DNA from: Fluviicoccus sp.
GTDB taxonomy: Bacteria; Pseudomonadota; Gammaproteobacteria; Pseudomonadales; Moraxellaceae
Assembly (NCBI RefSeq): GCF_030646115.1
Contig: NZ_JAUSMX010000002.1
Span: 248,001-312,000 of the forward strand
Direction of reading: 5' to 3'
DNA: 64,000 nt
Of the stretch, positions 1 to 64,000 are shown one piece after another. The position numbers and the translations under genes are program-made. Numbering within the stretch: position 1 is the stretch's first letter; the number at the start of each line of letters is the position of its first letter. A model generated the notes under the pieces. It was given only the letters and a program-made list of their open reading frames with translations. It was not told where the DNA came from and searched no databases.

Positions 1-1
1 C

Positions 2-1084
2 GGCGAGGACGGCATTGAAAGTACCGAGCCGACCAAGATGCTGCTGCGCATGTGCGCCTACATCCGCACCCAACCGACGCTGCGCACGCTGGTTGAAACC
101 GGCGACAACCACAGCCTGCTGGCGCGCATCCAGGTGCACGACGCCAACTTCCACACCCAGTGCCTGGACTACATCGAACGCTACGGCGACCGCACCATCG
201 GCGAACTGAAGCTTGAGTCGGTGACGCTGCGCCAGGACACCGCCTTCCTGTTTGCGGTGCTGAAGAACTACCTGACCCGCGACGACCTGACTCCGGAAAC
301 GCTGGCCTCGAAGGAAGCGCAGTTCCGTGACTCCGCCGAAGAAGAAGCCTTCACCGCCATCCGCACCAAGCTGGGCAACCGCGCGCTGACGATTTTCAAG
401 AAGAACCTCGACAAACTGCGCGACGCCATCCGCAACCGCGAGAACATGCGTCTGGCCCGCACCCGTGTCTTCGGCCTGTACCGTGACCTGTTCCTGGAAA
501 TCGGCAGCCAGTTCGCCTTCAGCGGCCTGCTGGACGACAAGCGCGACATCTTCTACCTTTCGGTGGATGAACTGTATGCCATGCAGGACGGCCGCGCCGT
601 ACAACTCAGCCTGAAGGCGATGGTGGCCGGTCGCAAGGCCGAGTTTGCCGAGTACCAGAAGGCGGATTTGCCGCATCATTTCTGGACACACGGCATGGTG
701 TATTACCAGAACAGTTACCGCTATCCATTTGAAGTGGAAGCAGAACCAACTGGTAATGAACTGAAAGGCACCGGCTGTTACCCCGGTATTGTTGAGGAAA
801 AGATCCGCCTGATCTTCTCGCCGGACGACGAACTGTCCCTGAACGGGCAGATCCTCTGCACCGTACGCACCGATCCGGGTTGGGCACCGCTGTTCCCGAC
901 CGCGGGTGGCATCCTTGTAGAACGCGGCTCCACGCTGTCGCACTCGGCGGTAGTGGCGCGGGAACTGGGCATTCCGGCGATTGTCGGCATCCCCGGTATC
1001 ACGCAGCGGCTGCGGGATGGCGAAAAGGTGCGCATGGACGGGGCGAAGGGGACGATTGTGCGGCTGGAGTCCTCAGACCAATAA
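2..1084 (+). CDS. PEP-utilising enzyme, C-terminal part (PEP synthase / rifampicin phosphotransferase-like), 5' truncated by window edge
   Basis: The reading frame is open from the first bases, so the start lies upstream of the window. The last ~80 residues form the swivelling phosphohistidine domain of PEP-utilising enzymes: the motif GSTLSHSAVVARELGIPA (about 927-980) carries the His that shuttles phosphate between ATP and PEP/pyruvate or a small acceptor. The preceding ~270 residues are largely helical and do not look like the PEP-binding barrel of PpsA, so the domain order (ATP-grasp, linker, His domain) is closer to rifampicin phosphotransferase-type enzymes; this is inference because the N-terminus is missing. 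A GNAT-like gene follows after 99 bp, with a twin-hairpin repeat in between. Confidence 0.8.
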   Translation, partial: GEDGIESTEPTKMLLRMCAYIRTQPTLRTLVETGDNHSLLARIQVHDANFHTQCLDYIERYGDRTIGELKLESVTLRQDTAFLFAVLKNYLTRDDLTPETLASKEAQFRDSAEEEAFTAIRTKLGNRALTIFKKNLDKLRDAIRNRENMRLARTRVFGLYRDLFLEIGSQFAFSGLLDDKRDIFYLSVDELYAMQDGRAVQLSLKAMVAGRKAEFAEYQKADLPHHFWTHGMVYYQNSYRYPFEVEAEPTGNELKGTGCYPGIVEEKIRLIFSPDDELSLNGQILCTVRTDPGWAPLFPTAGGILVERGSTLSHSAVVARELGIPAIVGIPGITQRLRDGEKVRMDGAKGTIVRLESSDQ

Positions 1085-1093
1085 ACGCGGCGT

Positions 1094-1167
1094 AAGGGCG
1101 CAATGCGTGCGCCCTTTCGAATCAAACACACATCTTGTTCGTTGACGAGGGCGCATGCAATGCGCCC
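1094..1167. repeat. Twin-hairpin repeat, copy 1
   Basis: Two hairpins of the form GGGCGCA-N5-TGCGCCC lie at 1096-1114 and 1149-1167, 53 bp apart start to start. They are separated by a conserved spacer containing TGTTCGTTGACGA. A second copy with the same 53-bp phase is at 30930-31001. Both copies lie just downstream of a plus-strand gene. This looks like a REP/MITE-type dispersed element. Confidence 0.75.
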
Positions 1168-1183
1168 CTACGGGGGAATCGAA

Positions 1184-2296
1184 ATGACCAGCATCATGAC
1201 TGCGTGGAACCCTTCCACCCCGCTCCCCGAAGCCTTTCTCACCCTGCCCGCGCAAATCTACGCCAACGACCCCTTCTGGCTGGGCGAAGATCCCCAGTCG
1301 GTGCGACAGCAGTTCAGCGGCCTCAACCCCTGGTTTAATGATGGGCTGGCCTGGATCGGCGTCATTCCCGGCAAGGCGCGCCTGGCGGGGTTTGTGGTGC
1401 CGGGGCAACTGATTGACGGTGAACAGGCCACATTTTTCGGTTTCTGGGAAACAATCAATGACATGGACGTCAATCTTAAACTGTTCAATGAACTGAAAGC
1501 CTGGGCGGGTGAGCATGGCGCCACACGACTCTACGGCCCCATCAACTTCACCACCTTCGGCGCCAACCGGCTGCGGCTGGATGCCTTTGAAAACGGCGCA
1601 TTCCCCGGCGAACCCTGGAACCCGGACTATTACCCGGCGCTGATGGAACAACTGGGCATGGATATCCGTTACCGCTATATCTCTACCTTCGCCAAGGTCG
1701 ACGAGATTATCGTGCCGATAAAACGCGACTATGTCCGGGTAAAGCCGCAACTGGCACAAGCCATCCGCTTCAAATCCATGACGGCGGAATACTGGCTTTC
1801 ACATCTGGATGAACTCTACGGTTTTGTCGGGCAGGTGTTCGGGGCCAACTTCGCCTATACGCCCATTTCCCTGGAAACCTTCCGCCAGGTTTGCGGTGCG
1901 GATTTCGCCGCCAGGTTCTGTCCGCAAACCTCGGTGCTGGCCGAAAGCCTGGATGGCCGCATCGCCGGCTTCTTTCTGGTTTATCCGGATTACGGCCCGT
2001 TGATGCGTCAATCCTTGCCTAATCCGGTTTCTTCCAAGGACATCCGCTTTTATCCCTGGGCCGGTCAATTGCCTCGACCGCGCATGGCGCTGGCCAAAAC
2101 CGGGGGGGTTCATCCGGATTTCCGTTCATTCGGCCTGTTCACGGCCATGGGTTGTGAACTGACTTTACGGGCCGAAGGTGTGTATGATGAGATCGCCGGC
2201 GCCCTTGTGCGCGAAGATAATGCCTCCCTGAACTTTGCCGCCCGGCACGGTCAGGCCCGGCATCACCATTACGCCTTGTATGGAAGCAAAACATGA
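1184..2296 (+). CDS. GNAT-like acyltransferase family protein (370 aa), first complete gene of the lipid-type operon
   Basis: The ATG at 1184 is chosen over an upstream in-frame start (1103), because the upstream part lies inside the twin-hairpin repeat. The protein resembles large (~370-390 aa) proteins annotated as GNAT-like in which two halves fold as acetyltransferase domains: an N-terminal part with YGPINFTTFGANRLRLD and a C-terminal part with GVHPDFRSFGLFTAMG, similar to the acyl-CoA pyrophosphate-binding loop of GNATs. The substrate is unknown. Its stop overlaps the start of the ligase gene (ATGA at 2293), so the two are translationally coupled. The role is inferred from context: acyl transfer in a lipid or head-group pathway. 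Confidence 0.65.
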   Translation: MTSIMTAWNPSTPLPEAFLTLPAQIYANDPFWLGEDPQSVRQQFSGLNPWFNDGLAWIGVIPGKARLAGFVVPGQLIDGEQATFFGFWETINDMDVNLKLFNELKAWAGEHGATRLYGPINFTTFGANRLRLDAFENGAFPGEPWNPDYYPALMEQLGMDIRYRYISTFAKVDEIIVPIKRDYVRVKPQLAQAIRFKSMTAEYWLSHLDELYGFVGQVFGANFAYTPISLETFRQVCGADFAARFCPQTSVLAESLDGRIAGFFLVYPDYGPLMRQSLPNPVSSKDIRFYPWAGQLPRPRMALAKTGGVHPDFRSFGLFTAMGCELTLRAEGVYDEIAGALVREDNASLNFAARHGQARHHHYALYGSKT

Positions 2297-3900
2297 GTGG
2301 AGTCAATCTGGTACAACCCGTTTTTAATGCCTGGTCGCAACATCCTGAAAAAACCGCCATCCGCATTCCCCGGATGCAGCGACTGGATTTCAAGGGTGAA
2401 CAAACCCTGACTTATGGCCAATTGAAAGCGGAAACCGGACGTTACCAACGCGCCCTGGATGCCATGGACCTGAAGCCCGGCGACCGGGTGCTGGTGCTTT
2501 CACGCGTGCGCATGGAGCTGTATGTGCTGATGCTGGCCTTGCTGGCATTGGGTCTGGTGCCGGTACTGATTGATCGCGGCATGAGCACCAAGCGGATTCG
2601 CGCCGCCATTCGTTTCAGCGGCGCCAAAGTGGCCATTGGCGAAGCCGATATCTTACGTTATTGGTGGATGTTCCCTCCTTTATGGTGGATGAAGCGGCTG
2701 GCGCTGGACGGCAAGACGCTGGGCGTCGAAGATTTCCGCTCCTGGCTGCCCGACGCTTGCGAACCCCGTTGCGTGGGCGTTGAACCGGACGCTCACGGCC
2801 TGATTACCTTCACCTCTGGCAGCACCGGTTTGCCCAAAGGCGCCGACCGCACCCACGCCAGCCTCATCGCCCAGCATAACGCCATCCGTGAACACTGGCT
2901 GGACCAGCCGAACGACATTGACTGTCCCAGCTTCCCGGTACTGGTGCTGCACAACCTCTGTTGCGGCATCACTACCGTGCTGCCGCGTGTCGACCTTGCC
3001 ACACCGGGCCATTACGATGCGGAAGAACTGGTCAAGCAACTGAAACTCCAGGAAGTGACCCGGCTGTCCGCCGCACCGGCCTTCATGCAGCATCTGTGCG
3101 ATTACGCCTTGACCCATCAGGTGCAGTTTCCCTACATCCGCACTGTCGCCATTGGCGGTTCCACCCTGCCCGCACGGCTGATCCACCGCCTGCCCCTGGT
3201 TTTTCCCAATGCACACTTGATGGGCGTGTACGGCTCAACCGAAGCCGAACCCATTGCGGATGTGCAGATTGATGAACTGGCGCGTGAAGGTGGCGAGCAT
3301 GCCGGGCATCTGGTGGGCTACCCCGTCCGCTCGGCACAGGTTTGTGTGGTTCCGGTCGGTCAGGTGCTGAAGGATGATCACCGGGTTCGGGCCGTGCAGT
3401 GCGGGGCCATGACCATTGGCGAAATCCTGGTGTCCGGCAAACATGTGCTGAAAAGCTACATCGATAATCCGGATGCCACCCGCGAAAGCAAGATTCCGCG
3501 CCCCGATGGTCAGGTGTGGCACCGCACCGGCGACGCCGGTTTCATGGACGACCGCGGACGCCTGTGGCTGGTCGGCCGCGTCAAGGACGGCATCCTGGTG
3601 GGCAATCGGGTCTACTGGCCCTACCCGCTGGAAAAGACGCTCGACGATTTACCCGGCATCCGCCGCAGCGCCGTGCTGGGCTGGGAAGGCAAGCTGATGA
3701 TGATCTTTGAAACCCAGGGACAACTTGATCTGGCGCCAGTGCTGGCCGAACTTCGGGCGTCGGGCATTTTCCGTGCAGCCTGGGCAACTGTGGTCTCCAT
3801 GCCGGTTGATGGCCGTCACAACAGCAAAATTGACCGCCCGTTGCTGCGAGAATGGCTGGAGCGGGGGAAACTGCGCTACCAGAATCTGGATGTGTCATGA
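2293..3900 (+). CDS. AMP-forming acyl/aryl-CoA ligase-type enzyme (ANL superfamily, 535 aa)
   Basis: The adenylate-forming signature TFTSGSTGLPKG is at about residues 173-184. VYGSTEAEP corresponds to the A5 motif, and the A7/A8 region WHRTGDAGFMDD...LVGRVKDG marks the hinge to the C-terminal domain. Such enzymes activate a carboxylate with ATP to an acyl-AMP and pass it to CoA, a carrier protein or another acceptor. The lysine-bearing A10 region is probably DGRHNSKIDRPLL near the C-terminus. The gene overlaps its neighbours by 4 bp on both sides (ATGA at 2293 and 3897). The substrate cannot be read from the sequence; the lipid-type neighbours suggest a fatty acid or a head-group acid. Confidence 0.85.
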   Translation: MSGVNLVQPVFNAWSQHPEKTAIRIPRMQRLDFKGEQTLTYGQLKAETGRYQRALDAMDLKPGDRVLVLSRVRMELYVLMLALLALGLVPVLIDRGMSTKRIRAAIRFSGAKVAIGEADILRYWWMFPPLWWMKRLALDGKTLGVEDFRSWLPDACEPRCVGVEPDAHGLITFTSGSTGLPKGADRTHASLIAQHNAIREHWLDQPNDIDCPSFPVLVLHNLCCGITTVLPRVDLATPGHYDAEELVKQLKLQEVTRLSAAPAFMQHLCDYALTHQVQFPYIRTVAIGGSTLPARLIHRLPLVFPNAHLMGVYGSTEAEPIADVQIDELAREGGEHAGHLVGYPVRSAQVCVVPVGQVLKDDHRVRAVQCGAMTIGEILVSGKHVLKSYIDNPDATRESKIPRPDGQVWHRTGDAGFMDDRGRLWLVGRVKDGILVGNRVYWPYPLEKTLDDLPGIRRSAVLGWEGKLMMIFETQGQLDLAPVLAELRASGIFRAAWATVVSMPVDGRHNSKIDRPLLREWLERGKLRYQNLDVS

Positions 3901-4535
3901 AAACACCGGCCTCTTCCCCTTACATCATTCAGCTTAACCCGGTGGATTGCCTCACCCTCAGCGGTGTCATCACCAGCTCGGCGGCGATGGTCCTGGCCCT
4001 GAAGGGAGAAAGCTATCTGGCCACGGCGCTGCTGTTCATCGCCATGCTGGGCGACGCCCTTGACGGCATGCTGGCGCGCAAGTTCAAGCTGGAACGCCCT
4101 TTCGGCCGTTATCTGGACGGCTTCATGGACGTGCTGATCTATCTGGTCGCACCGTCATTCCTGCTCTACACCCACGGTTTTGACGGCTATTGGTCCGTGA
4201 CCCTGCTGGTGATGATCATTTGCGGCAGCATCCGCCTCTCTGTGTTCAACGACATCGGCAACATTCAGGAAGAAACCGGTAGTCTGGCCTATCTGGGCAT
4301 GCCGGTGTTCTGGAGCATCTTCCTGCTGGCCGGTTTCCTGCTGCTGGATTTCGTGTTGCCGCCGCTGTATCTCAATGCCGTCATGACCCTCGCTCTGCTG
4401 GCTTTCAGCCGCGCCATGCTGCTGCGTCGGCCCTTCTTCAAGTTCAAGAAGCTGTGGCACATTCTGGGCATTACACTGAGCGGTGTGCTGATTTTTACGG
4501 GCCTGTATTTTTCAGGAAAGATCCCCCATGTTTGA
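3897..4535 (+). CDS. CDP-alcohol phosphatidyltransferase family membrane protein (212 aa)
   Basis: The family signature DxxDGxxAR-x8-GxxxDxxxD is complete: D53, D56, G57, A60, R61, G70, D74 and D78 in the run GDALDGMLARKF...GRYLDGFMD. These aspartates bind two metal ions and the CDP-linked substrate; family members transfer a phospho-group from CDP-diacylglycerol or another CDP-alcohol to an acceptor alcohol. The remainder is hydrophobic with several membrane spans. The ATG at 3897 is used because it forms an ATGA overlap with the ligase stop. Its 3' end overlaps the CarS-like gene by 8 bp. The product alcohol is unknown. Confidence 0.9.
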   Translation: MKTPASSPYIIQLNPVDCLTLSGVITSSAAMVLALKGESYLATALLFIAMLGDALDGMLARKFKLERPFGRYLDGFMDVLIYLVAPSFLLYTHGFDGYWSVTLLVMIICGSIRLSVFNDIGNIQEETGSLAYLGMPVFWSIFLLAGFLLLDFVLPPLYLNAVMTLALLAFSRAMLLRRPFFKFKKLWHILGITLSGVLIFTGLYFSGKIPHV

Positions 4536-5067
4536 AAGCCTGTTGCTGGCCTGGTACCTGCAATTGCCGGTGATTGTGGGCGGGGTACTGCACATGGTGG
4601 TGGTGACCCGCGACCTGTGGCCTTCATTGAAGGTGCCGGTCTGGCAGTCGTTGTTCGGGGCCAACAAGACCTGGCGCGGCATGCTTTTCATGCCGGTGCT
4701 GACGGCGCTGGGGGCTTGCCTGCTGTATCCGGTAGACCCGCTGCTGGGGTCCGGTTCCCCGTTTGCAGGGCATGCGTTGTGGCTGGCAGGTGCGGTGGCG
4801 GGTATCGGCTATGTTCTGGCGGAGTTGCCCAATTCCTTTATCAAGCGTCGGCTGGGTATTGCTCCAGGCGCCACGCCGGAGCAGCACAAGCATTTTTTCA
4901 TCCTGCTGGATCAATTGGATTCCGGTATTGGAGTGGCGCTGGCGTATGTGTGGTTTTTGGGGGTGTCGTGGCAGGTTTTTGCCTGCTTTGTGCTGTCCTT
5001 TCCGTTGACGGCGCTGGTGGTGAAGCGGTTGTTGTATTGGGCGAGGTTGAAGAAATCGGCGGTTTGA
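4528..5067 (+). CDS. CDP-archaeol synthase (CarS)-like CTP-dependent cytidylyltransferase, membrane protein (179 aa)
   Basis: The protein is small and membrane-rich. Motifs GANKTWRG (near residue 46), ELPNSFIKRRLGIAPG and LLDQLDSGIG match the CarS family (PF01864), relatives of CdsA that make a CDP-activated lipid from CTP and a phosphatidate-like lipid. The family was named in archaea, but bacterial members occur. Together with the adjacent CDP-alcohol phosphatidyltransferase it gives a plausible CDP-activation and head-group-transfer pair. It is the last gene of the operon. A degenerate copy of its 3' half lies at 6780-7016, beyond hipBA. Confidence 0.8.
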   Translation: MFESLLLAWYLQLPVIVGGVLHMVVVTRDLWPSLKVPVWQSLFGANKTWRGMLFMPVLTALGACLLYPVDPLLGSGSPFAGHALWLAGAVAGIGYVLAELPNSFIKRRLGIAPGATPEQHKHFFILLDQLDSGIGVALAYVWFLGVSWQVFACFVLSFPLTALVVKRLLYWARLKKSAV

Positions 5068-5072
5068 GCGGG
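4814..5072 (+). repeat. Parent copy of the duplicated CarS 3' end
   Basis: The segment from TTCTGGCGGAGTTG to just past the stop codon recurs at 6780-7016 with high identity. The two copies frame the hipBA module as direct repeats. Confidence 0.85.
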
Positions 5073-5111
5073 CGTTTCTCAATTTCGCCATCCCAAAGTC
5101 GCCGAACGAGA

Positions 5112-5140
5112 GTGACCCATCACCTAAAAGACAATATAAT
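5112..5140 (+). promoter_or_regulatory. Candidate hipBA promoter
   Basis: A perfect TATAAT is at 5135-5140, with GTGACC (4/6 match to TTGACA) 17 bp upstream at 5112-5117. Two AAAAGACA-type direct repeats lie at about 5127-5134 and 5158-5165, around and below the -10 box. They could be the site for autoregulation by the HipB-like protein, which is inference. Confidence 0.5.
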
Positions 5141-5176
5141 AACCGCTATATCCATTAAAAAGACATAAAAGCCATT

Positions 5177-5488
5177 ATGTTGAACCTTATATTGGCAACT
5201 CCCTCTGAAATCTGCTCGCAGCTTGGCCATCGCCTCCGTGAGCAACGGTTAGCACAATCGCTGACCCAGACAGACCTGGCTTTGCGCGCCGGCGTCTCGG
5301 TTGGAACCATCAAGAATCTGGAAAGCAAGGGGCAATCCTCCCTGGAGTCCCTGATCCGCACCGTGGTGGCCTTGGGCCTCACAGACCAACTCCAGACTCT
5401 GTTCACCCTACAAACAGACTCAATCGCCGCCATGGCCCAGGTCGCAAAAGCCAAACGCCAACGCGCCCCGCGTCGCCCCCATCCCTGA
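5177..5488 (+). CDS. hipB: HipB-like XRE-family antitoxin / transcriptional regulator (103 aa)
   Basis: A helix-turn-helix is visible in LREQRLAQSLTQTDLALRAGVS followed by VGTIKNLESKG (about residues 22-54), typical of Cro/CI-type antitoxins. The C-terminus is basic (AKAKRQRAPRRP). It sits 7 bp upstream of a hipA gene, the usual antitoxin-then-kinase order. Family members bind HipA and repress the operon. The pair lies between two copies of the CarS 3' end, which suggests horizontal insertion. Confidence 0.85.
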   Translation: MLNLILATPSEICSQLGHRLREQRLAQSLTQTDLALRAGVSVGTIKNLESKGQSSLESLIRTVVALGLTDQLQTLFTLQTDSIAAMAQVAKAKRQRAPRRPHP

Positions 5489-5495
5489 GGATGTC

Positions 5496-6722
5496 ATGCG
5501 CTTACTGAATGTATTTTATAGCGGCTGGGGCGAGCACTGGCTGTTGGGGCAGTTGGCGGATGATAGCCAAAAGCTGCTATTCGAATTTTCGCCGGAAGCC
5601 TTGCGACAAGGGCTTGAACTTTCCCCACTGCATTTGAAATTGCGCCCCGAAGCTTATGGCGGCTTTCCTCAACATCTGTACCGACTGCCCGGACTGATTG
5701 CCGATGCCCTGCCGGACGGTTGGGGCTTGCTACTGATGGACCGCCTGTTTCGTCAGCGTGGCCTGCGAACCGCCACCTTGTCGCCGCTGGATCGTCTGGC
5801 ATTTATCGGCGATAACGCCATGGGTGCCCTGGCATTCCACCCGTCCGACAATACCGATCTGGAACCGGCGGAGATGAGCTTGCTGGCGCTTGCCCGTGAG
5901 GCAAAACAAATAGTCAGCGGCAATGACAGCGATGCGCTCGTGCAGTTGGCCCGCTTGGGCGGCTCCCCTCAAGGCGCACGCCCGAAAGTACTCGTCAACC
6001 ATGACCCTGGTATTCATGTTATCAGCACTTCAGGGAATGCAGCTGGGCAACCCTGGCTTATCAAGTTCCAGGCGCGTGGAGAACACAAGGAAGCCTGCGC
6101 GCTGGAAAATCTCTACGCACGACTGGCGCGTGAATGCGGCGTGGATATACCTGAAACACGGTATTTTGATCTGGGACGCTCTCTGGCAGCATTCGGTGTT
6201 GCACGTTTTGACCGCAAGGACGGTTTACGGGTTCCCACCCACACCTTGGCCAGCGCGCTTCATGCTGATTTCCGGCTGCCGTCCTCGGTGGACTACACCA
6301 CCTTCCTTCGCGCCACTCGTGCCTTCACCCGTGATGAACGCGAAGTTTGTAAAGCCTATGAACGGGCTGTTTTTAACGTCGTATTCCACAATCGGGATGA
6401 TCATGGGCGAAACCTGGCTTTCTGTCTGGGGATGGACCGGCGCTGGCAACTGGCTCCCGCCTATGATTTGACCTGGAGTGAAGGGCCCGGTGGCGAGCAC
6501 CAGATGGATGTCTGTGGCGAAGGGTTGGCGCCGGGAAAGCCGCATCTTTTACGGTTGGCCAAGGAAGGTGGTGTAGAGGTACGTTGGGCTGAAGAAGTCA
6601 TTGAGCGGATGGTCACGGTCGCCAGGGCATTCCGAGACTTGGCCAAAGCCGAACCGATTCGTACCGCCACCGTTCAGGCGGTCTGGAAATCCGTTTCAGC
6701 ATGCCGGGACAGAATGATTTGA
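5496..6722 (+). CDS. hipA: HipA-family serine/threonine kinase toxin (408 aa)
   Basis: The hallmarks of the HipA kinase fold are present: the phosphate-binding segment LGGSPQGARPK (154-164), the lysine of WLIKFQ (K190), the catalytic loop HNRDDHGRN (298-306, with D301 and N306 in the D-x4-N pattern) and the metal-binding D324 in PAYDLT. Characterised HipA proteins phosphorylate glutamyl-tRNA synthetase (other HipA-type kinases use other synthetases) and cause dormancy; the target here is unknown. At 408 aa it is close to the usual ~440. All key residues are intact, so it is probably active. Confidence 0.92.
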   Translation: MRLLNVFYSGWGEHWLLGQLADDSQKLLFEFSPEALRQGLELSPLHLKLRPEAYGGFPQHLYRLPGLIADALPDGWGLLLMDRLFRQRGLRTATLSPLDRLAFIGDNAMGALAFHPSDNTDLEPAEMSLLALAREAKQIVSGNDSDALVQLARLGGSPQGARPKVLVNHDPGIHVISTSGNAAGQPWLIKFQARGEHKEACALENLYARLARECGVDIPETRYFDLGRSLAAFGVARFDRKDGLRVPTHTLASALHADFRLPSSVDYTTFLRATRAFTRDEREVCKAYERAVFNVVFHNRDDHGRNLAFCLGMDRRWQLAPAYDLTWSEGPGGEHQMDVCGEGLAPGKPHLLRLAKEGGVEVRWAEEVIERMVTVARAFRDLAKAEPIRTATVQAVWKSVSACRDRMI

Positions 6723-6779
6723 GTGAAAATATCCTGATCGGCAATATGGCCACTCACGATTGGCTAAGTTCTGGCTAAG

Positions 6780-7016
6780 TTCTGGCGGAGTTGCCCAACT
6801 GCTTCATCAAGCGTCGGCTGGGTATTGCACAGGGGGCCACGCCTGAGAATGCATCCAGCTGGATTCCGGCATTGGCGTGGCGCTGGCGTATGTGTGGTTT
6901 TTGGGGGTGTCGTGGCAGGTTTTTGCCTGCTTTGTGCTGTCCTTTCCGTTGACGACGCTGGTGGTGAAGCGGTTGTTGTATTGGGCGAGGTTGAAGAGGT
7001 CGGCGGTTTGAGCCGG
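6780..7016 (+). pseudogene. Truncated, frameshifted second copy of the CarS-like 3' end
   Basis: The segment begins TTCTGGCGGAGTTGCCCAAC and runs to the TGA at 7009-7011, nearly identical to 4814-5072. About 22 bp of the parental region encoding the QHKHFF stretch are missing or replaced, which shifts the frame, and no 5' part of the gene is present. It is preceded by a small tandem duplication (TGGCTAAGTTC twice). Confidence 0.85.
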
Positions 7017-7243
7017 GGTCACGAGTTGAGTCATCAAGTATTTGTCGCTAGATCGAAAGCGAACTCAACACCAACTGCATTTTTAGTAATAGTTATGCTA
7101 GATGCATAACCAGTCTTTTTCCAATGTGGAAATTTATTGTTTGCAACGACAGATACGATACCTTCAACCTATTAAAAGTATTGCGCTTCTTGACAGCAAC
7201 AACCAAACCAACGTTACACATGATAAATGGTTAGTTATTAGTT

Positions 7244-7597
7244 CTACCCTAGAATCCCTGACTCTTCGACTTTTGCTAGAAATGCATCTTGGATTTCTTC
7301 TTCAATACTCTCTCCACCGTAAGTAACGAAGAATTGATCATTAAGCCCTTCAAGGTCAGAGATGCCACCAAAGCCGCCGAGAACTATGGATGCCGTATCT
7401 ATGGTGACAACCTTGAAAAAGTTTGTTAATGCAATTTGATCTTCAAGACTCAGTCGTTGAAAGGCCTTCATGGCTTTTCTATATACGAGTATACTTTTGT
7501 TCTGATCGCCAGATGCTAGCGGTTCCCTGTATCGTTCAATTCGTTTGCCAAGCAACTCAACAAACAATCCTTCAGCAACTTTTTCAGCAGTTGACAT
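7244..7597 (-). CDS. Hypothetical protein (117 aa)
   Basis: The start is MSTAEKVAEG at 7597, supported by a GGAG Shine-Dalgarno 7 bases upstream; an in-frame start at 7636 has no such support. The protein is acidic and mostly helical, with a glycine-rich VLGGFGGISDLEG segment. No signal peptide or membrane span is seen and I do not recognise the family. The flanking sequence (about 7030-7700) is visibly AT-richer than its surroundings, which suggests acquired DNA. It may belong with the insertion that brought hipBA, but it has no recognisable link to it. Confidence 0.6.
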   Translation of the reverse strand: MSTAEKVAEGLFVELLGKRIERYREPLASGDQNKSILVYRKAMKAFQRLSLEDQIALTNFFKVVTIDTASIVLGGFGGISDLEGLNDQFFVTYGGESIEEEIQDAFLAKVEESGILG

Positions 7598-7711
7598 ATT
7601 ACACTCCAAGTAGAAAAACTCGGGACAGAGCAACATTTTCCCATGCCGGAATAAAATGATCTAAATAAAACCACCCGTTTACCGTAAGATTAAACGAATA
7701 AATGGCCTCAC

Positions 7712-8206
7712 TTATTTCCCACATACATCCCCCGAAACCTTCCCACCCCCATCCGCCGGCATTCCACCAATCAACCGCCCGCGCAACGCCGCAGGCGCAA
7801 ACTCAATCCGGGTATTAAGCGCCCGTTCAGGTCCGTCATTTGCAACAACCGGCTTGGTCACACCAAACCCCACCGGCAGCAACCGCTCACAATTAATACC
7901 ATGAGACACCAGCCACCGGGCAATCGCCATGGCCCGCGCCTCGCTCAAGGCCTGCTCCAGGCTTTCAACACCACCGGCAGCCAAATGCCCCTCAATCCGC
8001 ACAAGACTGAGATAGCTCTTGGCGGCCAGAAAATCCTTGATCTCCTCCAGCACCGCCCCGCTTTCCGGTGTCAATTCATCCGTTCCCGTTACAAAACCGG
8101 GTTGGGCATCGGTTTTCAAACGGCCGTTTTCAATGGTCACCCCCGCACCGGCCGTTCCCGCAAAAGCCAGTGACACCAGCAGCACCGTCTTGGTCATGGA
8201 TTTCAT
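7712..8206 (-). CDS. OmpA-like (peptidoglycan-binding-type) periplasmic protein (164 aa)
   Basis: A signal peptide is clear (MKSMTKTVLLVSLAFAGTAGAG). The rest matches one OmpA C-terminal domain: LTPESGAVLEEIKDFL, the strand VRIEGHLAAGG at the GHTD position, SEARAMAIARWLVSHGI, LLPVGFGVTKPV and a final NTRIEF in place of NRRVEF. The diaminopimelate-binding Asp of GHTD is replaced by Leu, so peptidoglycan binding may be weak or lost. It lies 2 bp downstream of the QueD-like gene, and its GGAG ribosome site is within the end of that gene, so the two are an operon. Confidence 0.8.
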   Translation of the reverse strand: MKSMTKTVLLVSLAFAGTAGAGVTIENGRLKTDAQPGFVTGTDELTPESGAVLEEIKDFLAAKSYLSLVRIEGHLAAGGVESLEQALSEARAMAIARWLVSHGINCERLLPVGFGVTKPVVANDGPERALNTRIEFAPAALRGRLIGGMPADGGGKVSGDVCGK

Positions 8207-8208
8207 CT

Positions 8209-8808
8209 TCAGACTCCTGTCACCTGCGGAACCACCACCGGATTAACGAAGCTCTCCCCCCGCTTCAGTTTTTCAAACATCTCCGGGTCCGGCCACTCCG
8301 CCCGAACCTGATCGGAAAAAACAATGTCCTCCAGCCGGATAAGCCCCATGCGAGGATTGTCGATATCCTCCCGGAAGCACTGGGCATAGCCGGTCTGGGT
8401 CTCGTGCACAATCACGGACTGCAAACGCACATCCCCTTCACCGTTCTTCATCACGGTCTGACTCAGCACTGCATCAGCCATCGCAAACATCAACCGCGAA
8501 AACTGCTCGGCGGACGGCGAAACCGGCAAGGCAATCCAGCGCGCGCTGAAGGTCTTGCAGGCGGAGATATAGTCGGCATTGTCCTTGTCCCAGAAGGCCA
8601 CGGCATGATCAAAACTGTCGGTCAGAGTGCGAATGGGGCCTTTCATCAGGCCGAAGTCATACACCATCTGCCCGTTATCCAGGGCATGCGCCTCCAGGAT
8701 GAACTCGACAACATAGCTGTGGCCGTGCAGCGAGCGGCTGCAACGGTCACTGCTGCAATTTCGGACAATATGGGCGTTTTCAAAACGGAACAGTTTGCGG
8801 ATTAACAT
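8209..8808 (-). CDS. 6-pyruvoyl-tetrahydropterin synthase / QueD-like protein (199 aa)
   Basis: MLIRKLFRFENAHIV contains the first zinc-ligand His (ENAH). SLHGHSYVVEF gives the HGH zinc pair, and VYDFGLMKGPIRTLTDSFDHAV carries the conserved DF...DH elements; VIVHETQTGYAQ holds the late Glu of the family. Such enzymes convert dihydroneopterin triphosphate to 6-carboxy- or 6-pyruvoyl-tetrahydropterin in queuosine or pterin pathways. It is longer than canonical QueD (~120 aa), so it may be a paralogue. The start at 8808 is favoured by GGAGG 4 bases upstream. Confidence 0.8.
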   Translation of the reverse strand: MLIRKLFRFENAHIVRNCSSDRCSRSLHGHSYVVEFILEAHALDNGQMVYDFGLMKGPIRTLTDSFDHAVAFWDKDNADYISACKTFSARWIALPVSPSAEQFSRLMFAMADAVLSQTVMKNGEGDVRLQSVIVHETQTGYAQCFREDIDNPRMGLIRLEDIVFSDQVRAEWPDPEMFEKLKRGESFVNPVVVPQVTGV

Positions 8809-8889
8809 GCGACCTCCGGCGATTGAGACGCATTCTAGCAAAATCCGCCCGGCAATTTCCGTTTACTGCCGACAGGCAGCGTCTTTCAA

Positions 8890-8918
8890 TTGAGCAGCGG
8901 CACGGGCTTAGGTACAAT
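8890..8918 (+). promoter_or_regulatory. mdh promoter (sigma70-type)
   Basis: TTGAGC at 8890-8895 and TACAAT at 8913-8918 have an ideal 17-bp spacer, about 80 bp upstream of the mdh start. Five of six bases match consensus at the -10. Confidence 0.65.
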
Positions 8919-8999
8919 GCGGCGACTTAAGGCAGACCCCCAAATGGCCATGCCGCTTCCCAGGCCGGTGATCCCGCCCTTTTCCTCAGGAGTTCCAGA

Positions 9000-9980
9000 A
9001 TGAAACAACCCGTACGCGTTACCGTTACCGGCGCAGCTGGCCAGATCAGCTACTCCCTGCTGTTCCGCATTGCTTCCGGCGACATGCTGGGCAAAGACCA
9101 ACCCGTCATTCTGCAACTGCTGGAAATTACCCCGGCCCTGAAGGCCCTTGAAGGCGTGGCCATGGAACTGGACGACTGCGCATTCCCGCTGCTGGCCGGC
9201 ATCGTCATGACCGATGACCCCATGGTTGCTTTCAAGGACACCGATTACGCCCTGCTGGTTGGCGCCCGTCCGCGCGGCCCCGGCATGGAGCGCAAGGATC
9301 TGCTGGAAGCCAACGCCGCCATTTTCTCGGTGCAAGGCAAGGCCATCAATGCCGTCGCCAGCCGTGGCATCAAGGTTCTGGTCGTCGGCAACCCCGCCAA
9401 CACCAACTCCCTGATCGCCCAGCGTAACGCTCCGGACATCAGCCCGCGTCAATTCACCGCCATGACCCGCCTGGACCACAACCGCGCCATGGCCCAGCTG
9501 GCCCAGAAGACCGGCAAGACCATCAACGATGTCAAGAACATGACCATCTGGGGTAACCACTCCTCCACCCAGTACCCGGACATCTCCAAGACCACCGTTG
9601 ACGGCAAGGCTGCTGACAGCCTGATCGACAATGACTGGTACGTGAACGAGTACATCCCCAACGTGCAACAGCGCGGCGCGGCCATCATCAAGGCTCGTGG
9701 TGCTTCCTCCGCTGCTTCCGCTGCCAACGCCGCCATCGACCACATGCGCACCTGGGCTCTCGGCACTCCCGAAGGCGACTGGGTTTCCATGGGCGTCTAC
9801 AGCGACGGTTCCTATGGCATCGACAAGGGCCTGATCTACTCCTTCCCCTGCGTTTGCAAGAACGGCGACTGGGAAATTGTGCAAGGCGTCGAAGTCTCCG
9901 AGTTCTCTCGCGCCCGCATGCAGGCCACCGAGAAGGAACTGCAGGAAGAGCGTGATGCCGTGAAGCATCTGCTGCCGTAA
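9000..9980 (+). CDS. mdh: Malate dehydrogenase (326 aa)
   Basis: NAD-dependent oxidation of malate to oxaloacetate in the TCA cycle. The Rossmann motif [13 protein letters not shown] (10-22) follows the N-terminal strand. Substrate-binding arginines are in [21 protein letters not shown] is the conserved loop, MTRLDHNRA contains the catalytic Asp, and [12 protein letters not shown] the catalytic His. This is the ~326-aa type common in beta- and some gammaproteobacteria rather than the ~312-aa enterobacterial type. It has its own promoter and a strong terminator, so it is monocistronic. Confidence 0.97.
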
Positions 9981-10004
9981 TCCGGTCGCTTTTCGTGTTG
10001 AAAG

Positions 10005-10026
10005 AACCCGCTGCGGCGGGTTTTTT
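10005..10026 (+). terminator. Rho-independent terminator after mdh
   Basis: The stem AACCCGC / GCGGGTT (10005-10011 with 10016-10022), loop TGCG, is followed by a run of T. Confidence 0.85.
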
Positions 10027-10055
10027 CATGGGCGACCCTCAACAACGCGCAATTA

Positions 10056-10083
10056 TTGACCAGCCACAGAACTCTCTTACAAT
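10056..10083 (+). promoter_or_regulatory. Promoter of the saccharopine-dehydrogenase-like gene
   Basis: TTGACC at 10056-10061 and TACAAT at 10078-10083 with a 16-bp spacer, 80 bp upstream of the start codon at 10164. Confidence 0.6.
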
Positions 10084-10163
10084 ATCGCCCACTTCGCGCA
10101 TGGCTGCACTTTACGCTCACGGTAACATCCGGGTATTCATTGCCTTATCAACAAGAAGAATCC

Positions 10164-11372
10164 ATGGCCTCCCGCACCCGCCCATATGACATCATCCTTT
10201 TTGGCGCCACCGGCTTCACCGGGCAACTGACCGCTGACTACCTGCTGAAATGCGCCGAACCGGTCAGGTTAGCGTTGGCCGGGCGCAACCCGGAAAAACT
10301 GGCCCATATCCGCGACGTGCTGATGGCGGACAACCCCGGCATCACCGCCCCCGACATCCTGACCGCCGACAGCTACGACCGCGCCAGCCTGGAAGCCTTA
10401 TGCGCCCAAACGCGGGTTGTCATCACCACCGTGGGGCCATATCTGTTGTATGGGGAACCGTTGGTGGCCGCCTGTGTCAGCCAAGGGTGCGATTATGTAG
10501 ACCTGACCGGCGAACCCCAGTTCGTCAGCAATATGCAGCAGGCACATGGCGCGGCGGCGCGGGCCAAAGGCGTGAAAATTGTGCATTGCTGCGGCTTTGA
10601 CAGCATTCCGCACGATCTGGGCGTCTATTTCACCCTGGAGGAATTGGCTGCACGATATGGCCGTGACGTTCTGGCCCAATCCACGGTGGAGGTGGAAGGT
10701 TTTGTCCGGGGTTTCGGCGACATCTCGGGCGGAACCTGGAACTCGGCCATCAACGCCATGCCCGCATGGAAGCAGTTTGTCCGTGACCGTCGCCGTCAGC
10801 ATCACCAAACCTTGTCGGGCCGCAACATCCGGCTAGTGGAAAAGCCGGCATTGAAGAAAGTGGCCGACGGCTGGGCAGCCCCCCTGCCCACCATAGACCC
10901 GGCCATTGTGGTGCAATCAGCCGCCCGCTATCGTTTCTATGGCAAGGATTTCAGTTACGCCCATTTTGCCGTGACCCCGCAACTGGCGCGTATTGCCGTG
11001 ACAGGCGCGGCCATTGCCGGGGTATTTGTTGTGGCGCAATTCAATGCCGGTCGGGAATGGCTGGGCAAACGCCGCCCGTCCGGAGCGGGTCCGGCTCCCG
11101 AGGTGCGCGCCAAGCATTGGTACACCGTAGATTTTGAGGCGGATGTGAAGCTGCCGGGCAAACCGGTATTGCATTTCCGCACTCAGGTCAGCGGCGGGGA
11201 CCCCGGTTATGACGAGACGGCGAAGATGCTGGCGGAAAGCGCCCTGTGCCTGGCGCTGGACGGCAAGTCTCTGCCAGCGCATTTCGGGGTAGTGACACCG
11301 GCGGAGGCTATGGGCGGCAAGCTGGTTGAGCGATTGAAGAATGCTGGCATGGGGTTTGAAGTCCGGGGTTGA
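10164..11372 (+). CDS. Saccharopine dehydrogenase NADP-binding family protein (402 aa; trans-acting enoyl reductase-like)
   Basis: The ATG at 10164 (MASRTRPYDIILFG) is used; the upstream in-frame codons lie in the promoter. The nucleotide-binding motif FGATGFTGQLTADYL and AGRNPEKL near the N-terminus are typical of saccharopine-dehydrogenase-like reductases, as are VVITTVGPYLLYGEPLV, CDYVDLTGEP and CCGFDSIPHDLG. A hydrophobic stretch (AVTGAAIAGVFVVAQF) lies in the C-terminal half. Members are annotated as trans-acting enoyl reductases in lipid synthesis or as putative oxidoreductases; the substrate here is unknown. Confidence 0.85.
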   Translation: MASRTRPYDIILFGATGFTGQLTADYLLKCAEPVRLALAGRNPEKLAHIRDVLMADNPGITAPDILTADSYDRASLEALCAQTRVVITTVGPYLLYGEPLVAACVSQGCDYVDLTGEPQFVSNMQQAHGAAARAKGVKIVHCCGFDSIPHDLGVYFTLEELAARYGRDVLAQSTVEVEGFVRGFGDISGGTWNSAINAMPAWKQFVRDRRRQHHQTLSGRNIRLVEKPALKKVADGWAAPLPTIDPAIVVQSAARYRFYGKDFSYAHFAVTPQLARIAVTGAAIAGVFVVAQFNAGREWLGKRRPSGAGPAPEVRAKHWYTVDFEADVKLPGKPVLHFRTQVSGGDPGYDETAKMLAESALCLALDGKSLPAHFGVVTPAEAMGGKLVERLKNAGMGFEVRG

Positions 11373-11408
11373 GTGTCATGGGCTGAACACATCGCGAATT
11401 TTGGGAAC

Positions 11409-11422
11409 GTGAGGTTCCTCAC
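11409..11422. promoter_or_regulatory. Palindrome GTGAGG-TT-CCTCAC
   Basis: A perfect 6+2+6 inverted repeat in the gap between the reductase and the small membrane protein, followed within 30 bp by TTGACA (11446-11451) and two TGACATT(T)ATT direct repeats. It could be an operator for the downstream gene. Confidence 0.35.
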
Positions 11423-11507
11423 AATAAATACACACATTTTCTTTGTTGACATTATTCATCAGTCCTGACATTTATTGGACATAATAAAACCAACGAGGAC
11501 TGCCGCC

Positions 11508-11822
11508 ATGTCTCTGCCTGCCTCTGAAAGCGAGAAGCTTCCTGCCTTTTCAAATGATGCGTTGCCGACTAACGAATTGCGCAGCGCCTTGAGTCAGGCG
11601 TTGAACCTGGACAAGGAAGGCAAACTGGGGGATGAGGACTTGGCGAAGATGGATGAGACGGTGAGTCACTATCTGAGTCAGCAATTGAAGGTGCTGGCGG
11701 CGCAGGGGATGATCCGGGAGGAGCCAGAGCCGGTAGCTTGGCATCAGCTTGGGTGGGTCCAGGCGATGGGGGCGGTTTTGGTGGTTTTGCTGGTAGGGGT
11801 GATGGTTTATCCGGGGGGATAA
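11508..11822 (+). CDS. Small tail-anchored membrane protein, hypothetical (104 aa)
   Basis: The start is taken at ATG 11508 (MSLPASESEK) behind a weak GAGG; an in-frame TTG at 11475 is less likely. Residues ~1-75 are polar and helical (NELRSALSQALNLDKEGKLGDEDLAKMDETVSH split by charged residues). The last ~20 residues (WVQAMGAVLVVLLVGVMVY) form one membrane span ending four residues later, so the protein should be anchored by its C-terminus with the bulk in the cytoplasm. I do not recognise the family. Confidence 0.6.
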   Translation: MSLPASESEKLPAFSNDALPTNELRSALSQALNLDKEGKLGDEDLAKMDETVSHYLSQQLKVLAAQGMIREEPEPVAWHQLGWVQAMGAVLVVLLVGVMVYPGG

Positions 11823-11862
11823 TCAGTGGGGAGCCCCAACTACGCTAATGAATCAATTCGGC

Positions 11863-12042
11863 TCATTCGCTCCTGAAATACTTTAAATATATCTTGTATG
11901 GAATAAACGAGATCAATAGGAGCACCAACAAGAAGGCAACGTGGATTTGAGTCGTTAGCCTTAGATATCCCATAAGCGCCCAGCAAATCCAAGCAAAAAA
12001 TATTGAGCCTGCTTTTATTAAATGGCTATGTTTATCTGTCAT
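11863..12042 (-). CDS. Small two-span membrane protein, hypothetical (59 aa)
   Basis: I translated this ORF by eye because it is short. It begins MTDKHSHLIKAG at 12042 and ends YFRSE at 11863. Two hydrophobic segments are visible: SIFFAWICWALMGYL (residues ~13-27) and VAFLLVLLLISFIPY (~35-49). The ribosome site is weak (GAG about 8 bases upstream). The sequence around it is AT-richer than its neighbours. It is the only candidate in the 290-bp gap between the tail-anchored protein and fumarase. Coding status is uncertain. Confidence 0.4.
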   Translation of the reverse strand: MTDKHSHLIKAGSIFFAWICWALMGYLRLTTQIHVAFLLVLLLISFIPYKIYLKYFRSE

Positions 12043-12074
12043 TTCAAAAGCTCGAATGGATTGGGGCTAAGCCA

Positions 12075-12099
12075 GAGAAACGGGGAGCTAAACTCCCCG
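12075..12099 (-). terminator. Terminator of fumarase
   Basis: On the minus strand CGGGGAG-TTTAG-CTCCCCG (12081-12099) is followed by TTTCTCT. Confidence 0.75.
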
Positions 12100-12113
12100 C
12101 CTCATTTCCCCAA

Positions 12114-13625
12114 TCAGCCCTTGACCGGAATCTTCCCGATCTTGGCCTGCCAGATCTTCGGCGCCGTATCATGCACCGACTCACCCAGCACATCCACCGC
12201 CACTGTCACCGGCATATCTTCCACCACAAACTCATAAATGGCTTCCATACCCAGATCGGAAAACGCAACCACCCGCGCCTTGCGTATAGCCTTCGACACC
12301 AAGTACGCCGCGCCGCCCACCGCCATCAAATAGACGGCTTCATGCTTGCGGATGGCCTCAATCGCCACCGGGCCACGCTCCGACTTGCCGATCATGCCGT
12401 ACAGACCGGTCTTGGCCAGCACCGTCTCGGTGAACTTGTCCATGCGCGTCGCCGTAGTCGGACCGGCAGGCCCCACCACTTCATCCCGCACCGGATCAAC
12501 CGGGCCCACGTAATAAATGAACTTGCCCTTCAAATCGACCGGCAGTTCCTCACCTTTGGCAATCATGTCCACCATACGCTTGTGCGCGGCGTCACGGCCG
12601 GTCAGGATGGTGCCGTTCAGCAACAAGGTTTCGCCGGTCTTCCATGACTTGATTTCGTCATGGCTGATGTTGTCCAGACTCACCCGGCGCGCGGTCGAGG
12701 AATCCCAGGTCACTTGCGGCCAGTCTTCCAGCTTTGGCGGCGTCAGCTCGGCCGGGCCGGAGCCGTCCAGTTCAAAATGCACATGGCGGGTGGCGGCGCA
12801 GTTTGGAATCATCGCCACCGGCAACGACGCGGCGTGGGTGGGATAATCCAGGATCTTCACGTCCACCACGGTCGTCAAGCCGCCCAAGCCCTGTGCGCCA
12901 ATGCCCAGCGCGTTTACCTTCTCGAACAGCTCCAGACGCAGTTCTTCCACGCGGTTTTGCGGGCCACGCGCCTGCAATTCATGGATATCCACCGGGTCCA
13001 TCAACGATTCTTTCGCCAGCAGCATCGCCTTTTCCGCCGTGCCGCCAATGCCAATACCCAGCATGCCGGGCGGGCACCAGCCGGCGCCCATGGTCGGTAC
13101 GGTCTTCAGCACCCAGTCCACAATGGAGTCGGAGGGGTTGAGCATCGCCATCTTCGACTTGTTTTCCGAACCACCGCCCTTGGCGGCAATCTGGATGTCC
13201 ACGGTGTCGCCGGGCACAATGCTGTAATGGATCACCGCCGGGGTGTTGTCCTTGGTGTTCTGGCGCTTGCCGGCGGGGTCACGCAGAATGGAGGCGCGCA
13301 ACACGTTGTCCGGATTCAGGTAGGCGCGACGCACGCCTTCGTTGATCATGTCGTCCACCGACATGGTCGATTCCCACTTCACGTTCATGCCCACTTTCAC
13401 AAACACCGTGACAATGCCGGTATCCTGGCAAATGGGACGATGGCCTTCAGCACACATCCGGGAATTGATCAGGATCTGCGCCATGGCGTCCTTGGCGGCC
13501 TGATTTTCTTCACGCTCGTAGGCTTCGTTCACGGCCTGGATGAAATCCAGCGGGTGGTAATAGGAAATGTATTGCAGGGCATCGGCAACGCTCTGGATGA
13601 GGTCGTCTTGCTTGATCACGGTCAT
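12114..13625 (-). CDS. Fumarate hydratase class I, [4Fe-4S] (503 aa)
   Basis: Interconverts fumarate and malate in the TCA cycle. It is a fused alpha+beta class I fumarase: the N-terminal domain carries ICQDTG (first cluster Cys), GAGWCPPGMLGIGIGG (second) and IPNCAATRHVHF (third). The C-terminal domain has TGRDAAHKRM, YYVGPVD, GPTTATRMDKF and GKSERG. Length is normal. The start at 13625 has a GGAG 8 bases upstream. It is an oxygen-sensitive enzyme type; no class II fumarase is visible in this window. It is monocistronic with its own terminator. Confidence 0.95.
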   Translation of the reverse strand: MTVIKQDDLIQSVADALQYISYYHPLDFIQAVNEAYEREENQAAKDAMAQILINSRMCAEGHRPICQDTGIVTVFVKVGMNVKWESTMSVDDMINEGVRRAYLNPDNVLRASILRDPAGKRQNTKDNTPAVIHYSIVPGDTVDIQIAAKGGGSENKSKMAMLNPSDSIVDWVLKTVPTMGAGWCPPGMLGIGIGGTAEKAMLLAKESLMDPVDIHELQARGPQNRVEELRLELFEKVNALGIGAQGLGGLTTVVDVKILDYPTHAASLPVAMIPNCAATRHVHFELDGSGPAELTPPKLEDWPQVTWDSSTARRVSLDNISHDEIKSWKTGETLLLNGTILTGRDAAHKRMVDMIAKGEELPVDLKGKFIYYVGPVDPVRDEVVGPAGPTTATRMDKFTETVLAKTGLYGMIGKSERGPVAIEAIRKHEAVYLMAVGGAAYLVSKAIRKARVVAFSDLGMEAIYEFVVEDMPVTVAVDVLGESVHDTAPKIWQAKIGKIPVKG

Positions 13626-13691
13626 CGTGGGGCTCCGGAATCCCCTTCCCGGCGGAAAGGGTGAGTGTGAGAAATCGTGGCGGAATTATAC

Positions 13692-15898
<2,207 letters not shown>

Positions 15899-16581
15899 TT
15901 GCGGGCTGATAGCCGGTCAAGTCCAGCTTGAAGACGGCTCCGTCATCATTTTGAACCACTTTGACCGTCAGATAACCCAGGGACTTGGCCAGCCAGAACT
16001 GGGAATCACGATCCGGACTGGCATGAATACGCCGGACCCGGAGGGTATCCAGCGCCCCTATCGGCGTATTCAGCGTTTCGCCTCCCATGATTTCAAAACG
16101 GACCGGGTGAAATTCCTTGGGATCAGCCAGTAAATAAACGCCGTCCAGTTTCCCGGTGCGCATCAGATCCTCGCGAATCTGGATATCCATATTCAACGGG
16201 TCCAGAGCGCCAGGCTTGATGGCGTAGTCCTTTTCCTTGCCGTTGCGTACGGCATGGGCGCTCAGTTTCTTCCAGTCGAAGGCAACCCGGTTGGCGCGGG
16301 AGCGGAACAATACCTGACGTTGGTTCTGATAGCCCAGAGACTTGATCTGGCCGTTTTCCATGAGGAAGTCGGTCTGTTCCAGTGAATTGGCCATCATGGC
16401 CGTCGCCCGCAACTCGTAATGAAAGCGGTTGCCCTGACGCGACAACGTCGCCGTTGCCGTCCCGTTGAGACGATTATCCAGATTGACCTTGTAGGTGGCC
16501 GTATAGGGAATGGGCTCGGCAATCGCCGCACCGGCAAGGCCCAACAACAGAATCGGCAAAGCGCGCATCGGCAATCCTTTA

Positions 16582-17217
16582 TCAGAACAGAAGTTTGACC
16601 GGCCCGGCGGCGCCATCACCATCGATCAAGGGTTTCCCCTCACGATAGACCAGACGGCCGGATGCCATCCAGCTTAACACCAGCGGATAAAGCCGATGCT
16701 CCACCTTGTGCACCTTTTCCGTAAGCGTTTGTTCATCATCACGCGGATGCACCGTGACCACACCCTGCACAATCGCCGGTCCGCCATCCAGCTCGGCATT
16801 GACGTAATGCACCGAGCAACCATGAAGCCGGTCACCCGCCGCCAGCACCCGGCGGTGCGTATGCAAGCCCTTATAATGCGGCAACAACGAAGGATGAATG
16901 TTCAGCAACCGCCCTTCATAATGACGGACAAAGCCGGAGGTCAGGATGCGCATGAATCCGGCCAGCACCACCACATCCGGCTGCCAGGCATCAATCTGCT
17001 GCTGCATGGCGGCATCAAAGGCTTCACGGTTATCATAATCCCGGTGGGCAATGACCGCCGTGGCGATGCCCGCTCCGGCGGCGCGAACCAAGCCATAGGC
17101 GTCAGCCCGGTTGGAAAGCACCCCGACCACCCGCCCGGCGATTTGACCGCCGGTACAGGCATCCATGATGGCTTGCAGATTACTGCCGGAACCGGAAATC
17201 AGCACCACGATATTCAT
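16582..17217 (-). CDS. purN: Phosphoribosylglycinamide formyltransferase (211 aa)
   Basis: Transfers a formyl group from 10-formyl-THF to GAR in purine synthesis. The N-terminus MNIVVLISGSGSNLQAIMD has the phosphate-binding SGSGSN. VLAGFMRIL and LLNIHPSLLPHYKGLHTH contain the catalytic Asn-His region, and GCSVHYVNAELDGGPAIVQ the catalytic Asp. The ATG at 17217 is chosen over an in-frame TTG at 17226. It lies 9 bp downstream of purM. Confidence 0.96.
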   Translation of the reverse strand: MNIVVLISGSGSNLQAIMDACTGGQIAGRVVGVLSNRADAYGLVRAAGAGIATAVIAHRDYDNREAFDAAMQQQIDAWQPDVVVLAGFMRILTSGFVRHYEGRLLNIHPSLLPHYKGLHTHRRVLAAGDRLHGCSVHYVNAELDGGPAIVQGVVTVHPRDDEQTLTEKVHKVEHRLYPLVLSWMASGRLVYREGKPLIDGDGAAGPVKLLF

Positions 17218-17226
17218 GGAAGACAA

Positions 17227-18267
17227 TCAGGCAAACACCACCGTCGGTTCACTGTGGGTCGAAGGTACGATCTCACCCAGCTTCCACGCTTCTTCACCGG
17301 CCGCCTTCAGGTGGGCAATGGCATCTTCGGCGCGATCGGCCGCCACCACCACCACCATGCCGACGCCGCAATTAAAGGTGCGGTACATTTCAAAACGTTC
17401 GACGTTGCCCTGTTCCTGCAACCATTTGAAAATAACCGGCAACTCCCAGGAAGACTCATCCACACGGGCGTCGGCACCTTCGGGCAGCACGCGCGGCAGG
17501 TTGCCGGGCAGGCCGCCGCCGGTAATGTGGGCAATGGCGTGCACCGGCATGGCCTTGATCAGCGACAGGATCGGCTTGATGTAGATCCGAGTCGGAGCCA
17601 TCAGGCGGTCAGCCAGGCTCTTGCCTTGCAGATCCTGGGTCAGGTCGGCCTGGCGCACATCCAGAATCTTGCGCACCAGCGAGTAACCATTGGAATGAAC
17701 ACCGCTGGCGGCGATGCCGATCAGCACATCGCCGGCTGCGACCTTGCTGCCATCAATGATTTCGCTCTTTTCGACCACACCGACCGAGAAACCGGCCAGA
17801 TCGTAGTCTTCACCCTCGTACATGCCGGGCATTTCGGCAGTTTCGCCCCCCACCAGCGCGCAACCGGCCTGCAGGCAGCCTTCGCCGATGCCGGTAATCA
17901 CAGTCGCAGCGGTTTCAACCGACAGCCGGCCAGTCGCATAGTAATCGAGGAAGAACAACGGCTCTGCACCGCAGACCACCAGGTCATTGACGCACATGGC
18001 GACCAAGTCGATGCCGATGCTTTCGTGCCGGTTCAGTTGCAACGCCAGTTTCAGCTTGGTGCCGACACCATCAGTGCCGGAAACCAGCACCGGTTGACGG
18101 TAACCGGCGGGTATTTCACAGAGCGCGCCGAAGCCGCCCAGTCCGCCCAACACCTCCTTGCGGGTGGTCTTTTTCGCCACACCCTTGATGCGTTCCACCA
18201 GGTTGTCACCGGCTTCAATGTCAACACCGGCGTCTTTGTAGCTCAGGGAGGGAGGGGTTTGGCTCAT
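17227..18267 (-). CDS. purM: Phosphoribosylformylglycinamidine cyclo-ligase, AIR synthetase (346 aa)
   Basis: Fifth step of purine synthesis (FGAM to AIR). The start [20 protein letters not shown] resembles E. coli PurM; an ATG two codons upstream (18273) is equally possible. Signature segments are [70 protein letters not shown] and [13 protein letters not shown]. It heads the operon purM-purN-DUF3108. Confidence 0.97.
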
Positions 18268-18409
18268 GGTCATATCCAGAAGGGGCAGGCAATGGGCGCG
18301 CATTTTACCTTTTCAGGCTCAATTCCTCTAGGCCGCCGTGTCATATTGGCGATATCCGGTATATGGAAGGTAGAAAAAGCGGCGGCGGATGCGTTAAGGT
18401 TGCCGTTTC

Positions 18410-19315
18410 ATGCTGACACGGACCCGGAAAATGCCATTGTTGACCCTGCGCCCGTCCCGTTTGTACGCCATGTGGCTGTTGGTTGCCGCTGGCGCCCAGG
18501 CCGCCTCCCCTCCCTGGGCGGAAGACCTGCTGGGAATGACCGGTACGGTCACGGTATTTGACACGCCTGCCGTCAAGGCGGCGCTGGCCTCCTCCGAACC
18601 TCCCCGGAATCTGGAGCAGTTGGCGTTAGCGGCCGGTTACCGGCTTTGGCCCGGCGCCCGCCTTTGGCTGCTGGAGACGGCTGCCGAACAGAAACCGGTT
18701 GCGGTTAAACCCGATGCCTCCCTGCGCCAGGAACTGGACCGCCGCGGACTCATGGTGGAGCAGGCATTAACAGATAATGATATCGCTGCATTTCAAGCCT
18801 CCCTGCGCACAGCAGCAACCGACCGCAAGCCGCTGATGCAACTCTTGTCAAAGTTGCGGATTGACGGGGTTGTCCTGATGTCGCGCAGCAATCCCATGCG
18901 CTGGCAATTGGTATTGCCGGATTTCACACTCACCGGATCACTGGACAGCAGCGGTCGCCTGTACCTGCCGCATATCTGGGCGGAGAATATGGCCTTGCAA
19001 TGGCAATGGCCGGGATTGAAGCAGTCGGCTCTGGTTGAGGTTCAGGGAATTGACGGCTTTGCCACCTTCAAACTGGCCGAAACAGCGTTGGGCACGGTTT
19101 GCCAGTCAGTCCGGCTGCTGCGGATTCAGGGCGAGGCGGTTTCCTTTGCCTGCCATTCCGGGTCTGCGGCCACCGTTCCGGAAAAAACCGGAAACCTGCC
19201 GCTGGTCATGCAGCCCTTCGCCGATCACGGGCTGGATGAAATGATCCTGATGGGCCGGCAACTGAGCGGCCGCACCGGTTTGTATCGCTGGCAGGCGGCA
19301 TCCGCCGGTCAATAA
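18410..19315 (+). CDS. DUF2066-like exported protein (301 aa)
   Basis: The N-terminus has a basic start and hydrophobic core ending VAAGAQAASPPW, read as a signal peptide. A second possible start is ATG 18431. The middle contains LRIDGVVLMSRSNPMRWQLVLPDFTLTG, split here at WQ, which resembles the DUF2066 repeat region. Assignment also leans on position: divergent from purM and upstream of a PerM transporter, the arrangement I recall for DUF2066 proteins in pseudomonads. The function is unknown. The gap to the PerM gene is only 25 bp. Confidence 0.6.
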   Translation: MLTRTRKMPLLTLRPSRLYAMWLLVAAGAQAASPPWAEDLLGMTGTVTVFDTPAVKAALASSEPPRNLEQLALAAGYRLWPGARLWLLETAAEQKPVAVKPDASLRQELDRRGLMVEQALTDNDIAAFQASLRTAATDRKPLMQLLSKLRIDGVVLMSRSNPMRWQLVLPDFTLTGSLDSSGRLYLPHIWAENMALQWQWPGLKQSALVEVQGIDGFATFKLAETALGTVCQSVRLLRIQGEAVSFACHSGSAATVPEKTGNLPLVMQPFADHGLDEMILMGRQLSGRTGLYRWQAASAGQ

Positions 19316-19340
19316 CCCAGAGTTCACAGGAACCCGATTC

Positions 19341-20444
19341 ATGAGCAATCCGATGAACCGCTGGCCACTGGTGGCCGCCGCTGCTGCCGCCTGCTGGCTG
19401 GTCTGGGCCTTGCAATCCATCCTGATGCCATTTCTGGCCGGCGCCTTACTGGCCTATCTTTGCAATCCGCTGGTCAACCGGCTGATGCGGCTGTGGAATC
19501 TGAAACGGGGCACGGCGGTCACAGCCGTTTTCAGCACCCTTCTGGTGGCCGTGACCATCTTCCTAATCTTGCTATTGCCGGTGCTGTGGCGACAGTTCAT
19601 TTATCTGGAGTCCCGGCTGCCCGCCCTGCTGCGCTGGGTTAACCGGGAAGGCATTCCCTGGTTGGAAAAAACATTCCGCATTGATCTTGACCGCCTGGAC
19701 ATGGATCTGATTTCCGGATGGCTTTCGTCCTACTGGCAGGAAGCGGGTTCGGCTGCCGGAAACGTCCTGACCCGGGTTGCGCAGTCCAGCATGGATATCC
19801 TGTCGTTGTTCGGGCTGATCGCGCTGGTGCCTGTAGTCATGTTTTATCTGCTGATGGACTGGGATAAATTGCTGAAAAACCTGCATGGTCTGATTCCTCT
19901 TCAGCACGAACGGCGGGTTTCCGGTATTGCCGCCGAGTGTGACGAAGTGCTTTCCGCCTTCGTGCGCGGACAGTTCATTGTCATGTTGCTGCTGGGTGTC
20001 ATTTATGCCGTCGGCCTGCAAATCGCCGGGATCAAACTGGGCATTCTCATTGGCTTGCTGGCCGGCTTGGGCAGCATCATTCCGTATCTGGGTTTCACCA
20101 TCGGCATCATTTTTGCCTCAGTGGCGGCGCTGTTCCAGTTCGGATTGAAACTGGATCCGCTGCTGATGGTTTGGGCGGTATTCATGGTCGGCCAGATACT
20201 GGAGGGCTGGGTGTTGCAGCCATACCTGATTGGCGACAAGATCGGTTTGCCGCCGGTCATGGTCATTTTCGCCATCATGGCCGGCGGCCAGTTAGCCGGT
20301 CTGGTCGGCATGCTCTTGGCACTGCCCGTGGCCGCCATTATCATGGTACTCTTGCGCCATGCTCATGACAGGTATCGCAGCAGCGATTTCTACCAGCGCA
20401 CCGGAACGGCGGAACCCGCCTCTGGTGAAGAACCGGACCTCTGA
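19341..20444 (+). CDS. PerM / AI-2E family transporter (367 aa)
   Basis: About eight membrane spans in the family pattern: two N-terminal spans (LVAAAAAACWLVWALQSILM...FLAGALLAYLCNPLV), a central amphipathic periplasmic part (residues ~85-150), then a C-terminal block with VRGQFIVMLLLGVIYAVGLQ, GLLAGLGSIIPYLGFTIG and LEGWVLQPYLIGDKIGLPPV. Members have been linked to quorum-signal export or Na+/H+ antiport, so the substrate cannot be inferred. AGGAA lies 9 bases upstream of the start. The hda gene, which I recall next to such genes in pseudomonads, is absent here. Confidence 0.88.
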   Translation: MSNPMNRWPLVAAAAAACWLVWALQSILMPFLAGALLAYLCNPLVNRLMRLWNLKRGTAVTAVFSTLLVAVTIFLILLLPVLWRQFIYLESRLPALLRWVNREGIPWLEKTFRIDLDRLDMDLISGWLSSYWQEAGSAAGNVLTRVAQSSMDILSLFGLIALVPVVMFYLLMDWDKLLKNLHGLIPLQHERRVSGIAAECDEVLSAFVRGQFIVMLLLGVIYAVGLQIAGIKLGILIGLLAGLGSIIPYLGFTIGIIFASVAALFQFGLKLDPLLMVWAVFMVGQILEGWVLQPYLIGDKIGLPPVMVIFAIMAGGQLAGLVGMLLALPVAAIIMVLLRHAHDRYRSSDFYQRTGTAEPASGEEPDL

Positions 20445-20492
20445 GCTTGACCGCCGCCCTGACAGCGGCGGAAATACTCCTGGACTCTAGTA

Positions 20493-21290
20493 ATGACCGA
20501 TACAGAAAACAATAGCTACCCTCATCCCCGCCCCCCCGAGGAATACACTATTGATGATCTGGCCCGAACCGCCGGCACCACCGTGCGGAATGTTCGCGCC
20601 TATCAGGACAAGGGCATTCTGCCGCCGCCCGAACGTCGTGGACGCACCGGCATTTATACCGACGCCCACCTGGCGCGGCTTCGGGTCATCGGGCAACTGC
20701 TTTCACGCGGTTACAGCATCGCCAACATTTCCGAACTGATTGCAGCCTGGGAAAGCGGCCATGACCTGCGCCAGCTGCTGGGACTCGAAAACGCCATTAC
20801 CACCCCGTGGTCGGATGATACCCCAACGTATTATGACATCCTGCAACTGCTCAAGGATTTCGGGCCAAGCGTGACCCAGGATGAAATACTGCAGGCGGCG
20901 CGATTGGGCATGATCGAAATCACCCCGGACGACTCCCGACTGCGTGTACCCAGCCCGCGCCTGCTCAACGCCGGCATCCAGCTGGTGCAGGAAGGCCTGC
21001 CGCTGGGCGAGCTGCTCAGCATCATCGAAGGTGTCCGCGACAACGTGGAATATGTTGCGGATGAACTGGTCAAGCTGATTGTACGGCTGGTTTTTGACCC
21101 CTACGGGAAAGACAGGCTGCCGCCACCTGAAGATGTGGAGAAACTGACCAATCTGGTTTGGCGCTTGCGACCCATTGCCGACATAGCCATTGCCGCCGAA
21201 GTTGGCCGGGCCATGGAAAAAGCCATCAATGACCACCTGAGTGAACGTCTGGTCGCCGTGATGACGCATATGCGTGAAGAAAAAAAATAG
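20493..21290 (+). CDS. MerR-family transcriptional regulator (265 aa)
   Basis: The N-terminal winged helix is clear: YTIDDLARTAGTTVRNVRAYQDKGILPPPERRG (two segments), then GIYTDAHLARLRVIGQLLSRGYSIANISELI, with the MerR wing and dimerisation helix start at about residues 18-90. The C-terminal ~165 residues are long and helical and do not resemble a metal-binding MerR tail, so an organic or lipid effector is more likely (inference). It could regulate the adjacent genes, but a 190-bp gap follows. Confidence 0.85.
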   Translation: MTDTENNSYPHPRPPEEYTIDDLARTAGTTVRNVRAYQDKGILPPPERRGRTGIYTDAHLARLRVIGQLLSRGYSIANISELIAAWESGHDLRQLLGLENAITTPWSDDTPTYYDILQLLKDFGPSVTQDEILQAARLGMIEITPDDSRLRVPSPRLLNAGIQLVQEGLPLGELLSIIEGVRDNVEYVADELVKLIVRLVFDPYGKDRLPPPEDVEKLTNLVWRLRPIADIAIAAEVGRAMEKAINDHLSERLVAVMTHMREEKK

Positions 21291-21371
21291 TGTTCAAGGC
21301 GGTAGTCTCGGGCATAATTCCCTGTCGGCAACCCGGCATGCGGTTTGCCTGAGGCGTAGAGTCGGACACCC

Positions 21372-21392
21372 TGACATTCCTCCCGAATGTCA
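21372..21392. promoter_or_regulatory. Perfect inverted repeat TGACATTC-CTCCC-GAATGTCA
   Basis: An 8-bp perfect dyad with a 5-bp spacer, 88 bp upstream of the first CSLREA gene. It has no T-tract, so it is more like an operator than a terminator. It could be bound by the preceding MerR protein, whose family favours spaced dyads. Confidence 0.4.
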
Positions 21393-21479
21393 CAGAAAAG
21401 CATAAGACAAGATCGCGCTCCCTCACTAGAATACGGACGCATAACAAAAACACACGCTTTGAATCAGGAGAACACCAGC

Positions 21480-23522
21480 ATGTCAAGAATTCAGGGTGCA
21501 TCCATTGCAGCTCTGCTTGCCCTCGTTTCTGCCATCGGTCATGCCGACGCATTGCTGGTCAACACCATCGAAGATGAAGACAATCTGATCAACAAGAATT
21601 GCTCCCTTCGCGAGGCCGTCAGTTACGTCCACAACAAAAATCTGATCCTGAAAAGCCTGCCCTTCGTAGAGACTCCCATTACCTTCAAGACTGCCCGAAT
21701 CAAGAGTCTGGAGTCTGATAAGAAAATTTATGAAACCCAACTGGAAGGCGCCACCGGTGCGGATAAAGCACGTCTGGAAGGCGAAATCAAGCGTATAGAC
21801 GGTGAAGTGGCGGACTTGAATGCCCAAGTCGCCGTTCTAGAAGAGTCCAAAAAGGCCATTCTCAGCCAGGTGACCGGCCTGCAGATTTATGGCTGTACTC
21901 CAGGTGCCGCGTCAGAAGCCGATATCATATCCCTGAAAAGCGATCTGTCTCCGGACCCGGCCAAGCCTACCCCCTTTCAGATCAAACTGAGGCCAATCAC
22001 GGTCTCTGACTCCATGACCATTCAACGCGATGACAGCGCGGACAGCACCGATCCAACCGTGATTGAAGTCACACCGACCATTCAGGTGCAGGGTGATTTT
22101 CGGGCTTTCAATCTGGATGACGGAATTGCTGACCAGAAATCCCGGATTCTGGTGTTGTTGAGCGACCTGATCATCTCCGGTTGCAACCATGATCCGGCAG
22201 CTCCCAAAGTTTGCGATGTCAACGGCGGTGTCATTTATAACCGTGAAAACCTGGAAACTACCGGTGTCACCATTCGTGACGGTAACGCCTCTGGTATGGG
22301 TGGTGGGTTGTATCTCGCCGATTACGGCACGGTAAGGCTGCTGGACTCCACTTTTGAAAAAAACAGGGCGGCAGATGGCGCCGCCCTGTATAGCTTGGAG
22401 CCAGGTGTGCAGGTTCAGCGCTCTGCGTTTACAGCCAACACCAGCACAAATGGCAGCAATGCAGTCTTCCGGGTTGTCAAAGGTGTTTTTACGGATGCAT
22501 TCGGCCCGAATGGCGGACCCTTTGTCATTTCCAGTACTTTTTCAGGTAATGCCGGCGTTGCGATTCAGGTTCCCGCAGAGCTTAAACTGCTTAATCTGAC
22601 GGTGGTGCTGAATGACGCCGGAATCAACTTCAACAACCTGAATCTGGATGTCACCAACTCCATTATCGCGGGAAACTCCGGTAATGACTGTATCAATGAA
22701 GGCGTGCTGACCAAATTCCGCTTCAACCTGTTCATGAACGGTTGCCCCATGGGTCTGGCGGCGGACAAGAATCTGCAAATCAGCGGTGTGGGGGCGGAAA
22801 CCCTGATTGCAGATGCAAATTCCGATGACAAATGTGATCTCCCACCGGCGGTCGGTCTGCTCTGCCCGCTCAATGCCAACGGCGGAAAGGCAAAGTCGCA
22901 CCTGCCCCGCATGCTGGCCTCTTACACAGATATATTGGAATCCCCCATCATCAATAAAGGCATGGCGCCTGGCGATGTATCATCCACCGAAGGTTGTGCC
23001 CCCGTAGACCAGCGCGGTGTGACAACACAACTGTGTGATATTGGCGCGGTGGAGCTGGTATCCCTGAATCAGGCCACACAAGGCAAGGATGTGAAATCCG
23101 GAGATACAGTCAGGTTCAGCATGCTGGAGAAAATCGGCGACGGAGAATTGCTGCCATCGGAAAAATGCCCGATCATTGTTCCCGCCAACAGTAACTACCA
23201 TCCGGAAATTGACGGCTGCCCCACCATTACCAAATCCCCGGTCCGGGGCCGTCTCAGTTTTGACAAAGTGACCCGTGAAGTGATTTATACCCCGATTGAC
23301 TCATATCATGGCCGGGACAAGTTCAATTATTCGGTTGTCACCACCCTGAGCCGGTTCAGTAATGCCATCAATAACCGGACATTGACCATGGAGGTCACGG
23401 TCGTGGCCGAACCGGACAATACCTTCCAATCCAAGACTTTTGCCGGCGGTGCTTTCGGCTGGTCCGGGTTGATTATGCTGGCAGGGCTGGCCATCTCCCG
23501 CCGCCGGGTTAAAAGAGGATAA
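21480..23522 (+). CDS. CSLREA-motif surface/secreted protein with GlyGly-CTERM-like tail (680 aa)
   Basis: The start MSRIQGASIAALLALVSAIGHADA has a CAGGAG ribosome site 8 bases upstream and a signal peptide. NCSLREAVSYVHN (about 39-51) is the CSLREA domain, which precedes right-handed beta-helix passengers in exported proteins. A coiled-coil stretch follows (ESDKKIYETQLEGA...), then beta-helix repeats (GGVIYNRENLETTGVTIRDG, GMGGGLYLADYGTVRLLDS). The C-terminus GGAFGWSGLIMLAGLAISRRR resembles a GlyGly-CTERM sorting signal: small-residue motif, one span, basic end. Members are usually exported by type II secretion and cleaved by rhombosortase. It is 5 bp upstream of a paralogue. Confidence 0.8.
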   Translation: MSRIQGASIAALLALVSAIGHADALLVNTIEDEDNLINKNCSLREAVSYVHNKNLILKSLPFVETPITFKTARIKSLESDKKIYETQLEGATGADKARLEGEIKRIDGEVADLNAQVAVLEESKKAILSQVTGLQIYGCTPGAASEADIISLKSDLSPDPAKPTPFQIKLRPITVSDSMTIQRDDSADSTDPTVIEVTPTIQVQGDFRAFNLDDGIADQKSRILVLLSDLIISGCNHDPAAPKVCDVNGGVIYNRENLETTGVTIRDGNASGMGGGLYLADYGTVRLLDSTFEKNRAADGAALYSLEPGVQVQRSAFTANTSTNGSNAVFRVVKGVFTDAFGPNGGPFVISSTFSGNAGVAIQVPAELKLLNLTVVLNDAGINFNNLNLDVTNSIIAGNSGNDCINEGVLTKFRFNLFMNGCPMGLAADKNLQISGVGAETLIADANSDDKCDLPPAVGLLCPLNANGGKAKSHLPRMLASYTDILESPIINKGMAPGDVSSTEGCAPVDQRGVTTQLCDIGAVELVSLNQATQGKDVKSGDTVRFSMLEKIGDGELLPSEKCPIIVPANSNYHPEIDGCPTITKSPVRGRLSFDKVTREVIYTPIDSYHGRDKFNYSVVTTLSRFSNAINNRTLTMEVTVVAEPDNTFQSKTFAGGAFGWSGLIMLAGLAISRRRVKRG

Positions 23523-23527
23523 TAACA

Positions 23528-26404
23528 ATGATCAGGCTTAATCCCCTATGGCTGGCAATTCTGGTGGCGGGTGTTACTGCCCTGCCCGCCTCCAGCAATA
23601 ATATCGTAACCATCGTCAAAGTGACCACTTTTGAAGATGAGAATGGCGAAAACCAATCTGCCTGCTCCTTGCGTGAGGCCATCAAGGCCAATAACGATCT
23701 CACCCCGTTTGGGGGCTGCTCCATTGGCAATCGTTATTTGCAGAACACCATCCAATTGCAGAATGGTGAGTACCGGCTGAAAGCCGACGCTGCACACGGT
23801 CCCTTGCTTGCAACACGTGAAATCAAGATTGTCGGCATTGACAATAATGACTATGGCTCGGACAACCCTCTGACCAATAATCGTCCCAAGGTCAATCCGC
23901 CAACCACAGTGATTGACGGTCAGAACGCCGTTCGGATTTTTGACACCACGACCAATGCCTCGGCTCTGGTTCTGGGTAACCTGATTATCCGCAACGGGGT
24001 CGCTGACCGCGGCGGCGCCATCCTGGCCGGCGGCTCCGTCAGTCTGGACAAGGTGTATATCCGCAACAACCGGGCGACGGAAGCCGGCGGTGCCATTTAT
24101 TTGTCCGGCGTCAAAGCCTCATTGAATTCAACCCTGTCTTCGTACGAAAACAACCAAGCCAAGATTGGTTCGGCCATTGGCATGTCCTGCATGGACAACC
24201 TGTTGTTTGCCGCACGCACCATTGAATTCAACCAAATGTCAATTATCGGCAATGGTGATGGCAATAACATCAGTGTTATTGATGGCTGTGGTAACCTAAC
24301 TGTCAATATCACCGCTTCTACCATCGCCCGGAATTTAGTCAGCAATACAGTGGACGTGGAGAAGTTAGACAAAGACAACAAGATTATTAAAGTGACGCTC
24401 AACGGCGGTGGTGTTATCCGCATGGTTGATCAAGTCGGCTACTCTTCATCCGTTGCTTTTCAATTTGTCACAGCTGCTGAAAACGGACCTGCGCCGGTAA
24501 TCACCTATAGCAATCTTCAATCCTTATCCCTTAACAGCTCGGTGATTGCTTTCAATAGTGGTGCTGGCTGCAAAGACACCAACGCCTTGTTTGAAACGGC
24601 TCTTGCCGGGGATTACAACAGCCTTGAGGGCTGTGCCTTTGACACCAAGCAGGCAGGAACCCGTAACATAGTTCTGGACGGACTGGCCGACGCCACGTTA
24701 GCCAATGAACTGGAGGCCTTGGGTAATTATGGCGGCCTGACACCGAATTACCTTCCCAGACTGACATCTAAATACGTTCTGGACAAAGCTGCCAGTGGTG
24801 AGCTGTGCCCGGAAGTCCTGGACCAGCGCGGAGCCCCCCGTAACGCCAATATGACTTGCGAACGTGGTGCTGTTGAGCGCCGGCAACTGTTGGCAGCAGA
24901 AGATCTGCGAATCAAGAACAGTATTGGCTCCAATCGGGCTATTTTGGCCAACTTGCTGGACAACGATGCCCCCTCAGAAACATTCAGTGGCGGGATCTGG
25001 TCTGCGGGTACCCTTAGCAGCCCTGACATGAAGTGGCCAACTGCATCCTCACTGTTAGCAGTCCCTGCGCCGCTGGTGCGACCAGTTCGGAAAGTCAGCC
25101 TGATTGCCATACCGGGCACAGTTGCCTGCTCAGTACTGGACTCCGTCGGCACCGTCAGCGATGTCATTGATCAGGCCGTCGTGATTGCAACTAAAGTACC
25201 GCCGGTCGCCGATGCCGACAAACGCAGACTTCAGGAAACTGTCAAGACCAAGCTGGCTACTGCACTTGAAAAACTCCGGAAAACCACGCCCAAGAAAGAC
25301 TCCGCTGAGTTGATAGATGAACTGCTTGCCAAGGCGGAAAAAGTTTCCAATGCGGCCGTTGCGGCAAAATTGACAGCCGCCAGGAATCAATTGAAGACTG
25401 ACAAACTTGATATTGATGGCATCAACGCCTTGCAGGCGCTGGCTGAAGAAATGATCAGCTTTGAAAATCAGGCTCGTGATACTGCCCAGTCCGAGTTTCA
25501 GTTGGCCCTGAGTGCCAATAATTCAGCCTTGGCAAAAGCCAAGCTGGAAACGTTTAACGATCTGGACGCGAAAATAGTTCGCAGCAACCAGATCCGGATG
25601 GCCTTTATTTCCAAAAACTATCCCAAGCTTGATGAGGACAGTGTCAACGAAGTCGTCGGGCTGGCTGATGCTGTCATCGCCTATACCACAGCAGCGGCCA
25701 TGAATACTGAGACAACATCCATCATGCTGCGCAAATCTCTGCTGAGTGATCTTGCGACTAACGTGGTGCGACTGGGAAACACCCCTGCAACACAGGACTT
25801 GCTGTTCTATAAGTCCAATGAAGTCACCCCGGCGAATGTGGATCTGAAGTGTACTTACCAAGTCAGGGATGAAGCCACGGCACTCACGTCCAATGTAGCC
25901 AAGCTCACCTTGCAGATAGTCAATAATCCGCCTAACGCAGGGGACGATACCGTGTCCCTTCAGCAAGGGGCTTCCTCGGTGGTCATTGATGTTTTGGCCA
26001 ATGACGATGACAAGGGTGACGGTGTTTTCGGCTCACTGTTCAGCTTGGCCGATGAAAATCCCGCCAAGGCGCTGAATATCCAGATTGAAACCGAGCCTGA
26101 ACTGGGTTATCTCACCGGTGAAGCCGAAGGTCTGTGCCCCAATAACAACTCTATCAATGGAAAAAAATGTTTTGGTGGAAAGCTGACCTACCATCCCGAC
26201 AACAGCCTGTCTCCATTCTCCGACCAGTTTACCTACAGTGTCCTGGACCGGGATCTTGCTGGCTCTCAACCGGCGACTGTGAAGATCATCAACTCGGCTC
26301 CGGCTGACGGTGAGGGGGGGGGCGGATCCTTCGGCTGGCTCTCTCTTGGTGCGTTGGGTATGATGGCGTTCCGCCGTTATCAACGCCGCCAGGTCAAGAA
26401 ATGA
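23528..26404 (+). CDS. Second CSLREA / beta-helix protein with GlyGly-CTERM tail (958 aa)
   Basis: The signal peptide is MIRLNPLWLAILVAGVTALPAS. ACSLREAIKANNDLTPFGGC gives the CSLREA motif, followed by beta-helix repeats such as LGNLIIRNGVADRGGAILAGG and NNRATEAGGAIYLSG. A long helical insertion (about residues 550-740) follows, then an Ig/cadherin-like module ANDDDKGDGVFGSLFS. The C-terminus GEGGGGSFGWLSLGALGMMA plus basic residues is a convincing GlyGly-CTERM signal. It is a paralogue of the upstream gene, and its stop overlaps the DUF2057 start (ATGA at 26401). The cell-surface role is unknown; adhesion is plausible. Confidence 0.82.
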   Translation: MIRLNPLWLAILVAGVTALPASSNNIVTIVKVTTFEDENGENQSACSLREAIKANNDLTPFGGCSIGNRYLQNTIQLQNGEYRLKADAAHGPLLATREIKIVGIDNNDYGSDNPLTNNRPKVNPPTTVIDGQNAVRIFDTTTNASALVLGNLIIRNGVADRGGAILAGGSVSLDKVYIRNNRATEAGGAIYLSGVKASLNSTLSSYENNQAKIGSAIGMSCMDNLLFAARTIEFNQMSIIGNGDGNNISVIDGCGNLTVNITASTIARNLVSNTVDVEKLDKDNKIIKVTLNGGGVIRMVDQVGYSSSVAFQFVTAAENGPAPVITYSNLQSLSLNSSVIAFNSGAGCKDTNALFETALAGDYNSLEGCAFDTKQAGTRNIVLDGLADATLANELEALGNYGGLTPNYLPRLTSKYVLDKAASGELCPEVLDQRGAPRNANMTCERGAVERRQLLAAEDLRIKNSIGSNRAILANLLDNDAPSETFSGGIWSAGTLSSPDMKWPTASSLLAVPAPLVRPVRKVSLIAIPGTVACSVLDSVGTVSDVIDQAVVIATKVPPVADADKRRLQETVKTKLATALEKLRKTTPKKDSAELIDELLAKAEKVSNAAVAAKLTAARNQLKTDKLDIDGINALQALAEEMISFENQARDTAQSEFQLALSANNSALAKAKLETFNDLDAKIVRSNQIRMAFISKNYPKLDEDSVNEVVGLADAVIAYTTAAAMNTETTSIMLRKSLLSDLATNVVRLGNTPATQDLLFYKSNEVTPANVDLKCTYQVRDEATALTSNVAKLTLQIVNNPPNAGDDTVSLQQGASSVVIDVLANDDDKGDGVFGSLFSLADENPAKALNIQIETEPELGYLTGEAEGLCPNNNSINGKKCFGGKLTYHPDNSLSPFSDQFTYSVLDRDLAGSQPATVKIINSAPADGEGGGGSFGWLSLGALGMMAFRRYQRRQVKK

Positions 26405-27033
26405 GAGTTATGCAAGTCAAGCCATTACTGTTGTCACTGATGCTGGGGTTGGGTGCAGCCCTCCCCAGCCTTTCAACGGCAACAGATGCCGCATTGAAAA
26501 CCCAATCCGTTGCCCGCGTTTCCTCCCCCGAAATCATCCAGATTCTCAGCGTGGATGGTGACGAGCAGTTAGGGGCCATGTTTGGTTCCCGCGCCAGAAC
26601 ACTGGAGTTGACGCCGGGGGAACATGTTGTCAGTGTGCGTTATACCCAGCTTTTCCAGTTGGGGGCTGACGACCATGACATTATTAAATCAGCCCCTATC
26701 GCCTTCCGGTTTACGGCTGAAGCCGGTAAACACTACACCTTCACCGTCAATCCGCCAAAACGTCACGATGCGGCGGTTGCCTTCGCCAAGAATCCCGATA
26801 TCCGACTGGTAGATAGCGCTTCAGGCGAAAGCCGCTCCGGCATTCTGGTCAAGTCACTGGGCCAGGCGTCGCTGGTGGATACCATGAGCAAGGCCTTCCA
26901 AACCGCGACCAATGACGACACCACCGGAGCCAATGGAAGGCTGGAGTCGCTGAAGACCTTGTGGCTGAATGCCACTCCCGCCGAAAAGCAGGCGTTTGCC
27001 GCCTGGCTGGCAGCCCAGGCCGCCGCCAAATAA
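26401..27033 (+). CDS. DUF2057 (YccT-like) exported protein (210 aa)
   Basis: A signal peptide (MQVKPLLLSLMLGLGAALPSLSTA) begins at the second Met; ATG 26401 overlaps the previous stop and ATG 26410 is the alternative. The core has VDGDEQLGAMF, LELTPGEHVVSVRYTQLF and FRFTAEAGKHYTFTVNPP, the DUF2057 pattern. E. coli YccT (CsgI) of this family inhibits curli assembly, so a periplasmic chaperone- or inhibitor-like role toward the two surface proteins is possible (inference). It is the last gene of the operon. Confidence 0.8.
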   Translation: MRVMQVKPLLLSLMLGLGAALPSLSTATDAALKTQSVARVSSPEIIQILSVDGDEQLGAMFGSRARTLELTPGEHVVSVRYTQLFQLGADDHDIIKSAPIAFRFTAEAGKHYTFTVNPPKRHDAAVAFAKNPDIRLVDSASGESRSGILVKSLGQASLVDTMSKAFQTATNDDTTGANGRLESLKTLWLNATPAEKQAFAAWLAAQAAAK

Positions 27034-27048
27034 GCCATTGTTTTGCCA

Positions 27049-27085
27049 AACAACAAAGGGGCCAATATGGCCCCTTTGTTGTTTT
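27049..27085. terminator. Bidirectional terminator (16-bp perfect stem)
   Basis: AACAACAAAGGGGCCA pairs perfectly with 27068-27083 across the loop ATA, with A and T tracts on both sides. It serves the convergent DUF2057 and dcd genes. Confidence 0.9.
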
Positions 27086-27099
27086 CAAGGTGAGCAGAA

Positions 27100-27666
27100 T
27101 CAGGCCTTGGGCAAGGTCACCCCGGTTTGGCCCTGATACTTGCCGCCGCGATCCTTGTAGGAGGTTTCGCAGACTTCATCGGATTCAAAGAACAGCATCT
27201 GCGCCACACCTTCGTTAGCATAAATCTTCGCGGGCAAATTGGTGGTGTTGGAGAACTCCAGCGTCACATGCCCTTCCCACTCCGGCTCCAGCGGCGTGAC
27301 GTTGACGATGATGCCGCAGCGTGCGTATGTCGACTTGCCCAGGCAAATGGTCAGCACGTTACGCGGAATCTTGAAGTATTCCACCGTGCGGGCCAGCGCA
27401 AAGGAATTGGGCGGAATGATGCAGATATCGGAATGGATATCGACAAAGCTCTTTTCATCGAAGTTCTTCGGGTCCACCGTGGCGCCGAAGACGTTGGTGA
27501 AGACCTTGAACTCGCGGGAGCATCGCACATCATAACCGTAGCTGGAAACACCGTAGGAAATGATCTTCTCGCCACCTGCCACACGCACCTGGCCGGGTTC
27601 GAAGGGGCTGATCATGTCGTGCTGTTCGGCCATGCGGCGAATCCACTTGTCTGCTTTGATCGTCAT
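27100..27666 (-). CDS. dcd: dCTP deaminase (188 aa)
   Basis: Makes dUTP from dCTP for thymidylate synthesis. [16 protein letters not shown] and [20 protein letters not shown] (catalytic Glu region) are diagnostic, as is the C-terminal [13 protein letters not shown] lid. Length matches E. coli Dcd. It follows mrp by 27 bp on the same strand. Confidence 0.96.
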
Positions 27667-27693
27667 GAGTGCGCTTCCGTTGAATGCCTGAAA

Positions 27694-28767
27694 TTATTTG
27701 GGAGTGAAAAAGCCGATGCGATTGGTGGGCACCACTTCGTGTTGCGCCAGCTTGACCGCGATACGACGGGCAATGTTACGGTAATGCATGGCCAGCGGAC
27801 CATCCGGATCGGCCACCACCGTGGGTTTGCCGTTGTCCGTCTGTTCACGGATGCTCTTGTCCAGCGGCAATTGACCCAGCAGTTCGGTCTGGTACTCACG
27901 GGCAATACGCTCACCGCCGCCTTCTCCGAAAATGGCTTCACTATGGCCGCAGTTCGAGCATACATGCAGCGCCATGTTTTCGACCACACCCAGCACGTCA
28001 ATGCTGACCTTGCGGAACATCTCAATGCCCTTCTTGGCGTCCAGCAGCGCGATGTCCTGCGGCGTGCTGACGATGACAGCCCCGGAAACAGGAATACGCT
28101 GCGCCAGCGTCAGCTGGATGTCACCGGTGCCGGGCGGCATGTCGATGACCAGATAGTCCAGGTCCTGCCAGGCGGTTTGCCCGAACAACTGCAGCAGCGC
28201 CCCGGTGACTTTCGGACCGCGCCACACCACCGGGTTGTTGTCATCAATCAGGAAACCGATGGACATGGCCTGCAAGCCGAAAGCCTGCATCGGCACAAAT
28301 GCCTCGTTGCGGATTTCCGGACGCTGGTTGAACAGGCCGAGCATGGTGGGAATGCTGGGACCGTAGATGTCGGCATCGAGAATGCCCACGCGCGCGCCCT
28401 CGGCGGCCAGCGCCAGCGCCAGATTGACGGCGGTGGTGGACTTGCCGACGCCGCCCTTACCCGACGCCACCACAATCACGTTCTTGATGGGCGGCACGGA
28501 TTCAACATTGTTGGTGGGCTTGCTGCGCGGCACCTTCAGAATGAAATCGTAGGCAATGCGACCGGCGCCGGCATCGGTCAGGGTTTGCACCACCAGATCA
28601 CGCAGTTCATCCACGCAACCGGCAAAGGGATAAGGCATGGCCAGTTGAATGCTGACCAGATCGCCGTCGATGTCCATGCTTTCTGTCAAGGCCAGCAAAT
28701 CCTTGCCCATCCAGGGATCGACCTGGCGGCTGAGTGCGGATTCAAGGTGCTTGCGGGACAGGGACAT
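27694..28767 (-). CDS. apbC: Iron-sulfur carrier protein ApbC / Mrp-type P-loop ATPase (357 aa)
   Basis: The start [13 protein letters not shown] (28767) has GGAG 7 bases upstream. An N-terminal MIP18-like domain (~1-90) precedes [20 protein letters not shown] (Walker A), [14 protein letters not shown] and [29 protein letters not shown] carries the CxxC pair that bridges a [4Fe-4S] cluster. It delivers Fe-S clusters to apoproteins. It is divergent from metG, 94 bp apart, a common pairing. Confidence 0.95.
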
Positions 28768-28861
28768 GAAGGACTCCGGAGGCAAAAGACAGGCTGCGTA
28801 TGCTACCCCATTTTGCGCTATAGTAGCGACCTTCAAATTTTCATCCGGACGCCCCCTGCCC

Positions 28862-30913
28862 ATGAGCACGACTGCCCGCCGCCTGCTGGTCACCAGCGCC
28901 CTGCCCTATGCCAACGGCCCCATTCACCTCGGCCATCTGGTGGAATACATCCAGACCGATATCTGGGTGCGGTTCCAGAAATCACGCGGCCATGAATGCC
29001 ATTATGTCTGCGCCGACGATGCGCACGGCACCGCCATCATGCTCAAGGCGGAACAGAACGGCGTGACTCCGGAAGAACAGATCGCCACCGTCAAAGCCGA
29101 TCACCAACGCGACTTCGCCGACTTCCTGATTACCTTCGACAACTACCATTCCACGCACTCGCCGGAAAACCGCGAGTTCAGTGAAACCATCTACCTGCGC
29201 AACCGTGAAGGCGGCCATATCGCCACCCGTCCGGTGCGGCAGCTGTTCGACCCGGAAAAGAGCCTGTTCCTGGCCGACCGTTTTATCAAGGGCGACTGCC
29301 CGAAGTGCAACGCCAAGGACCAGTACGGCGACTCCTGCGAAGTCTGCGGCGCCACCTATGCCCCGACCGAGCTGAAGAACCCCTATTCCACCATTTCCGG
29401 CGCAACGCCCGTTGAGAAAGAATCGCTGCACTACTTCTTCAAGCTGCCCGATTTCGAAGCCATGCTGAAGGAATGGACCCGCGCCGGCGGCCTGCAAACC
29501 GAAGTCGCCAACAAGCTGGCCGAATGGTTTGAAAGCGGCCTCAACGACTGGGATATTTCCCGCGATGCGCCCTATTTCGGTTTTGAAATTCCCGATGCTC
29601 CGGGTAAGTATTTCTACGTGTGGCTGGATGCGCCCATCGGCTATATGGCCAGCTTCAAGAACCTCTGCGGCAAGCAGGGTCTGAACTTTGACGATTACTG
29701 GGCTCCCGGCGCGGAAAGCAAGACCGAGGTCTACCACTTCATCGGCAAGGACATTGTCTATTTCCACGCGCTGTTCTGGCCGGCCATGCTGCACGGCGCG
29801 AACTTCCGCAAGCCCAGCGGCGTGTTCGCCCACGGCTTCCTGACCGTCAACGGCCACAAGATGTCGAAGTCGCGCGGCACCTTCATCAAGGGGCGTACCT
29901 ATCTGGATCACCTGCAGAATCCGGAATACCTGCGCTATTACTTCGCCAGCAAGCTGTCGGGTTCGGTGGAAGACATTGACCTGAATCTGGAAGACTTCAC
30001 GCTGAAGGTGAACAGCGATCTGGTGGGCAAGGTGGTGAACATTGCCAGCCGTTGCGCCGGGTTCATCAACAAGCAGTTTGACAGCACGCTGTCTGCCCAG
30101 TGCGTCGAAGAAGAGTTGCTGGCCGAGTTCATCGCTTCCGGTGACGGCATTGCCGAACATTACGAAGCCCGCGATTTCGGCCGTGCCATCCGCGAAATCA
30201 TGGCGCTGGCAGACAAGGCCAACCAGTACATCGACGAGAAGAAGCCCTGGGCGCTGGCCAAGGACCCGGCCAACCGTGAAGAAGTGCAAGCGGTTTGCTC
30301 CGTCGGCCTGAACCTGTATCGGCAACTGATTGTCTATCTGGCCCCGATTCTGCCCGGCATTGCCGAATCCAGCCGCGCCTTCCTGGACCTGGCCAGCCTG
30401 AACTGGGAAAGCCGTTACAACCTGATGCTAGGCCACCGCATCAACGCCTTCACCCCGCTGATGACGCGTGTGGAAAAGGACAAGGTACAGGCGATGGTAG
30501 ATGCCTCGAAGGAAAACCTGACGGCTACCGTAGCCGCTCCCGCCAAGGCGGAAGCCAAGCCTGCCGCCGAGATTGAAGCCCTGGCACCGACCATCACCAT
30601 TGATGACTTCGTGAAGGTGGATTTGCGGGTGGCGAAGATCGTGAACGCCGAACACATTCCTGAAGCCGCCAAGCTGCTGAAGCTGACGCTGGATCTGGGC
30701 AATGAACAACGCACGGTGTTTGCCGGTATCAAGTCGGCCTACAAGCCTGAAGACCTGATTGGCCGCCTGACGGTGATGGTGGCCAACCTGGCCCCGCGCA
30801 AGATGAAGTTTGTTATGTCGGAAGGGATGGTGCTGGCTGCCGGACCCGGCGGCGGCGATATTTTCCTGCTGACGCCGGATGACGGTGCGACACCGGGAAT
30901 GAAGGTAAAATAA
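28862..30913 (+). CDS. metG: Methionyl-tRNA synthetase with C-terminal tRNA-binding domain (683 aa)
   Basis: The ATG at 28862 gives [20 protein letters not shown]. The class I signature HLGH (near residue 24) and KMSKS ([13 protein letters not shown]) are present. The zinc knuckle [18 protein letters not shown] fits the two-CxxC MetG1 type. The C-terminal ~110 residues ([20 protein letters not shown] ... [13 protein letters not shown]) are the EMAPII/Arc1p-like tRNA-binding dimerisation domain. Length is as expected for long-form MetG. Confidence 0.97.
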
Positions 30914-30929
30914 AGGATTAAGGGCGTTG

Positions 30930-31001
30930 GGGCGCAACGCTTGCGCCCTCTATGCAGAACACGGCGTCCTGTTCGTTCACGAGGGCGCATTCGATGCGCC
31001 C
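30930..31001. repeat. Twin-hairpin repeat, copy 2
   Basis: GGGCGCA-N5-TGCGCCC hairpins at 30930-30948 and 30983-31001, the same 53-bp phase as the copy at 1096-1167. The spacer is similarly conserved (TGTTCGTTCACGA). It sits just after metG. Confidence 0.75.
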
Positions 31002-31026
31002 CAACGGGGTATGGACTGCAATGCCC

Positions 31027-31058
31027 AAGGGGGGCAAGTTTATTACTCGCCCCTTTTT
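31027..31058. terminator. Imperfect bidirectional terminator between metG and the thioesterase-like gene
   Basis: AAGGGGGGC at 31027-31035 pairs imperfectly with CGCCCCTT at 31048-31055 and is followed by T residues on the plus strand. Confidence 0.55.
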
Positions 31059-31070
31059 TCGTCCCTACCG

Positions 31071-31517
31071 CTACTGCCTCAAAGGCGTCACCTGATACCC
31101 GACCTGATAACGGGCGATGACATTGTCGTCTTCATCCCGCAGCACTCCTTCCAGCACATAATCCCCACGTCCGGAAATCTCGGCCTTGGCCGTCACCTGG
31201 GAAATCACCGTCTCCTTCAAACGCACTTCCAGCGTGACCTCACTGGCGGCCGTTTGTTCAATCTTCAATTCGGTATTCTTCAGGAAAGACTCGAAGCGTT
31301 CCGTATTGAAACTGGACAGGAAAATCGCCTTCCCCGAAGCTTCAATCAGCATGAACAGCGCACCGGTTGGCATGAGGCCTTCATTGCAGCTATTGGCTTC
31401 CAGTGGCATCAGACACTTCACATAGCCGCGTTTCATTTCCAGCACTTTCAATCCGCTGCGGGCTACCAGGGTGCTGGATTGCTCCACATCCGGCTTCAGG
31501 GTCGTCATCATTTGCAT
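31071..31517 (-). CDS. Hotdog-fold thioesterase-like protein (DUF4442 / PaaI-like, 148 aa)
   Basis: The sequence has hotdog-fold spacing: LKVLEMKRGYVKCLMPLEANSCN, then PTGALFMLIEASGKAIFLSSF as the central helix, and paired strands LKIEQTAASEVTLEVRL and VTAKAEISGRGDYVLEGVLRD. It is close to DUF4442/PaaI proteins that hydrolyse acyl-CoA. No clear catalytic Asp or Glu can be assigned with certainty (E of MLIEASG is a candidate). It lies 39 bp downstream of the DUF4334 gene, so the two are probably co-transcribed away from tetR. Confidence 0.7.
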   Translation of the reverse strand: MQMMTTLKPDVEQSSTLVARSGLKVLEMKRGYVKCLMPLEANSCNEGLMPTGALFMLIEASGKAIFLSSFNTERFESFLKNTELKIEQTAASEVTLEVRLKETVISQVTAKAEISGRGDYVLEGVLRDEDDNVIARYQVGYQVTPLRQ

Positions 31518-31556
31518 GGTGTCAGTCTCTCAGTAAACAGGCTTGCACCCGGCGGA

Positions 31557-32096
31557 TCAGCCTTGGGTGTCGCGGCGCAGGACGAAGAAATACGGTTGCT
31601 TCATCCCCTTGAAATCCATCACCCCCAGCAGGGTATCGGCATCCACGCGGCGGAATACATCCTGGATGGGTTGGCGGTCGTAGATCATGGCGGCGCTGAC
31701 CTTGCCCCGGAAGGAAGTCAGGCGCAGTCTGGCGGCGGTTTGGCGAGTGCTGAACAGCGGCTTCAGCCACGGGAAAATACGTCCGGCGAGGTTGTTGAGG
31801 GCGTCCGGCACATGGTGCGCCAGACCGATGGGCATCAGCGACGGGTTGACGCTATAGCGCTTGCCGCCAACGCCGGTAAAGACCAGCGGATGAACGTGGT
31901 CCGCATCGATGAACTCCTTGCCATACCAGCCGTAGCGCTCCAGCAAACCGTCCATGACGTGATCGGTGGGAAAATCCGCGCCACGCCAGCGGCCGTGCAT
32001 GAAGTCGATATCCACCCCTTCCAGGCTGTCGAACAGCTCCAGCGCTTGTTCTGTTCCAACCTTCCCCTGTTTCAGGGCCTGCTCAAAACTCGGCAT
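31557..32096 (-). CDS. GXWXG / DUF4334 domain protein (179 aa)
   Basis: The N-terminal FMHGRWRGADFPTDHVMDGL carries the GXWXG motif; the C-terminal half with LRLTSFRGKVSAAMIYDRQPIQD and MDFKGMKQPYFFVLRR matches DUF4334. The family binds lipids or hydrophobic ligands in known homologues; the function here is unknown. A strong ribosome site (GAGGAG) precedes the start. It is divergent from the tetR gene, its probable regulator. Confidence 0.85.
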   Translation of the reverse strand: MPSFEQALKQGKVGTEQALELFDSLEGVDIDFMHGRWRGADFPTDHVMDGLLERYGWYGKEFIDADHVHPLVFTGVGGKRYSVNPSLMPIGLAHHVPDALNNLAGRIFPWLKPLFSTRQTAARLRLTSFRGKVSAAMIYDRQPIQDVFRRVDADTLLGVMDFKGMKQPYFFVLRRDTQG

Positions 32097-32148
32097 GCGT
32101 CACTCCTCTTCAAGATGGGTTTGGCTTGACTGTGCCTGACCATAATGC

Positions 32149-32160
32149 AAGTATTTACTT
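32149..32160. promoter_or_regulatory. AAGTA-TT-TACTT palindrome, candidate TetR operator
   Basis: A perfect 5+2+5 dyad in the 90-bp divergent gap between the DUF4334 and tetR genes. It overlaps a weak -10 (AAGTAT, 17 bp from TTGACT at 32126-32131). Confidence 0.45.
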
Positions 32161-32186
32161 AACTTCAACTGGCATTTGGATTGAGT

Positions 32187-32798
32187 ATGCGCCGCAAGCC
32201 CCAGCAACTGCGTTCCCGGGAGATGGTGGACAAGCTGATTGACGCTACCGGCAAGGTGATTGTGGCGCGCGGGCTGGAATATGCCACGACCAATCATATT
32301 GCCGAGGAAGCGGGGGTCAACATTGCTTCGCTGTACCATTATTTCGGTAATAAGGAGGAGATGATTGAGGCCTTGCAGGACCAGTTGACGCAGGATTTGT
32401 TGCAGATGCTGGTGCAGCATGCCTCGGGTTTTGACCTGCAGGCCTTGTCGATGCGTGACATTGCGGAGGCTTCTATCCTGTTTACGCTGGAGACGTTACG
32501 GAGCAATCCGGTGTTCATGGAGTTGTCGCGGCATTGGAGCCGGTTGTCGCTGCAGCGGTCGATGGCGGTGATTGAGCAGCATTTGCTGCAGTTATGCACG
32601 ACGTATTTCCGGCAGCATTTCCGGACTTATCCGATTGAGGATTTGCATATCCGGTTGTATGTGCTGTTGAACGGGGCGATGGCGACGGTGGCGCGGCATT
32701 TGTGTGAGGGCAGTCCGGTGATTCGGGATCGGGAGTTGGTGGCGGTGTTGGCGGATATGATTGTGGGGGTGTTGGAAAAGGGGATGATTGAGGGGTGA
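32187..32798 (+). CDS. TetR/AcrR-family regulator (203 aa)
   Basis: The ATG at 32187 follows a TTG at 32181 that is less likely. The HTH is in the N-terminal 60 residues: MVDKLIDATGKVIVARGLEYATTNHIAEEAGVNIASLYHYFGNKEEMIE, split by the usual TetR elements. The C-terminal ligand-binding domain is helical. By position it is expected to repress the divergent GXWXG and thioesterase-like genes; the ligand would be a fatty-acid-like molecule (inference). Confidence 0.9.
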   Translation: MRRKPQQLRSREMVDKLIDATGKVIVARGLEYATTNHIAEEAGVNIASLYHYFGNKEEMIEALQDQLTQDLLQMLVQHASGFDLQALSMRDIAEASILFTLETLRSNPVFMELSRHWSRLSLQRSMAVIEQHLLQLCTTYFRQHFRTYPIEDLHIRLYVLLNGAMATVARHLCEGSPVIRDRELVAVLADMIVGVLEKGMIEG

Positions 32799-32828
32799 TG
32801 GGCGCGTTTTTTTCGCGGGGCGGCAATG

Positions 32829-32997
32829 TGTTGTTACAGTTGGAATGGGGCGAATTAAGGGTACGAATTGTCGCAGCTTCCCTTTCATGCTAAGTTAAAA
32901 TGCATGTAAATCAGTGGCTTGCCACAAAAACTCCAGAAATAAACACCTTTTCTGGAAAATACAAGCACCAAATTCGGTGTAGATATCAAAGTTGAAC
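32829..32997 (+). other. Integron attI-like leader, copy A
   Basis: This ~165-bp segment aligns along its full length with 58886-59055. Both end in GATATCAAAG followed by TT, and identity stops at the G^TT crossover position of a GTTRRRY core: here GTTGAAC at 32991-32997. The palindrome-like CACCAAATTCGGTG lies inside. It may be an attI site or an unusual attC. No intI gene flanks it; the gap 32799-32828 is otherwise empty. Confidence 0.65.
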
Positions 32998-33111
32998 TAA
33001 ACCGCTTCGCGGTGGCTTTTCTGCCTGTTTCGTCATCGTTTTCCTCCGTATCAGCCACATCGGGTCTTCACTGGAAGATGGGAAATCCCTCCCGTCATCC
33101 GGAGACTCATC

Positions 33112-33993
33112 ATGACGACCGCCCTGCGTTTGCGCATGGACAACGCCATGCTTGTCCGTGGTCTGGCCGACCGCACCCGTCAGTCCTACCTCGAAGCCAT
33201 CACCAAACTCACCCGCTATTACCGCGTCAGCCCTGACTCCCTGTCATCCGCTCAGGTCGAAGCCTGGCTGCTCCACCTTGCCAAAGACCGCAAGCTGTCC
33301 TTCAGCACCGTCAATCAGGCCGCCAGCGCCTGCCGCCTCTTCTATAACACCGTGCTCGGCCTGGATCGTGCCAGCTTCAACATTCCCATGGCCAAGACGC
33401 CGCAGCGCCAGCCCGAGATTCTGGCCCGGACCGAAGTCGCCGCGCTGTTGGCGGCGGCGCGTGGTCTGGCCGACCGAACCTTGCTGATGACCATCTATGC
33501 CGCCGGACTCCGGGTCTCCGAAGCCTGCACCCTCCAGATTGCCGATATTGACAGCGCCCCTGACCGTTTATGCCTTCGTGTCCGGCACGGTAAGGGCGGC
33601 CAGGATCGCTACACGCTGCTGGCGCCCACCCTGCTGGCCGCCCTGCGTGAATACTGGCGACACAACAAACCCCGGCTCTGGTTGTTTCCCAATCCCGGCG
33701 GAAACGCTCCTATCGACATCAAGACCGCACAACGCCGTTATAACCAAGCCCGGACAGCCGCGCACATCCGCAAGACCGGCGGCATCCACACCCTGCGCCA
33801 TTGTTTTGCCACCCACCTGCTGGAGTCCAGTGTCGATCTGGTGACTATCCAGACCTTGATGGGACACAAAGACCTGTCTACCACCGGCCGTTACCTGCAT
33901 CTGGTGTCGATGCAATGGCAGCCACCCCGCAAGCACCTGTCGCCCTTTGACCTGCTCGCGGCCTTGCCCGGCGCACGTCCTTCAACGTCCTGA
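33112..33993 (+). CDS. Tyrosine recombinase of the IS91-like element (293 aa)
   Basis: The N-terminal core-binding domain (~1-95) is followed by a catalytic domain with the R of YAAGLRVSEACTL, K of VRHGKGGQDRY, the HTLRH box (HxxR) and LMGHKDLSTTGRYLH (final His/Trp position and nucleophilic Tyr). It lacks the extra alpha-helical insertion that marks integron integrases between the second and third boxes, so it is not IntI. It accompanies the transposase gene 17 bp downstream. Confidence 0.88.
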   Translation: MTTALRLRMDNAMLVRGLADRTRQSYLEAITKLTRYYRVSPDSLSSAQVEAWLLHLAKDRKLSFSTVNQAASACRLFYNTVLGLDRASFNIPMAKTPQRQPEILARTEVAALLAAARGLADRTLLMTIYAAGLRVSEACTLQIADIDSAPDRLCLRVRHGKGGQDRYTLLAPTLLAALREYWRHNKPRLWLFPNPGGNAPIDIKTAQRRYNQARTAAHIRKTGGIHTLRHCFATHLLESSVDLVTIQTLMGHKDLSTTGRYLHLVSMQWQPPRKHLSPFDLLAALPGARPSTS

Positions 33994-34010
33994 TTCACCT
34001 CGCTACCCTC

Positions 34011-35213
34011 ATGTCCGCTTCGCTCGCCGAGGTCTTCCGGTCCTTTGCCGCCGACTGGCTGGCCGCGCATGGCGTTTCCTCCCAGCAAGCCCGGGTGATG
34101 CGCGCCGTGCTCGACTGCCGCACCGCCGCCCTGGGCGGCCATTGCGAGGCCTGTGACGCCTGCGGACACCTGCGCTTTGTCTACCACTCCTGCCGCAACC
34201 GGCATTGCCCCTCCTGCCAGTCCCGCGCCAAGGAGGCTTGGACACGGCAGCGCATGACAGAACTGCTGCCTGTGCCTTACACGCATCTGGTCTTTACCCT
34301 GCCGCATGCACTGAACGGGCTGGCGGCCTGTCATGACCGCTGGCTCTACACCACGCTGATGACGGTGGTCGCTTCGGTGTTGACCGACTTCGCCCGCAAT
34401 CCGCGCTGGCTGGGGGCGCAACCGCTGTTCTCGCTGGTGCTGCACACCTGGGCGCAGGACCTGCGGCGGCATGTACATGTCCACGGCCTGATGGCCTGCG
34501 GCGGGCTGGATGCGGCCGGGCACTGGTTGACCCCGAAGCGCGACCCGCGCTTCCTGTTCCCGGTGCGGGCCTTGTCTGCCGTGTTCCGGGCGCGGTTCAT
34601 GGCGGCGCTGGATGCGGCCTTGAAGGCGGGCACGCTTCCGAACGATCCGGCGGCGACAGCGGCGGAACGGTCAGCAAGGCGACGGCGATTGCTGCGCCAT
34701 GCCTGGGTGGTTTATGCCAAAACCCCGATGGGCGGCCCGGCCGAAGTGCTGCAATACCTGTCACGCTACACGCATCGCACGGCCATCTCGAACGAGCGTA
34801 TTGTCGCTATCCGGGGCGATACGGTGCTGCTGCGGGTGCGCGACAATCACGCCGGGGGCAAGCGGGTGATCCGGGTACCGGGTGTGGAGTTCACCGGCCG
34901 CTTCCTGCAGCATGTGCTGCCGCCGGGCTTCAAGCGGATACGGCATTACGGGGTGCTGTCGGCAGCCTGCAAAAAGCACGATCTGGAGCGGGCGCGTCTG
35001 GCCTTGAATACCCCCACGCCGTCGCCGGTGGCGATGGAGGAAGCCGCTGACTTCATGAGCCGGGTGGCACTGGTGGATATCCATCGTTGCAAGGCCTGCG
35101 GGGAAGGCACGATGGGGGTCGTGGCGTTTCTGGCCCCGGACCGGTCGGCGGTGTTCAGACCGCACCCAGCGCTGTGTCCGGCCAAGGCAGCACTTTGCCG
35201 GGGGCCGCCATGA
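34011..35213 (+). CDS. IS91-family transposase (400 aa)
   Basis: The N-terminal zinc-binding part is visible: CEACDACGHLRFVYHSC followed by RNRHCPSCQSRAKEAW. Then come YTHLVFTLPHALNGL, QDLRRHVHVHGLMACGG (the HxHxH metal site of the HUH nuclease) and VLQYLSRYTHRTAISNERI (catalytic tyrosine region). Length is typical. These enzymes move DNA by rolling-circle transposition, without target duplication. It appears intact. Confidence 0.92.
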   Translation: MSASLAEVFRSFAADWLAAHGVSSQQARVMRAVLDCRTAALGGHCEACDACGHLRFVYHSCRNRHCPSCQSRAKEAWTRQRMTELLPVPYTHLVFTLPHALNGLAACHDRWLYTTLMTVVASVLTDFARNPRWLGAQPLFSLVLHTWAQDLRRHVHVHGLMACGGLDAAGHWLTPKRDPRFLFPVRALSAVFRARFMAALDAALKAGTLPNDPAATAAERSARRRRLLRHAWVVYAKTPMGGPAEVLQYLSRYTHRTAISNERIVAIRGDTVLLRVRDNHAGGKRVIRVPGVEFTGRFLQHVLPPGFKRIRHYGVLSAACKKHDLERARLALNTPTPSPVAMEEAADFMSRVALVDIHRCKACGEGTMGVVAFLAPDRSAVFRPHPALCPAKAALCRGPP

Positions 35214-35460
35214 TCAGGAGTCGATATCCAGCGACCATCAGGCTTGGAGAGTGCGGTCTTCGGGAGTCGGCTTGGCTGAAAACGGATGGAAGAGCCGAAG
35301 GGGTGGTGATACATCAGGTCGGTTCGTCCCCGAGCGTGCATCGGCGCGGCAACAGCGGGGCTTGGAAGGCAAAACCCCTGCGCCACAGGCATCGTGGCTT
35401 GACAGGACACCGGCGGAAAAGGTACTAATCTCCAGATGGAAGGCCCGGCCCGGCGGTTCA

Positions 35461-35544
35461 GTCCAACATGGTTTATCCACCGCGTTCAGGTGTATCGACT
35501 CCAACCGGCTGCTTGGCGCGATGGATAAACGCTATTCGTTAGGC
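35461..35544 (+). other. attC site, 84 bp, type distinct from the others
   Basis: R'' GTCCAAC (35461-35467) and R' GTTAGGC (35538-35544) frame an imperfect inverted repeat: GTTTATCCACCGCG on the left matches the complement of CGCGATGGATAAAC on the right in 13 of 14 bases. The unpaired bases near R' are typical extrahelical bases. It ends the cassette that contains the IS91-like element and starts the HNH cassette. Confidence 0.75.
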
Positions 35545-35552
35545 TTTTGTTA

Positions 35553-36497
35553 ATGAATGGAATTTTTCGCTATAGAATTAAGCAACCTGTGACTTGGTTT
35601 AATCAGGCTGTATCGAAGTCTAATCAGTATTGCCTTTATTGTGGTCGTTTAGTTGGAGTAGGAGCGACTATTAGCTCAAATAAAGAGCATTTAGTTGGAA
35701 GAGAATTTGTTCCAACAGGTGCATTTGGTGATGGAACATTATTTAACTTTATCTTCAGGGCATGCGAAGACTGTAACAATGAAAAATCAAATATTGAACG
35801 CCATATATCTACAGTATCTTTGTATAACAGCCCTGCTAGACGAGACTCTCAGATATATAATGATATTGCTAACCGAAAAGCAGCAAACGATTATTATCCA
35901 AACAAACAAGGAGTCTTAATTAAGGACTCTGACGATAATCTTACAATAGCTGGTGGTTTTGGCCGTAGTAATATTACATTTGGCCTTTCTAGCCCACCTC
36001 AAGTTGAGCCTACATATTTTGAATTACTTGCGTTTAGACATATACAGGGAATTTTTTCACTTATTACTTCGCATAATCCGCTTACAGCAACAGGCACTAC
36101 ACTGTTAAGTCATGATTTTTTTCACTTTTTTGGCTTATATAATCATGCCGATTGGGGTAATCCCCATTTAATTGAAATAATGAGCAGAGTTTGTAAATTT
36201 CCATGCTATGCCAATATTGAAACAGCAAATGGCTTTTTCAAAGTAATAATAAGAAAAAGGAGTGCCGATGACGGCGAGTGGTTTTGGGCTCTTGAGTGGA
36301 ATAAAAGCTATAGAGTTATTGGTGCTATAGCTAACATAAATGATAATCCAGCAGTATTTAGGAATCTGCCTGCCCTAGTTTGGAAAGAATTAGGTATTCA
36401 AGATGGTGCAACAACAAGAATTCGTGAAGAAACTCCTCTTAATGAAGAGCAAGATATATTGTTTGTCGCTCAAGTCGAAGGTGTGCAAATTGCCTAA
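35553..36497 (+). CDS. HNH-endonuclease-like protein on an integron cassette (314 aa)
   Basis: The start is ATG 35553, 9 bp after R'. The N-terminal zinc/HNH motif is clear: CLYC (C27, C30), EH (E45, H46, in NKEHLVGRE), then CEDCNNEKS (C71, C74, N75). The rest has no recognisable domain. HNH proteins on cassettes often serve as nucleases in DNA processing or phage defence; this is not shown here. The gene is AT-rich against the backbone. Its stop codon TAA lies inside the R'' core of the following attC, a typical tight cassette fit. Confidence 0.75.
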   Translation: MNGIFRYRIKQPVTWFNQAVSKSNQYCLYCGRLVGVGATISSNKEHLVGREFVPTGAFGDGTLFNFIFRACEDCNNEKSNIERHISTVSLYNSPARRDSQIYNDIANRKAANDYYPNKQGVLIKDSDDNLTIAGGFGRSNITFGLSSPPQVEPTYFELLAFRHIQGIFSLITSHNPLTATGTTLLSHDFFHFFGLYNHADWGNPHLIEIMSRVCKFPCYANIETANGFFKVIIRKRSADDGEWFWALEWNKSYRVIGAIANINDNPAVFRNLPALVWKELGIQDGATTRIREETPLNEEQDILFVAQVEGVQIA

Positions 36498-36617
36498 CTT
36501 GCGCGTCAAGTGCGACAAGCACCCAGCCAATTATTGTGCAATTTTTTGAATTCAGTGATTACTGAGTTTTTGTTTATTTTGTTGTAGGGTGCTTGCGCCT
36601 TACGCGGGTAGTTGAAA
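36492..36617 (+). other. attC site 1, 126 bp (homogeneous type)
   Basis: R'' GCCTAAC (36492-36498), the left arm GCGCGTCAAGTGCGACAAGC, a loop with ATTCAGTGATTACTGAGT, the right arm GGGTGCTTGCGCCTTACGCG, and R' GTTGAAA (36611-36617). Arms pair imperfectly with extrahelical bases. Nearly identical sites occur at 59942 and 60711. Confidence 0.85.
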
Positions 36618-36619
36618 TT

Positions 36620-37192
36620 ATGAATGCTGAAGACGATTATCAGAACACCCTAACAAATACCCTTCGAAAAATAGGAAGAAACCTATTGAATTACCAAAGG
36701 GTAGAGATGTTATGGAAATCTCAAATTAACATCTCAGATGTAACCGTCGAGATAATTAATGGAGAAGCAGTAGTTCGTCAAAAAAAATCAAGTACACGCC
36801 CCCAACCCATGGGCTGGCTTGCTGAAAATCACCGAAAATTGCTTTTCTCAAAATTTCCTGAGCAAGACACCAAGGTCAATCCCGAGACGATCTCCATTAC
36901 TACATCATTTAGAATAGAAGATGTCACGCTAAGTTCCGATCGTCGTAAAGATATCCTTATACTTGTCCAAGAGCGAAATATTCTAGTCCATTTGTTAGCT
37001 GAAACGTTTGACCACACATCAAAAAATGATTGTATTAGGTTATGTGCAGAACTAGACCAGCAGAACGCAAGAATAATTCATGAAATTGAGTTTCTTAATA
37101 ACATCTCCAAATCATTCCAAGATGAGATAAAGGAAATTACCAAATATCTTGAGTCCGAATCTTTTATAAACGATATTTCGCAAAATTTCTAA
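36620..37192 (+). CDS. Hypothetical integron cassette protein (190 aa)
   Basis: The ATG at 36620 lies 2 bp after R'. The sequence is helical, with RKIGRNLLNYQRVEML and ERNILVHLLAETFDHT as the most conserved-looking parts; a coiled-coil-like stretch ends the protein (NNISKSFQDEIKEITKYLE). No catalytic motif is recognised. It has no attC after it, so it may be the last, disrupted cassette of the locus or its attC has been lost. It is AT-rich, unlike the backbone. Confidence 0.65.
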   Translation: MNAEDDYQNTLTNTLRKIGRNLLNYQRVEMLWKSQINISDVTVEIINGEAVVRQKKSSTRPQPMGWLAENHRKLLFSKFPEQDTKVNPETISITTSFRIEDVTLSSDRRKDILILVQERNILVHLLAETFDHTSKNDCIRLCAELDQQNARIIHEIEFLNNISKSFQDEIKEITKYLESESFINDISQNF

Positions 37193-37306
37193 AACTCATT
37201 CGAGTGGGACGAATTTTGCTGCGCCAAATCCGCCCCTAAATTCCAACGTTCCGACTGTAAAAAAACCCTTTTTCAAGCAGCAAATAATGGCTTTTTTGGC
37301 ACTGAA

Positions 37307-38338
37307 CTAACCTCTCAACCGGTCGATATTAACCACCTCCACCGCCCTCGCCCTCAACTGCCCACACCCACCCTCCACATCCTGCCCCGCACTATTCCGC
37401 ACCTTCGTCAGCACCCCCCGTCCATGCAGATACCGAACAATCTCAACAATCCGATCCCCATCCGGCCGCTCATAATCATCCCCCTCCAGACTGTTAAAAG
37501 GAATCACATTAAGAACCGCATATTTCCCCTTGAAAATACGCAAAATTTCATCCAGCTCATCTTGACCATCATTAACCCCCTTCAGCAGCGTCCACTGCAC
37601 CTGAATCGGATAACCGGTCAGCCGAGCATAACGCTCACACAACGCCATCAACTCCTCCGGCGCAATCCGGGGAGCCTTCGGCAGCAGATACTCACGCAAC
37701 TCCGGCTTGGTCGTATGCAGGGAAAGCGCCAGCGCCGGCTTCACCCGCAGCTGCGGCAGGCGCTCAAACACACGCATATCACCCACCGTCGAAAACACCA
37801 GATTCTTGTGGCCGATGCCCCCGTCCGTACCCAGCACATCAATCGCTTCCAGCACATTGTCCAGATTGTGCGCAGGCTCACCCATCCCCATGAACACCAC
37901 TTTCTTCACCGGCCGCATGCGCCGGGCCAGAACCACCTGCGCCAGGATTTCCATACTGCTGACCTGCCGCAAAAGACCGCTCTTGCCGGTCATGCAGAAA
38001 CGGCAACCGACCGCACAGCCCACTTGGGAAGAGACACAAAGTCCGTCACGCGGCAACAACACGCTTTCCACCATTTGACCGTCCGCCAAATCGACCAGCA
38101 GACGCGCCGAACCATCTGCACCGGGGTGTTCGGAGCGGATGCGGACAAGGTGGTCGAGTTCGCTGGTGAGTTGCGGCAAGGCGTTGCGCACGGCCAGCGG
38201 CAGGAAGTGTTCGTTGGGGTGGCGGCGGGTGCCGGTATTGAGCGGCCTGCCCTGCAGCCAGGCGCGCAGCACCCGGTCACGGTGGACGGGCAAAGCGCCG
38301 AGATCGGCGAGGCGTTGGTGGAAGTCGGAGAGGCGCAT
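37307..38338 (-). CDS. RlmN-family radical SAM methyltransferase-like protein (343 aa)
   Basis: The radical SAM cluster motif CAVGCRFCMTG (CxxxCxxC) is followed by FMGMGEPAHNLDNV and by VRNSAGQDVEGGCGQL near the C-terminus, whose Cys matches the RlmN/Cfr methyl-carrier Cys. Canonical RlmN has GMGEPLLN and a longer N-terminus; here the start is taken at ATG 38338 (MRLSDFHQRL), because upstream codons overlap a different region. It probably methylates adenosine in rRNA or tRNA, but substrate and paralogue status are open. Confidence 0.75.
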   Translation of the reverse strand: MRLSDFHQRLADLGALPVHRDRVLRAWLQGRPLNTGTRRHPNEHFLPLAVRNALPQLTSELDHLVRIRSEHPGADGSARLLVDLADGQMVESVLLPRDGLCVSSQVGCAVGCRFCMTGKSGLLRQVSSMEILAQVVLARRMRPVKKVVFMGMGEPAHNLDNVLEAIDVLGTDGGIGHKNLVFSTVGDMRVFERLPQLRVKPALALSLHTTKPELREYLLPKAPRIAPEELMALCERYARLTGYPIQVQWTLLKGVNDGQDELDEILRIFKGKYAVLNVIPFNSLEGDDYERPDGDRIVEIVRYLHGRGVLTKVRNSAGQDVEGGCGQLRARAVEVVNIDRLRG

Positions 38339-38427
38339 GGGCGCGAATGCTATCACCGGGTCAGGAGGCTTGCCACTACCGGCAACGTTCACGTGAAGCA
38401 ACTTGTGGCAGGAAACCGGCGCAGGAC

Positions 38428-38847
38428 TCAAATAAAGGCATAGACAATAAGCCCATACCGTAAGCCTTTGCCAATCGCCATTGCTGCTAAAGACCACCAG
38501 AATGACAACCGCAGCCAGCCCGCCGCGAAACAGAAGCCATCCCCCACCACCGGCAGCCAGGACAACAGCAGGAGATAGTCACCATAGCGCCTTACCGACC
38601 CGACTGCCTTGAGATGATTCCGGGCCAAGCTATCGGCAGGGTAACGAAAAGCGGCCAAGCGGCCCAGCAACCACGTGGTGACGCCGCCCAGGGTATTGCC
38701 GAGCGTGGCGATGAACAGCAGCGTTTGCGGCTCATGCCGGGCTTGATGGGCAAGATAAGCCAGGACTGCTTCCGAGCCGCCCGGAGCCAGGGTTGCCGAG
38801 ATGAAAGCGCTGGCGAACAAGCTCCACAGGGCGAACGGGCCTTGCAT
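38428..38847 (-). CDS. YqaA-like DedA-type membrane protein (139 aa)
   Basis: Starts MQGPFALWSLFASAFISATLAPGGSE at ATG 38847; a TTG at 38856 is the alternative. PGGSEAVLAYLA and LLFIATLGNTLGGVTTWLLGR give the small DedA/YqaA pattern, followed by WLPVVGDGFCFAAGWLRL. It has about three membrane spans. Members are linked to membrane homeostasis; the substrate is unknown. Confidence 0.75.
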   Translation of the reverse strand: MQGPFALWSLFASAFISATLAPGGSEAVLAYLAHQARHEPQTLLFIATLGNTLGGVTTWLLGRLAAFRYPADSLARNHLKAVGSVRRYGDYLLLLSWLPVVGDGFCFAAGWLRLSFWWSLAAMAIGKGLRYGLIVYAFI

Positions 38848-38923
38848 ATCGTCCAAAGCGGGGGTTCCTTTGAATATCTCGTGTCAGGCAATTATCCGGA
38901 CTAAGGGATTTCATGGCCATCTG

Positions 38924-39310
38924 TCAGTCCTTGGCCGAAATCACCCTCACCCCATACTGAGGGATCACCAAATCCGCTGTCATCAGCTCCATACCCTCTG
39001 ACTGCGCCTGCGCAATCAACATCCGATCAAAGGGATCATGATGTATCCTTGGCAATGCCGCCGCCTGCTGGGCCTGGAAAAGATCGATGGGTAATGGCAG
39101 AAATCCCTTGTCACTCACCAAGGCCTGTAAATCTCCATCGAGATGCAAGCCGCCTTTTTCACGCTTGATCGCCACTTCCCAAACCGTAGCTGCGCTTACA
39201 AACAGCTGATTCCGCTCATCCGCAATAATTTGCCGGGCGGTTTTACCCAAGGAAGGATGATCAGACATCCACCAGAGCCAGACACAGCTGTCCAGCAATA
39301 CCCGCCTCAC
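38924..39310 (-). CDS. PIN-domain toxin of a type II toxin-antitoxin pair (VapC-like, 128 aa)
   Basis: The acidic cluster of PIN ribonucleases is present: D7 in VLLDSCVWLWW, the Glu of ATVWEVAIK, the Asp of HDPFDRMLIAQ and the Asp of ELMTADLVI. It lies 3' of, and overlaps by 4 bp, the Phd/YefM-type antitoxin gene, a standard order. It is expected to cleave RNA when free; the target is unknown. Confidence 0.88.
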   Translation of the reverse strand: MRRVLLDSCVWLWWMSDHPSLGKTARQIIADERNQLFVSAATVWEVAIKREKGGLHLDGDLQALVSDKGFLPLPIDLFQAQQAAALPRIHHDPFDRMLIAQAQSEGMELMTADLVIPQYGVRVISAKD

Positions 39311-39552
39311 AGTGTCCCTCCCTCAAAACCATCAATAATGTCCTGCGAGGTTTGGTCAAAATCCTCCGGAACCACCAGCTTGCCTTTCAGGCAGCCGGGT
39401 TGACGGGGACTGGGAGCAGCCTGATGCGGCAACAAATCCAGATAGGGCTTTCCGGCACGGGCAATGACTACCTTGTCTCCCGCCCAAACACGTTCGGCAA
39501 GTTCAGACAGCCTGCTTTTGGCTTCGTGCATATTGACCTGAATGGTGGACAT
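39307..39552 (-). CDS. Phd/YefM-family antitoxin (81 aa)
   Basis: The N-terminal DNA-binding part MSTIQVNMHEAKSRLSELAERVWAGD is typical of Phd/YefM antitoxins. The C-terminal tail (DFDQTSQDIIDGFEGG) should wrap the toxin. It is the first gene of the pair, and a palindrome TTAGCTAA at 39566-39573 in its 5' region is a candidate autoregulatory site. Confidence 0.88.
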   Translation of the reverse strand: MSTIQVNMHEAKSRLSELAERVWAGDKVVIARAGKPYLDLLPHQAAPSPRQPGCLKGKLVVPEDFDQTSQDIIDGFEGGTL

Positions 39553-39565
39553 AACAACCCCAAAC

Positions 39566-39573
39566 TTAGCTAA
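39566..39573. promoter_or_regulatory. TTAGCTAA palindrome upstream of the antitoxin gene
   Basis: A perfect 8-bp palindrome 14 bp upstream of the antitoxin start codon, flanked by TTTAG repeats on the minus strand. A short site of this kind is common for Phd/YefM autoregulation. Confidence 0.35.
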
Positions 39574-39643
39574 ACTAAACCATAAAAATTATGCCATGAA
39601 GAATCGTGTTTGAGCCACCACTTTTCCCCTTCCCCGACCATCT

Positions 39644-40903
39644 TTACCTTACTCCCGCCACCTGCCTCGCCATGCACCCTTGATACCTGCCATCCACCCG
39701 TTTCGCAAACCACTCCGTCGTCAACTTGCGGGTAATCTTGGGGCTGCTCAACTTAATCTGCGGCATCACCTGATGCGGCAACGCATGCCCCACCTGCGCC
39801 GACGCCACCTCAAAAACCCGCTTGAACAACGGCGTCTGGCTGAACCCTTCCGTTTTCTCCAGCTTCAGATCACGCTCAATCGCGGCCGCACTCATCTCCA
39901 GTCGCGAAGCCAGCTTCATCAGCTGCTTTTGCGTGGTACTGGTTTCGTTGCTTTCGTACCTCAGCAGATCACCGTCCAGCACCATCTTCTGGCGGGCCAA
40001 CTTCCCCACCGCCGACTGAAAAGCCGCATTACGGCTGCTATAGCGACCGGCATTAAAATCTGCAAAGCGGTAAATCATCTGCGGATAATTCGTGCGGTAC
40101 TGCAACAGGATGGCTATGCCAAAATACACACCCCCTCGCCTCGTAAACACTTCGGACCTGATGCTGCCCTTGGGTTTGTAGGGATAAGGCCAGACACGAA
40201 CGTGGTCTTCGGCAAAATCGACACTGACCTGCATCGGCCCGCCGGTACGGATTGGATTTTTCAACGACAACGGCAGTTTCAAGGCGTGGGCGTCCGCCGC
40301 CATGTCCTCAAACAGATCATTCATCTGTTTTTCAGTTTTCAGGGCGTCAATCCGCTTTTTATAGCTGCGGCCGTCGGGTGAAGACTTCAGGAAAGCGGTT
40401 TTGACCGCCAGCATCGGCAAATGGTATTTCGCGGCCCGCTTTTCAATTTCCTTCCAGACAATCTTGTCCAGATTGGGCACGCCGGGATCGGCTTGCCAAC
40501 TGGATTCCTGCTCAATGATGGCGATGGCGGCACAGAAATACTGGGCCTCGTAGGGGATTTTCAGGCCGGTGAATGCGGAGAGGATGTCATTGCGCCAGCC
40601 GTTGCGGTCCTTGATGTTGGCGGGCAGCAGTTGGTGTAGCAAGGCCCGGCCCTGGGATTCGTCCACGGCGGCAGACGGCGTTTTCACAGTTGCCGGTGGA
40701 ATGGGCACAGGCGTCAGCGGAGCCGCTTCCGGCGGCAGCGATATCGCGGGTGCTGTGACCGGAGTTTGTTCGATCGGCGTGGTGGTGACCGGAGCAGTCG
40801 GCTTGATCGGCGCCGGCGATGGCTTCGAAGGCGGCGCGCTGACGCAGGCGCTGAGCGTGGCCGCCATCACGGCAAGGGATAGCAGCTGTTTGACTGGCTT
40901 CAC
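39644..40903 (-). CDS. DUF1615 lipoprotein (419 aa)
   Basis: Starts with GTG at 40903; the lipobox LSAC is at residues ~17-20 after a signal (MKPVKQLLSLAVMAATLSAC). A Pro/Thr-rich linker (~25-75) leads to the DUF1615 core: QYFCAAIAIIEQESSWQADP, SLKNPIRTGGPMQVSV, RRGGVYFGIAILLQY and YRFADFNAGRYSSRNAAFQ. EQESSW has the look of a lysozyme-like catalytic Glu (inference). It is 33 bp downstream of the helicase gene on the same strand. Confidence 0.85.
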   Translation of the reverse strand: MKPVKQLLSLAVMAATLSACVSAPPSKPSPAPIKPTAPVTTTPIEQTPVTAPAISLPPEAAPLTPVPIPPATVKTPSAAVDESQGRALLHQLLPANIKDRNGWRNDILSAFTGLKIPYEAQYFCAAIAIIEQESSWQADPGVPNLDKIVWKEIEKRAAKYHLPMLAVKTAFLKSSPDGRSYKKRIDALKTEKQMNDLFEDMAADAHALKLPLSLKNPIRTGGPMQVSVDFAEDHVRVWPYPYKPKGSIRSEVFTRRGGVYFGIAILLQYRTNYPQMIYRFADFNAGRYSSRNAAFQSAVGKLARQKMVLDGDLLRYESNETSTTQKQLMKLASRLEMSAAAIERDLKLEKTEGFSQTPLFKRVFEVASAQVGHALPHQVMPQIKLSSPKITRKLTTEWFAKRVDGRYQGCMARQVAGVR

Positions 40904-40935
40904 GCGGGTGAACTCATGGAATTTCTGCGCGCAGA

Positions 40936-43581
40936 CTACACCCCAACGCGGCTGCCCGCCAAGCCCAAAGCCCGCTGCAATCGCGCCAGATCTTCATTGA
41001 ATTGGCTAGACGCCACATACTGCACCGCAAACGGCAACGGCTCCGGTCGTGCCACGGCGCTGCCAATATCCAGATCCGGGGACTTTACCGGCTGCAAGCG
41101 CAAAAACAGACTGCGCCGACTCAGGGACAGACGCTGCCCCGACACCGGCGGCACCCCTTCCACCCACTCCCAGCAGGCAATCTGGTCCACCGGAAAGCGT
41201 GAGTTTTTGGCATCCACCCAGCCAACCACTTTGCCAGTGGCCGCCAAGCGAACTTGCACGGTGTCCCCTTTCAGTTCAAACCGGAACACGGCAGCGGCAT
41301 AATCCCCTGGTGGAGGGTCGGCATGCAGCACCACATTCAATGGCCGCTCCCGAAATAACAGCAAACGACGTTCCAGACTGTGCCAACGTGACAATGCTTC
41401 TTCCCGCGCCGGGCGCGCCGCTTCCTGCTCTGCAAGCCGTGACTTGAACTGCTCCACCTGCAGCAACGCTTCCGGCTGTCGCTTCAAGGCCAAGTGCAAT
41501 TGCTGGTTGATGGCGCGAATCTGCGACGGCTGCGGCTTCCACCAGACATCCATGTAGCGGCCCAACGGGTACATACGCAAACCCAGCGCCACATTAACGG
41601 CGTCGTCCGCCGTAAAGCTCCCTTCCGGTTTGGCCAGCGACCGCCGGATCATGTCGGCATGTGTCAGCACCTCCGCCGCTCCGGCGTGATCCAGGAAACG
41701 GCACAATTTGTCCTTGGGGGCATACAGCAAATGCAACTCCTGCTGGGTGCGGGTCATGGCCACATACAGCAAGCGGCGTTCTTCTTCCTGATTTTCAGCG
41801 CTGGCAGGCAACTGGTCATCGGCGCAGGACGGCACAAACACCAGCGGCCACTGCAAGCCCTTGGCGCGGTGGATGGACATGATATGCAGCGCGGGCAAAC
41901 TGGAGTCCGCCTCGCTTTCTTCCACATGCAACAACCTGATGTGTTCCAGGAAATCAGCCACTTTGCCGCGACTGCGGGCGTACTGCACCAGGGCGCGCAC
42001 GTTTTTGCAACGCTCCTCGCCCAGTTCGGCGACCCCGGCGGCTTTTTGCAGGTAATCCAGATATTCCAGTTCGGTGATCAGCCAGAACAGGGTGTCGGCG
42101 GCATTGGCTTCCAGGCGGGTTTGCAGTGCGCGGATGACCTGCACAAAGCGCAGCAGACGCTTGCGCGCGCCCTCGTTCGGCACTTCGTAGAAGCCGCGCT
42201 CAATCAGCGCCAGTATGGATTCCTGCTGCATCAGCGACTGGTCGCGGATGCGCTGGATCCAGTCGTTGGTGACGAAACGGTTGGGCGTGCGGATGATGTC
42301 GGCAAACCGGCGGGTGTATTGTTCAGACGGTTTGCCCAAACCTTTGGCCATGTCGCGTTCCTGCCGCGCAAAACCCAGATAGGTAAACAGCGCCCGCACT
42401 TCCGGGCGTTCATAAAAACGCTGGCTGCCGATAATCCGGTACGGCAGGCCCTCTTCAATCAGGCGCGCCTCAATGGCCGGAGTTTGCGCGTAGGAGCGCA
42501 CCAGCACGATGGCCTGTTTGGGGGTGCCGCCCTGCCCCAGATGCGCCTGATACACCTCCACCAGATGCCGCGCCACTTCACCGTCGGAGGCAAAGCCCTT
42601 CAATAGCACATTGCCGCCAAAACCCTTTTGCGACACCAGATCCTTGGGGTGCCGGTCGGTATTGGCGGCAATGACTTTTCCGGCCAGCAAAGTGGCTTCG
42701 GCAGGACAACGGAAATTGTCGGAAATGGTGTATTCCGCCGCGTTGTAACGCTGGCCGAAATCCAGGATGAAACGCACCGCCGCACCGCGCCATTCGTAGA
42801 TGCACTGGTCGTCATCGCCAATGGCCATGTAGTTGCGGTGTCTTTCGGTGAGAATGTCGGCCAGTTGCACCTGCACCAGATTGACGTCCTGATATTCGTC
42901 GATCAGCACATAGTCATAGGCCGCCGTGAGCCAGGCCCGGATGTCGGGGAAGCGCACCAGGGCTTCCCAACCCAGCAGCAGCTGGTCGTCAAAAGTGAGG
43001 CTGCGGGTGTTCTGCCGCAGTTCCTCATAAAGGCGGTAGGCTTCCAGATAATGCGGATTGTCCGGGTGCTGGGCCTGGGTGGCGGACTTCAGGCCTTCCG
43101 GCGGCAACTGGCTTTGGCCAAGGTGCGCGTAACGCAGGTTGCCTTTGCAAATGGAAATCCAGGTTTGCAGGTCTTCGGGATTGAGGTCGAGGGTGGCGAA
43201 ATTCTTGCCTTGACGGCGGCTGAGTTCAATCAGCGCCTTCATGCCCAATTGCGCGGGCTTGTGTTCAATATCCTTTTCATCGAAGGGCTGCCAGTGCCCG
43301 GCCATGACGGTCTTCTGGACAATGCGGCGGCCCAGCGCGTTGAAGGTGAGGCAATGGGTGCCGGACACGCCCAGCTGCTCGATCTTGTGGCGGATGTCGC
43401 CCACGGTTTCACGGCTGAAGGAGCAAATGAGGATACGGGCGGGGTCAACATCGTGGTGCGTGGCCAAGCGGTGCACCCGGTGCGCCAGCGTGGTGGATTT
43501 CCCGGCTCCGGCCACCGCATAGACAATGGCGGGGCCACGCTCGTGATGAACGATTTTCAGTTGTTCGTCGGTGAGTTGCAC
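40936..43581 (-). CDS. UvrD/Rep-family ATP-dependent DNA helicase (881 aa)
   Basis: Superfamily 1A helicase motifs are in order: AGAGKSTTLAHR (Walker A), SFSRETVGDI (Ia), LIDEYQDVNLVQ (II), GDDDQCIYEWRGA (III), then IMSIHRAKGLQWPLVFVPSC (V) and ERRLLYVAMTRTQQELHLLY (VI). The start is GTG at 43581 (MQLTDEQLKIVHHERGPAIV). The C-terminal ~200 residues are an unusual extension with a beta-rich end, FELKGDTVQVRLAATGKVVG. The precise paralogue (Rep, UvrD or other) is not assigned. Confidence 0.9.
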   Translation of the reverse strand: MQLTDEQLKIVHHERGPAIVYAVAGAGKSTTLAHRVHRLATHHDVDPARILICSFSRETVGDIRHKIEQLGVSGTHCLTFNALGRRIVQKTVMAGHWQPFDEKDIEHKPAQLGMKALIELSRRQGKNFATLDLNPEDLQTWISICKGNLRYAHLGQSQLPPEGLKSATQAQHPDNPHYLEAYRLYEELRQNTRSLTFDDQLLLGWEALVRFPDIRAWLTAAYDYVLIDEYQDVNLVQVQLADILTERHRNYMAIGDDDQCIYEWRGAAVRFILDFGQRYNAAEYTISDNFRCPAEATLLAGKVIAANTDRHPKDLVSQKGFGGNVLLKGFASDGEVARHLVEVYQAHLGQGGTPKQAIVLVRSYAQTPAIEARLIEEGLPYRIIGSQRFYERPEVRALFTYLGFARQERDMAKGLGKPSEQYTRRFADIIRTPNRFVTNDWIQRIRDQSLMQQESILALIERGFYEVPNEGARKRLLRFVQVIRALQTRLEANAADTLFWLITELEYLDYLQKAAGVAELGEERCKNVRALVQYARSRGKVADFLEHIRLLHVEESEADSSLPALHIMSIHRAKGLQWPLVFVPSCADDQLPASAENQEEERRLLYVAMTRTQQELHLLYAPKDKLCRFLDHAGAAEVLTHADMIRRSLAKPEGSFTADDAVNVALGLRMYPLGRYMDVWWKPQPSQIRAINQQLHLALKRQPEALLQVEQFKSRLAEQEAARPAREEALSRWHSLERRLLLFRERPLNVVLHADPPPGDYAAAVFRFELKGDTVQVRLAATGKVVGWVDAKNSRFPVDQIACWEWVEGVPPVSGQRLSLSRRSLFLRLQPVKSPDLDIGSAVARPEPLPFAVQYVASSQFNEDLARLQRALGLAGSRVGV

Positions 43582-43674
43582 GGAGCGGTTATCCTGAGGT
43601 CGCGGCGGTGCGATGATAGCGGAATGCTGAGGCCGGGCGCAGTTGCCGGGGCAGTTTTTTTGAGGAAAATGCCG

Positions 43675-43947
43675 ATGAAGTTCTGGGTAATGTTGCTAAC
43701 GCTGGCCACCTTGTCCGGTTGTGCGTCGATGTGGGGCGTGGCTACCAAGGACAACAAGGCGCGGCCGTGGTTTGGCGTCAAGGCCGACTGGTATGTGCTG
43801 ACGCATGCGGCTGAGTTGGGAGAAAAGACCTGGTTGTTGCCGGTCGTGGCCTGTCCGGCGGCGGCCATTGACCTGCCCTTTAGCGCAGTGGGTGATCTGG
43901 TGTTCTGGCCGTATCTGTCTCAAGGCATGCAGCCTTCAGGATTGTAA
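43675..43947 (+). CDS. YceK/YidQ-like lipoprotein (90 aa)
   Basis: Starts MKFWVMLLTLATLSGCASMWG with a lipobox LSGC; GAGG lies 9 bases upstream. PWFGVKADWYVLTHAAE and VACPAAAIDLPFSAVGDLVFWPY match the YceK/YidQ (DUF1375) family. The function is unknown. It is 50 bp upstream of the beta-lactamase gene and on the same strand. Confidence 0.75.
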   Translation: MKFWVMLLTLATLSGCASMWGVATKDNKARPWFGVKADWYVLTHAAELGEKTWLLPVVACPAAAIDLPFSAVGDLVFWPYLSQGMQPSGL

Positions 43948-43997
43948 ATTCCGAGTCAACCCGCCATTCTGAAAGATCCCGGCCGGAGTCCTTCCAC

Positions 43998-44780
43998 ATG
44001 CATATCATTACCCTCCTTGCTTCCCTGCTGCTGTTCTCGTCCGCCACCCGCGCCGAGGACTCTGCCATTGCGGATGCCTTCAGCCAGGCCGGGATTGACG
44101 GGACAATCGTGATCACATCGTTGGGAACCGGCCAGACTTTTATTCACAACGATGCCCGCGCCGCCACCCGCTTCCCGGTCGCATCCACCTTCAAGATTTT
44201 CAACAGCCTGATCGCGCTGGAAGAAAAGGCGGTTAAACCGGACGAGGTGTTAAAGTGGAACGGCCAACACCATGACTTCCCGGACTGGAACCGTGACCAG
44301 ACTTTGGCCAGTGCCTTCAAGGTCTCTTGCGTGTGGTGTTATCAGGAACTGGCATCCCGGATCGGCAAGACCACTTACCGGCGATACCTGAAGAACTCGG
44401 GATACGGGGTGCTGAAACCCTCCTTCCAGACCACCACGTTTTGGCTGGACGGTTCTTTGCAGGTTAGCGCGCAAGATCAGGTCTCTTTCCTGCGCAAGCT
44501 TTACCTGCGGCAATTACCCTTCAGCGACAGCAGCTACAACACCTTGCGCGGCATCATGCTGGCCGAACAGAACCCGACCTATTCCCTGCGCGCCAAGACC
44601 GGTTGGGCGATGTCGGCGGTTCCGGCTGTGGGTTGGTATGTGGGTTATGTGGAAACTGCCGCAGATGTCTGGTTTTTTGCCACCAACATCGTGACACGTG
44701 ACGCCAAAGACCTGCCGTTGCGGCAAATGCTGACCAAGGAAGCCTTGCAACTTAAAGGCATTATTCCAAAAGCACCATAA
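43998..44780 (+). CDS. Class D (OXA-type) beta-lactamase (260 aa)
   Basis: The signal peptide is MHIITLLASLLLFSSATRAED. The class D motifs are: STFK (S63, K66), SCV (110-112), YGV at 136-138 where the family has Y/F-G-N, W149 in TTFWLDGSL, and KTG (200-202). A GGAG lies 8 bases before the start. It hydrolyses beta-lactams through an acylated Ser63 with a carboxylated K66. The Asn-to-Val change at the YGN motif is unusual and could alter spectrum. It has no mobile-element signature, so it is probably an intrinsic gene. Confidence 0.92.
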   Translation: MHIITLLASLLLFSSATRAEDSAIADAFSQAGIDGTIVITSLGTGQTFIHNDARAATRFPVASTFKIFNSLIALEEKAVKPDEVLKWNGQHHDFPDWNRDQTLASAFKVSCVWCYQELASRIGKTTYRRYLKNSGYGVLKPSFQTTTFWLDGSLQVSAQDQVSFLRKLYLRQLPFSDSSYNTLRGIMLAEQNPTYSLRAKTGWAMSAVPAVGWYVGYVETAADVWFFATNIVTRDAKDLPLRQMLTKEALQLKGIIPKAP

Positions 44781-44826
44781 AAAAAGCCCGTACCGGAGCC
44801 CAGGGGTTGGCATGACCGGTACAGGC
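44779..44826 (-). terminator. Terminator of the porin gene (minus strand)
   Basis: On the plus strand GCCCGTACCGG at 44786-44796 pairs with CCGGTACAGGC at 44816-44826; the A-run at 44779-44785 gives a U-tract on the minus transcript. The blaOXA stop codon ends at 44780. Confidence 0.75.
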
Positions 44827-44879
44827 AAAAGGGCAGATTTTGAGACGTTGGGAGGCTGCCCGTTCCTTCCTCCAGGAGT

Positions 44880-46049
44880 TTAGAAGTCGTATTTGACGGT
44901 GGACTGGATGCGCGCCAGTTCGCCCGATTGACCATTTTCCAGTTCGCGGGTGGCGTAACGCACTTCCACCCCGGTCGACAACTTGTTCGCCAGCTGACGG
45001 ATGCAGTTTACCGAGACACTGCGGGTTGCCGCCGTTACCGTGCCGCCGGTAATGGCCACCGGATTGTCGATGCTCTCCGCCGCCAGGATCAGATTGCTGC
45101 GCCACTGCGGCGACCAGGTGTGTTTCCAGGCCAGCATCAGGCCCTGGGCATCAATGGCTTCCAGGTTACCGGCGGCCGAGACAGCCGCATCGTTGGCGGT
45201 GTTCAGGCTCATGTAACGGCCAATGCCGCTGCCATAATTCAGGGTGAAGCGCACTTCATCCGAGGGGGTAACGTTGTTCTTGCCGGAGACGGACAGTGCG
45301 TAACCCACCACGCTGTCATTCACCGTGCCGCTTTCCATCGACAATTCCCGCGCCAGCAAGCCCACCGAATAAGCGCCATGTTCGCTCTTGAAGTTGTAGC
45401 GCGCCACCAGGTCGGGAACGGCGTTATCGTCGCTGACCACCCGCGTTACGGCCCCTGCGACAATTTGCGTGATCGTGGTTTCCGGGTTTTCCACCGCAAA
45501 CTGCCAATTGCCCTGGGTGTAGCGAACCAGCCCCTGACGGACAAACACCGCGCCATCGGTGCCGCCAATGAAGTCCAGGCTGTCCGGCAAGGCGTTGGCG
45601 TCCATGAAGGTGGACCAGGTCTGGCCGTAAGTCCAGTTTCCGTAAGTCAGAAAAGCGTGGCGGATTTCCGGAGCGTAGCCGTTGGTAATGCGCTGGTCGC
45701 CGACGGTGGTGGACATCATGTCGAACTCGAAACGACCGTTGATTTTCTTGCCGCCTTCCAGCGCGGTTTCGGTGGTAAAGGCGAAGCGTGACTGCCGGGC
45801 GTGCATGTCAAAAACCGGAGATTCATGGTTGCCGCCCACCGGAGTCAGGCTGGGCACATAGAAATCCCGGCCGATACCGGTGGCGATCTGGCCATCGTTG
45901 GTATGGGTGAGGATGGCGTCCAGTTTGATGTAGCCGGTAAAACCCACATCGGTGTCGCCCATCTTGAAGGCGGCGTGGCCGGCGGTGGCGGCCATCAGGG
46001 CGGTGACAGCAATGCCGAAGGACAGCGGACGAAGCGAAAAAGTGGCCAT
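44880..46049 (-). CDS. DcaP-like outer-membrane porin (389 aa)
   Basis: The start at ATG 46049 (MATFSLRPLSFGIAVTALMA) gives a signal peptide ending AGHAAF; a GGAG lies 8 bases upstream, and a longer ORF to 46526 is not supported. The body is beta-rich with GYIKLDAILTHTNDGQ, RQSRFAFTTETAL and GQTWSTFMD, and the protein ends in KYDF, the terminal Phe of outer-membrane beta-barrels. It resembles the DcaP family of trimeric porins in Acinetobacter and relatives, for organic acids. It is divergent from acs and shares its promoter region. Confidence 0.85.
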   Translation of the reverse strand: MATFSLRPLSFGIAVTALMAATAGHAAFKMGDTDVGFTGYIKLDAILTHTNDGQIATGIGRDFYVPSLTPVGGNHESPVFDMHARQSRFAFTTETALEGGKKINGRFEFDMMSTTVGDQRITNGYAPEIRHAFLTYGNWTYGQTWSTFMDANALPDSLDFIGGTDGAVFVRQGLVRYTQGNWQFAVENPETTITQIVAGAVTRVVSDDNAVPDLVARYNFKSEHGAYSVGLLARELSMESGTVNDSVVGYALSVSGKNNVTPSDEVRFTLNYGSGIGRYMSLNTANDAAVSAAGNLEAIDAQGLMLAWKHTWSPQWRSNLILAAESIDNPVAITGGTVTAATRSVSVNCIRQLANKLSTGVEVRYATRELENGQSGELARIQSTVKYDF

Positions 46050-46132
46050 GAGGAGGCTCCGGTTGTTGTTCTGAAGGTCTTGTTCTGTGCCTTCACTCTC
46101 AACCTTTGCCGGAAAACGGACAATTCGCCTTT

Positions 46133-46182
46133 GGTCTAATACGCACCGGCCCCCTTCCACCCCGCATCGACCAAGGTCTAAT
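46133..46182. promoter_or_regulatory. Pair of GGTCTAAT boxes between porin and acs
   Basis: GGTCTAAT occurs at 46133-46140 and again at 46175-46182, 42 bp (about four helical turns) apart, in the divergent gap. The phasing is what one expects for a regulator binding one face of the helix. CrbR is the best candidate by context. Confidence 0.5.
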
Positions 46183-46259
46183 TGGCCGATCCGCCGCACC
46201 GGCGTAGAACAACACCCCATAACAACGGCCTTTTCCGGCCCGATTACGGGGAAAACAAT

Positions 46260-48209
46260 ATGTCGCATCCTTCGCTTTATCCGGTAACCCCGGAAGCCCT
46301 GCAAAGAACCTGGCTCGACAACGACGCCTACCTCGCCATGTACCAGCAGTCCGTGGAAGATCCCGACGGATTCTGGCGCGAGCACGGGCAGCGGCTGCAA
46401 TGGATGCGCCCTTACACGCAAGTCCGCGATACTTCCTTTACGCTGGGTAACGTCCATGCCAACTGGTTTGCCGACGGCACCCTCAACGCCAGCGTCAACT
46501 GCCTGGACCGTCACCTGCCCCAGCACGCCAACCAGGTGGCTTACTTCTGGGAGGGTGACAGCCCGGATGTGCAGCGCACCATGACCTACCGTCAGCTGTA
46601 CGAGGAAGTCTGCCGTCTAGCCAACGGTATGCGGCAACTGGGCGTGGTCAAGGGCGACCGTGTCACCATTTACCTGCCGATGATCCCCGAAGCCGCCGTG
46701 GCGATGCTGGCCTGTGCCCGTATTGGCGCCGTGCATTCGGTGGTGTTTGCAGGATTCTCGCCGGACGCGCTGGGCAGCCGCATTGAAGACTGCGGCTCGA
46801 AATTGGTCATTACCGCCGACCAGGGACTGCGCGGCGCCCGCATTACGCCGCTGAAAGACAACACCGACCTCGCCCTGGGCCACCTTGGCAAAGCCAACCC
46901 GGTGGAACATGTGATTGTGGTGAAGCATGTGGGCCAGAACATTGACGAACATGCCGGACGCGACCTCTGGTATCACGAATTGCTGGCCGCCCAGTCCAGC
47001 GAATGCGAACCGGAACCAATGAACGCCGAAGACCCGCTGTTCATCCTTTACACCTCCGGCTCCACCGGCAAGCCCAAGGGCGTGCTGCACACCACCGGCG
47101 GCTACATGGTCTGGGCGGCCATGACCCACCAATACGTCTTTGACTACCACCCCGGCGATGTCTACTGGTGTTCCGCCGATGTCGGCTGGGTCACCGGTCA
47201 CAGCTATATTGTCTATGGCCCGCTGGCCAATGCCGCCACCAGCGTCATGTTCGAAGGCATTCCCACCTACCCCAGCATCAAGCGCATTGCCCAGATCATC
47301 GACAAGTACCGCGTCAACATCCTCTACACGGCTCCCACTGCCATCCGTGCGTTGATGTCGCATGGCACCGCCGCCGTCGATGGCATGGACCTGTCGTCAC
47401 TGAAGGTGCTGGGCAGCGTCGGCGAACCCATCAACCCCGAGGCATGGAACTGGTATCACGAGAAGGTCGGCAAGGGCCGTTGCCCCATTGTCGACACCTG
47501 GTGGCAAACCGAAACCGGCGGCGTACTGATTACCCCGCTGCCCGGCGCCACCGCTCTGAAGCCCGGCTCGGCCACGCGTCCCTTCTTCAGCGTGCGTCCA
47601 GCCATTGTCGATGGTGCAGGACAAATGCTGGATGGCGCCTGCGAAGGCAATCTGGTGTTGTTGGGCAGCTGGCCGGGGCAGATGCGCACCTTGTACGGCG
47701 ATCACGAACGCTACGAGCAAACCTATTTTTCCACGTACCCCGGCATGTACTTTACCGGTGACGGCGCGCGCCGTGACGATGACGGTTATTACTGGCTGAC
47801 GGGTCGGGTGGACGATGTGCTGAATGTTTCCGGCCACCGGCTGGGCACCGCGGAAATCGAGAGCTGCCTGGTAGCGCACGAGGCCATTGCCGAAGCCGCC
47901 GTGGTGGGTTATCCGCATGACATCAAGGGTCAGGGCATCTATGTGTTCATTGCCCCGCGTGAAGGCGTGGAGCCCAGTGACGAACTGACCAAGGCCGTTC
48001 GCGAATGGGTGCGGCATGACATCTCCGCCATTGCCACCCCGGACTTGATCCAATGGACGCCTGGCCTGCCGAAAACCCGTTCGGGCAAGATCATGCGCCG
48101 CATCCTGCGCAAGATTGCCGCCAACGAGCATGATTCGCTGGGCGATATCAGTACCTTGGCTGATCCGAGTGTGGTGGCGCATTTGGTGGAACATCGGTTG
48201 AATGCGTGA
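46260..48209 (+). CDS. acs: Acetyl-CoA synthetase (649 aa)
   Basis: Activates acetate with ATP and CoA. The start [20 protein letters not shown] at 46260 is preferred over an upstream ATG in the promoter region. It has [51 protein letters not shown] and [29 protein letters not shown] holds the catalytic Lys acetylated in homologues. Length is standard. crbR lies 195 bp downstream, and crbS beyond tag and the hydrolase. Confidence 0.97.
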
Positions 48210-48217
48210 GCTACAAC

Positions 48218-48319
48218 GCCCCCTTGGAAAGGGGGCCGACGCAACGCGGCGGGGGGTTTTACCCCTGACCTCCGTCAAAACCCCCACCGCTGCGCGGTTG
48301 CCCCCTTTCCAAGGGGGCC
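48218..48319. repeat. 102-bp inverted-repeat element after acs
   Basis: Arms 48218-48260 and 48277-48319 are near-perfect inverted copies, each containing CCCCCTT(T)GGAAAGGGGG and a CGCGG/GCGGTT part with GGGGTTTT. A 16-bp centre contains CCCTGACC. It may end transcription after acs and also resembles a small MITE. Confidence 0.7.
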
Positions 48320-48403
48320 TTGCTTACAAAGGTTTGTTTCGGGCTTGCACCTTCCCCTCACTCTGGCTATGTTGGCTCACAATAACTAGCTGGACCCGCC
48401 CCC

Positions 48404-49075
48404 ATGGCCAAGCTGATCGTCGCTGACGACCATCCTCTTTTCCGCAATGCCCTGATCAACGCCATCAGCCATACCTTTGCCGCCACGTCTACCGTGGAAG
48501 CGGACAGTTTTGAGGCCACCTGCACGGCGCTGGAAGCCAATCCCGATACCGATTTGTTGCTGCTGGACCTGCACATGCCCGGCAATTGCGGTTTTTTGGG
48601 GCTGATCCAGCTGAAGAAGGAATATCCGACCCTGCCGATTGTGGTGATCTCGGCCAGTGAAGATCCGGATGTGGTGAAGCGGGTCATCAGTTTCGGGGCG
48701 TCGGCGTATATTCCGAAATCGGCGCATCCGGTGGAAATCGGCAAGGCGCTGGAGGCGGTGCTGGATGGCGATACCTGGGTGCCGCCGGGGATGCGGCATT
48801 TGCTGGTGCAGCGTCCGGGCGATGACAGCGATACCGATCTGGCGGCGCGGGTGGCGCAGCTGACGCCGCAGCAGTACAAGGTGCTGTATTTCCTGACGGA
48901 GGGCTGGCTGAATAAGCAGATTGCTTATGATCTGAATATCTCGGAGGCGACGGTGAAGGCGCATATGACGGCCATTTTCCGCAAGCTGGGGGTGGCAACG
49001 CGGACGCAGGTGGTGATTTTGGCGCAGCGCTTGCAGTTGGAGGCGCCGGTGGACAGGGCGTTGAAGTCATCATGA
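48404..49075 (+). CDS. crbR: CrbR-like LuxR/NarL-family response regulator (223 aa)
   Basis: The receiver domain has DD at 8-9, the phospho-acceptor D55 in LLLLDLHMPG and K104-region IPKSAHPVE. The LuxR-type HTH is at the C-terminus: LTPQQYKVLYFLTEGWLNKQIAYDLNISEATVKAHMTAIFRKL. It lies directly after acs; the matching sensor kinase crbS is 1.4 kb away on the minus strand. CrbSR-type systems activate acs in Vibrio and Pseudomonas. It overlaps tag (ATGA at 49072). Confidence 0.85.
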   Translation: MAKLIVADDHPLFRNALINAISHTFAATSTVEADSFEATCTALEANPDTDLLLLDLHMPGNCGFLGLIQLKKEYPTLPIVVISASEDPDVVKRVISFGASAYIPKSAHPVEIGKALEAVLDGDTWVPPGMRHLLVQRPGDDSDTDLAARVAQLTPQQYKVLYFLTEGWLNKQIAYDLNISEATVKAHMTAIFRKLGVATRTQVVILAQRLQLEAPVDRALKSS

Positions 49076-49656
49076 TTGAAACCCTGCCCGGCCCCGACGG
49101 CCACCCCCGCTGTTTCTGGTGCCTCAGCACCCCGGAATATCTGTCCTATCACGATACCGAATGGGGTTTTCCGGTAACGGATGATTACCGCCTGTTCGAG
49201 AAGCTCTGTCTGGAAGGCTTTCAGTCCGGGTTAAGCTGGCGGACAATCCTGATGAAACGCGAAAACTTCCGCTCTGCCTTTGATGGCTTCGATTACCGGA
49301 AGGTAGCGACTTATACAGAAGCGGATGTGGAACGGTTGTTGCTTGATGCCGGGATTGTGCGGCATCGCGGCAAAATCGAGGCCGTCATCAATAATGCCCG
49401 ACGCATGATTGAACTGGTGGAGCAGGAAGGGTCATTGTCGGATTTTGTTCGGCGCTTCAAGCCGGTTGATGACGGGTCGGCTCCGGTGGTGCGGGCCACC
49501 TGTCCGGAATCGGAGGCCTTGTCGAAGGCGTTGAAGAAAAAGGGCTGGAAATTTGTGGGGCCGACGACGGTTTATGCGTTCATGCAGGCGATGGGGTTGG
49601 TGAATGATCATGCGGAGGGGTGTGTGATTCGATCTCTCGTCAGCGCTTCAGCGTAG
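49072..49656 (+). CDS. tag: DNA-3-methyladenine glycosylase I (194 aa)
   Basis: Removes 3-methyladenine from alkylated DNA. The zinc ligands fit: C14 and C17 in CFWC, YHDTEWGFP with its His, and the C-terminal VNDHAEGC. FEKLCLEGFQSGLSWRTIL is the hallmark of the Tag family. ATGA overlap with crbR suggests coupled translation, which is unusual for this gene. Confidence 0.93.
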   Translation: MIETLPGPDGHPRCFWCLSTPEYLSYHDTEWGFPVTDDYRLFEKLCLEGFQSGLSWRTILMKRENFRSAFDGFDYRKVATYTEADVERLLLDAGIVRHRGKIEAVINNARRMIELVEQEGSLSDFVRRFKPVDDGSAPVVRATCPESEALSKALKKKGWKFVGPTTVYAFMQAMGLVNDHAEGCVIRSLVSASA

Positions 49657-49698
49657 TGACCCAGAGATCGGGACCAGCTAGCGGAAGCGTTCTTCTGA

Positions 49699-50499
49699 CT
49701 ATGGAACTACCGCCCTCATTTCCAGCATCTCCCGCACCGCCTTGATAACCGCTTCCGGCTTCTCCAACGGAATCCCGTGCCCGCTATCCACCCAAACCTG
49801 CCGGGCCCCCGGATACAATCGCAGCAGATCCACCCGCTTCGCATTCGCATCCCGCGCCAAAGCTGAAGTCCCGCTCATGGGCTTCCGGGCGCTCAGAATC
49901 ACCACCCGCTCCCCCGGAAACGCCGGCATCGCCAGCACATCATCCCCGGTACGGTTAATCCCCAGCAACTCCTCCTTGGCCACAGCAGATGTCAGCCCCT
50001 GCATCACCATCCGCACCCACCATGGCCAGTGATCCGGCGACCCCTCACCCTGCATCTGCCTGGGATGCGTGGAATCCACCAGCACCAGGGCCTTCACTTC
50101 TTCAGGGTAACGACGGGCATACCATTGAATGTACAAACCGCCCAACGAGTGCCCGACCAAGACATAAGGCGGCTGCAGGCCCTGGCTTCGCAACAGCACC
50201 CGCAGCTCTTCCACCACATGCTGTCCGTCGCGTGGGGACACAGGTGCAGAGCTGTTGCCATAACCCGGCCGGTTGTAGGCAAGGACCGTTGTGTCGCGAG
50301 CAAGCTCCGGAACAATCTTTGCCCACCAGTCGAGCCTGCCTCCCAAACCGTTCTCGAAGATTACCGGCGTAGTGCCTTCCAGTCGGGAAATCACCAACTG
50401 GGTTTGAAGTTTATTGACCGTGACTGTCTTCTTTCCGGGCAAGGAAGCGCAAGCAGTCAGCGCCAGCACTGTCAAAACTAACAATACTCGCGAAATCAT
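49699..50499 (-). CDS. Alpha/beta-hydrolase lipoprotein (266 aa)
   Basis: Starts MISRVLLVLTVLALTACASL, with a lipobox LTAC. The hydrolase fold has LVGHSLGG (nucleophile Ser) and IFENGLGGRLDWW (oxyanion-region); the acid is probably in LVLVDSTHP or VILSARKP and the His in WVDSGHGIP. The substrate is unknown. Its start overlaps the crbS stop (ATGA at 50496-50499), so it is in the crbS operon. Confidence 0.85.
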   Translation of the reverse strand: MISRVLLVLTVLALTACASLPGKKTVTVNKLQTQLVISRLEGTTPVIFENGLGGRLDWWAKIVPELARDTTVLAYNRPGYGNSSAPVSPRDGQHVVEELRVLLRSQGLQPPYVLVGHSLGGLYIQWYARRYPEEVKALVLVDSTHPRQMQGEGSPDHWPWWVRMVMQGLTSAVAKEELLGINRTGDDVLAMPAFPGERVVILSARKPMSGTSALARDANAKRVDLLRLYPGARQVWVDSGHGIPLEKPEAVIKAVREMLEMRAVVP

Positions 50500-53400
50500 G
50501 ATCTCTTCCCCACCCTCACCGAATTCAACACCGCCTTCAACGCCCCCGCCCGCACCGGCTTCGCCAAAAACATCACCCCGTCCGCCTTCGCCCGCTGCGG
50601 CAAATCCGGATCGGGGGCCGCCGACACCAGCAGCGTCGGCACCCCCGGCCACCGCTCCACCAACGCCCGGTGCAACCCCAACCCGTCCAGCCCGCCGCCC
50701 AACTGAAAATCCAGCACCAGCAAATCCGGCGCGGCCCTGCCCTCTGCCCAAACTAGAGCCGACGCACCATCCGGCAGGCAATCCACTTGCCCCACACCCC
50801 AATGCGACAGCAGAGTTTTCAAGGCTTCCAGATTCTGCCCGTCATCATCCACGCACAGCACCGACAAACCCGACAACAACGAACCCGCCGTCGCCACCGT
50901 TGTTTCAACCGCCACCGGGGCCACCGCTTCCGCCAACGGCACCGTCAGGCGGAACACCGAGCCTTTGCCCGGCTCCGAGGACACCGACAACTCATGGCCC
51001 AGACTGTTGGCCATGCGCTGCACCACGCCCAGACCCAGACCAATACCCTGCCGCCCCCGGGCTGTCGCATCCACTCGATAGAAATCCTCAAAAATCCGTT
51101 CCAGATCGCCCGCCGGAATGCCGGAACCGGTATCCCACACCTCCAGCACCACCGACTCCCCGCGCCGGCGGCAGCCCACCAGCACCTGGCCCTGCGGGGT
51201 GTACTTGATGGCGTTGGAGATAAGGTTTTGCAGGATGCGCCGCAAATACGTGGGGTTGGAACTGACGGTCCACGGCGTCGGGCGGACTTTCAGCTTCAAA
51301 CCCTGACGTTCCGCCAGCAATGAAAACTCATCATCCAGCTGCTGCAACAAGGGCTGCAACGCCACCGGCCGGTTGCCGGGCTCGGTCTTACCTTCATCCA
51401 ACCGGGCAATTTCCAGCAGGGTGGAAATCAGCTCCTCGGTGGCCTTCAGCGAATTATCCAGTTGCCCCAAAATGGCGGGCCGTCGCGCCGGATCACCCTG
51501 TTCCAGCGCGGCGGCAAACAGGCGGGCGGCATTCAGCGGTTGCAGGATGTCGTGACTGGCCAGCGCCAGAAAGCGGTTCTTGGCGGCATTGGCGGCTTCG
51601 GCTTCGCCTTTGGCCAAGCGCAGTTGCTGCTCGGTGATGTTGCGCAAATCCACTTCGGCGCGCAGTTCGGCATTGATGTCGCTGATCTCGCGGGTGCGCT
51701 GCTGCACACGCTGTTCCAGATGTTCCTTGGCTTCCGCCAGCGCCTGCATTTGCCGCACCTGTTCGGTGATGTCGGTGAAGCGGGTGACAAAGCCGCCGCC
51801 GGGAATGGGGTTGCCCTGCATCTCGATCACCGTGCCATCGGGCCGCACGCGCCGGAACACATGCGGGGTGCCGCGCCGCAAATGCTGCAAGCGCTTTTCC
51901 ACATGCTCGTCTGCTGCGCCAGGACCGCACAGACCGCGCTCGGCGTTGAAGCGCACGATATCGGCAATCGGCCGCCCCACCTTCACCAGACTGGCGGGAT
52001 AGTTGAACAAGTCCAGATAGGCCTGGTTCCACGCCACCAGATGCAAATCCTTGTCCACCACACTGACGCCCTGCCCCAGATGCTCCAGCGTGGCAAACAG
52101 GATATGGCGGGAAAACTGGATGACTTCGCGGGTATCGTCGAACAAGGTCACCACGTCTTCAAAATCCAGTTGCCGGCCGTCCAGCGCCGCCTCGACCATG
52201 GCGGCGGCTCCGGCGGCGCCAATCACCCCGGCCAATTCCCGTTCCACCTGACGAATCAGCGTCAGCGACGGCGCGGCGGCATCGCCGGGCTGGAAAGGCA
52301 GCAGGGTTTCACAGGCGCGAACGGGGCCGACAAACCGTTCCAGCAGCGTCATCAGGTCATCGGTGGTAATGCGGCCGCGCCGCGCCGGTTTCTGCGGCTG
52401 GCTTTCCGCCTCGGCTTCGCGTTGCGGACGCACAAAGGCGGATGCCTGCAAACGGTCCTTCAGATCGGGCCGCGACAACCACGATACGCCGACATAGGCC
52501 AGTGTGTTCATCCCCAGCGACCAGAAGACACCAAAACTCAGGGCATCCACCGAATCCGACCCGAAATGCGGTATCGTCCATTGAGCGGCATTGGCGAAGG
52601 CGGTCAGCAATGAAGGCATCATCAGCAACAGGAACCACAGCAACACGCCCACGGTCAAACCGGCATAAACACCATAGGCATGACCGCGCCGCCAGTACAA
52701 ACCGCCCAGCACGGCGGGCAGCAGCTGGATAATCAGCGCGAAGGCCAGCAAGCCGGTTTCCGCCAGTTCATGATCGCGGGCAAAACCGGCATACCAGGCA
52801 TAAGAAAGCGCCATCACCGTGGCAATCATCAGCCGCCGCACCCGCAAAATCACCGGCCCGAAATCGCGGTTGGCGCCCTGCTCACGGTATCGATCCAGCA
52901 AGGCGGGCATCACCACGCTGCTGCTGATCATGGCGCTCAACGCCAGTGTGGCAATAATGATCATGGAGGTGGCCGCCGAGAATCCGCCAATGAACACCAG
53001 CGCACTGGCCATGGCCCAGCCCTGACCGGCGGGCAGCAGCAATACATAGCGGTCGGCCTCACCGGTCTGCTGCGGGTAAAGCTGCAGGCCCGCCACAGCG
53101 ATCGGGATCACCACCAGCGTCACCAGCACCAGATACAGGCTGAACCAGATGCGCGCCTGACGCAGGTGGCCGCTGTCCGTATTTTCCACAAAGGCGACGT
53201 GAAACTGGCGTGGCAGCAGGAACACCGCCGACATCGCCAGCACGGTTTTGGTGAGAAAGGACAGCAGGTTGAAAGGTTCTCGCTCGGCATGGGCGCTGAA
53301 GTCGGCCAGCAGGTGTTGCGGATGGTCCAGCAGGAACATGGCGCACACGGCCAGCGTCACCAAGGCCACCAGTTTCACCAGCGACTCGAAGGCAATGGCG

Positions 53401-53969
53401 GCCATGATGCCCCGGTTGCGGCCGGTCAGGTGCTGCGGCCTAGTGGCGAACAGCATGGCAAACACCGTCATGGCCAACGCGCTCATCATGGCGCTGTTCT
53501 GCCACCAGATGCCGGGATCGGCGCGGTCGCCCAGCAGCACGCGGTAGGACTGCGCCACGGCTTTCAACTGCAAGGCAATATAGGGCACCACCACCACCAG
53601 GCACACCAGCGTCACCATCACGGCAATGCCCTGCCGCTTGCCGTAACGGGTGCTGATGAAGTCCGCCAGCGACGCCGCATTCTGCTGCCGGGTAATACGG
53701 GCGATCCGCCCCAGCAGCGCCTGACCAAACAGCATCACCAGCAAGGGTCCCAGGTAGATGGGCACATATTGCCAACCCGAGGATACCGCCGTTCCCACCG
53801 CGCCGTAATAGGTCCATGACGTGCAATAGACCGCCAGCGTCAGGCTGTAGATGACGCCGCCGAAACGCTTCAGCCATGGCTCCGCCGCCGGGCGTTCCGC
53901 CAGCCGGGCAATGCCGAACAATCCGGCCACGTACAACATCGCCAGCAGGGCGACAATCCAGGGGGACAC
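50496..53969 (-). CDS. crbS: CrbS-like hybrid sensor kinase with SSS-family transporter domain (1157 aa)
   Basis: Domains in order: a sodium/solute-symporter-like domain with ~13 spans (residues ~1-500), a STAC-type linker (~531-600, TTDDLMTLLERFVG), a PAS domain (~621-740), HisKA with H806 in LALASHDILQPLNAA, a HATPase domain (NLISNAIKYTPQGQVLVG, DTGSGIPAGDLERIFEDF), and a C-terminal receiver with D1087 in LVLDFQLGGGLDGL. This architecture is that of CrbS/MxtR-type kinases, which with CrbR control acs. Presence of acs and crbR beside it supports the call. The signal is not known from sequence. Confidence 0.9.
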   Translation of the reverse strand: MSPWIVALLAMLYVAGLFGIARLAERPAAEPWLKRFGGVIYSLTLAVYCTSWTYYGAVGTAVSSGWQYVPIYLGPLLVMLFGQALLGRIARITRQQNAASLADFISTRYGKRQGIAVMVTLVCLVVVVPYIALQLKAVAQSYRVLLGDRADPGIWWQNSAMMSALAMTVFAMLFATRPQHLTGRNRGIMAAIAFESLVKLVALVTLAVCAMFLLDHPQHLLADFSAHAEREPFNLLSFLTKTVLAMSAVFLLPRQFHVAFVENTDSGHLRQARIWFSLYLVLVTLVVIPIAVAGLQLYPQQTGEADRYVLLLPAGQGWAMASALVFIGGFSAATSMIIIATLALSAMISSSVVMPALLDRYREQGANRDFGPVILRVRRLMIATVMALSYAWYAGFARDHELAETGLLAFALIIQLLPAVLGGLYWRRGHAYGVYAGLTVGVLLWFLLLMMPSLLTAFANAAQWTIPHFGSDSVDALSFGVFWSLGMNTLAYVGVSWLSRPDLKDRLQASAFVRPQREAEAESQPQKPARRGRITTDDLMTLLERFVGPVRACETLLPFQPGDAAAPSLTLIRQVERELAGVIGAAGAAAMVEAALDGRQLDFEDVVTLFDDTREVIQFSRHILFATLEHLGQGVSVVDKDLHLVAWNQAYLDLFNYPASLVKVGRPIADIVRFNAERGLCGPGAADEHVEKRLQHLRRGTPHVFRRVRPDGTVIEMQGNPIPGGGFVTRFTDITEQVRQMQALAEAKEHLEQRVQQRTREISDINAELRAEVDLRNITEQQLRLAKGEAEAANAAKNRFLALASHDILQPLNAARLFAAALEQGDPARRPAILGQLDNSLKATEELISTLLEIARLDEGKTEPGNRPVALQPLLQQLDDEFSLLAERQGLKLKVRPTPWTVSSNPTYLRRILQNLISNAIKYTPQGQVLVGCRRRGESVVLEVWDTGSGIPAGDLERIFEDFYRVDATARGRQGIGLGLGVVQRMANSLGHELSVSSEPGKGSVFRLTVPLAEAVAPVAVETTVATAGSLLSGLSVLCVDDDGQNLEALKTLLSHWGVGQVDCLPDGASALVWAEGRAAPDLLVLDFQLGGGLDGLGLHRALVERWPGVPTLLVSAAPDPDLPQRAKADGVMFLAKPVRAGALKAVLNSVRVGKRS

Positions 53970-54111
53970 GGTAAACCCTCATCATTGCCGGTGGTCCGGC
54001 GTATTCTTCGGTAACAGCAAACCCGATTGGGGAACTGGCGCATAAAGGCAATTTTCGGCCGATTCGCGTCTATACTCTTTGGAACATTACTCGATTCCTG
54101 AAGCCACTGCC

Positions 54112-55152
54112 ATGTACCAATTTCTCGATGCCGGCCAATCGCTGATTGTGGACGGCCAACCCCGCTTCGGCCACTTCGACGACGCCCTGCGCATCATCAA
54201 CCGCGATGACTTTGTCTATCGCAATGCCTTTGGTGAAAAGCGCAGCAAGCTGGCGGGCTGGGTGGGCAATAAAGACTTCCAGTATCTGGGCGGCATGAGC
54301 GACAAGCTGATTTTCGGCTGTGCACTGGCGCATCTGCGCTACATGGCCGTTGCCTTTGTTTATGTCTACGACACCGAAACCCGGCAACTGTGGTCCCGCT
54401 CCTGGCGCAGCCCCATGGGCCTGGGTTTCAAGTTGGCCGGGAATCCGCGTGAAGGAGAGTCACGATTTCACCTGCCGGGGCTGGTCGATATCCGCATGAC
54501 CTACCGTAATTCTCCTCGCGAGAAGGTTCTGCAAATCCACTGCAAGGATCTGGAACTGGAGGCCCGTCTGGATGAGGCCGATTTCCAGCCGATGTCGCTC
54601 TGCACCCGCACCGGCTACAGCGGCTTTACCTATGCCTGTAAGGATGCCGGTCAGCCGCTGTACGGTTTTCTGGAAACCAAGGGCAAACGCTATGACCTGC
54701 GGGAAATCCGCGCCTATGGCCACCATGACTTTTCCTGCGGCTACATGCGCCGTGAAACCTGGTGGAACTGGGCCTGTTTCTCCGGCGAAGTGCAGGAAGG
54801 CCCGCGCAAGGGCCAGCGCATCGGCTTGAATGTCTCGGCCGGGGTCAATGAAACCGGTTTCAGTGAAAACTGTTTCTGGCTGAACGGGCAGCTAGTGCCG
54901 CTCAGTTTCACCCGCTTCGACTTCAATGCCGACGATCCCATGCAACCCTGGGATGTCAGCGCCGACAACGGCAAACTGCAACTGCACTTCCAGCCGATGG
55001 GCATGCACCGCGAAGTGGTGCGCGCCGGTCTGGTCACCAGCCATTTCCGTCAGGTCTTCGGCGAATTCAGCGGTTGTATGCTGGTGGACGGGGAAGAAAT
55101 CAGTTTGAATGGCTTGAAAGGTTTTGTTGAAGACCAGTACATCAAATGGTGA
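54112..55152 (+). CDS. DUF2804 protein (346 aa)
   Basis: Starts MYQFLDAGQSLIVDGQPRFGHF at ATG 54112; a TTG at 54079 is less likely. The N-terminal third has KLAGWVGNKDFQYLGGMSDKL and the C-terminal part GHHDFSCGYMRRETWWNWACF and NLKGF-like endings that match DUF2804. The family is common in Gammaproteobacteria and has no established function. Divergent from crbS by 142 bp; 4 bp upstream of the peroxiredoxin gene. Confidence 0.85.
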   Translation: MYQFLDAGQSLIVDGQPRFGHFDDALRIINRDDFVYRNAFGEKRSKLAGWVGNKDFQYLGGMSDKLIFGCALAHLRYMAVAFVYVYDTETRQLWSRSWRSPMGLGFKLAGNPREGESRFHLPGLVDIRMTYRNSPREKVLQIHCKDLELEARLDEADFQPMSLCTRTGYSGFTYACKDAGQPLYGFLETKGKRYDLREIRAYGHHDFSCGYMRRETWWNWACFSGEVQEGPRKGQRIGLNVSAGVNETGFSENCFWLNGQLVPLSFTRFDFNADDPMQPWDVSADNGKLQLHFQPMGMHREVVRAGLVTSHFRQVFGEFSGCMLVDGEEISLNGLKGFVEDQYIKW

Positions 55153-55156
55153 CCCC

Positions 55157-55669
55157 ATGAAACGTATCACCGTGGCGCTGTTGGCCGCCTGTCTCAGCCT
55201 GCCGGTTTTGGCGGAATGGGTCGGTATGAAAGCACCTGCCTTTTCACTGCCGGATCAGACCGGCAAAGTCCGCACGCTGGATGAGTTCAAGGGCCGGTGG
55301 GTGGTGCTGTATTTCTACCCCAAGGACAATACCTCGGGCTGCACCGAAGAGGCCATTCGTTTTCGGGATCAGTTTGCCGAGTTCAAGAAGCTGGGCATTG
55401 TGGTGCTGGGGGTGAGCCTGGATTCGGTGGAGTCGCACAAGCAGTTTGCGGCTTCGTTGAAACTGCCGTTTGCCCTGCTCTCGGACAGCCAGAAGCATTT
55501 ATCCTCGAAGCTGGAAGTCTTGAGCGGTTTTGGGCCGCTGAGTTATACGCGGCGCGAGACGTTCCTGATTGATCCGCGGGGGGAGATTGTGACGCGCTAT
55601 AAGTCGGTGGATACGGAGAAGCATGCGGCGCAGGTATTGGCGGATGTGGTGAGGTTGTCGAAGTTGTAA
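55157..55669 (+). CDS. Periplasmic Bcp/PrxQ-type peroxiredoxin, apparently 1-Cys (170 aa)
   Basis: A signal peptide (MKRITVALLAACLSLPVLAEW) makes it periplasmic, unlike cytosolic Bcp. The peroxidatic Cys is in YPKDNTSGCTEEAIRF, the BCP position. After the signal there is no second Cys, so a partner thiol would be needed for recycling. LLSDSQKHLSSKLEV and TFLIDPRGEIVTRY complete the fold. It follows DUF2804 by 4 bp, so both are in one operon. Confidence 0.88.
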   Translation: MKRITVALLAACLSLPVLAEWVGMKAPAFSLPDQTGKVRTLDEFKGRWVVLYFYPKDNTSGCTEEAIRFRDQFAEFKKLGIVVLGVSLDSVESHKQFAASLKLPFALLSDSQKHLSSKLEVLSGFGPLSYTRRETFLIDPRGEIVTRYKSVDTEKHAAQVLADVVRLSKL

Positions 55670-55764
55670 TTGTAGGCTTGCGCCACCGATTGTCCTGCAA
55701 CTTTCCCCTCCAGTGTCACAACACGGCGCTATCCTGCCCTTTTGCCCCAAAAGCCGGGACTGCC

Positions 55765-56187
55765 ATGAAAAGAATCACCACCCTGCTTCAATCCATGCTG
55801 CTCTACCTCAAAACCCTGTTGTTCGACCTCAGTTTCCAGCACTACATCAGCCTGCAGATCATCCCGCTGGTCTATTTACTGGTGCTGTTGGTCTCCCCGG
55901 TCGCCATCGGCTGGATGGTCTGGCTGGCGTTTAGCCAAGGCCCCGCCGCCGGGTTTTCCGCCCTGGTGCTGGCCCCGTTTGTATTTCTTGCATGGGTTTC
56001 CTGTTGTCGTGTCGTACTGGAACTGTTAATGGTAGTATTCCGGCTAACCGGTCAGCTGGACGAGGTGGCCTTCATGCGCGAGTCCGTGGACAAGCTCAGC
56101 GAAGTCACCGTCTTCACCCGCCCGCTGACCCGCTTTCTGAAACCTGCCTCCGTCCGTGACCGGGACCGTCCGCCGCCACGACGCTAG
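55765..56187 (+). CDS. DUF4282 membrane protein (140 aa)
   Basis: The start at MKRITTLLQSMLLY is chosen at ATG 55765. FDLSFQHYISLQIIPLVYLLVLL and a second long hydrophobic block (FVFLAWVSCCRVVLELLMVVF) match DUF4282. Two main spans, with a basic C-terminus. The function is unknown. It is 18 bp upstream of the serine hydrolase gene. Confidence 0.75.
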   Translation: MKRITTLLQSMLLYLKTLLFDLSFQHYISLQIIPLVYLLVLLVSPVAIGWMVWLAFSQGPAAGFSALVLAPFVFLAWVSCCRVVLELLMVVFRLTGQLDEVAFMRESVDKLSEVTVFTRPLTRFLKPASVRDRDRPPPRR

Positions 56188-56205
56188 GCCCGAGGATTCC
56201 CCACG

Positions 56206-57489
56206 ATGAAATTGATGTCGCTCAACCGCTGTCATGTTCCCGATAATCTGTCCGGCGTCACCTCCTACGACCCCGCCATGGAAGTTGATCCCGAATCAGT
56301 GGGCATGACCCGCAAGCAGGTTGAACGCATCTGGCGCGACGTGGAGTCGGCCTACAAAACCGGCTTCTCCCCCGCCATCACCATTTGCATCCGCCGTCAT
56401 GGCCAGGTCATCCTCAATCGCGCCATTGGCCATGCCCGCGGCAACGGCCCCGAAGACCGGCCGGAGACCCCGAAAGTCCTGGCCACGCCCGATACCCGGC
56501 TCTGCCTGTTTTCCGCCTCCAAGGTGGTCACCGCCATGCTGGTGCACCTGCTGGACGAGCGCGGTGAAATCGACCTGCTGGACCCCATCAGCCATTACAT
56601 TCCCGAATACGCCCAGAACGGCAAGCAGGACGCCACCATTTACCACCTGCTGGCCCATCGCGGCGGTGTGCCCAGCCTGCCGCCCGATACCGACCCCGAG
56701 TTCCTCTTTCATCCCAAAGATGCCGCCAACCTGCTGTACCAGACCAAGCCCATTGCGCCCAGCGGTCACCGCGCCGCCTACCATGCCTTGACCGGCGGCT
56801 ACATCCTGGGTGAAATCATTGAGCGCGTCACCGGCCAGACGCCGCGTGAGTTCCTGCAGCAGAATGTCTGCGACCCCATGGGCATGGAAACCTTCAACTA
56901 TGGCCTGGCCCCGGAATGGCGTAATCAAGTGGCGCTGAACTACAGTACCGGCATCAAACCGACGCTGGCGCCCGCCTGGTACCTGAAGCAGATCCTGGGT
57001 GCGTCCATGGAAGATGTGGAAAAGTACACCAACGATGAACGCTTCCTGGACACCATCTGCCCGGCCGGCAACATCTATTCCACTGCCGAAGAAGCCTCGC
57101 GCTTTTTCCAGATGCTGCTGGACGGCGGCGTCTATCAGGGCAAGCAGATTTTCGACCCCATGACCATCCGCCGCGCCACCATCGAAGTCTCCCGCCCCGA
57201 GTTCGACAAGATGCTTTTGCTGCCCATGCGCTACGCCATGGGCCCCATGCTGGGCGACAGCCCCATCGGCCTCTATGGCGTCAATTGCAAGAACGCCTTT
57301 GGCCACTTGGGCTATATCTCCATTTTTTGCTGGGCCGACCCTGATCGCGCCCTGTCGGCCAGTGTGCTGACCTCGGGCAAATCGCTGATTGGACCCGGCC
57401 TCCCGGCCATGATCAAGCTGATTGCGGGTATCAGCCTGAACTGCAAACGACTGCATTCATCAGAGAAGCATCGCTTCGCGATACAATAA
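56206..57489 (+). CDS. Serine hydrolase of the beta-lactamase/EstB family (427 aa)
   Basis: The class C-like fold is shown by SASK (LCLFSASKVVTAMLV; Ser nucleophile and Lys), YHALTGGYILGEIIERVTG (Tyr position of YxN) and GHLGYISIFCWADP near the C-terminus, where beta-lactamases have KTG. Family members are esterases or carboxypeptidases rather than true lactamases. No signal peptide is seen, so it is probably cytoplasmic. It probably shares a transcript with the DUF4282 gene. Confidence 0.85.
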   Translation: MKLMSLNRCHVPDNLSGVTSYDPAMEVDPESVGMTRKQVERIWRDVESAYKTGFSPAITICIRRHGQVILNRAIGHARGNGPEDRPETPKVLATPDTRLCLFSASKVVTAMLVHLLDERGEIDLLDPISHYIPEYAQNGKQDATIYHLLAHRGGVPSLPPDTDPEFLFHPKDAANLLYQTKPIAPSGHRAAYHALTGGYILGEIIERVTGQTPREFLQQNVCDPMGMETFNYGLAPEWRNQVALNYSTGIKPTLAPAWYLKQILGASMEDVEKYTNDERFLDTICPAGNIYSTAEEASRFFQMLLDGGVYQGKQIFDPMTIRRATIEVSRPEFDKMLLLPMRYAMGPMLGDSPIGLYGVNCKNAFGHLGYISIFCWADPDRALSASVLTSGKSLIGPGLPAMIKLIAGISLNCKRLHSSEKHRFAIQ

Positions 57490-57493
57490 CGGC

Positions 57494-57499
57494 TATAAT
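57494..57499 (+). promoter_or_regulatory. -10 box of the desaturase promoter
   Basis: A perfect TATAAT 28 bp upstream of the desaturase start. The dyad GAAGC-ATC-GCTTC is at 57466-57478, within the end of the upstream gene, in the place of the -35. No good TTGACA is visible, so an activator may be needed. Confidence 0.45.
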
Positions 57500-57526
57500 T
57501 AATATACACATGTCCCGGAGCATTAA

Positions 57527-58705
57527 ATGAGCCCATCCGACGTCAAGCCACCCATCAACTGGCCTGCCATCATTGTGCTGTTTTCCACCCCGCTGGCGGC
57601 GCTGATTGCGATTCCGCTTTATGCCTGGTTTGCCGATTTCAGTACGGCAGCCTGGGTGTTGATGGTGGGTTATCTGTTCGCCAACGGCTTGGGCATCACC
57701 ATGGGCTATCACCGCCTGTGGTCGCACCGGGCGTTTGAAGCGCACTGGCTGGTGAAGATTCCGCTGATGCTGTTGGGCACGGCCGCCATCCAGAACAGCA
57801 TCCTGATGTGGGGTTCGGGCCACCGGGTTCACCACCGTCATGTGGACGATGTGGACAAGGACCCCTACTCCGCCCGTCGCGGTTTCTGGTTCTCGCACAT
57901 GGGCTGGATGATTCGTGACTATCCCACCGGTTATGCCGATTTCAGCAACGCCCAGGATCTGCTGAAAGATCCGATCGTGATGTTCCAGCACAACCATTAC
58001 ATCAAGCTGGTGCTGCTGATGAACTTCGGCGTGCCGATGCTGTTTGGTTGGCTGGTGGGTGATTTCTGGGGTGTGGTGCTGTTGATGGGCCTGCTGCGCC
58101 TGGTGCTGAGCCATCACACCACATTCTTCATCAATTCGCTGGCCCACATGTGGGGCAGCCAGCCCTATACCGATGAGAACACCGCGCGTGACAACTTCGT
58201 GGTTGCGCTGTTTACCTACGGCGAGGGTTATCACAACTTCCACCACATCTTCCAGTATGACTTCCGCAATGGCGTGAAGTGGTGGCAGTACGATCCCACC
58301 AAGTGGCTGATCCTGGCCTGTTCGTGGGTGGGCCTCACCAAGAACCTGAAGCGTGTGCCGGACTTCACCATCCGCAAGGCGCAGTTGCAGATGCAGTTCA
58401 AGCGCGCCCAGCGTCAGTTGGAAGCATCGGCCTCGCGCCTGCCCATGATGGATGTGGAAGCTTTGAAGCAGCGCATGACCCACGAATATGATGCGTTCAT
58501 GGCGACGCTGAATGAGTGGGGTACGCTGAAGGAAGAATGGTACGCCGAGAAGAAGCAGGCGTTGGCGGACAAGAAGCAGGAACTGACGTTGAAGTGGGAA
58601 GAGGCTGATTTCAGCGCCCGTTTCAAGGAGATGGAAAACCGTCTGCAGATGCAGAGCCGTCGTCTGGAACAGATGATGCGTCAGGCTTTTCCGACTCCGG
58701 TTTGA
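57527..58705 (+). CDS. Fatty acyl-CoA desaturase with coiled-coil C-terminus (392 aa)
   Basis: Three histidine boxes of integral-membrane desaturases: HRLWSH, HRVHH (SGHRVHHRH) and HNFHH (GYHNFHHIF). Four hydrophobic segments frame them. It introduces a double bond into acyl chains, probably at Delta9. The last ~105 residues are highly charged and helical (RKAQLQMQFKRAQRQLEASAS; WYAEKKQALADKKQELTLKW) and predicted to be coiled coil, an extension seen in some bacterial members. A terminator follows. Confidence 0.92.
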   Translation: MSPSDVKPPINWPAIIVLFSTPLAALIAIPLYAWFADFSTAAWVLMVGYLFANGLGITMGYHRLWSHRAFEAHWLVKIPLMLLGTAAIQNSILMWGSGHRVHHRHVDDVDKDPYSARRGFWFSHMGWMIRDYPTGYADFSNAQDLLKDPIVMFQHNHYIKLVLLMNFGVPMLFGWLVGDFWGVVLLMGLLRLVLSHHTTFFINSLAHMWGSQPYTDENTARDNFVVALFTYGEGYHNFHHIFQYDFRNGVKWWQYDPTKWLILACSWVGLTKNLKRVPDFTIRKAQLQMQFKRAQRQLEASASRLPMMDVEALKQRMTHEYDAFMATLNEWGTLKEEWYAEKKQALADKKQELTLKWEEADFSARFKEMENRLQMQSRRLEQMMRQAFPTPV

Positions 58706-58724
58706 TCTGGTTGCGGGATTGGGG

Positions 58725-58752
58725 AAAAGGGTCGCTTCGGCGGCCCTTTTTT
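58725..58752 (+). terminator. Terminator after the desaturase gene
   Basis: Stem AAAAGGGTCGC / GCGGCCCTTTT around loop TTCG, ending in T residues. Confidence 0.85.
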
Positions 58753-58885
58753 ATGGCGAAGTTGCTGTTGATGGTTGTGTGGCAGGGTTCTTCACATTTC
58801 GGTGGGCCTGTTCAGACTACCGCCGATGCTCCCTGGTGCCTTCGGGCCTCACCCCTGCTTGCAGGATTCCATTAAAGCCGTTATA

Positions 58886-59055
58886 CGTTGTAACAACTTG
58901 GACGGGGCCGAATTTAAGGTTTACATTGTCGGAAATGTCCTTTTCTGCTAGTTTTAAGTGCTTGAAAATCAGTAGCTTGCTACTGTACAGCCAGAATACA
59001 ACGCCGTTTTTGGAAAATACAAGCACCAAATTTGGTGTCGATATCAAAGTTAGGC
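58886..59055 (+). other. Integron attI-like leader, copy B
   Basis: Matches copy A (32829-32997) over its full length. It ends in GATATCAAAG followed by TT and the core GTTAGGC at 59049-59055, exactly where the first cassette starts. A perfect palindrome CACCAAATTTGGTG lies ~20 bp before the core. Together with 58753-58885, which shows nothing else, it fills the gap between the desaturase and cassette 1. Confidence 0.65.
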
Positions 59056-59062
59056 TTTTAAT

Positions 59063-59581
59063 ATGAGTAAATTGCAGAAAATAGTTGATAAATATACTCA
59101 AGACCTTCAACCAATGGAAAAAATATATTCAGAAGAGTTTCCTAATTCAGATAAAATTGCTAAAGAAGTTGGGCGGGATGGAATAGTAGAAGTATTTGAC
59201 AATATAGCTAGAATATCTGCAGAAAGAGAACGTTTAGATAGTGAGGGTGAAGTTAATTGTGACGAACTTGATGATTATTGGCGAGCCGCTACTAGGTATG
59301 CGAGTATTATTCCATACCAAATAAGGTTATATCCTGAAGACGTACTTAATGGACTATTTAGTGATAGTGAGGCTGTGAGATTTTATGTGGCTTATAGTTT
59401 AGGGAAAGTGCCATTTCGTAGTGCACATCCTTATCTCAACAACGCATTAAAGCAAGAATCATCTGAACTTAATATTCGTGTTTTGAATGAAGCTATAAAA
59501 GTATGTTCTTCTTTAGAAAAGTGTTCCAATGAATATTTAGAAAAACTAATGAATAAAAAGGTTTCATGGCACGATGCCTAA
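59063..59581 (+). CDS. Hypothetical integron cassette protein, helical repeat-like (172 aa)
   Basis: The first cassette of locus 2: ATG 59063 lies 7 bp after the core. It is AT-rich and acidic; EDVLNGLFSDSEAVRFYVAYSLGKVPF and NNALKQESSELNIRVLNEAIK look like HEAT-type helices (inference). No active-site motif is recognised. The stop TAA lies in the R'' core (GCCTAAC at 59576-59582) of a damaged attC. Confidence 0.65.
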   Translation: MSKLQKIVDKYTQDLQPMEKIYSEEFPNSDKIAKEVGRDGIVEVFDNIARISAERERLDSEGEVNCDELDDYWRAATRYASIIPYQIRLYPEDVLNGLFSDSEAVRFYVAYSLGKVPFRSAHPYLNNALKQESSELNIRVLNEAIKVCSSLEKCSNEYLEKLMNKKVSWHDA

Positions 59582-59614
59582 CTTTCGCGTCAAGTGCGAC
59601 AAGCACCCAGCCGA
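59576..59614 (+). other. Degenerate attC site, left half only
   Basis: R'' GCCTAAC and the left arm GCGTCAAGTGCGACAAGCAC match the other attC sites up to CCCAGCCGATTAT, but no right arm or R' follows; the next gene starts 34 bp later. The two genes therefore form one unit that could move together. Confidence 0.7.
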
Positions 59615-59647
59615 TTATTTCTTATTTTTGATCGACGTTTTATTATT

Positions 59648-59923
59648 ATGAAGTACCAAAATATATTGGACAAAAGCTATCGTCATTTAAAGGAAGGTTT
59701 TACATACAGAGTTGCCAAAGAGTTCAGAGATTACGACCATAATCTACAATCCTTGGGAATAACTTTGGTTTTTATAGGTAGTAACTTTGTTCCATACGAA
59801 GATGGCCTTTCGCTTTTTGTTTCAATAAATGGCATAGAACAGCAAATAAGATTGCAATGTCGTCCAGAAGAGCAAAAAGAGATTATTGAAAATCTTGAGC
59901 AATATTTGGTACAGTGTCAGTAA
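59648..59923 (+). CDS. Hypothetical integron cassette protein (91 aa)
   Basis: Starts MKYQNILDKSYRHLKEGFTY at ATG 59648; an earlier in-frame start (59594) lies in the attC remnant. It looks like a single small alpha/beta fold: YDHNLQSLGITLVFIGSNFVP and DGLSLFVSINGIEQQIRLQC. The family is not recognised. It is AT-rich. It is followed by an intact attC at 59942. Confidence 0.6.
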   Translation: MKYQNILDKSYRHLKEGFTYRVAKEFRDYDHNLQSLGITLVFIGSNFVPYEDGLSLFVSINGIEQQIRLQCRPEEQKEIIENLEQYLVQCQ

Positions 59924-59941
59924 TAAACAGTGCCGCACCGT

Positions 59942-60065
59942 GCCTAACTTGCGCGTCAAGTGCGACAAGCACCCAGCCAATTATTGTGTATTTTTTGATG
60001 GTTCTGAGGTACTCTCAGTTTTTAATTTTGTTGTAGGTGCTTGCGCCTTACGCGAGTAGTTGGTA
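59942..60065 (+). other. attC site 3 (124 bp)
   Basis: R'' GCCTAAC at 59942, arms near-identical to attC site 1, R' GTTGGTA at 60059-60065. The right arm has CGCGAGTAGT in place of CGCGGGTAGT. Confidence 0.85.
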
Positions 60066-60077
60066 TAGGAGTAATAA

Positions 60078-60698
60078 ATGAAAAAATGGAATTTGTCTCA
60101 AAAAAGCTATCTTCGCTTCATAAGATTTATTGGTTTTTCACAAAGAACGACTCGAAGCCTTTTTAGACTTTTCCAAATAGCAGTGTATTGTATAGCCGTC
60201 GTCTTTTTTATAAATATAATTAGCATATTTTTATTAGATTTCGATAATAAGGTAAGTACGGGATCATTTGGTGATCTATTTGGAGGTGTTCTCAACCCTT
60301 TATTAACATTTCTAATGTTCATGGGGGTTCTAATCACCATAGTATTGCAGCAAAAAGAACTAAAATTAACGCGTAAAGAATTAAAAAAATCCTCTATGGC
60401 TTTGGCTGAGCAAGCAGTTTCTCAAGAAAAATTCATACATAATCAGATGCTAACAGCAAAAATACATGCACTATCTACAATCATAGAGTCTATAAATGTA
60501 GATATAAAAATTAGCTTTCAAAAGTTTTCAATTTTTTACTCATCTGTAGGAACTAGCGCAGGTATTAAAATTGAGGCTCAATTAGATCAATCAATGGATG
60601 AAATCTCAAAACATATAAATGAAAGAATTACATACCGTACCACTATAGAGAATATGATGATGCTTCTTATCCATCAACAAAATACGAAAGGTAATTGA
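60078..60698 (+). CDS. Integron cassette membrane protein with coiled coil (206 aa)
   Basis: Starts ATG 60078. Two membrane spans (FQIAVYCIAVVFFINIISIFLL and LNPLLTFLMFMGVLITIVLQ) are followed by a charged coiled coil (QQKELKLTRKELKKSSMALAE). The motif FGDLFGGVLNPLLTF recalls a group of membrane proteins found in phages and defence islands, from memory. Function unknown. It is AT-rich, with lysines and isoleucines abundant. Confidence 0.65.
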   Translation: MKKWNLSQKSYLRFIRFIGFSQRTTRSLFRLFQIAVYCIAVVFFINIISIFLLDFDNKVSTGSFGDLFGGVLNPLLTFLMFMGVLITIVLQQKELKLTRKELKKSSMALAEQAVSQEKFIHNQMLTAKIHALSTIIESINVDIKISFQKFSIFYSSVGTSAGIKIEAQLDQSMDEISKHINERITYRTTIENMMMLLIHQQNTKGN

Positions 60699-60710
60699 TG
60701 AGCGTGCAAT

Positions 60711-60835
60711 ACCTAACTTGCGCGTCAAGTGCGACAAGCACCCAGCCAATTATGGGGGCTATTTTTAAATTCAGTTATTACTGAGTTTTTGTTTAATTTG
60801 TTGTGGGTGCTTGCGCCTTACGCGGGTAGTCATGC
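60711..60835 (+). other. attC site 4 (125 bp)
   Basis: R'' ACCTAAC at 60711-60717 (fits RYYYAAC), arms near-identical to sites 1 and 3, R' region GTCATGC at 60829-60835, where only GT of the core is kept. Confidence 0.8.
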
Positions 60836-60878
60836 CTCATATGGGTAGCTAGAGTTTTAGCATGGAAATAGTGGTTTT

Positions 60879-61880
60879 ATGAGTATAGAAAAAGAGAAAA
60901 TGGAGCAGAATATTCTTTCTTGTATATTTGAAGATGGGAGGCAATGTAAAATAACTAAAACTGAACAACCAGATTTTATCTTGAACTATAAAGGGGCTAT
61001 GATTGGTGAGGTTGCCGTCGGAATAGAAATTACAGAATTATACTATGATGCAACGTCTGCTAGACTCAACAATAAAAAAGGTTATATTCGTGACTTATTG
61101 GAAGGACAAAATATCCACAAGGACGATAAAAGTGTATTAACGGTAAAAGAAGTAAAGTATTTCTCGCAAAGTTTAGGCGGAAAACCATTTAATACGAAGA
61201 TGCTGTTTCTCCCTAATTATACAATTGATGACTATCGCAACGCATTTCTTAGAACCCTGAGAAAAAAGCATGCAAAGCATGCCAATTATAATAAATCAGT
61301 TAATCAGTCTAGCTTGGTTATTTATGACCGCGAGAATTATTCTGGTAAATTAAAGCGACAAGATTTTGTTAGGGCTTTTTTCAATGAGTCAGTAATGGAG
61401 GAAATTAAAATTTCTCCTTTCGATGAAATTTACCTGATAACCTGTTTTGAAGGAAGTAATGATGAGTTTTATATTCAACTTAAGTATTGTGTGTTGCAGA
61501 ATGAACTTTATAGACTGCTCGAATATATAGAAAAAAATTCGTTGCACGATAAATCAAAAGGAATGGGATTAAGTCTTAATGACGTCTTTGCTGAGGTGTT
61601 AGTTAAAAATGGCTACGTAGGAATAAAGAAATCAGAATGTAACCAAATTGATGCTGTGAGGTGTAATAGATATGCATTTAACATTAGTGAGATTGATAAA
61701 AAAATTAGTGTTTTTGATGACTTTCCTAAGCTTACTAATGCAGGTGTAGACTTTTCATTAAGTGAAAATAAAAAACTATTTACTACGAAATCTTTCCGTA
61801 AGTTTTTAAAAGAATCCAAGCATAGATATGTATCTTTTGATGTCGGTTTTAAGGTGCTCCGAAATTGGAGAGAGGGGTAA
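60879..61880 (+). CDS. Hypothetical cassette protein, possible PD-(D/E)xK-like nuclease (333 aa)
   Basis: Starts ATG 60879. TEQPDFILNYKG (P31, D32) and VAVGIEITELY (E50) have the spacing of a PD-(D/E)xK nuclease core, but the Lys is replaced by Thr, so the assignment is weak. The remainder (YIQLKYCVLQNELYRLLEYIE) is mixed alpha/beta. It is the last gene of locus 2 and lacks a following attC; 61881-62130 holds no gene. Confidence 0.55.
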   Translation: MSIEKEKMEQNILSCIFEDGRQCKITKTEQPDFILNYKGAMIGEVAVGIEITELYYDATSARLNNKKGYIRDLLEGQNIHKDDKSVLTVKEVKYFSQSLGGKPFNTKMLFLPNYTIDDYRNAFLRTLRKKHAKHANYNKSVNQSSLVIYDRENYSGKLKRQDFVRAFFNESVMEEIKISPFDEIYLITCFEGSNDEFYIQLKYCVLQNELYRLLEYIEKNSLHDKSKGMGLSLNDVFAEVLVKNGYVGIKKSECNQIDAVRCNRYAFNISEIDKKISVFDDFPKLTNAGVDFSLSENKKLFTTKSFRKFLKESKHRYVSFDVGFKVLRNWREG

Positions 61881-62130
61881 TGTATGCCGATCAACAGGAC
61901 AGGTTCTTGGCAACCGCTAGGTTAGTCAGGCTCTCTTCCGGTCGGGCCAACCCGTTTGCACATCTTGCGTTCCACAGGAACCCTGTCAGGCTTTCGCCAA
62001 TGCCGGATTCTCTCCACTCAACAACCCGATACCCCGGCCAACGGACACTGCTTTTTTATGCCCAGCCCATGGCATTTCCTCCGCAACTATTCATAATGAT
62101 TCCCATTCCCCCGTTGACGCTGCCTCCCCC

Positions 62131-63588
62131 ATGCCCTCGCTTTCCCAACTCCGCTTCGACAACACCTTCGCCCGCCAGTTCCCGCAACTGCATACCCGGC
62201 TGGCCCCCACCCCACTGCGCGAACCCTTCCTCGTTCATGCCAACGCCGCCGTGGCCAAACTGCTGGACATCGACCTGGACGCACACTCCCCCGAAGAACT
62301 GGCCCGCTACTTTGGCGGCCACACCCCGCTGCCCGGCAGCGAACCCCTGGCCATGACCTATAGCGGCCACCAGTTCGGGCAATACAACCCGCAACTGGGC
62401 GACGGTCGCGGCCTGCTGCTGGGCGAAGTGGTGAACGAACGCGGTGAACGCTGGGACTTGCACCTGAAAGGAGCCGGACGCACCCCCTACTCCCGCTTCG
62501 GCGACGGCCGGGCCGTGTTACGCTCCAGCATCCGCGAATACCTGTGCAGCGAGGCCATGCACGGCCTTGGCATCCCCAGCACCCGCGCCTTGTGCGTGGT
62601 GGGGTCAAAGGAGTCGGTGCAACGTGAAAGCCGCGAGGCCGGGGCCACATTGCTGCGCGTAGCCGACAGCCACATCCGTTTCGGGCATTTTGAATGGCTG
62701 TTCAACAACCGCCCGGAACTGCTGCGCCCCTTGGCAGACTATGTCATTGACCGTCATTACCCGGAATGCCGGGACGCCGCGAAACCGGTAGCCGCCCTGC
62801 TGCACGCCGTCGTAACGCGCACCGCCAAACTCATGGCAGACTGGCAAAAATCGGGCTTTGCCCACGGCGTCATGAATACCGACAATTTCTCCATCACCGG
62901 CAGCACCTTCGATTACGGTCCCTTCGGTTTTCTGGATGCCTATGACCCCGGTTATGTCTGCAATCATTCCGACCACACCGGCCGTTATGCCTGGAACCAG
63001 CAACCCAGCATTGGCCTGTGGAACCTGAACGCCCTGGCCTATGCCCTGTCGCCATTGGTGGATCAGGACGACATCATCGCCGCCCTGCACTCCTATGAAC
63101 CGACCTTGCTGGAACACTATTATTCCGGCATGCGCGGCAAGCTGGGGCTGGCAAGCATCCAGGACGACGATACCGCACTGATCATGGGCCTGCTGGATCT
63201 GATGATGAAAAACGGCGGCGACTACACCCGTACATTTCGCGCACTGAGTCACGTGCAACTGGGGGATGAACGCTGCCCGCTGCGGGATGATTTCGTGGAT
63301 CGGGAAGGGTTTGATGCCTGGTTTGAGAGTTACCGGCAACGCCTGCTGCTGGAAGGTCGACCGGACCCGGAACGTCAGGCTGACATGCTGCGGCGGAACC
63401 CCAAATACATCCTGCGCAACTATCTGGCGCAGATTGCGATCAACAAGGCGGATAACGGGGATTACAGCGAGGTGGAGCGGCTGCTGCAGTTGCTGCAGTC
63501 ACCGTATGAGGAATGGCCGGAGCATGAAGCTTATGCGGGACTGCCGCCGGATTGGGGACGGAAGATGGTGATCAGTTGTTCGTCGTAG
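62131..63588 (+). CDS. selO: SelO-type protein AMPylase (485 aa)
   Basis: Pseudokinase-fold enzyme that transfers AMP to protein hydroxyls. MTYSGHQFGQYNPQLGDGRG is diagnostic, with DLHLKGAGRTPYSRFGDGRA and FAHGVMNTDNFSITG (the inverted active-site Asn/Asp). It ends in CSS, with Cys where eukaryotic SelO has selenocysteine. Length is normal. Redox-regulated in E. coli. Confidence 0.95.
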   Translation: MPSLSQLRFDNTFARQFPQLHTRLAPTPLREPFLVHANAAVAKLLDIDLDAHSPEELARYFGGHTPLPGSEPLAMTYSGHQFGQYNPQLGDGRGLLLGEVVNERGERWDLHLKGAGRTPYSRFGDGRAVLRSSIREYLCSEAMHGLGIPSTRALCVVGSKESVQRESREAGATLLRVADSHIRFGHFEWLFNNRPELLRPLADYVIDRHYPECRDAAKPVAALLHAVVTRTAKLMADWQKSGFAHGVMNTDNFSITGSTFDYGPFGFLDAYDPGYVCNHSDHTGRYAWNQQPSIGLWNLNALAYALSPLVDQDDIIAALHSYEPTLLEHYYSGMRGKLGLASIQDDDTALIMGLLDLMMKNGGDYTRTFRALSHVQLGDERCPLRDDFVDREGFDAWFESYRQRLLLEGRPDPERQADMLRRNPKYILRNYLAQIAINKADNGDYSEVERLLQLLQSPYEEWPEHEAYAGLPPDWGRKMVISCSS

Positions 63589-63604
63589 GGGGATTGCTTT
63601 CATA

Positions 63605-63625
63605 CCCCCCTGCGTTGCAGGGGGG
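63605..63625. terminator. Hairpin between selO and serS
   Basis: CCCCCCTGC-GTT-GCAGGGGGG, a perfect 9-bp stem. It separates convergent genes; T-tracts are weak, so it is a probable rather than certain terminator. Confidence 0.6.
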
Positions 63626-63637
63626 AAATTACAACCC

Positions 63638-64000
<363 letters not shown>

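Follow-up and report, generated by a model that had tools for sequence, protein, structure and literature searches.

Two leaders in the window, the whole 64,000-nucleotide stretch of DNA analysed here, are probably orphan attI platforms that were filled by an integron integrase (IntI) acting in trans. They lie on the forward strand at 32829..32997 (c1) and 58886..59055 (c2). The earlier note had proposed that different cassettes were inserted at an attI-like site, which is supported by several independent tests, although recombination by IntI remains an inference. It had also counted two platforms in the stretch; both are real, but they are not the only ones, as about 15 candidate copies of the leader occur in the genome of the window (G000), a draft of 39 contigs.

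The similarity of c1 and c2 was borne out by a local alignment that starts at 32830 and 58887, respectively, with 131 of 160 positions identical. Its score of 85 was reached by none of 300 dinucleotide shuffles (maximum 18), and blastn aligned the two with 75% identity over 164 bp. The copies were said to diverge directly past GTT, and this is exactly where the alignment stops. In c1 the crossover GTT at 32991-32993 is followed by GAAC (32994-32997) and in c2 the GTT at 59049-59051 is followed by AGGC (59052-59055); the sequences past GTT are GAACTAAACC in c1 and AGGCTTTTAA in c2. Identity beyond GTT, which would have refuted the proposal, did not occur. GTTRRRY, expected of an attI where the leader meets the array, is thus present as GTTGAAC in c1 and as GTTAGGC in c2. 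Both leaders contain a palindrome, CACCGAATTTGGTG at 32966-32979 (+) in c1 and its counterpart at 59024-59037 (+) in c2. On the upstream side, c1 starts 15-30 bp downstream of the stop of a TetR-type gene (32798), and a weaker likeness to the copy on contig C3, judged by eye, starts at about 32813. The c2 leader starts about 170-180 bp downstream of the stop of a desaturase gene (58705), and its likeness to the copy at C23:20520 starts at 58877. Approximately 120 bp (window 58757-58876) separate the desaturase terminator from c2.

That a cassette had been inserted at c1 proved correct with regard to the GTT boundary but not to the first insert, which is an IS91-type element with the ordinary cassette behind it. 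The element (32992..35538, +) carries a tyrosine recombinase gene (33112..33993, +; Phage_integrase, Phage_int_SAM_4) and an IS91-type transposase gene (34011..35213, +; Y2_Tnp, Zn_Tnp_IS91). The latter meets the criterion of the IS91 family, a Y2 transposase combined with a zinc-binding domain (PF04986, PF14319). The element is built like a gene cassette, with a GTTGAAC start, and a hairpin and GTT at its end; an R''-like GTCCAAC lies at 35461-35467, and the right boundary falls between GATAAACGCTATTC and GTTAGGC. The gene cassette behind the element (35538..36617, +) starts with this GTTAGGC, contains an ORF (35547-36497) to which no Pfam family was assigned at E 0.001, and ends in a folded attC (36492-36617, +). 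It is followed by a second cassette-like ORF (36612..37192, +), which begins at about 36620 and behind which no attC was found.

The left end of the element, GTT followed by GAACTAAACCGC, was read in three places besides c1. In the genome G151 the element neighbours an intact intI and is about 260 bp away from its start, at the position expected of attI. In the Escherichia coli plasmid pM216_AC2 it separates two cassettes of a class 1 integron, with the attC of aac(6')-IIa on one side (TTCAGGTGTT, then GAAC) and the aadA4 cassette on the other (GATC, then GTTAGGC). In a Polaromonas plasmid it is flanked by GTT on both sides, outside an annotated integron. In each of the four places read (c1, G151, the class 1 integron and the Polaromonas plasmid) the element is therefore bounded by a GTT on either side, and because related elements are always found between two GTTs at integron sites, the GTT of the leader behaves like an integron crossover. 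In a gene cassette, the start is expected to be complementary to the R'' that precedes the right-end hairpin. The GTTGAAC start of the element is nearly complementary to the GTCCAAC or GCTCAAC before the right-end hairpin, and folding of three right ends yielded bottom-strand z values of -2.5, -3.9 and -4.2. With GTT at both ends, a near-complementary R'' and a folded right end, the c1 element meets the criterion of a cassette by structure; its excision and integration by IntI would be an inference from sequence only. No other single observation speaks as strongly for the leader being an integron site as this: relatives of the element occupy an attI position and an attC elsewhere, and the c1 element itself stands behind the GTT of the leader.

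Further observations concern this kind of element. In NZ_AP018145.1, an E. coli plasmid (L148:1368-3945), an element composed of a tyrosine recombinase and an IS91-type transposase lies exactly between two class 1 integron cassettes; in the plasmid collection, no record other than NZ_AP018145.1 itself covers at least 80% of L148:1368-3945. On the minus strand of G000:C1, sequences at 200822 and 202538 (L035, L036) are 84% and 77% like the right end of the element and are situated away from any element genes found by that search.

At c2, GTT is followed by AGGC and a low-GC cassette array (59050..61880, +), the ORFs of which (59063-59581, about 59649-59923, 60078-60698 and 60879-61880, all +) are associated with the attC family that also occurs in the c1 cassette. 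Two full attC sites (59942-60067 and 60711-60837) and an attC remnant from 59576 (24 bits, E 0.04) were identified; behind the last ORF (60879-61880) no attC was found. The GC content drops to 0.35 at 60-62 kb, from about 0.6 to the left and right of 58-62 kb. The array, with its two full attC sites and the remnant, fulfils the definition of a CALIN (at least two attC, no integrase nearby); the c1 locus has one attC. Cassettes bearing attC downstream, another attribute of attI, are present at both c1 and c2. The array is flanked on the left by the fatty-acid desaturase gene (57527..58705, +) and on the right by a SelO gene (62131..63588, +). Among 58 relatives with a SelO match, 29 SelO loci were fetched, and in 14 of them the desaturase adjoins SelO, including G012 and G026 of the sister genus g13; in G019, G040 and G004, the three genomes of g5 whose SelO is most similar, it does not. 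The desaturase-SelO gap of G012 amounts to about 60 bp and contains a terminator-like hairpin. Given the adjacency of the two genes in relatives, the c2 leader and its cassettes, taken together, most likely represent an insertion between neighbours.

No intI is located beside c1 or c2, as the earlier note had observed, and the whole-genome search for intI that it had suggested retrieved only a remnant with the middle deleted. The remnant (G000:C15:65431) matches model positions 1-106 with E 2.2e-28, and the C15 frame consists of an IntI start fused to an IntI-like tail, the middle being absent. The intI model, applied to the whole draft, also matches the recombinase of the c1 element and two full-length recombinases, which are taken for XerC and XerD; the model has matches in all 14 control genomes. 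At E 0.001 the whole-genome search revealed no intI near the 15 leaders except the recombinase of the c1 element. No leader meets the attI criterion of an adjoining intI, and the combination of intact intI, attI and promoter that defines a complete integron is not met. As the draft consists of 39 contigs, an intI could still be hidden in one of its gaps; the C7 array ends less than 200 bases from the contig end. Downstream of the intI remnant an attC (L018 / L011, near G000:C15:67750-67900) is split by an IS110-type-looking element, which would be in keeping with the IS1111-attC habit.

For a comparison with attI sites linked to intI, intI was identified at E <= 1e-60 in 21 of 348 genomes of the family; 22 family intI loci were fetched and 21 scored, since L058 lacked upstream sequence. 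A 26-position matrix of the leader core fell on the crossover beside intI in seven of the 21 loci (L042, L043, L045, L094, L095, L096 and L088, the last of class 1 type), for which 4, 5, 0, 8, 32, 28 and 126 of 200 shuffles, respectively, scored as high. Four of the seven stand out, their shuffle counts being at most 8 of 200. In the other 14 family loci and in all ten loci of other families of the order the matrix was off the crossover; in L093 and L098 the best site, off the crossover, was reached by 9 of 200 shuffles. Outside the core, no convincing likeness to any of the intI-linked attI examined was found (best nhmmer E 0.07). The likeness to other attI sites is thus limited to the core and, above shuffles, to four of the family loci scored.

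The attI core of g13, GGTGTCYACTTAACGTTAG, was then sought with up to two mismatches in 12 genomes (seven g13, four g5 and G000). It occurred nine times in six genomes, all of g13; the reversed control had no occurrence in the 12 genomes. Three of the cores adjoin intI (in G063, G012 and G046), and six are orphans (G012:C4, G012:C11, G026:C6, G067:C118, G037:C78 and G037:C38), in the fetched flanks of which tblastn with IntI found nothing at E 1. Attl-like copies without a nearby intI are therefore present in a sister genus, and G012 possesses an intact intI as well as attI-like copies remote from it. Between -145 and the crossover the G012:C4 orphan can be aligned with the copy linked to intI, at a score of 61 against a shuffle maximum of 14; past GTTAG the two diverge, with 6 of the next 40 positions identical. 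Provided that intI begins at the codon shared with G063 (MDGH / MEGN), and not at another that lies earlier in the same frame, -145 coincides with the intI start. The orphans of G037 can be aligned with each other over about 157 bp (score 68). When compared with the intI-linked copies, G067, G026 and G037:C78 score clearly above shuffles for one copy or more (26-28), G037:C38 slightly above them (17 vs 14), and G012:C11 above them for none. Two 58-bp attC follow the G037:C78 orphan. Four of five refetched orphan loci lie less than 3 kb from a contig end on the cassette side; the side on which intI would lie is present. Behind the orphan core G012:C11:58372 (L159), an ORF from about +19 to +1104 encodes 361 amino acids and looks SIR2-like by eye.

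The G012 orphan spans approximately the intI-attI interval, which would fit either a unit that was copied or the remainder of a clean loss of intI. If such losses were general, complete integrons would have existed at each place, and the intI-attI interval would have been retained as the promoter of the first cassette. We regard this as unlikely, while acknowledging that it accounts for some of the data: the likeness of the orphan to the intI-linked copy starts at about the intI start codon, as expected after loss of the coding region, and an internally deleted intI exists in G000. Arguing against it are the lack of intI matches near the 15 leaders, apart from the c1 element's recombinase, the six orphan flanks of the sister genus devoid of IntI matches, and the mere 15-30 bp between the TetR gene and c1. 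A copied unit is favoured, since no intI debris was found. Tentatively, promoter and attI may form a dispersed module that was copied without intI in this bacterial family, provided many docking sites for one integrase in trans, and outlived that integrase in the genome studied here; such an integron would have multiple sites instead of a single array.

The dispersal of the leader is seen in the number of its copies. Four were detected by blastn of the whole genome, and a profile of these four revealed five more within a 20-kb segment of C23, with E-values (1.9e-11 to 1.9e-4) computed over the fetched loci and not over the whole genome. A model of the nine copies, run against the whole genome, added C23:2837 (E 5.5e-7), C3:114837 (E 2.6e-5), C18:1862 (E 1.2e-4) and C23:4180 (E 5.3e-4) and, weakly, C26:212875 (E 0.0015) and C23:1517 (E 0.006); the E-values of the nine follow by construction, as they were in the model. 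Fifteen of the 20 matches at E <= 10 were counted, and the five weakest (E 0.02 to 0.18), by eye ordinary sequence, were dropped. Nine of the 15 candidates are clustered in C23:1.5-26.8 kb, and the genes read beside the copies differ from copy to copy. The leader is a non-coding unit of about 165-185 bp. Among the 11 leaders with a standard core, which form the core matrix (C23:26670 was left out because it is gapped; C23:11880, C18 and C26 have no core by the rule used), pairwise identity averages 0.73 in the 21 bp that end with GTT and 0.33 in the 10 bp beyond. GTT is retained in seven of the 15 copies and an exact GTTRRRY in only three (c1, c2 and C15); we read the copies lacking them as decayed crossovers.

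A full-length leader model matched no genome of the family except G000 among 344 searched. The filters of that search recovered only seven of the 15 copies in G000 itself, so that weak relatives elsewhere may have been missed. Matches by blastn in G082, G132 and G142 were not counted; they extend over 27-42 bp and lack the crossover. Scanning the genome contig collection with the core pattern resulted in six matches (Actinomarina, Ligilactobacillus, one unplaced bacterium and three Bacilli), which are treated as chance because the leader profile fits them over the core alone. The same pattern had no match in viral contigs, nor did blastn of the leader in plasmids.

Eight of the 15 copies contain a promoter-like box, TTGTCG-N17-TAnnnT, which in c1 reads TTGTCG-N17-TAAGTT (32868-32896, +) and in c2 TTGTCG-N17-TAGTTT (58926-58954, +); the G/TT crossover is located about 100 bp downstream. 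In shuffles the box was present in a mean of 0.03 of 15 copies and in at most 2, and when the spacing was varied from 12 to 23, the only value other than 17 to be found was 22, in two cases. The pattern was chosen only after the alignment had been inspected, and a generic promoter scan called no forward promoter in c1 or c2; promoter activity is for these reasons inferred.

Seven attC of the genome share 24 paired positions and three unpaired bases on one arm, with pairing in 93.9% of the cells as compared to at most 47.5% in the slid control; owing to the similarity of the copies, covariation is weak. A model of these attC scored above 100 bits at eight places (three in the window, two on C7 and one each on C14, C33 and C15) and found nothing at E 10 near the platforms on C23, C15, C3 and C18. 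By a scan for attC pairs, an attC-like site was located behind the C18 copy (L082:2373-2459) and another behind the C23:20520 copy (L013:11693-11748, minus strand), which by eye closely resembles the two 58-bp attC of the G037 orphan. The scan also reported seven non-cassette sites in the window, and hence only matches of the expected place and orientation count. The ORFs behind the platforms provide additional evidence: 6 of 14 platform ORFs end at RYYYAAC, compared with 4 of 133 control genes from the same genome (p = 4e-5), and for YYAAC the figures are 10 of 14 and 18 of 133 (p = 8e-6). Three cassette-ORF ends with RYYYAAC (C15, C23:2837 and C14) had been removed from the controls, which changed 7/136 to 4/133 and, for YYAAC, 21 to 18. 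The 14 ORFs exclude the C3 copy, for which the rule used yields none, and c1 is represented by the cassette behind the IS91-type element.

Shortly past three platform ORF ends (L081 at about 950 and 3650, L074 at about 1960) a repeat like GTAGGGGCGCATTGCATGCGCCC was noticed, possibly a right-hand boundary element. At L013:3993-4667 a 224-aa ORF is preceded by GTTAGGC and ends with ACTTAAC just before the leader C23:11880, as if the attI-type leader replaced an attC in the manner of Delta-attI; the pair C23:18263/18716 looks alike.

The approximately 15 copies, the strict promoter-like box, the lack of a full-length match to known attI and the scarcity of exact GTTRRRY could also be accommodated if the leader were a repeat or promoter element scattered between genes and unconnected with integrons, with cassettes behind it by chance. 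This is improbable in view of the break at GTT, the R'' motifs at the ORF ends, the relatives of the int+IS91 element at integron sites and the similar cores beside intI in sister genera.

Several other identities of the leader were examined. No Rfam family reached the gathering score in 109001 bases (window, L012, L013 and L081). The leader does not resemble the region upstream of the genome's own intI remnant and is not a copy of it. A coding function was rejected in the absence of a frame common to the copies: no frame is open across the 165 bp of c1, and c2 has a 115-aa frame without a Pfam match. Membership in a known gene, which according to the earlier note would have spoken against an attI, can thus be discounted.

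The same applies to an attC of a lost cassette, the other identity that would have refuted the proposal. An attC is an imperfect palindrome that folds as a single strand, and the leader does not meet this criterion: the bottom strands of seven leaders fold like shuffled DNA (z -2.1 to +0.2), whereas five of six canonical attC of the genome do not (z -3.7 to -8.2), the exception being the C33 attC (-1.2). The latter and the attC-like site behind the C18 copy (z -0.7, no better than shuffled DNA) fold no better than leaders. It is true that some copies start near YAAC and that two in the C23 cluster follow the R'' motif of an ORF, as might be expected if the leader were a long attC, whole or in part, left by a lost cassette upstream. 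However, c2 is preceded not by a cassette but by the desaturase gene, a neighbour of SelO in the relatives mentioned, and we consider such an origin very improbable. Least credible are secondary sites of the attG type, where cassettes would have entered unrelated G/TT and the shared 165 bp would be a coincidence of duplicated surroundings; IntI can use such genomic sites, according to the available portions of the sources (PMC12901181, PMC12444791), but many homologous leaders ending at the crossover would not be expected, and the flanking genes read differ.

We therefore return to the leader as an orphan attI platform, which would comprise a promoter-like box and an attI-type G/TT crossover. 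Acting in trans, an integrase of an integron would have joined circular cassettes to the GTT by recombination of attI with attC, and the cassette-like int+IS91 element would have been joined to the GTT of c1 in the same way. Expression of the first cassette would be driven by the promoter of the leader. The platforms would have reached their places without intI, and the arrays and most of the crossovers would have decayed later. Sequences, copy number, boundaries, attC cassettes at some platforms, related elements at integron sites elsewhere and the attI-like orphans of a sister genus are directly observable; recombination by IntI, the activity of the promoter and the spread of the platforms are inferred from them.

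The leader has in common with intI-linked chromosomal attI the G/TT crossover, the cassettes downstream, the promoter-like box and the absence of an attC-type fold, and its core resembles some of those in sister genera. It differs by the lack of intI, the approximately 15 candidate copies per genome and the dissimilar sequence outside the core. Clusters of attC without integrase (CALIN) and single attC without integrase (SALIN) have been described (PMC12444791, PMC9229058). As at c1 and c2, their attC cassettes are remote from intI, but the accessible parts of these descriptions mention no leader, whereas the c1 and c2 arrays start with a conserved leader of the attI type. Fragments of attI in cassettes have also been published, as Delta-attI-type gene cassettes (PMC12901181). 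From what is available of that source, they too contain attI-derived sequence away from intI, and their core, AAACAAAGTTRRRY, shares CAAAGTTRRRY with the leaders c1, c2 and C15; the Delta-attI pieces replace attC behind an ORF in class 1 and class 2 integrons, whereas c1 and c2 stand behind chromosomal genes. An IS91-like element adjoining attC, ISShvi3, has been reported in Shewanella (PMC9229058, consulted in part). The c1 element, by comparison, possesses a tyrosine recombinase, in which it may or may not differ from ISShvi3, and lies behind an orphan attI-like leader.

In the literature searched, which was open-licence and left most subscription journals outside, no description of dispersed attI-type leaders without integrase was found. 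The usual picture of an integron is that of one integrase, one attI and one array. If the interpretation proposed here is true, many integrase-less attI platforms per genome would account for the starting points of scattered cassette clusters and for the expression of lone cassettes, and scans based on intI or attC would overlook insertion sites. A genome such as G012 would then allow a trans-acting integron with multiple sites to be tested directly.
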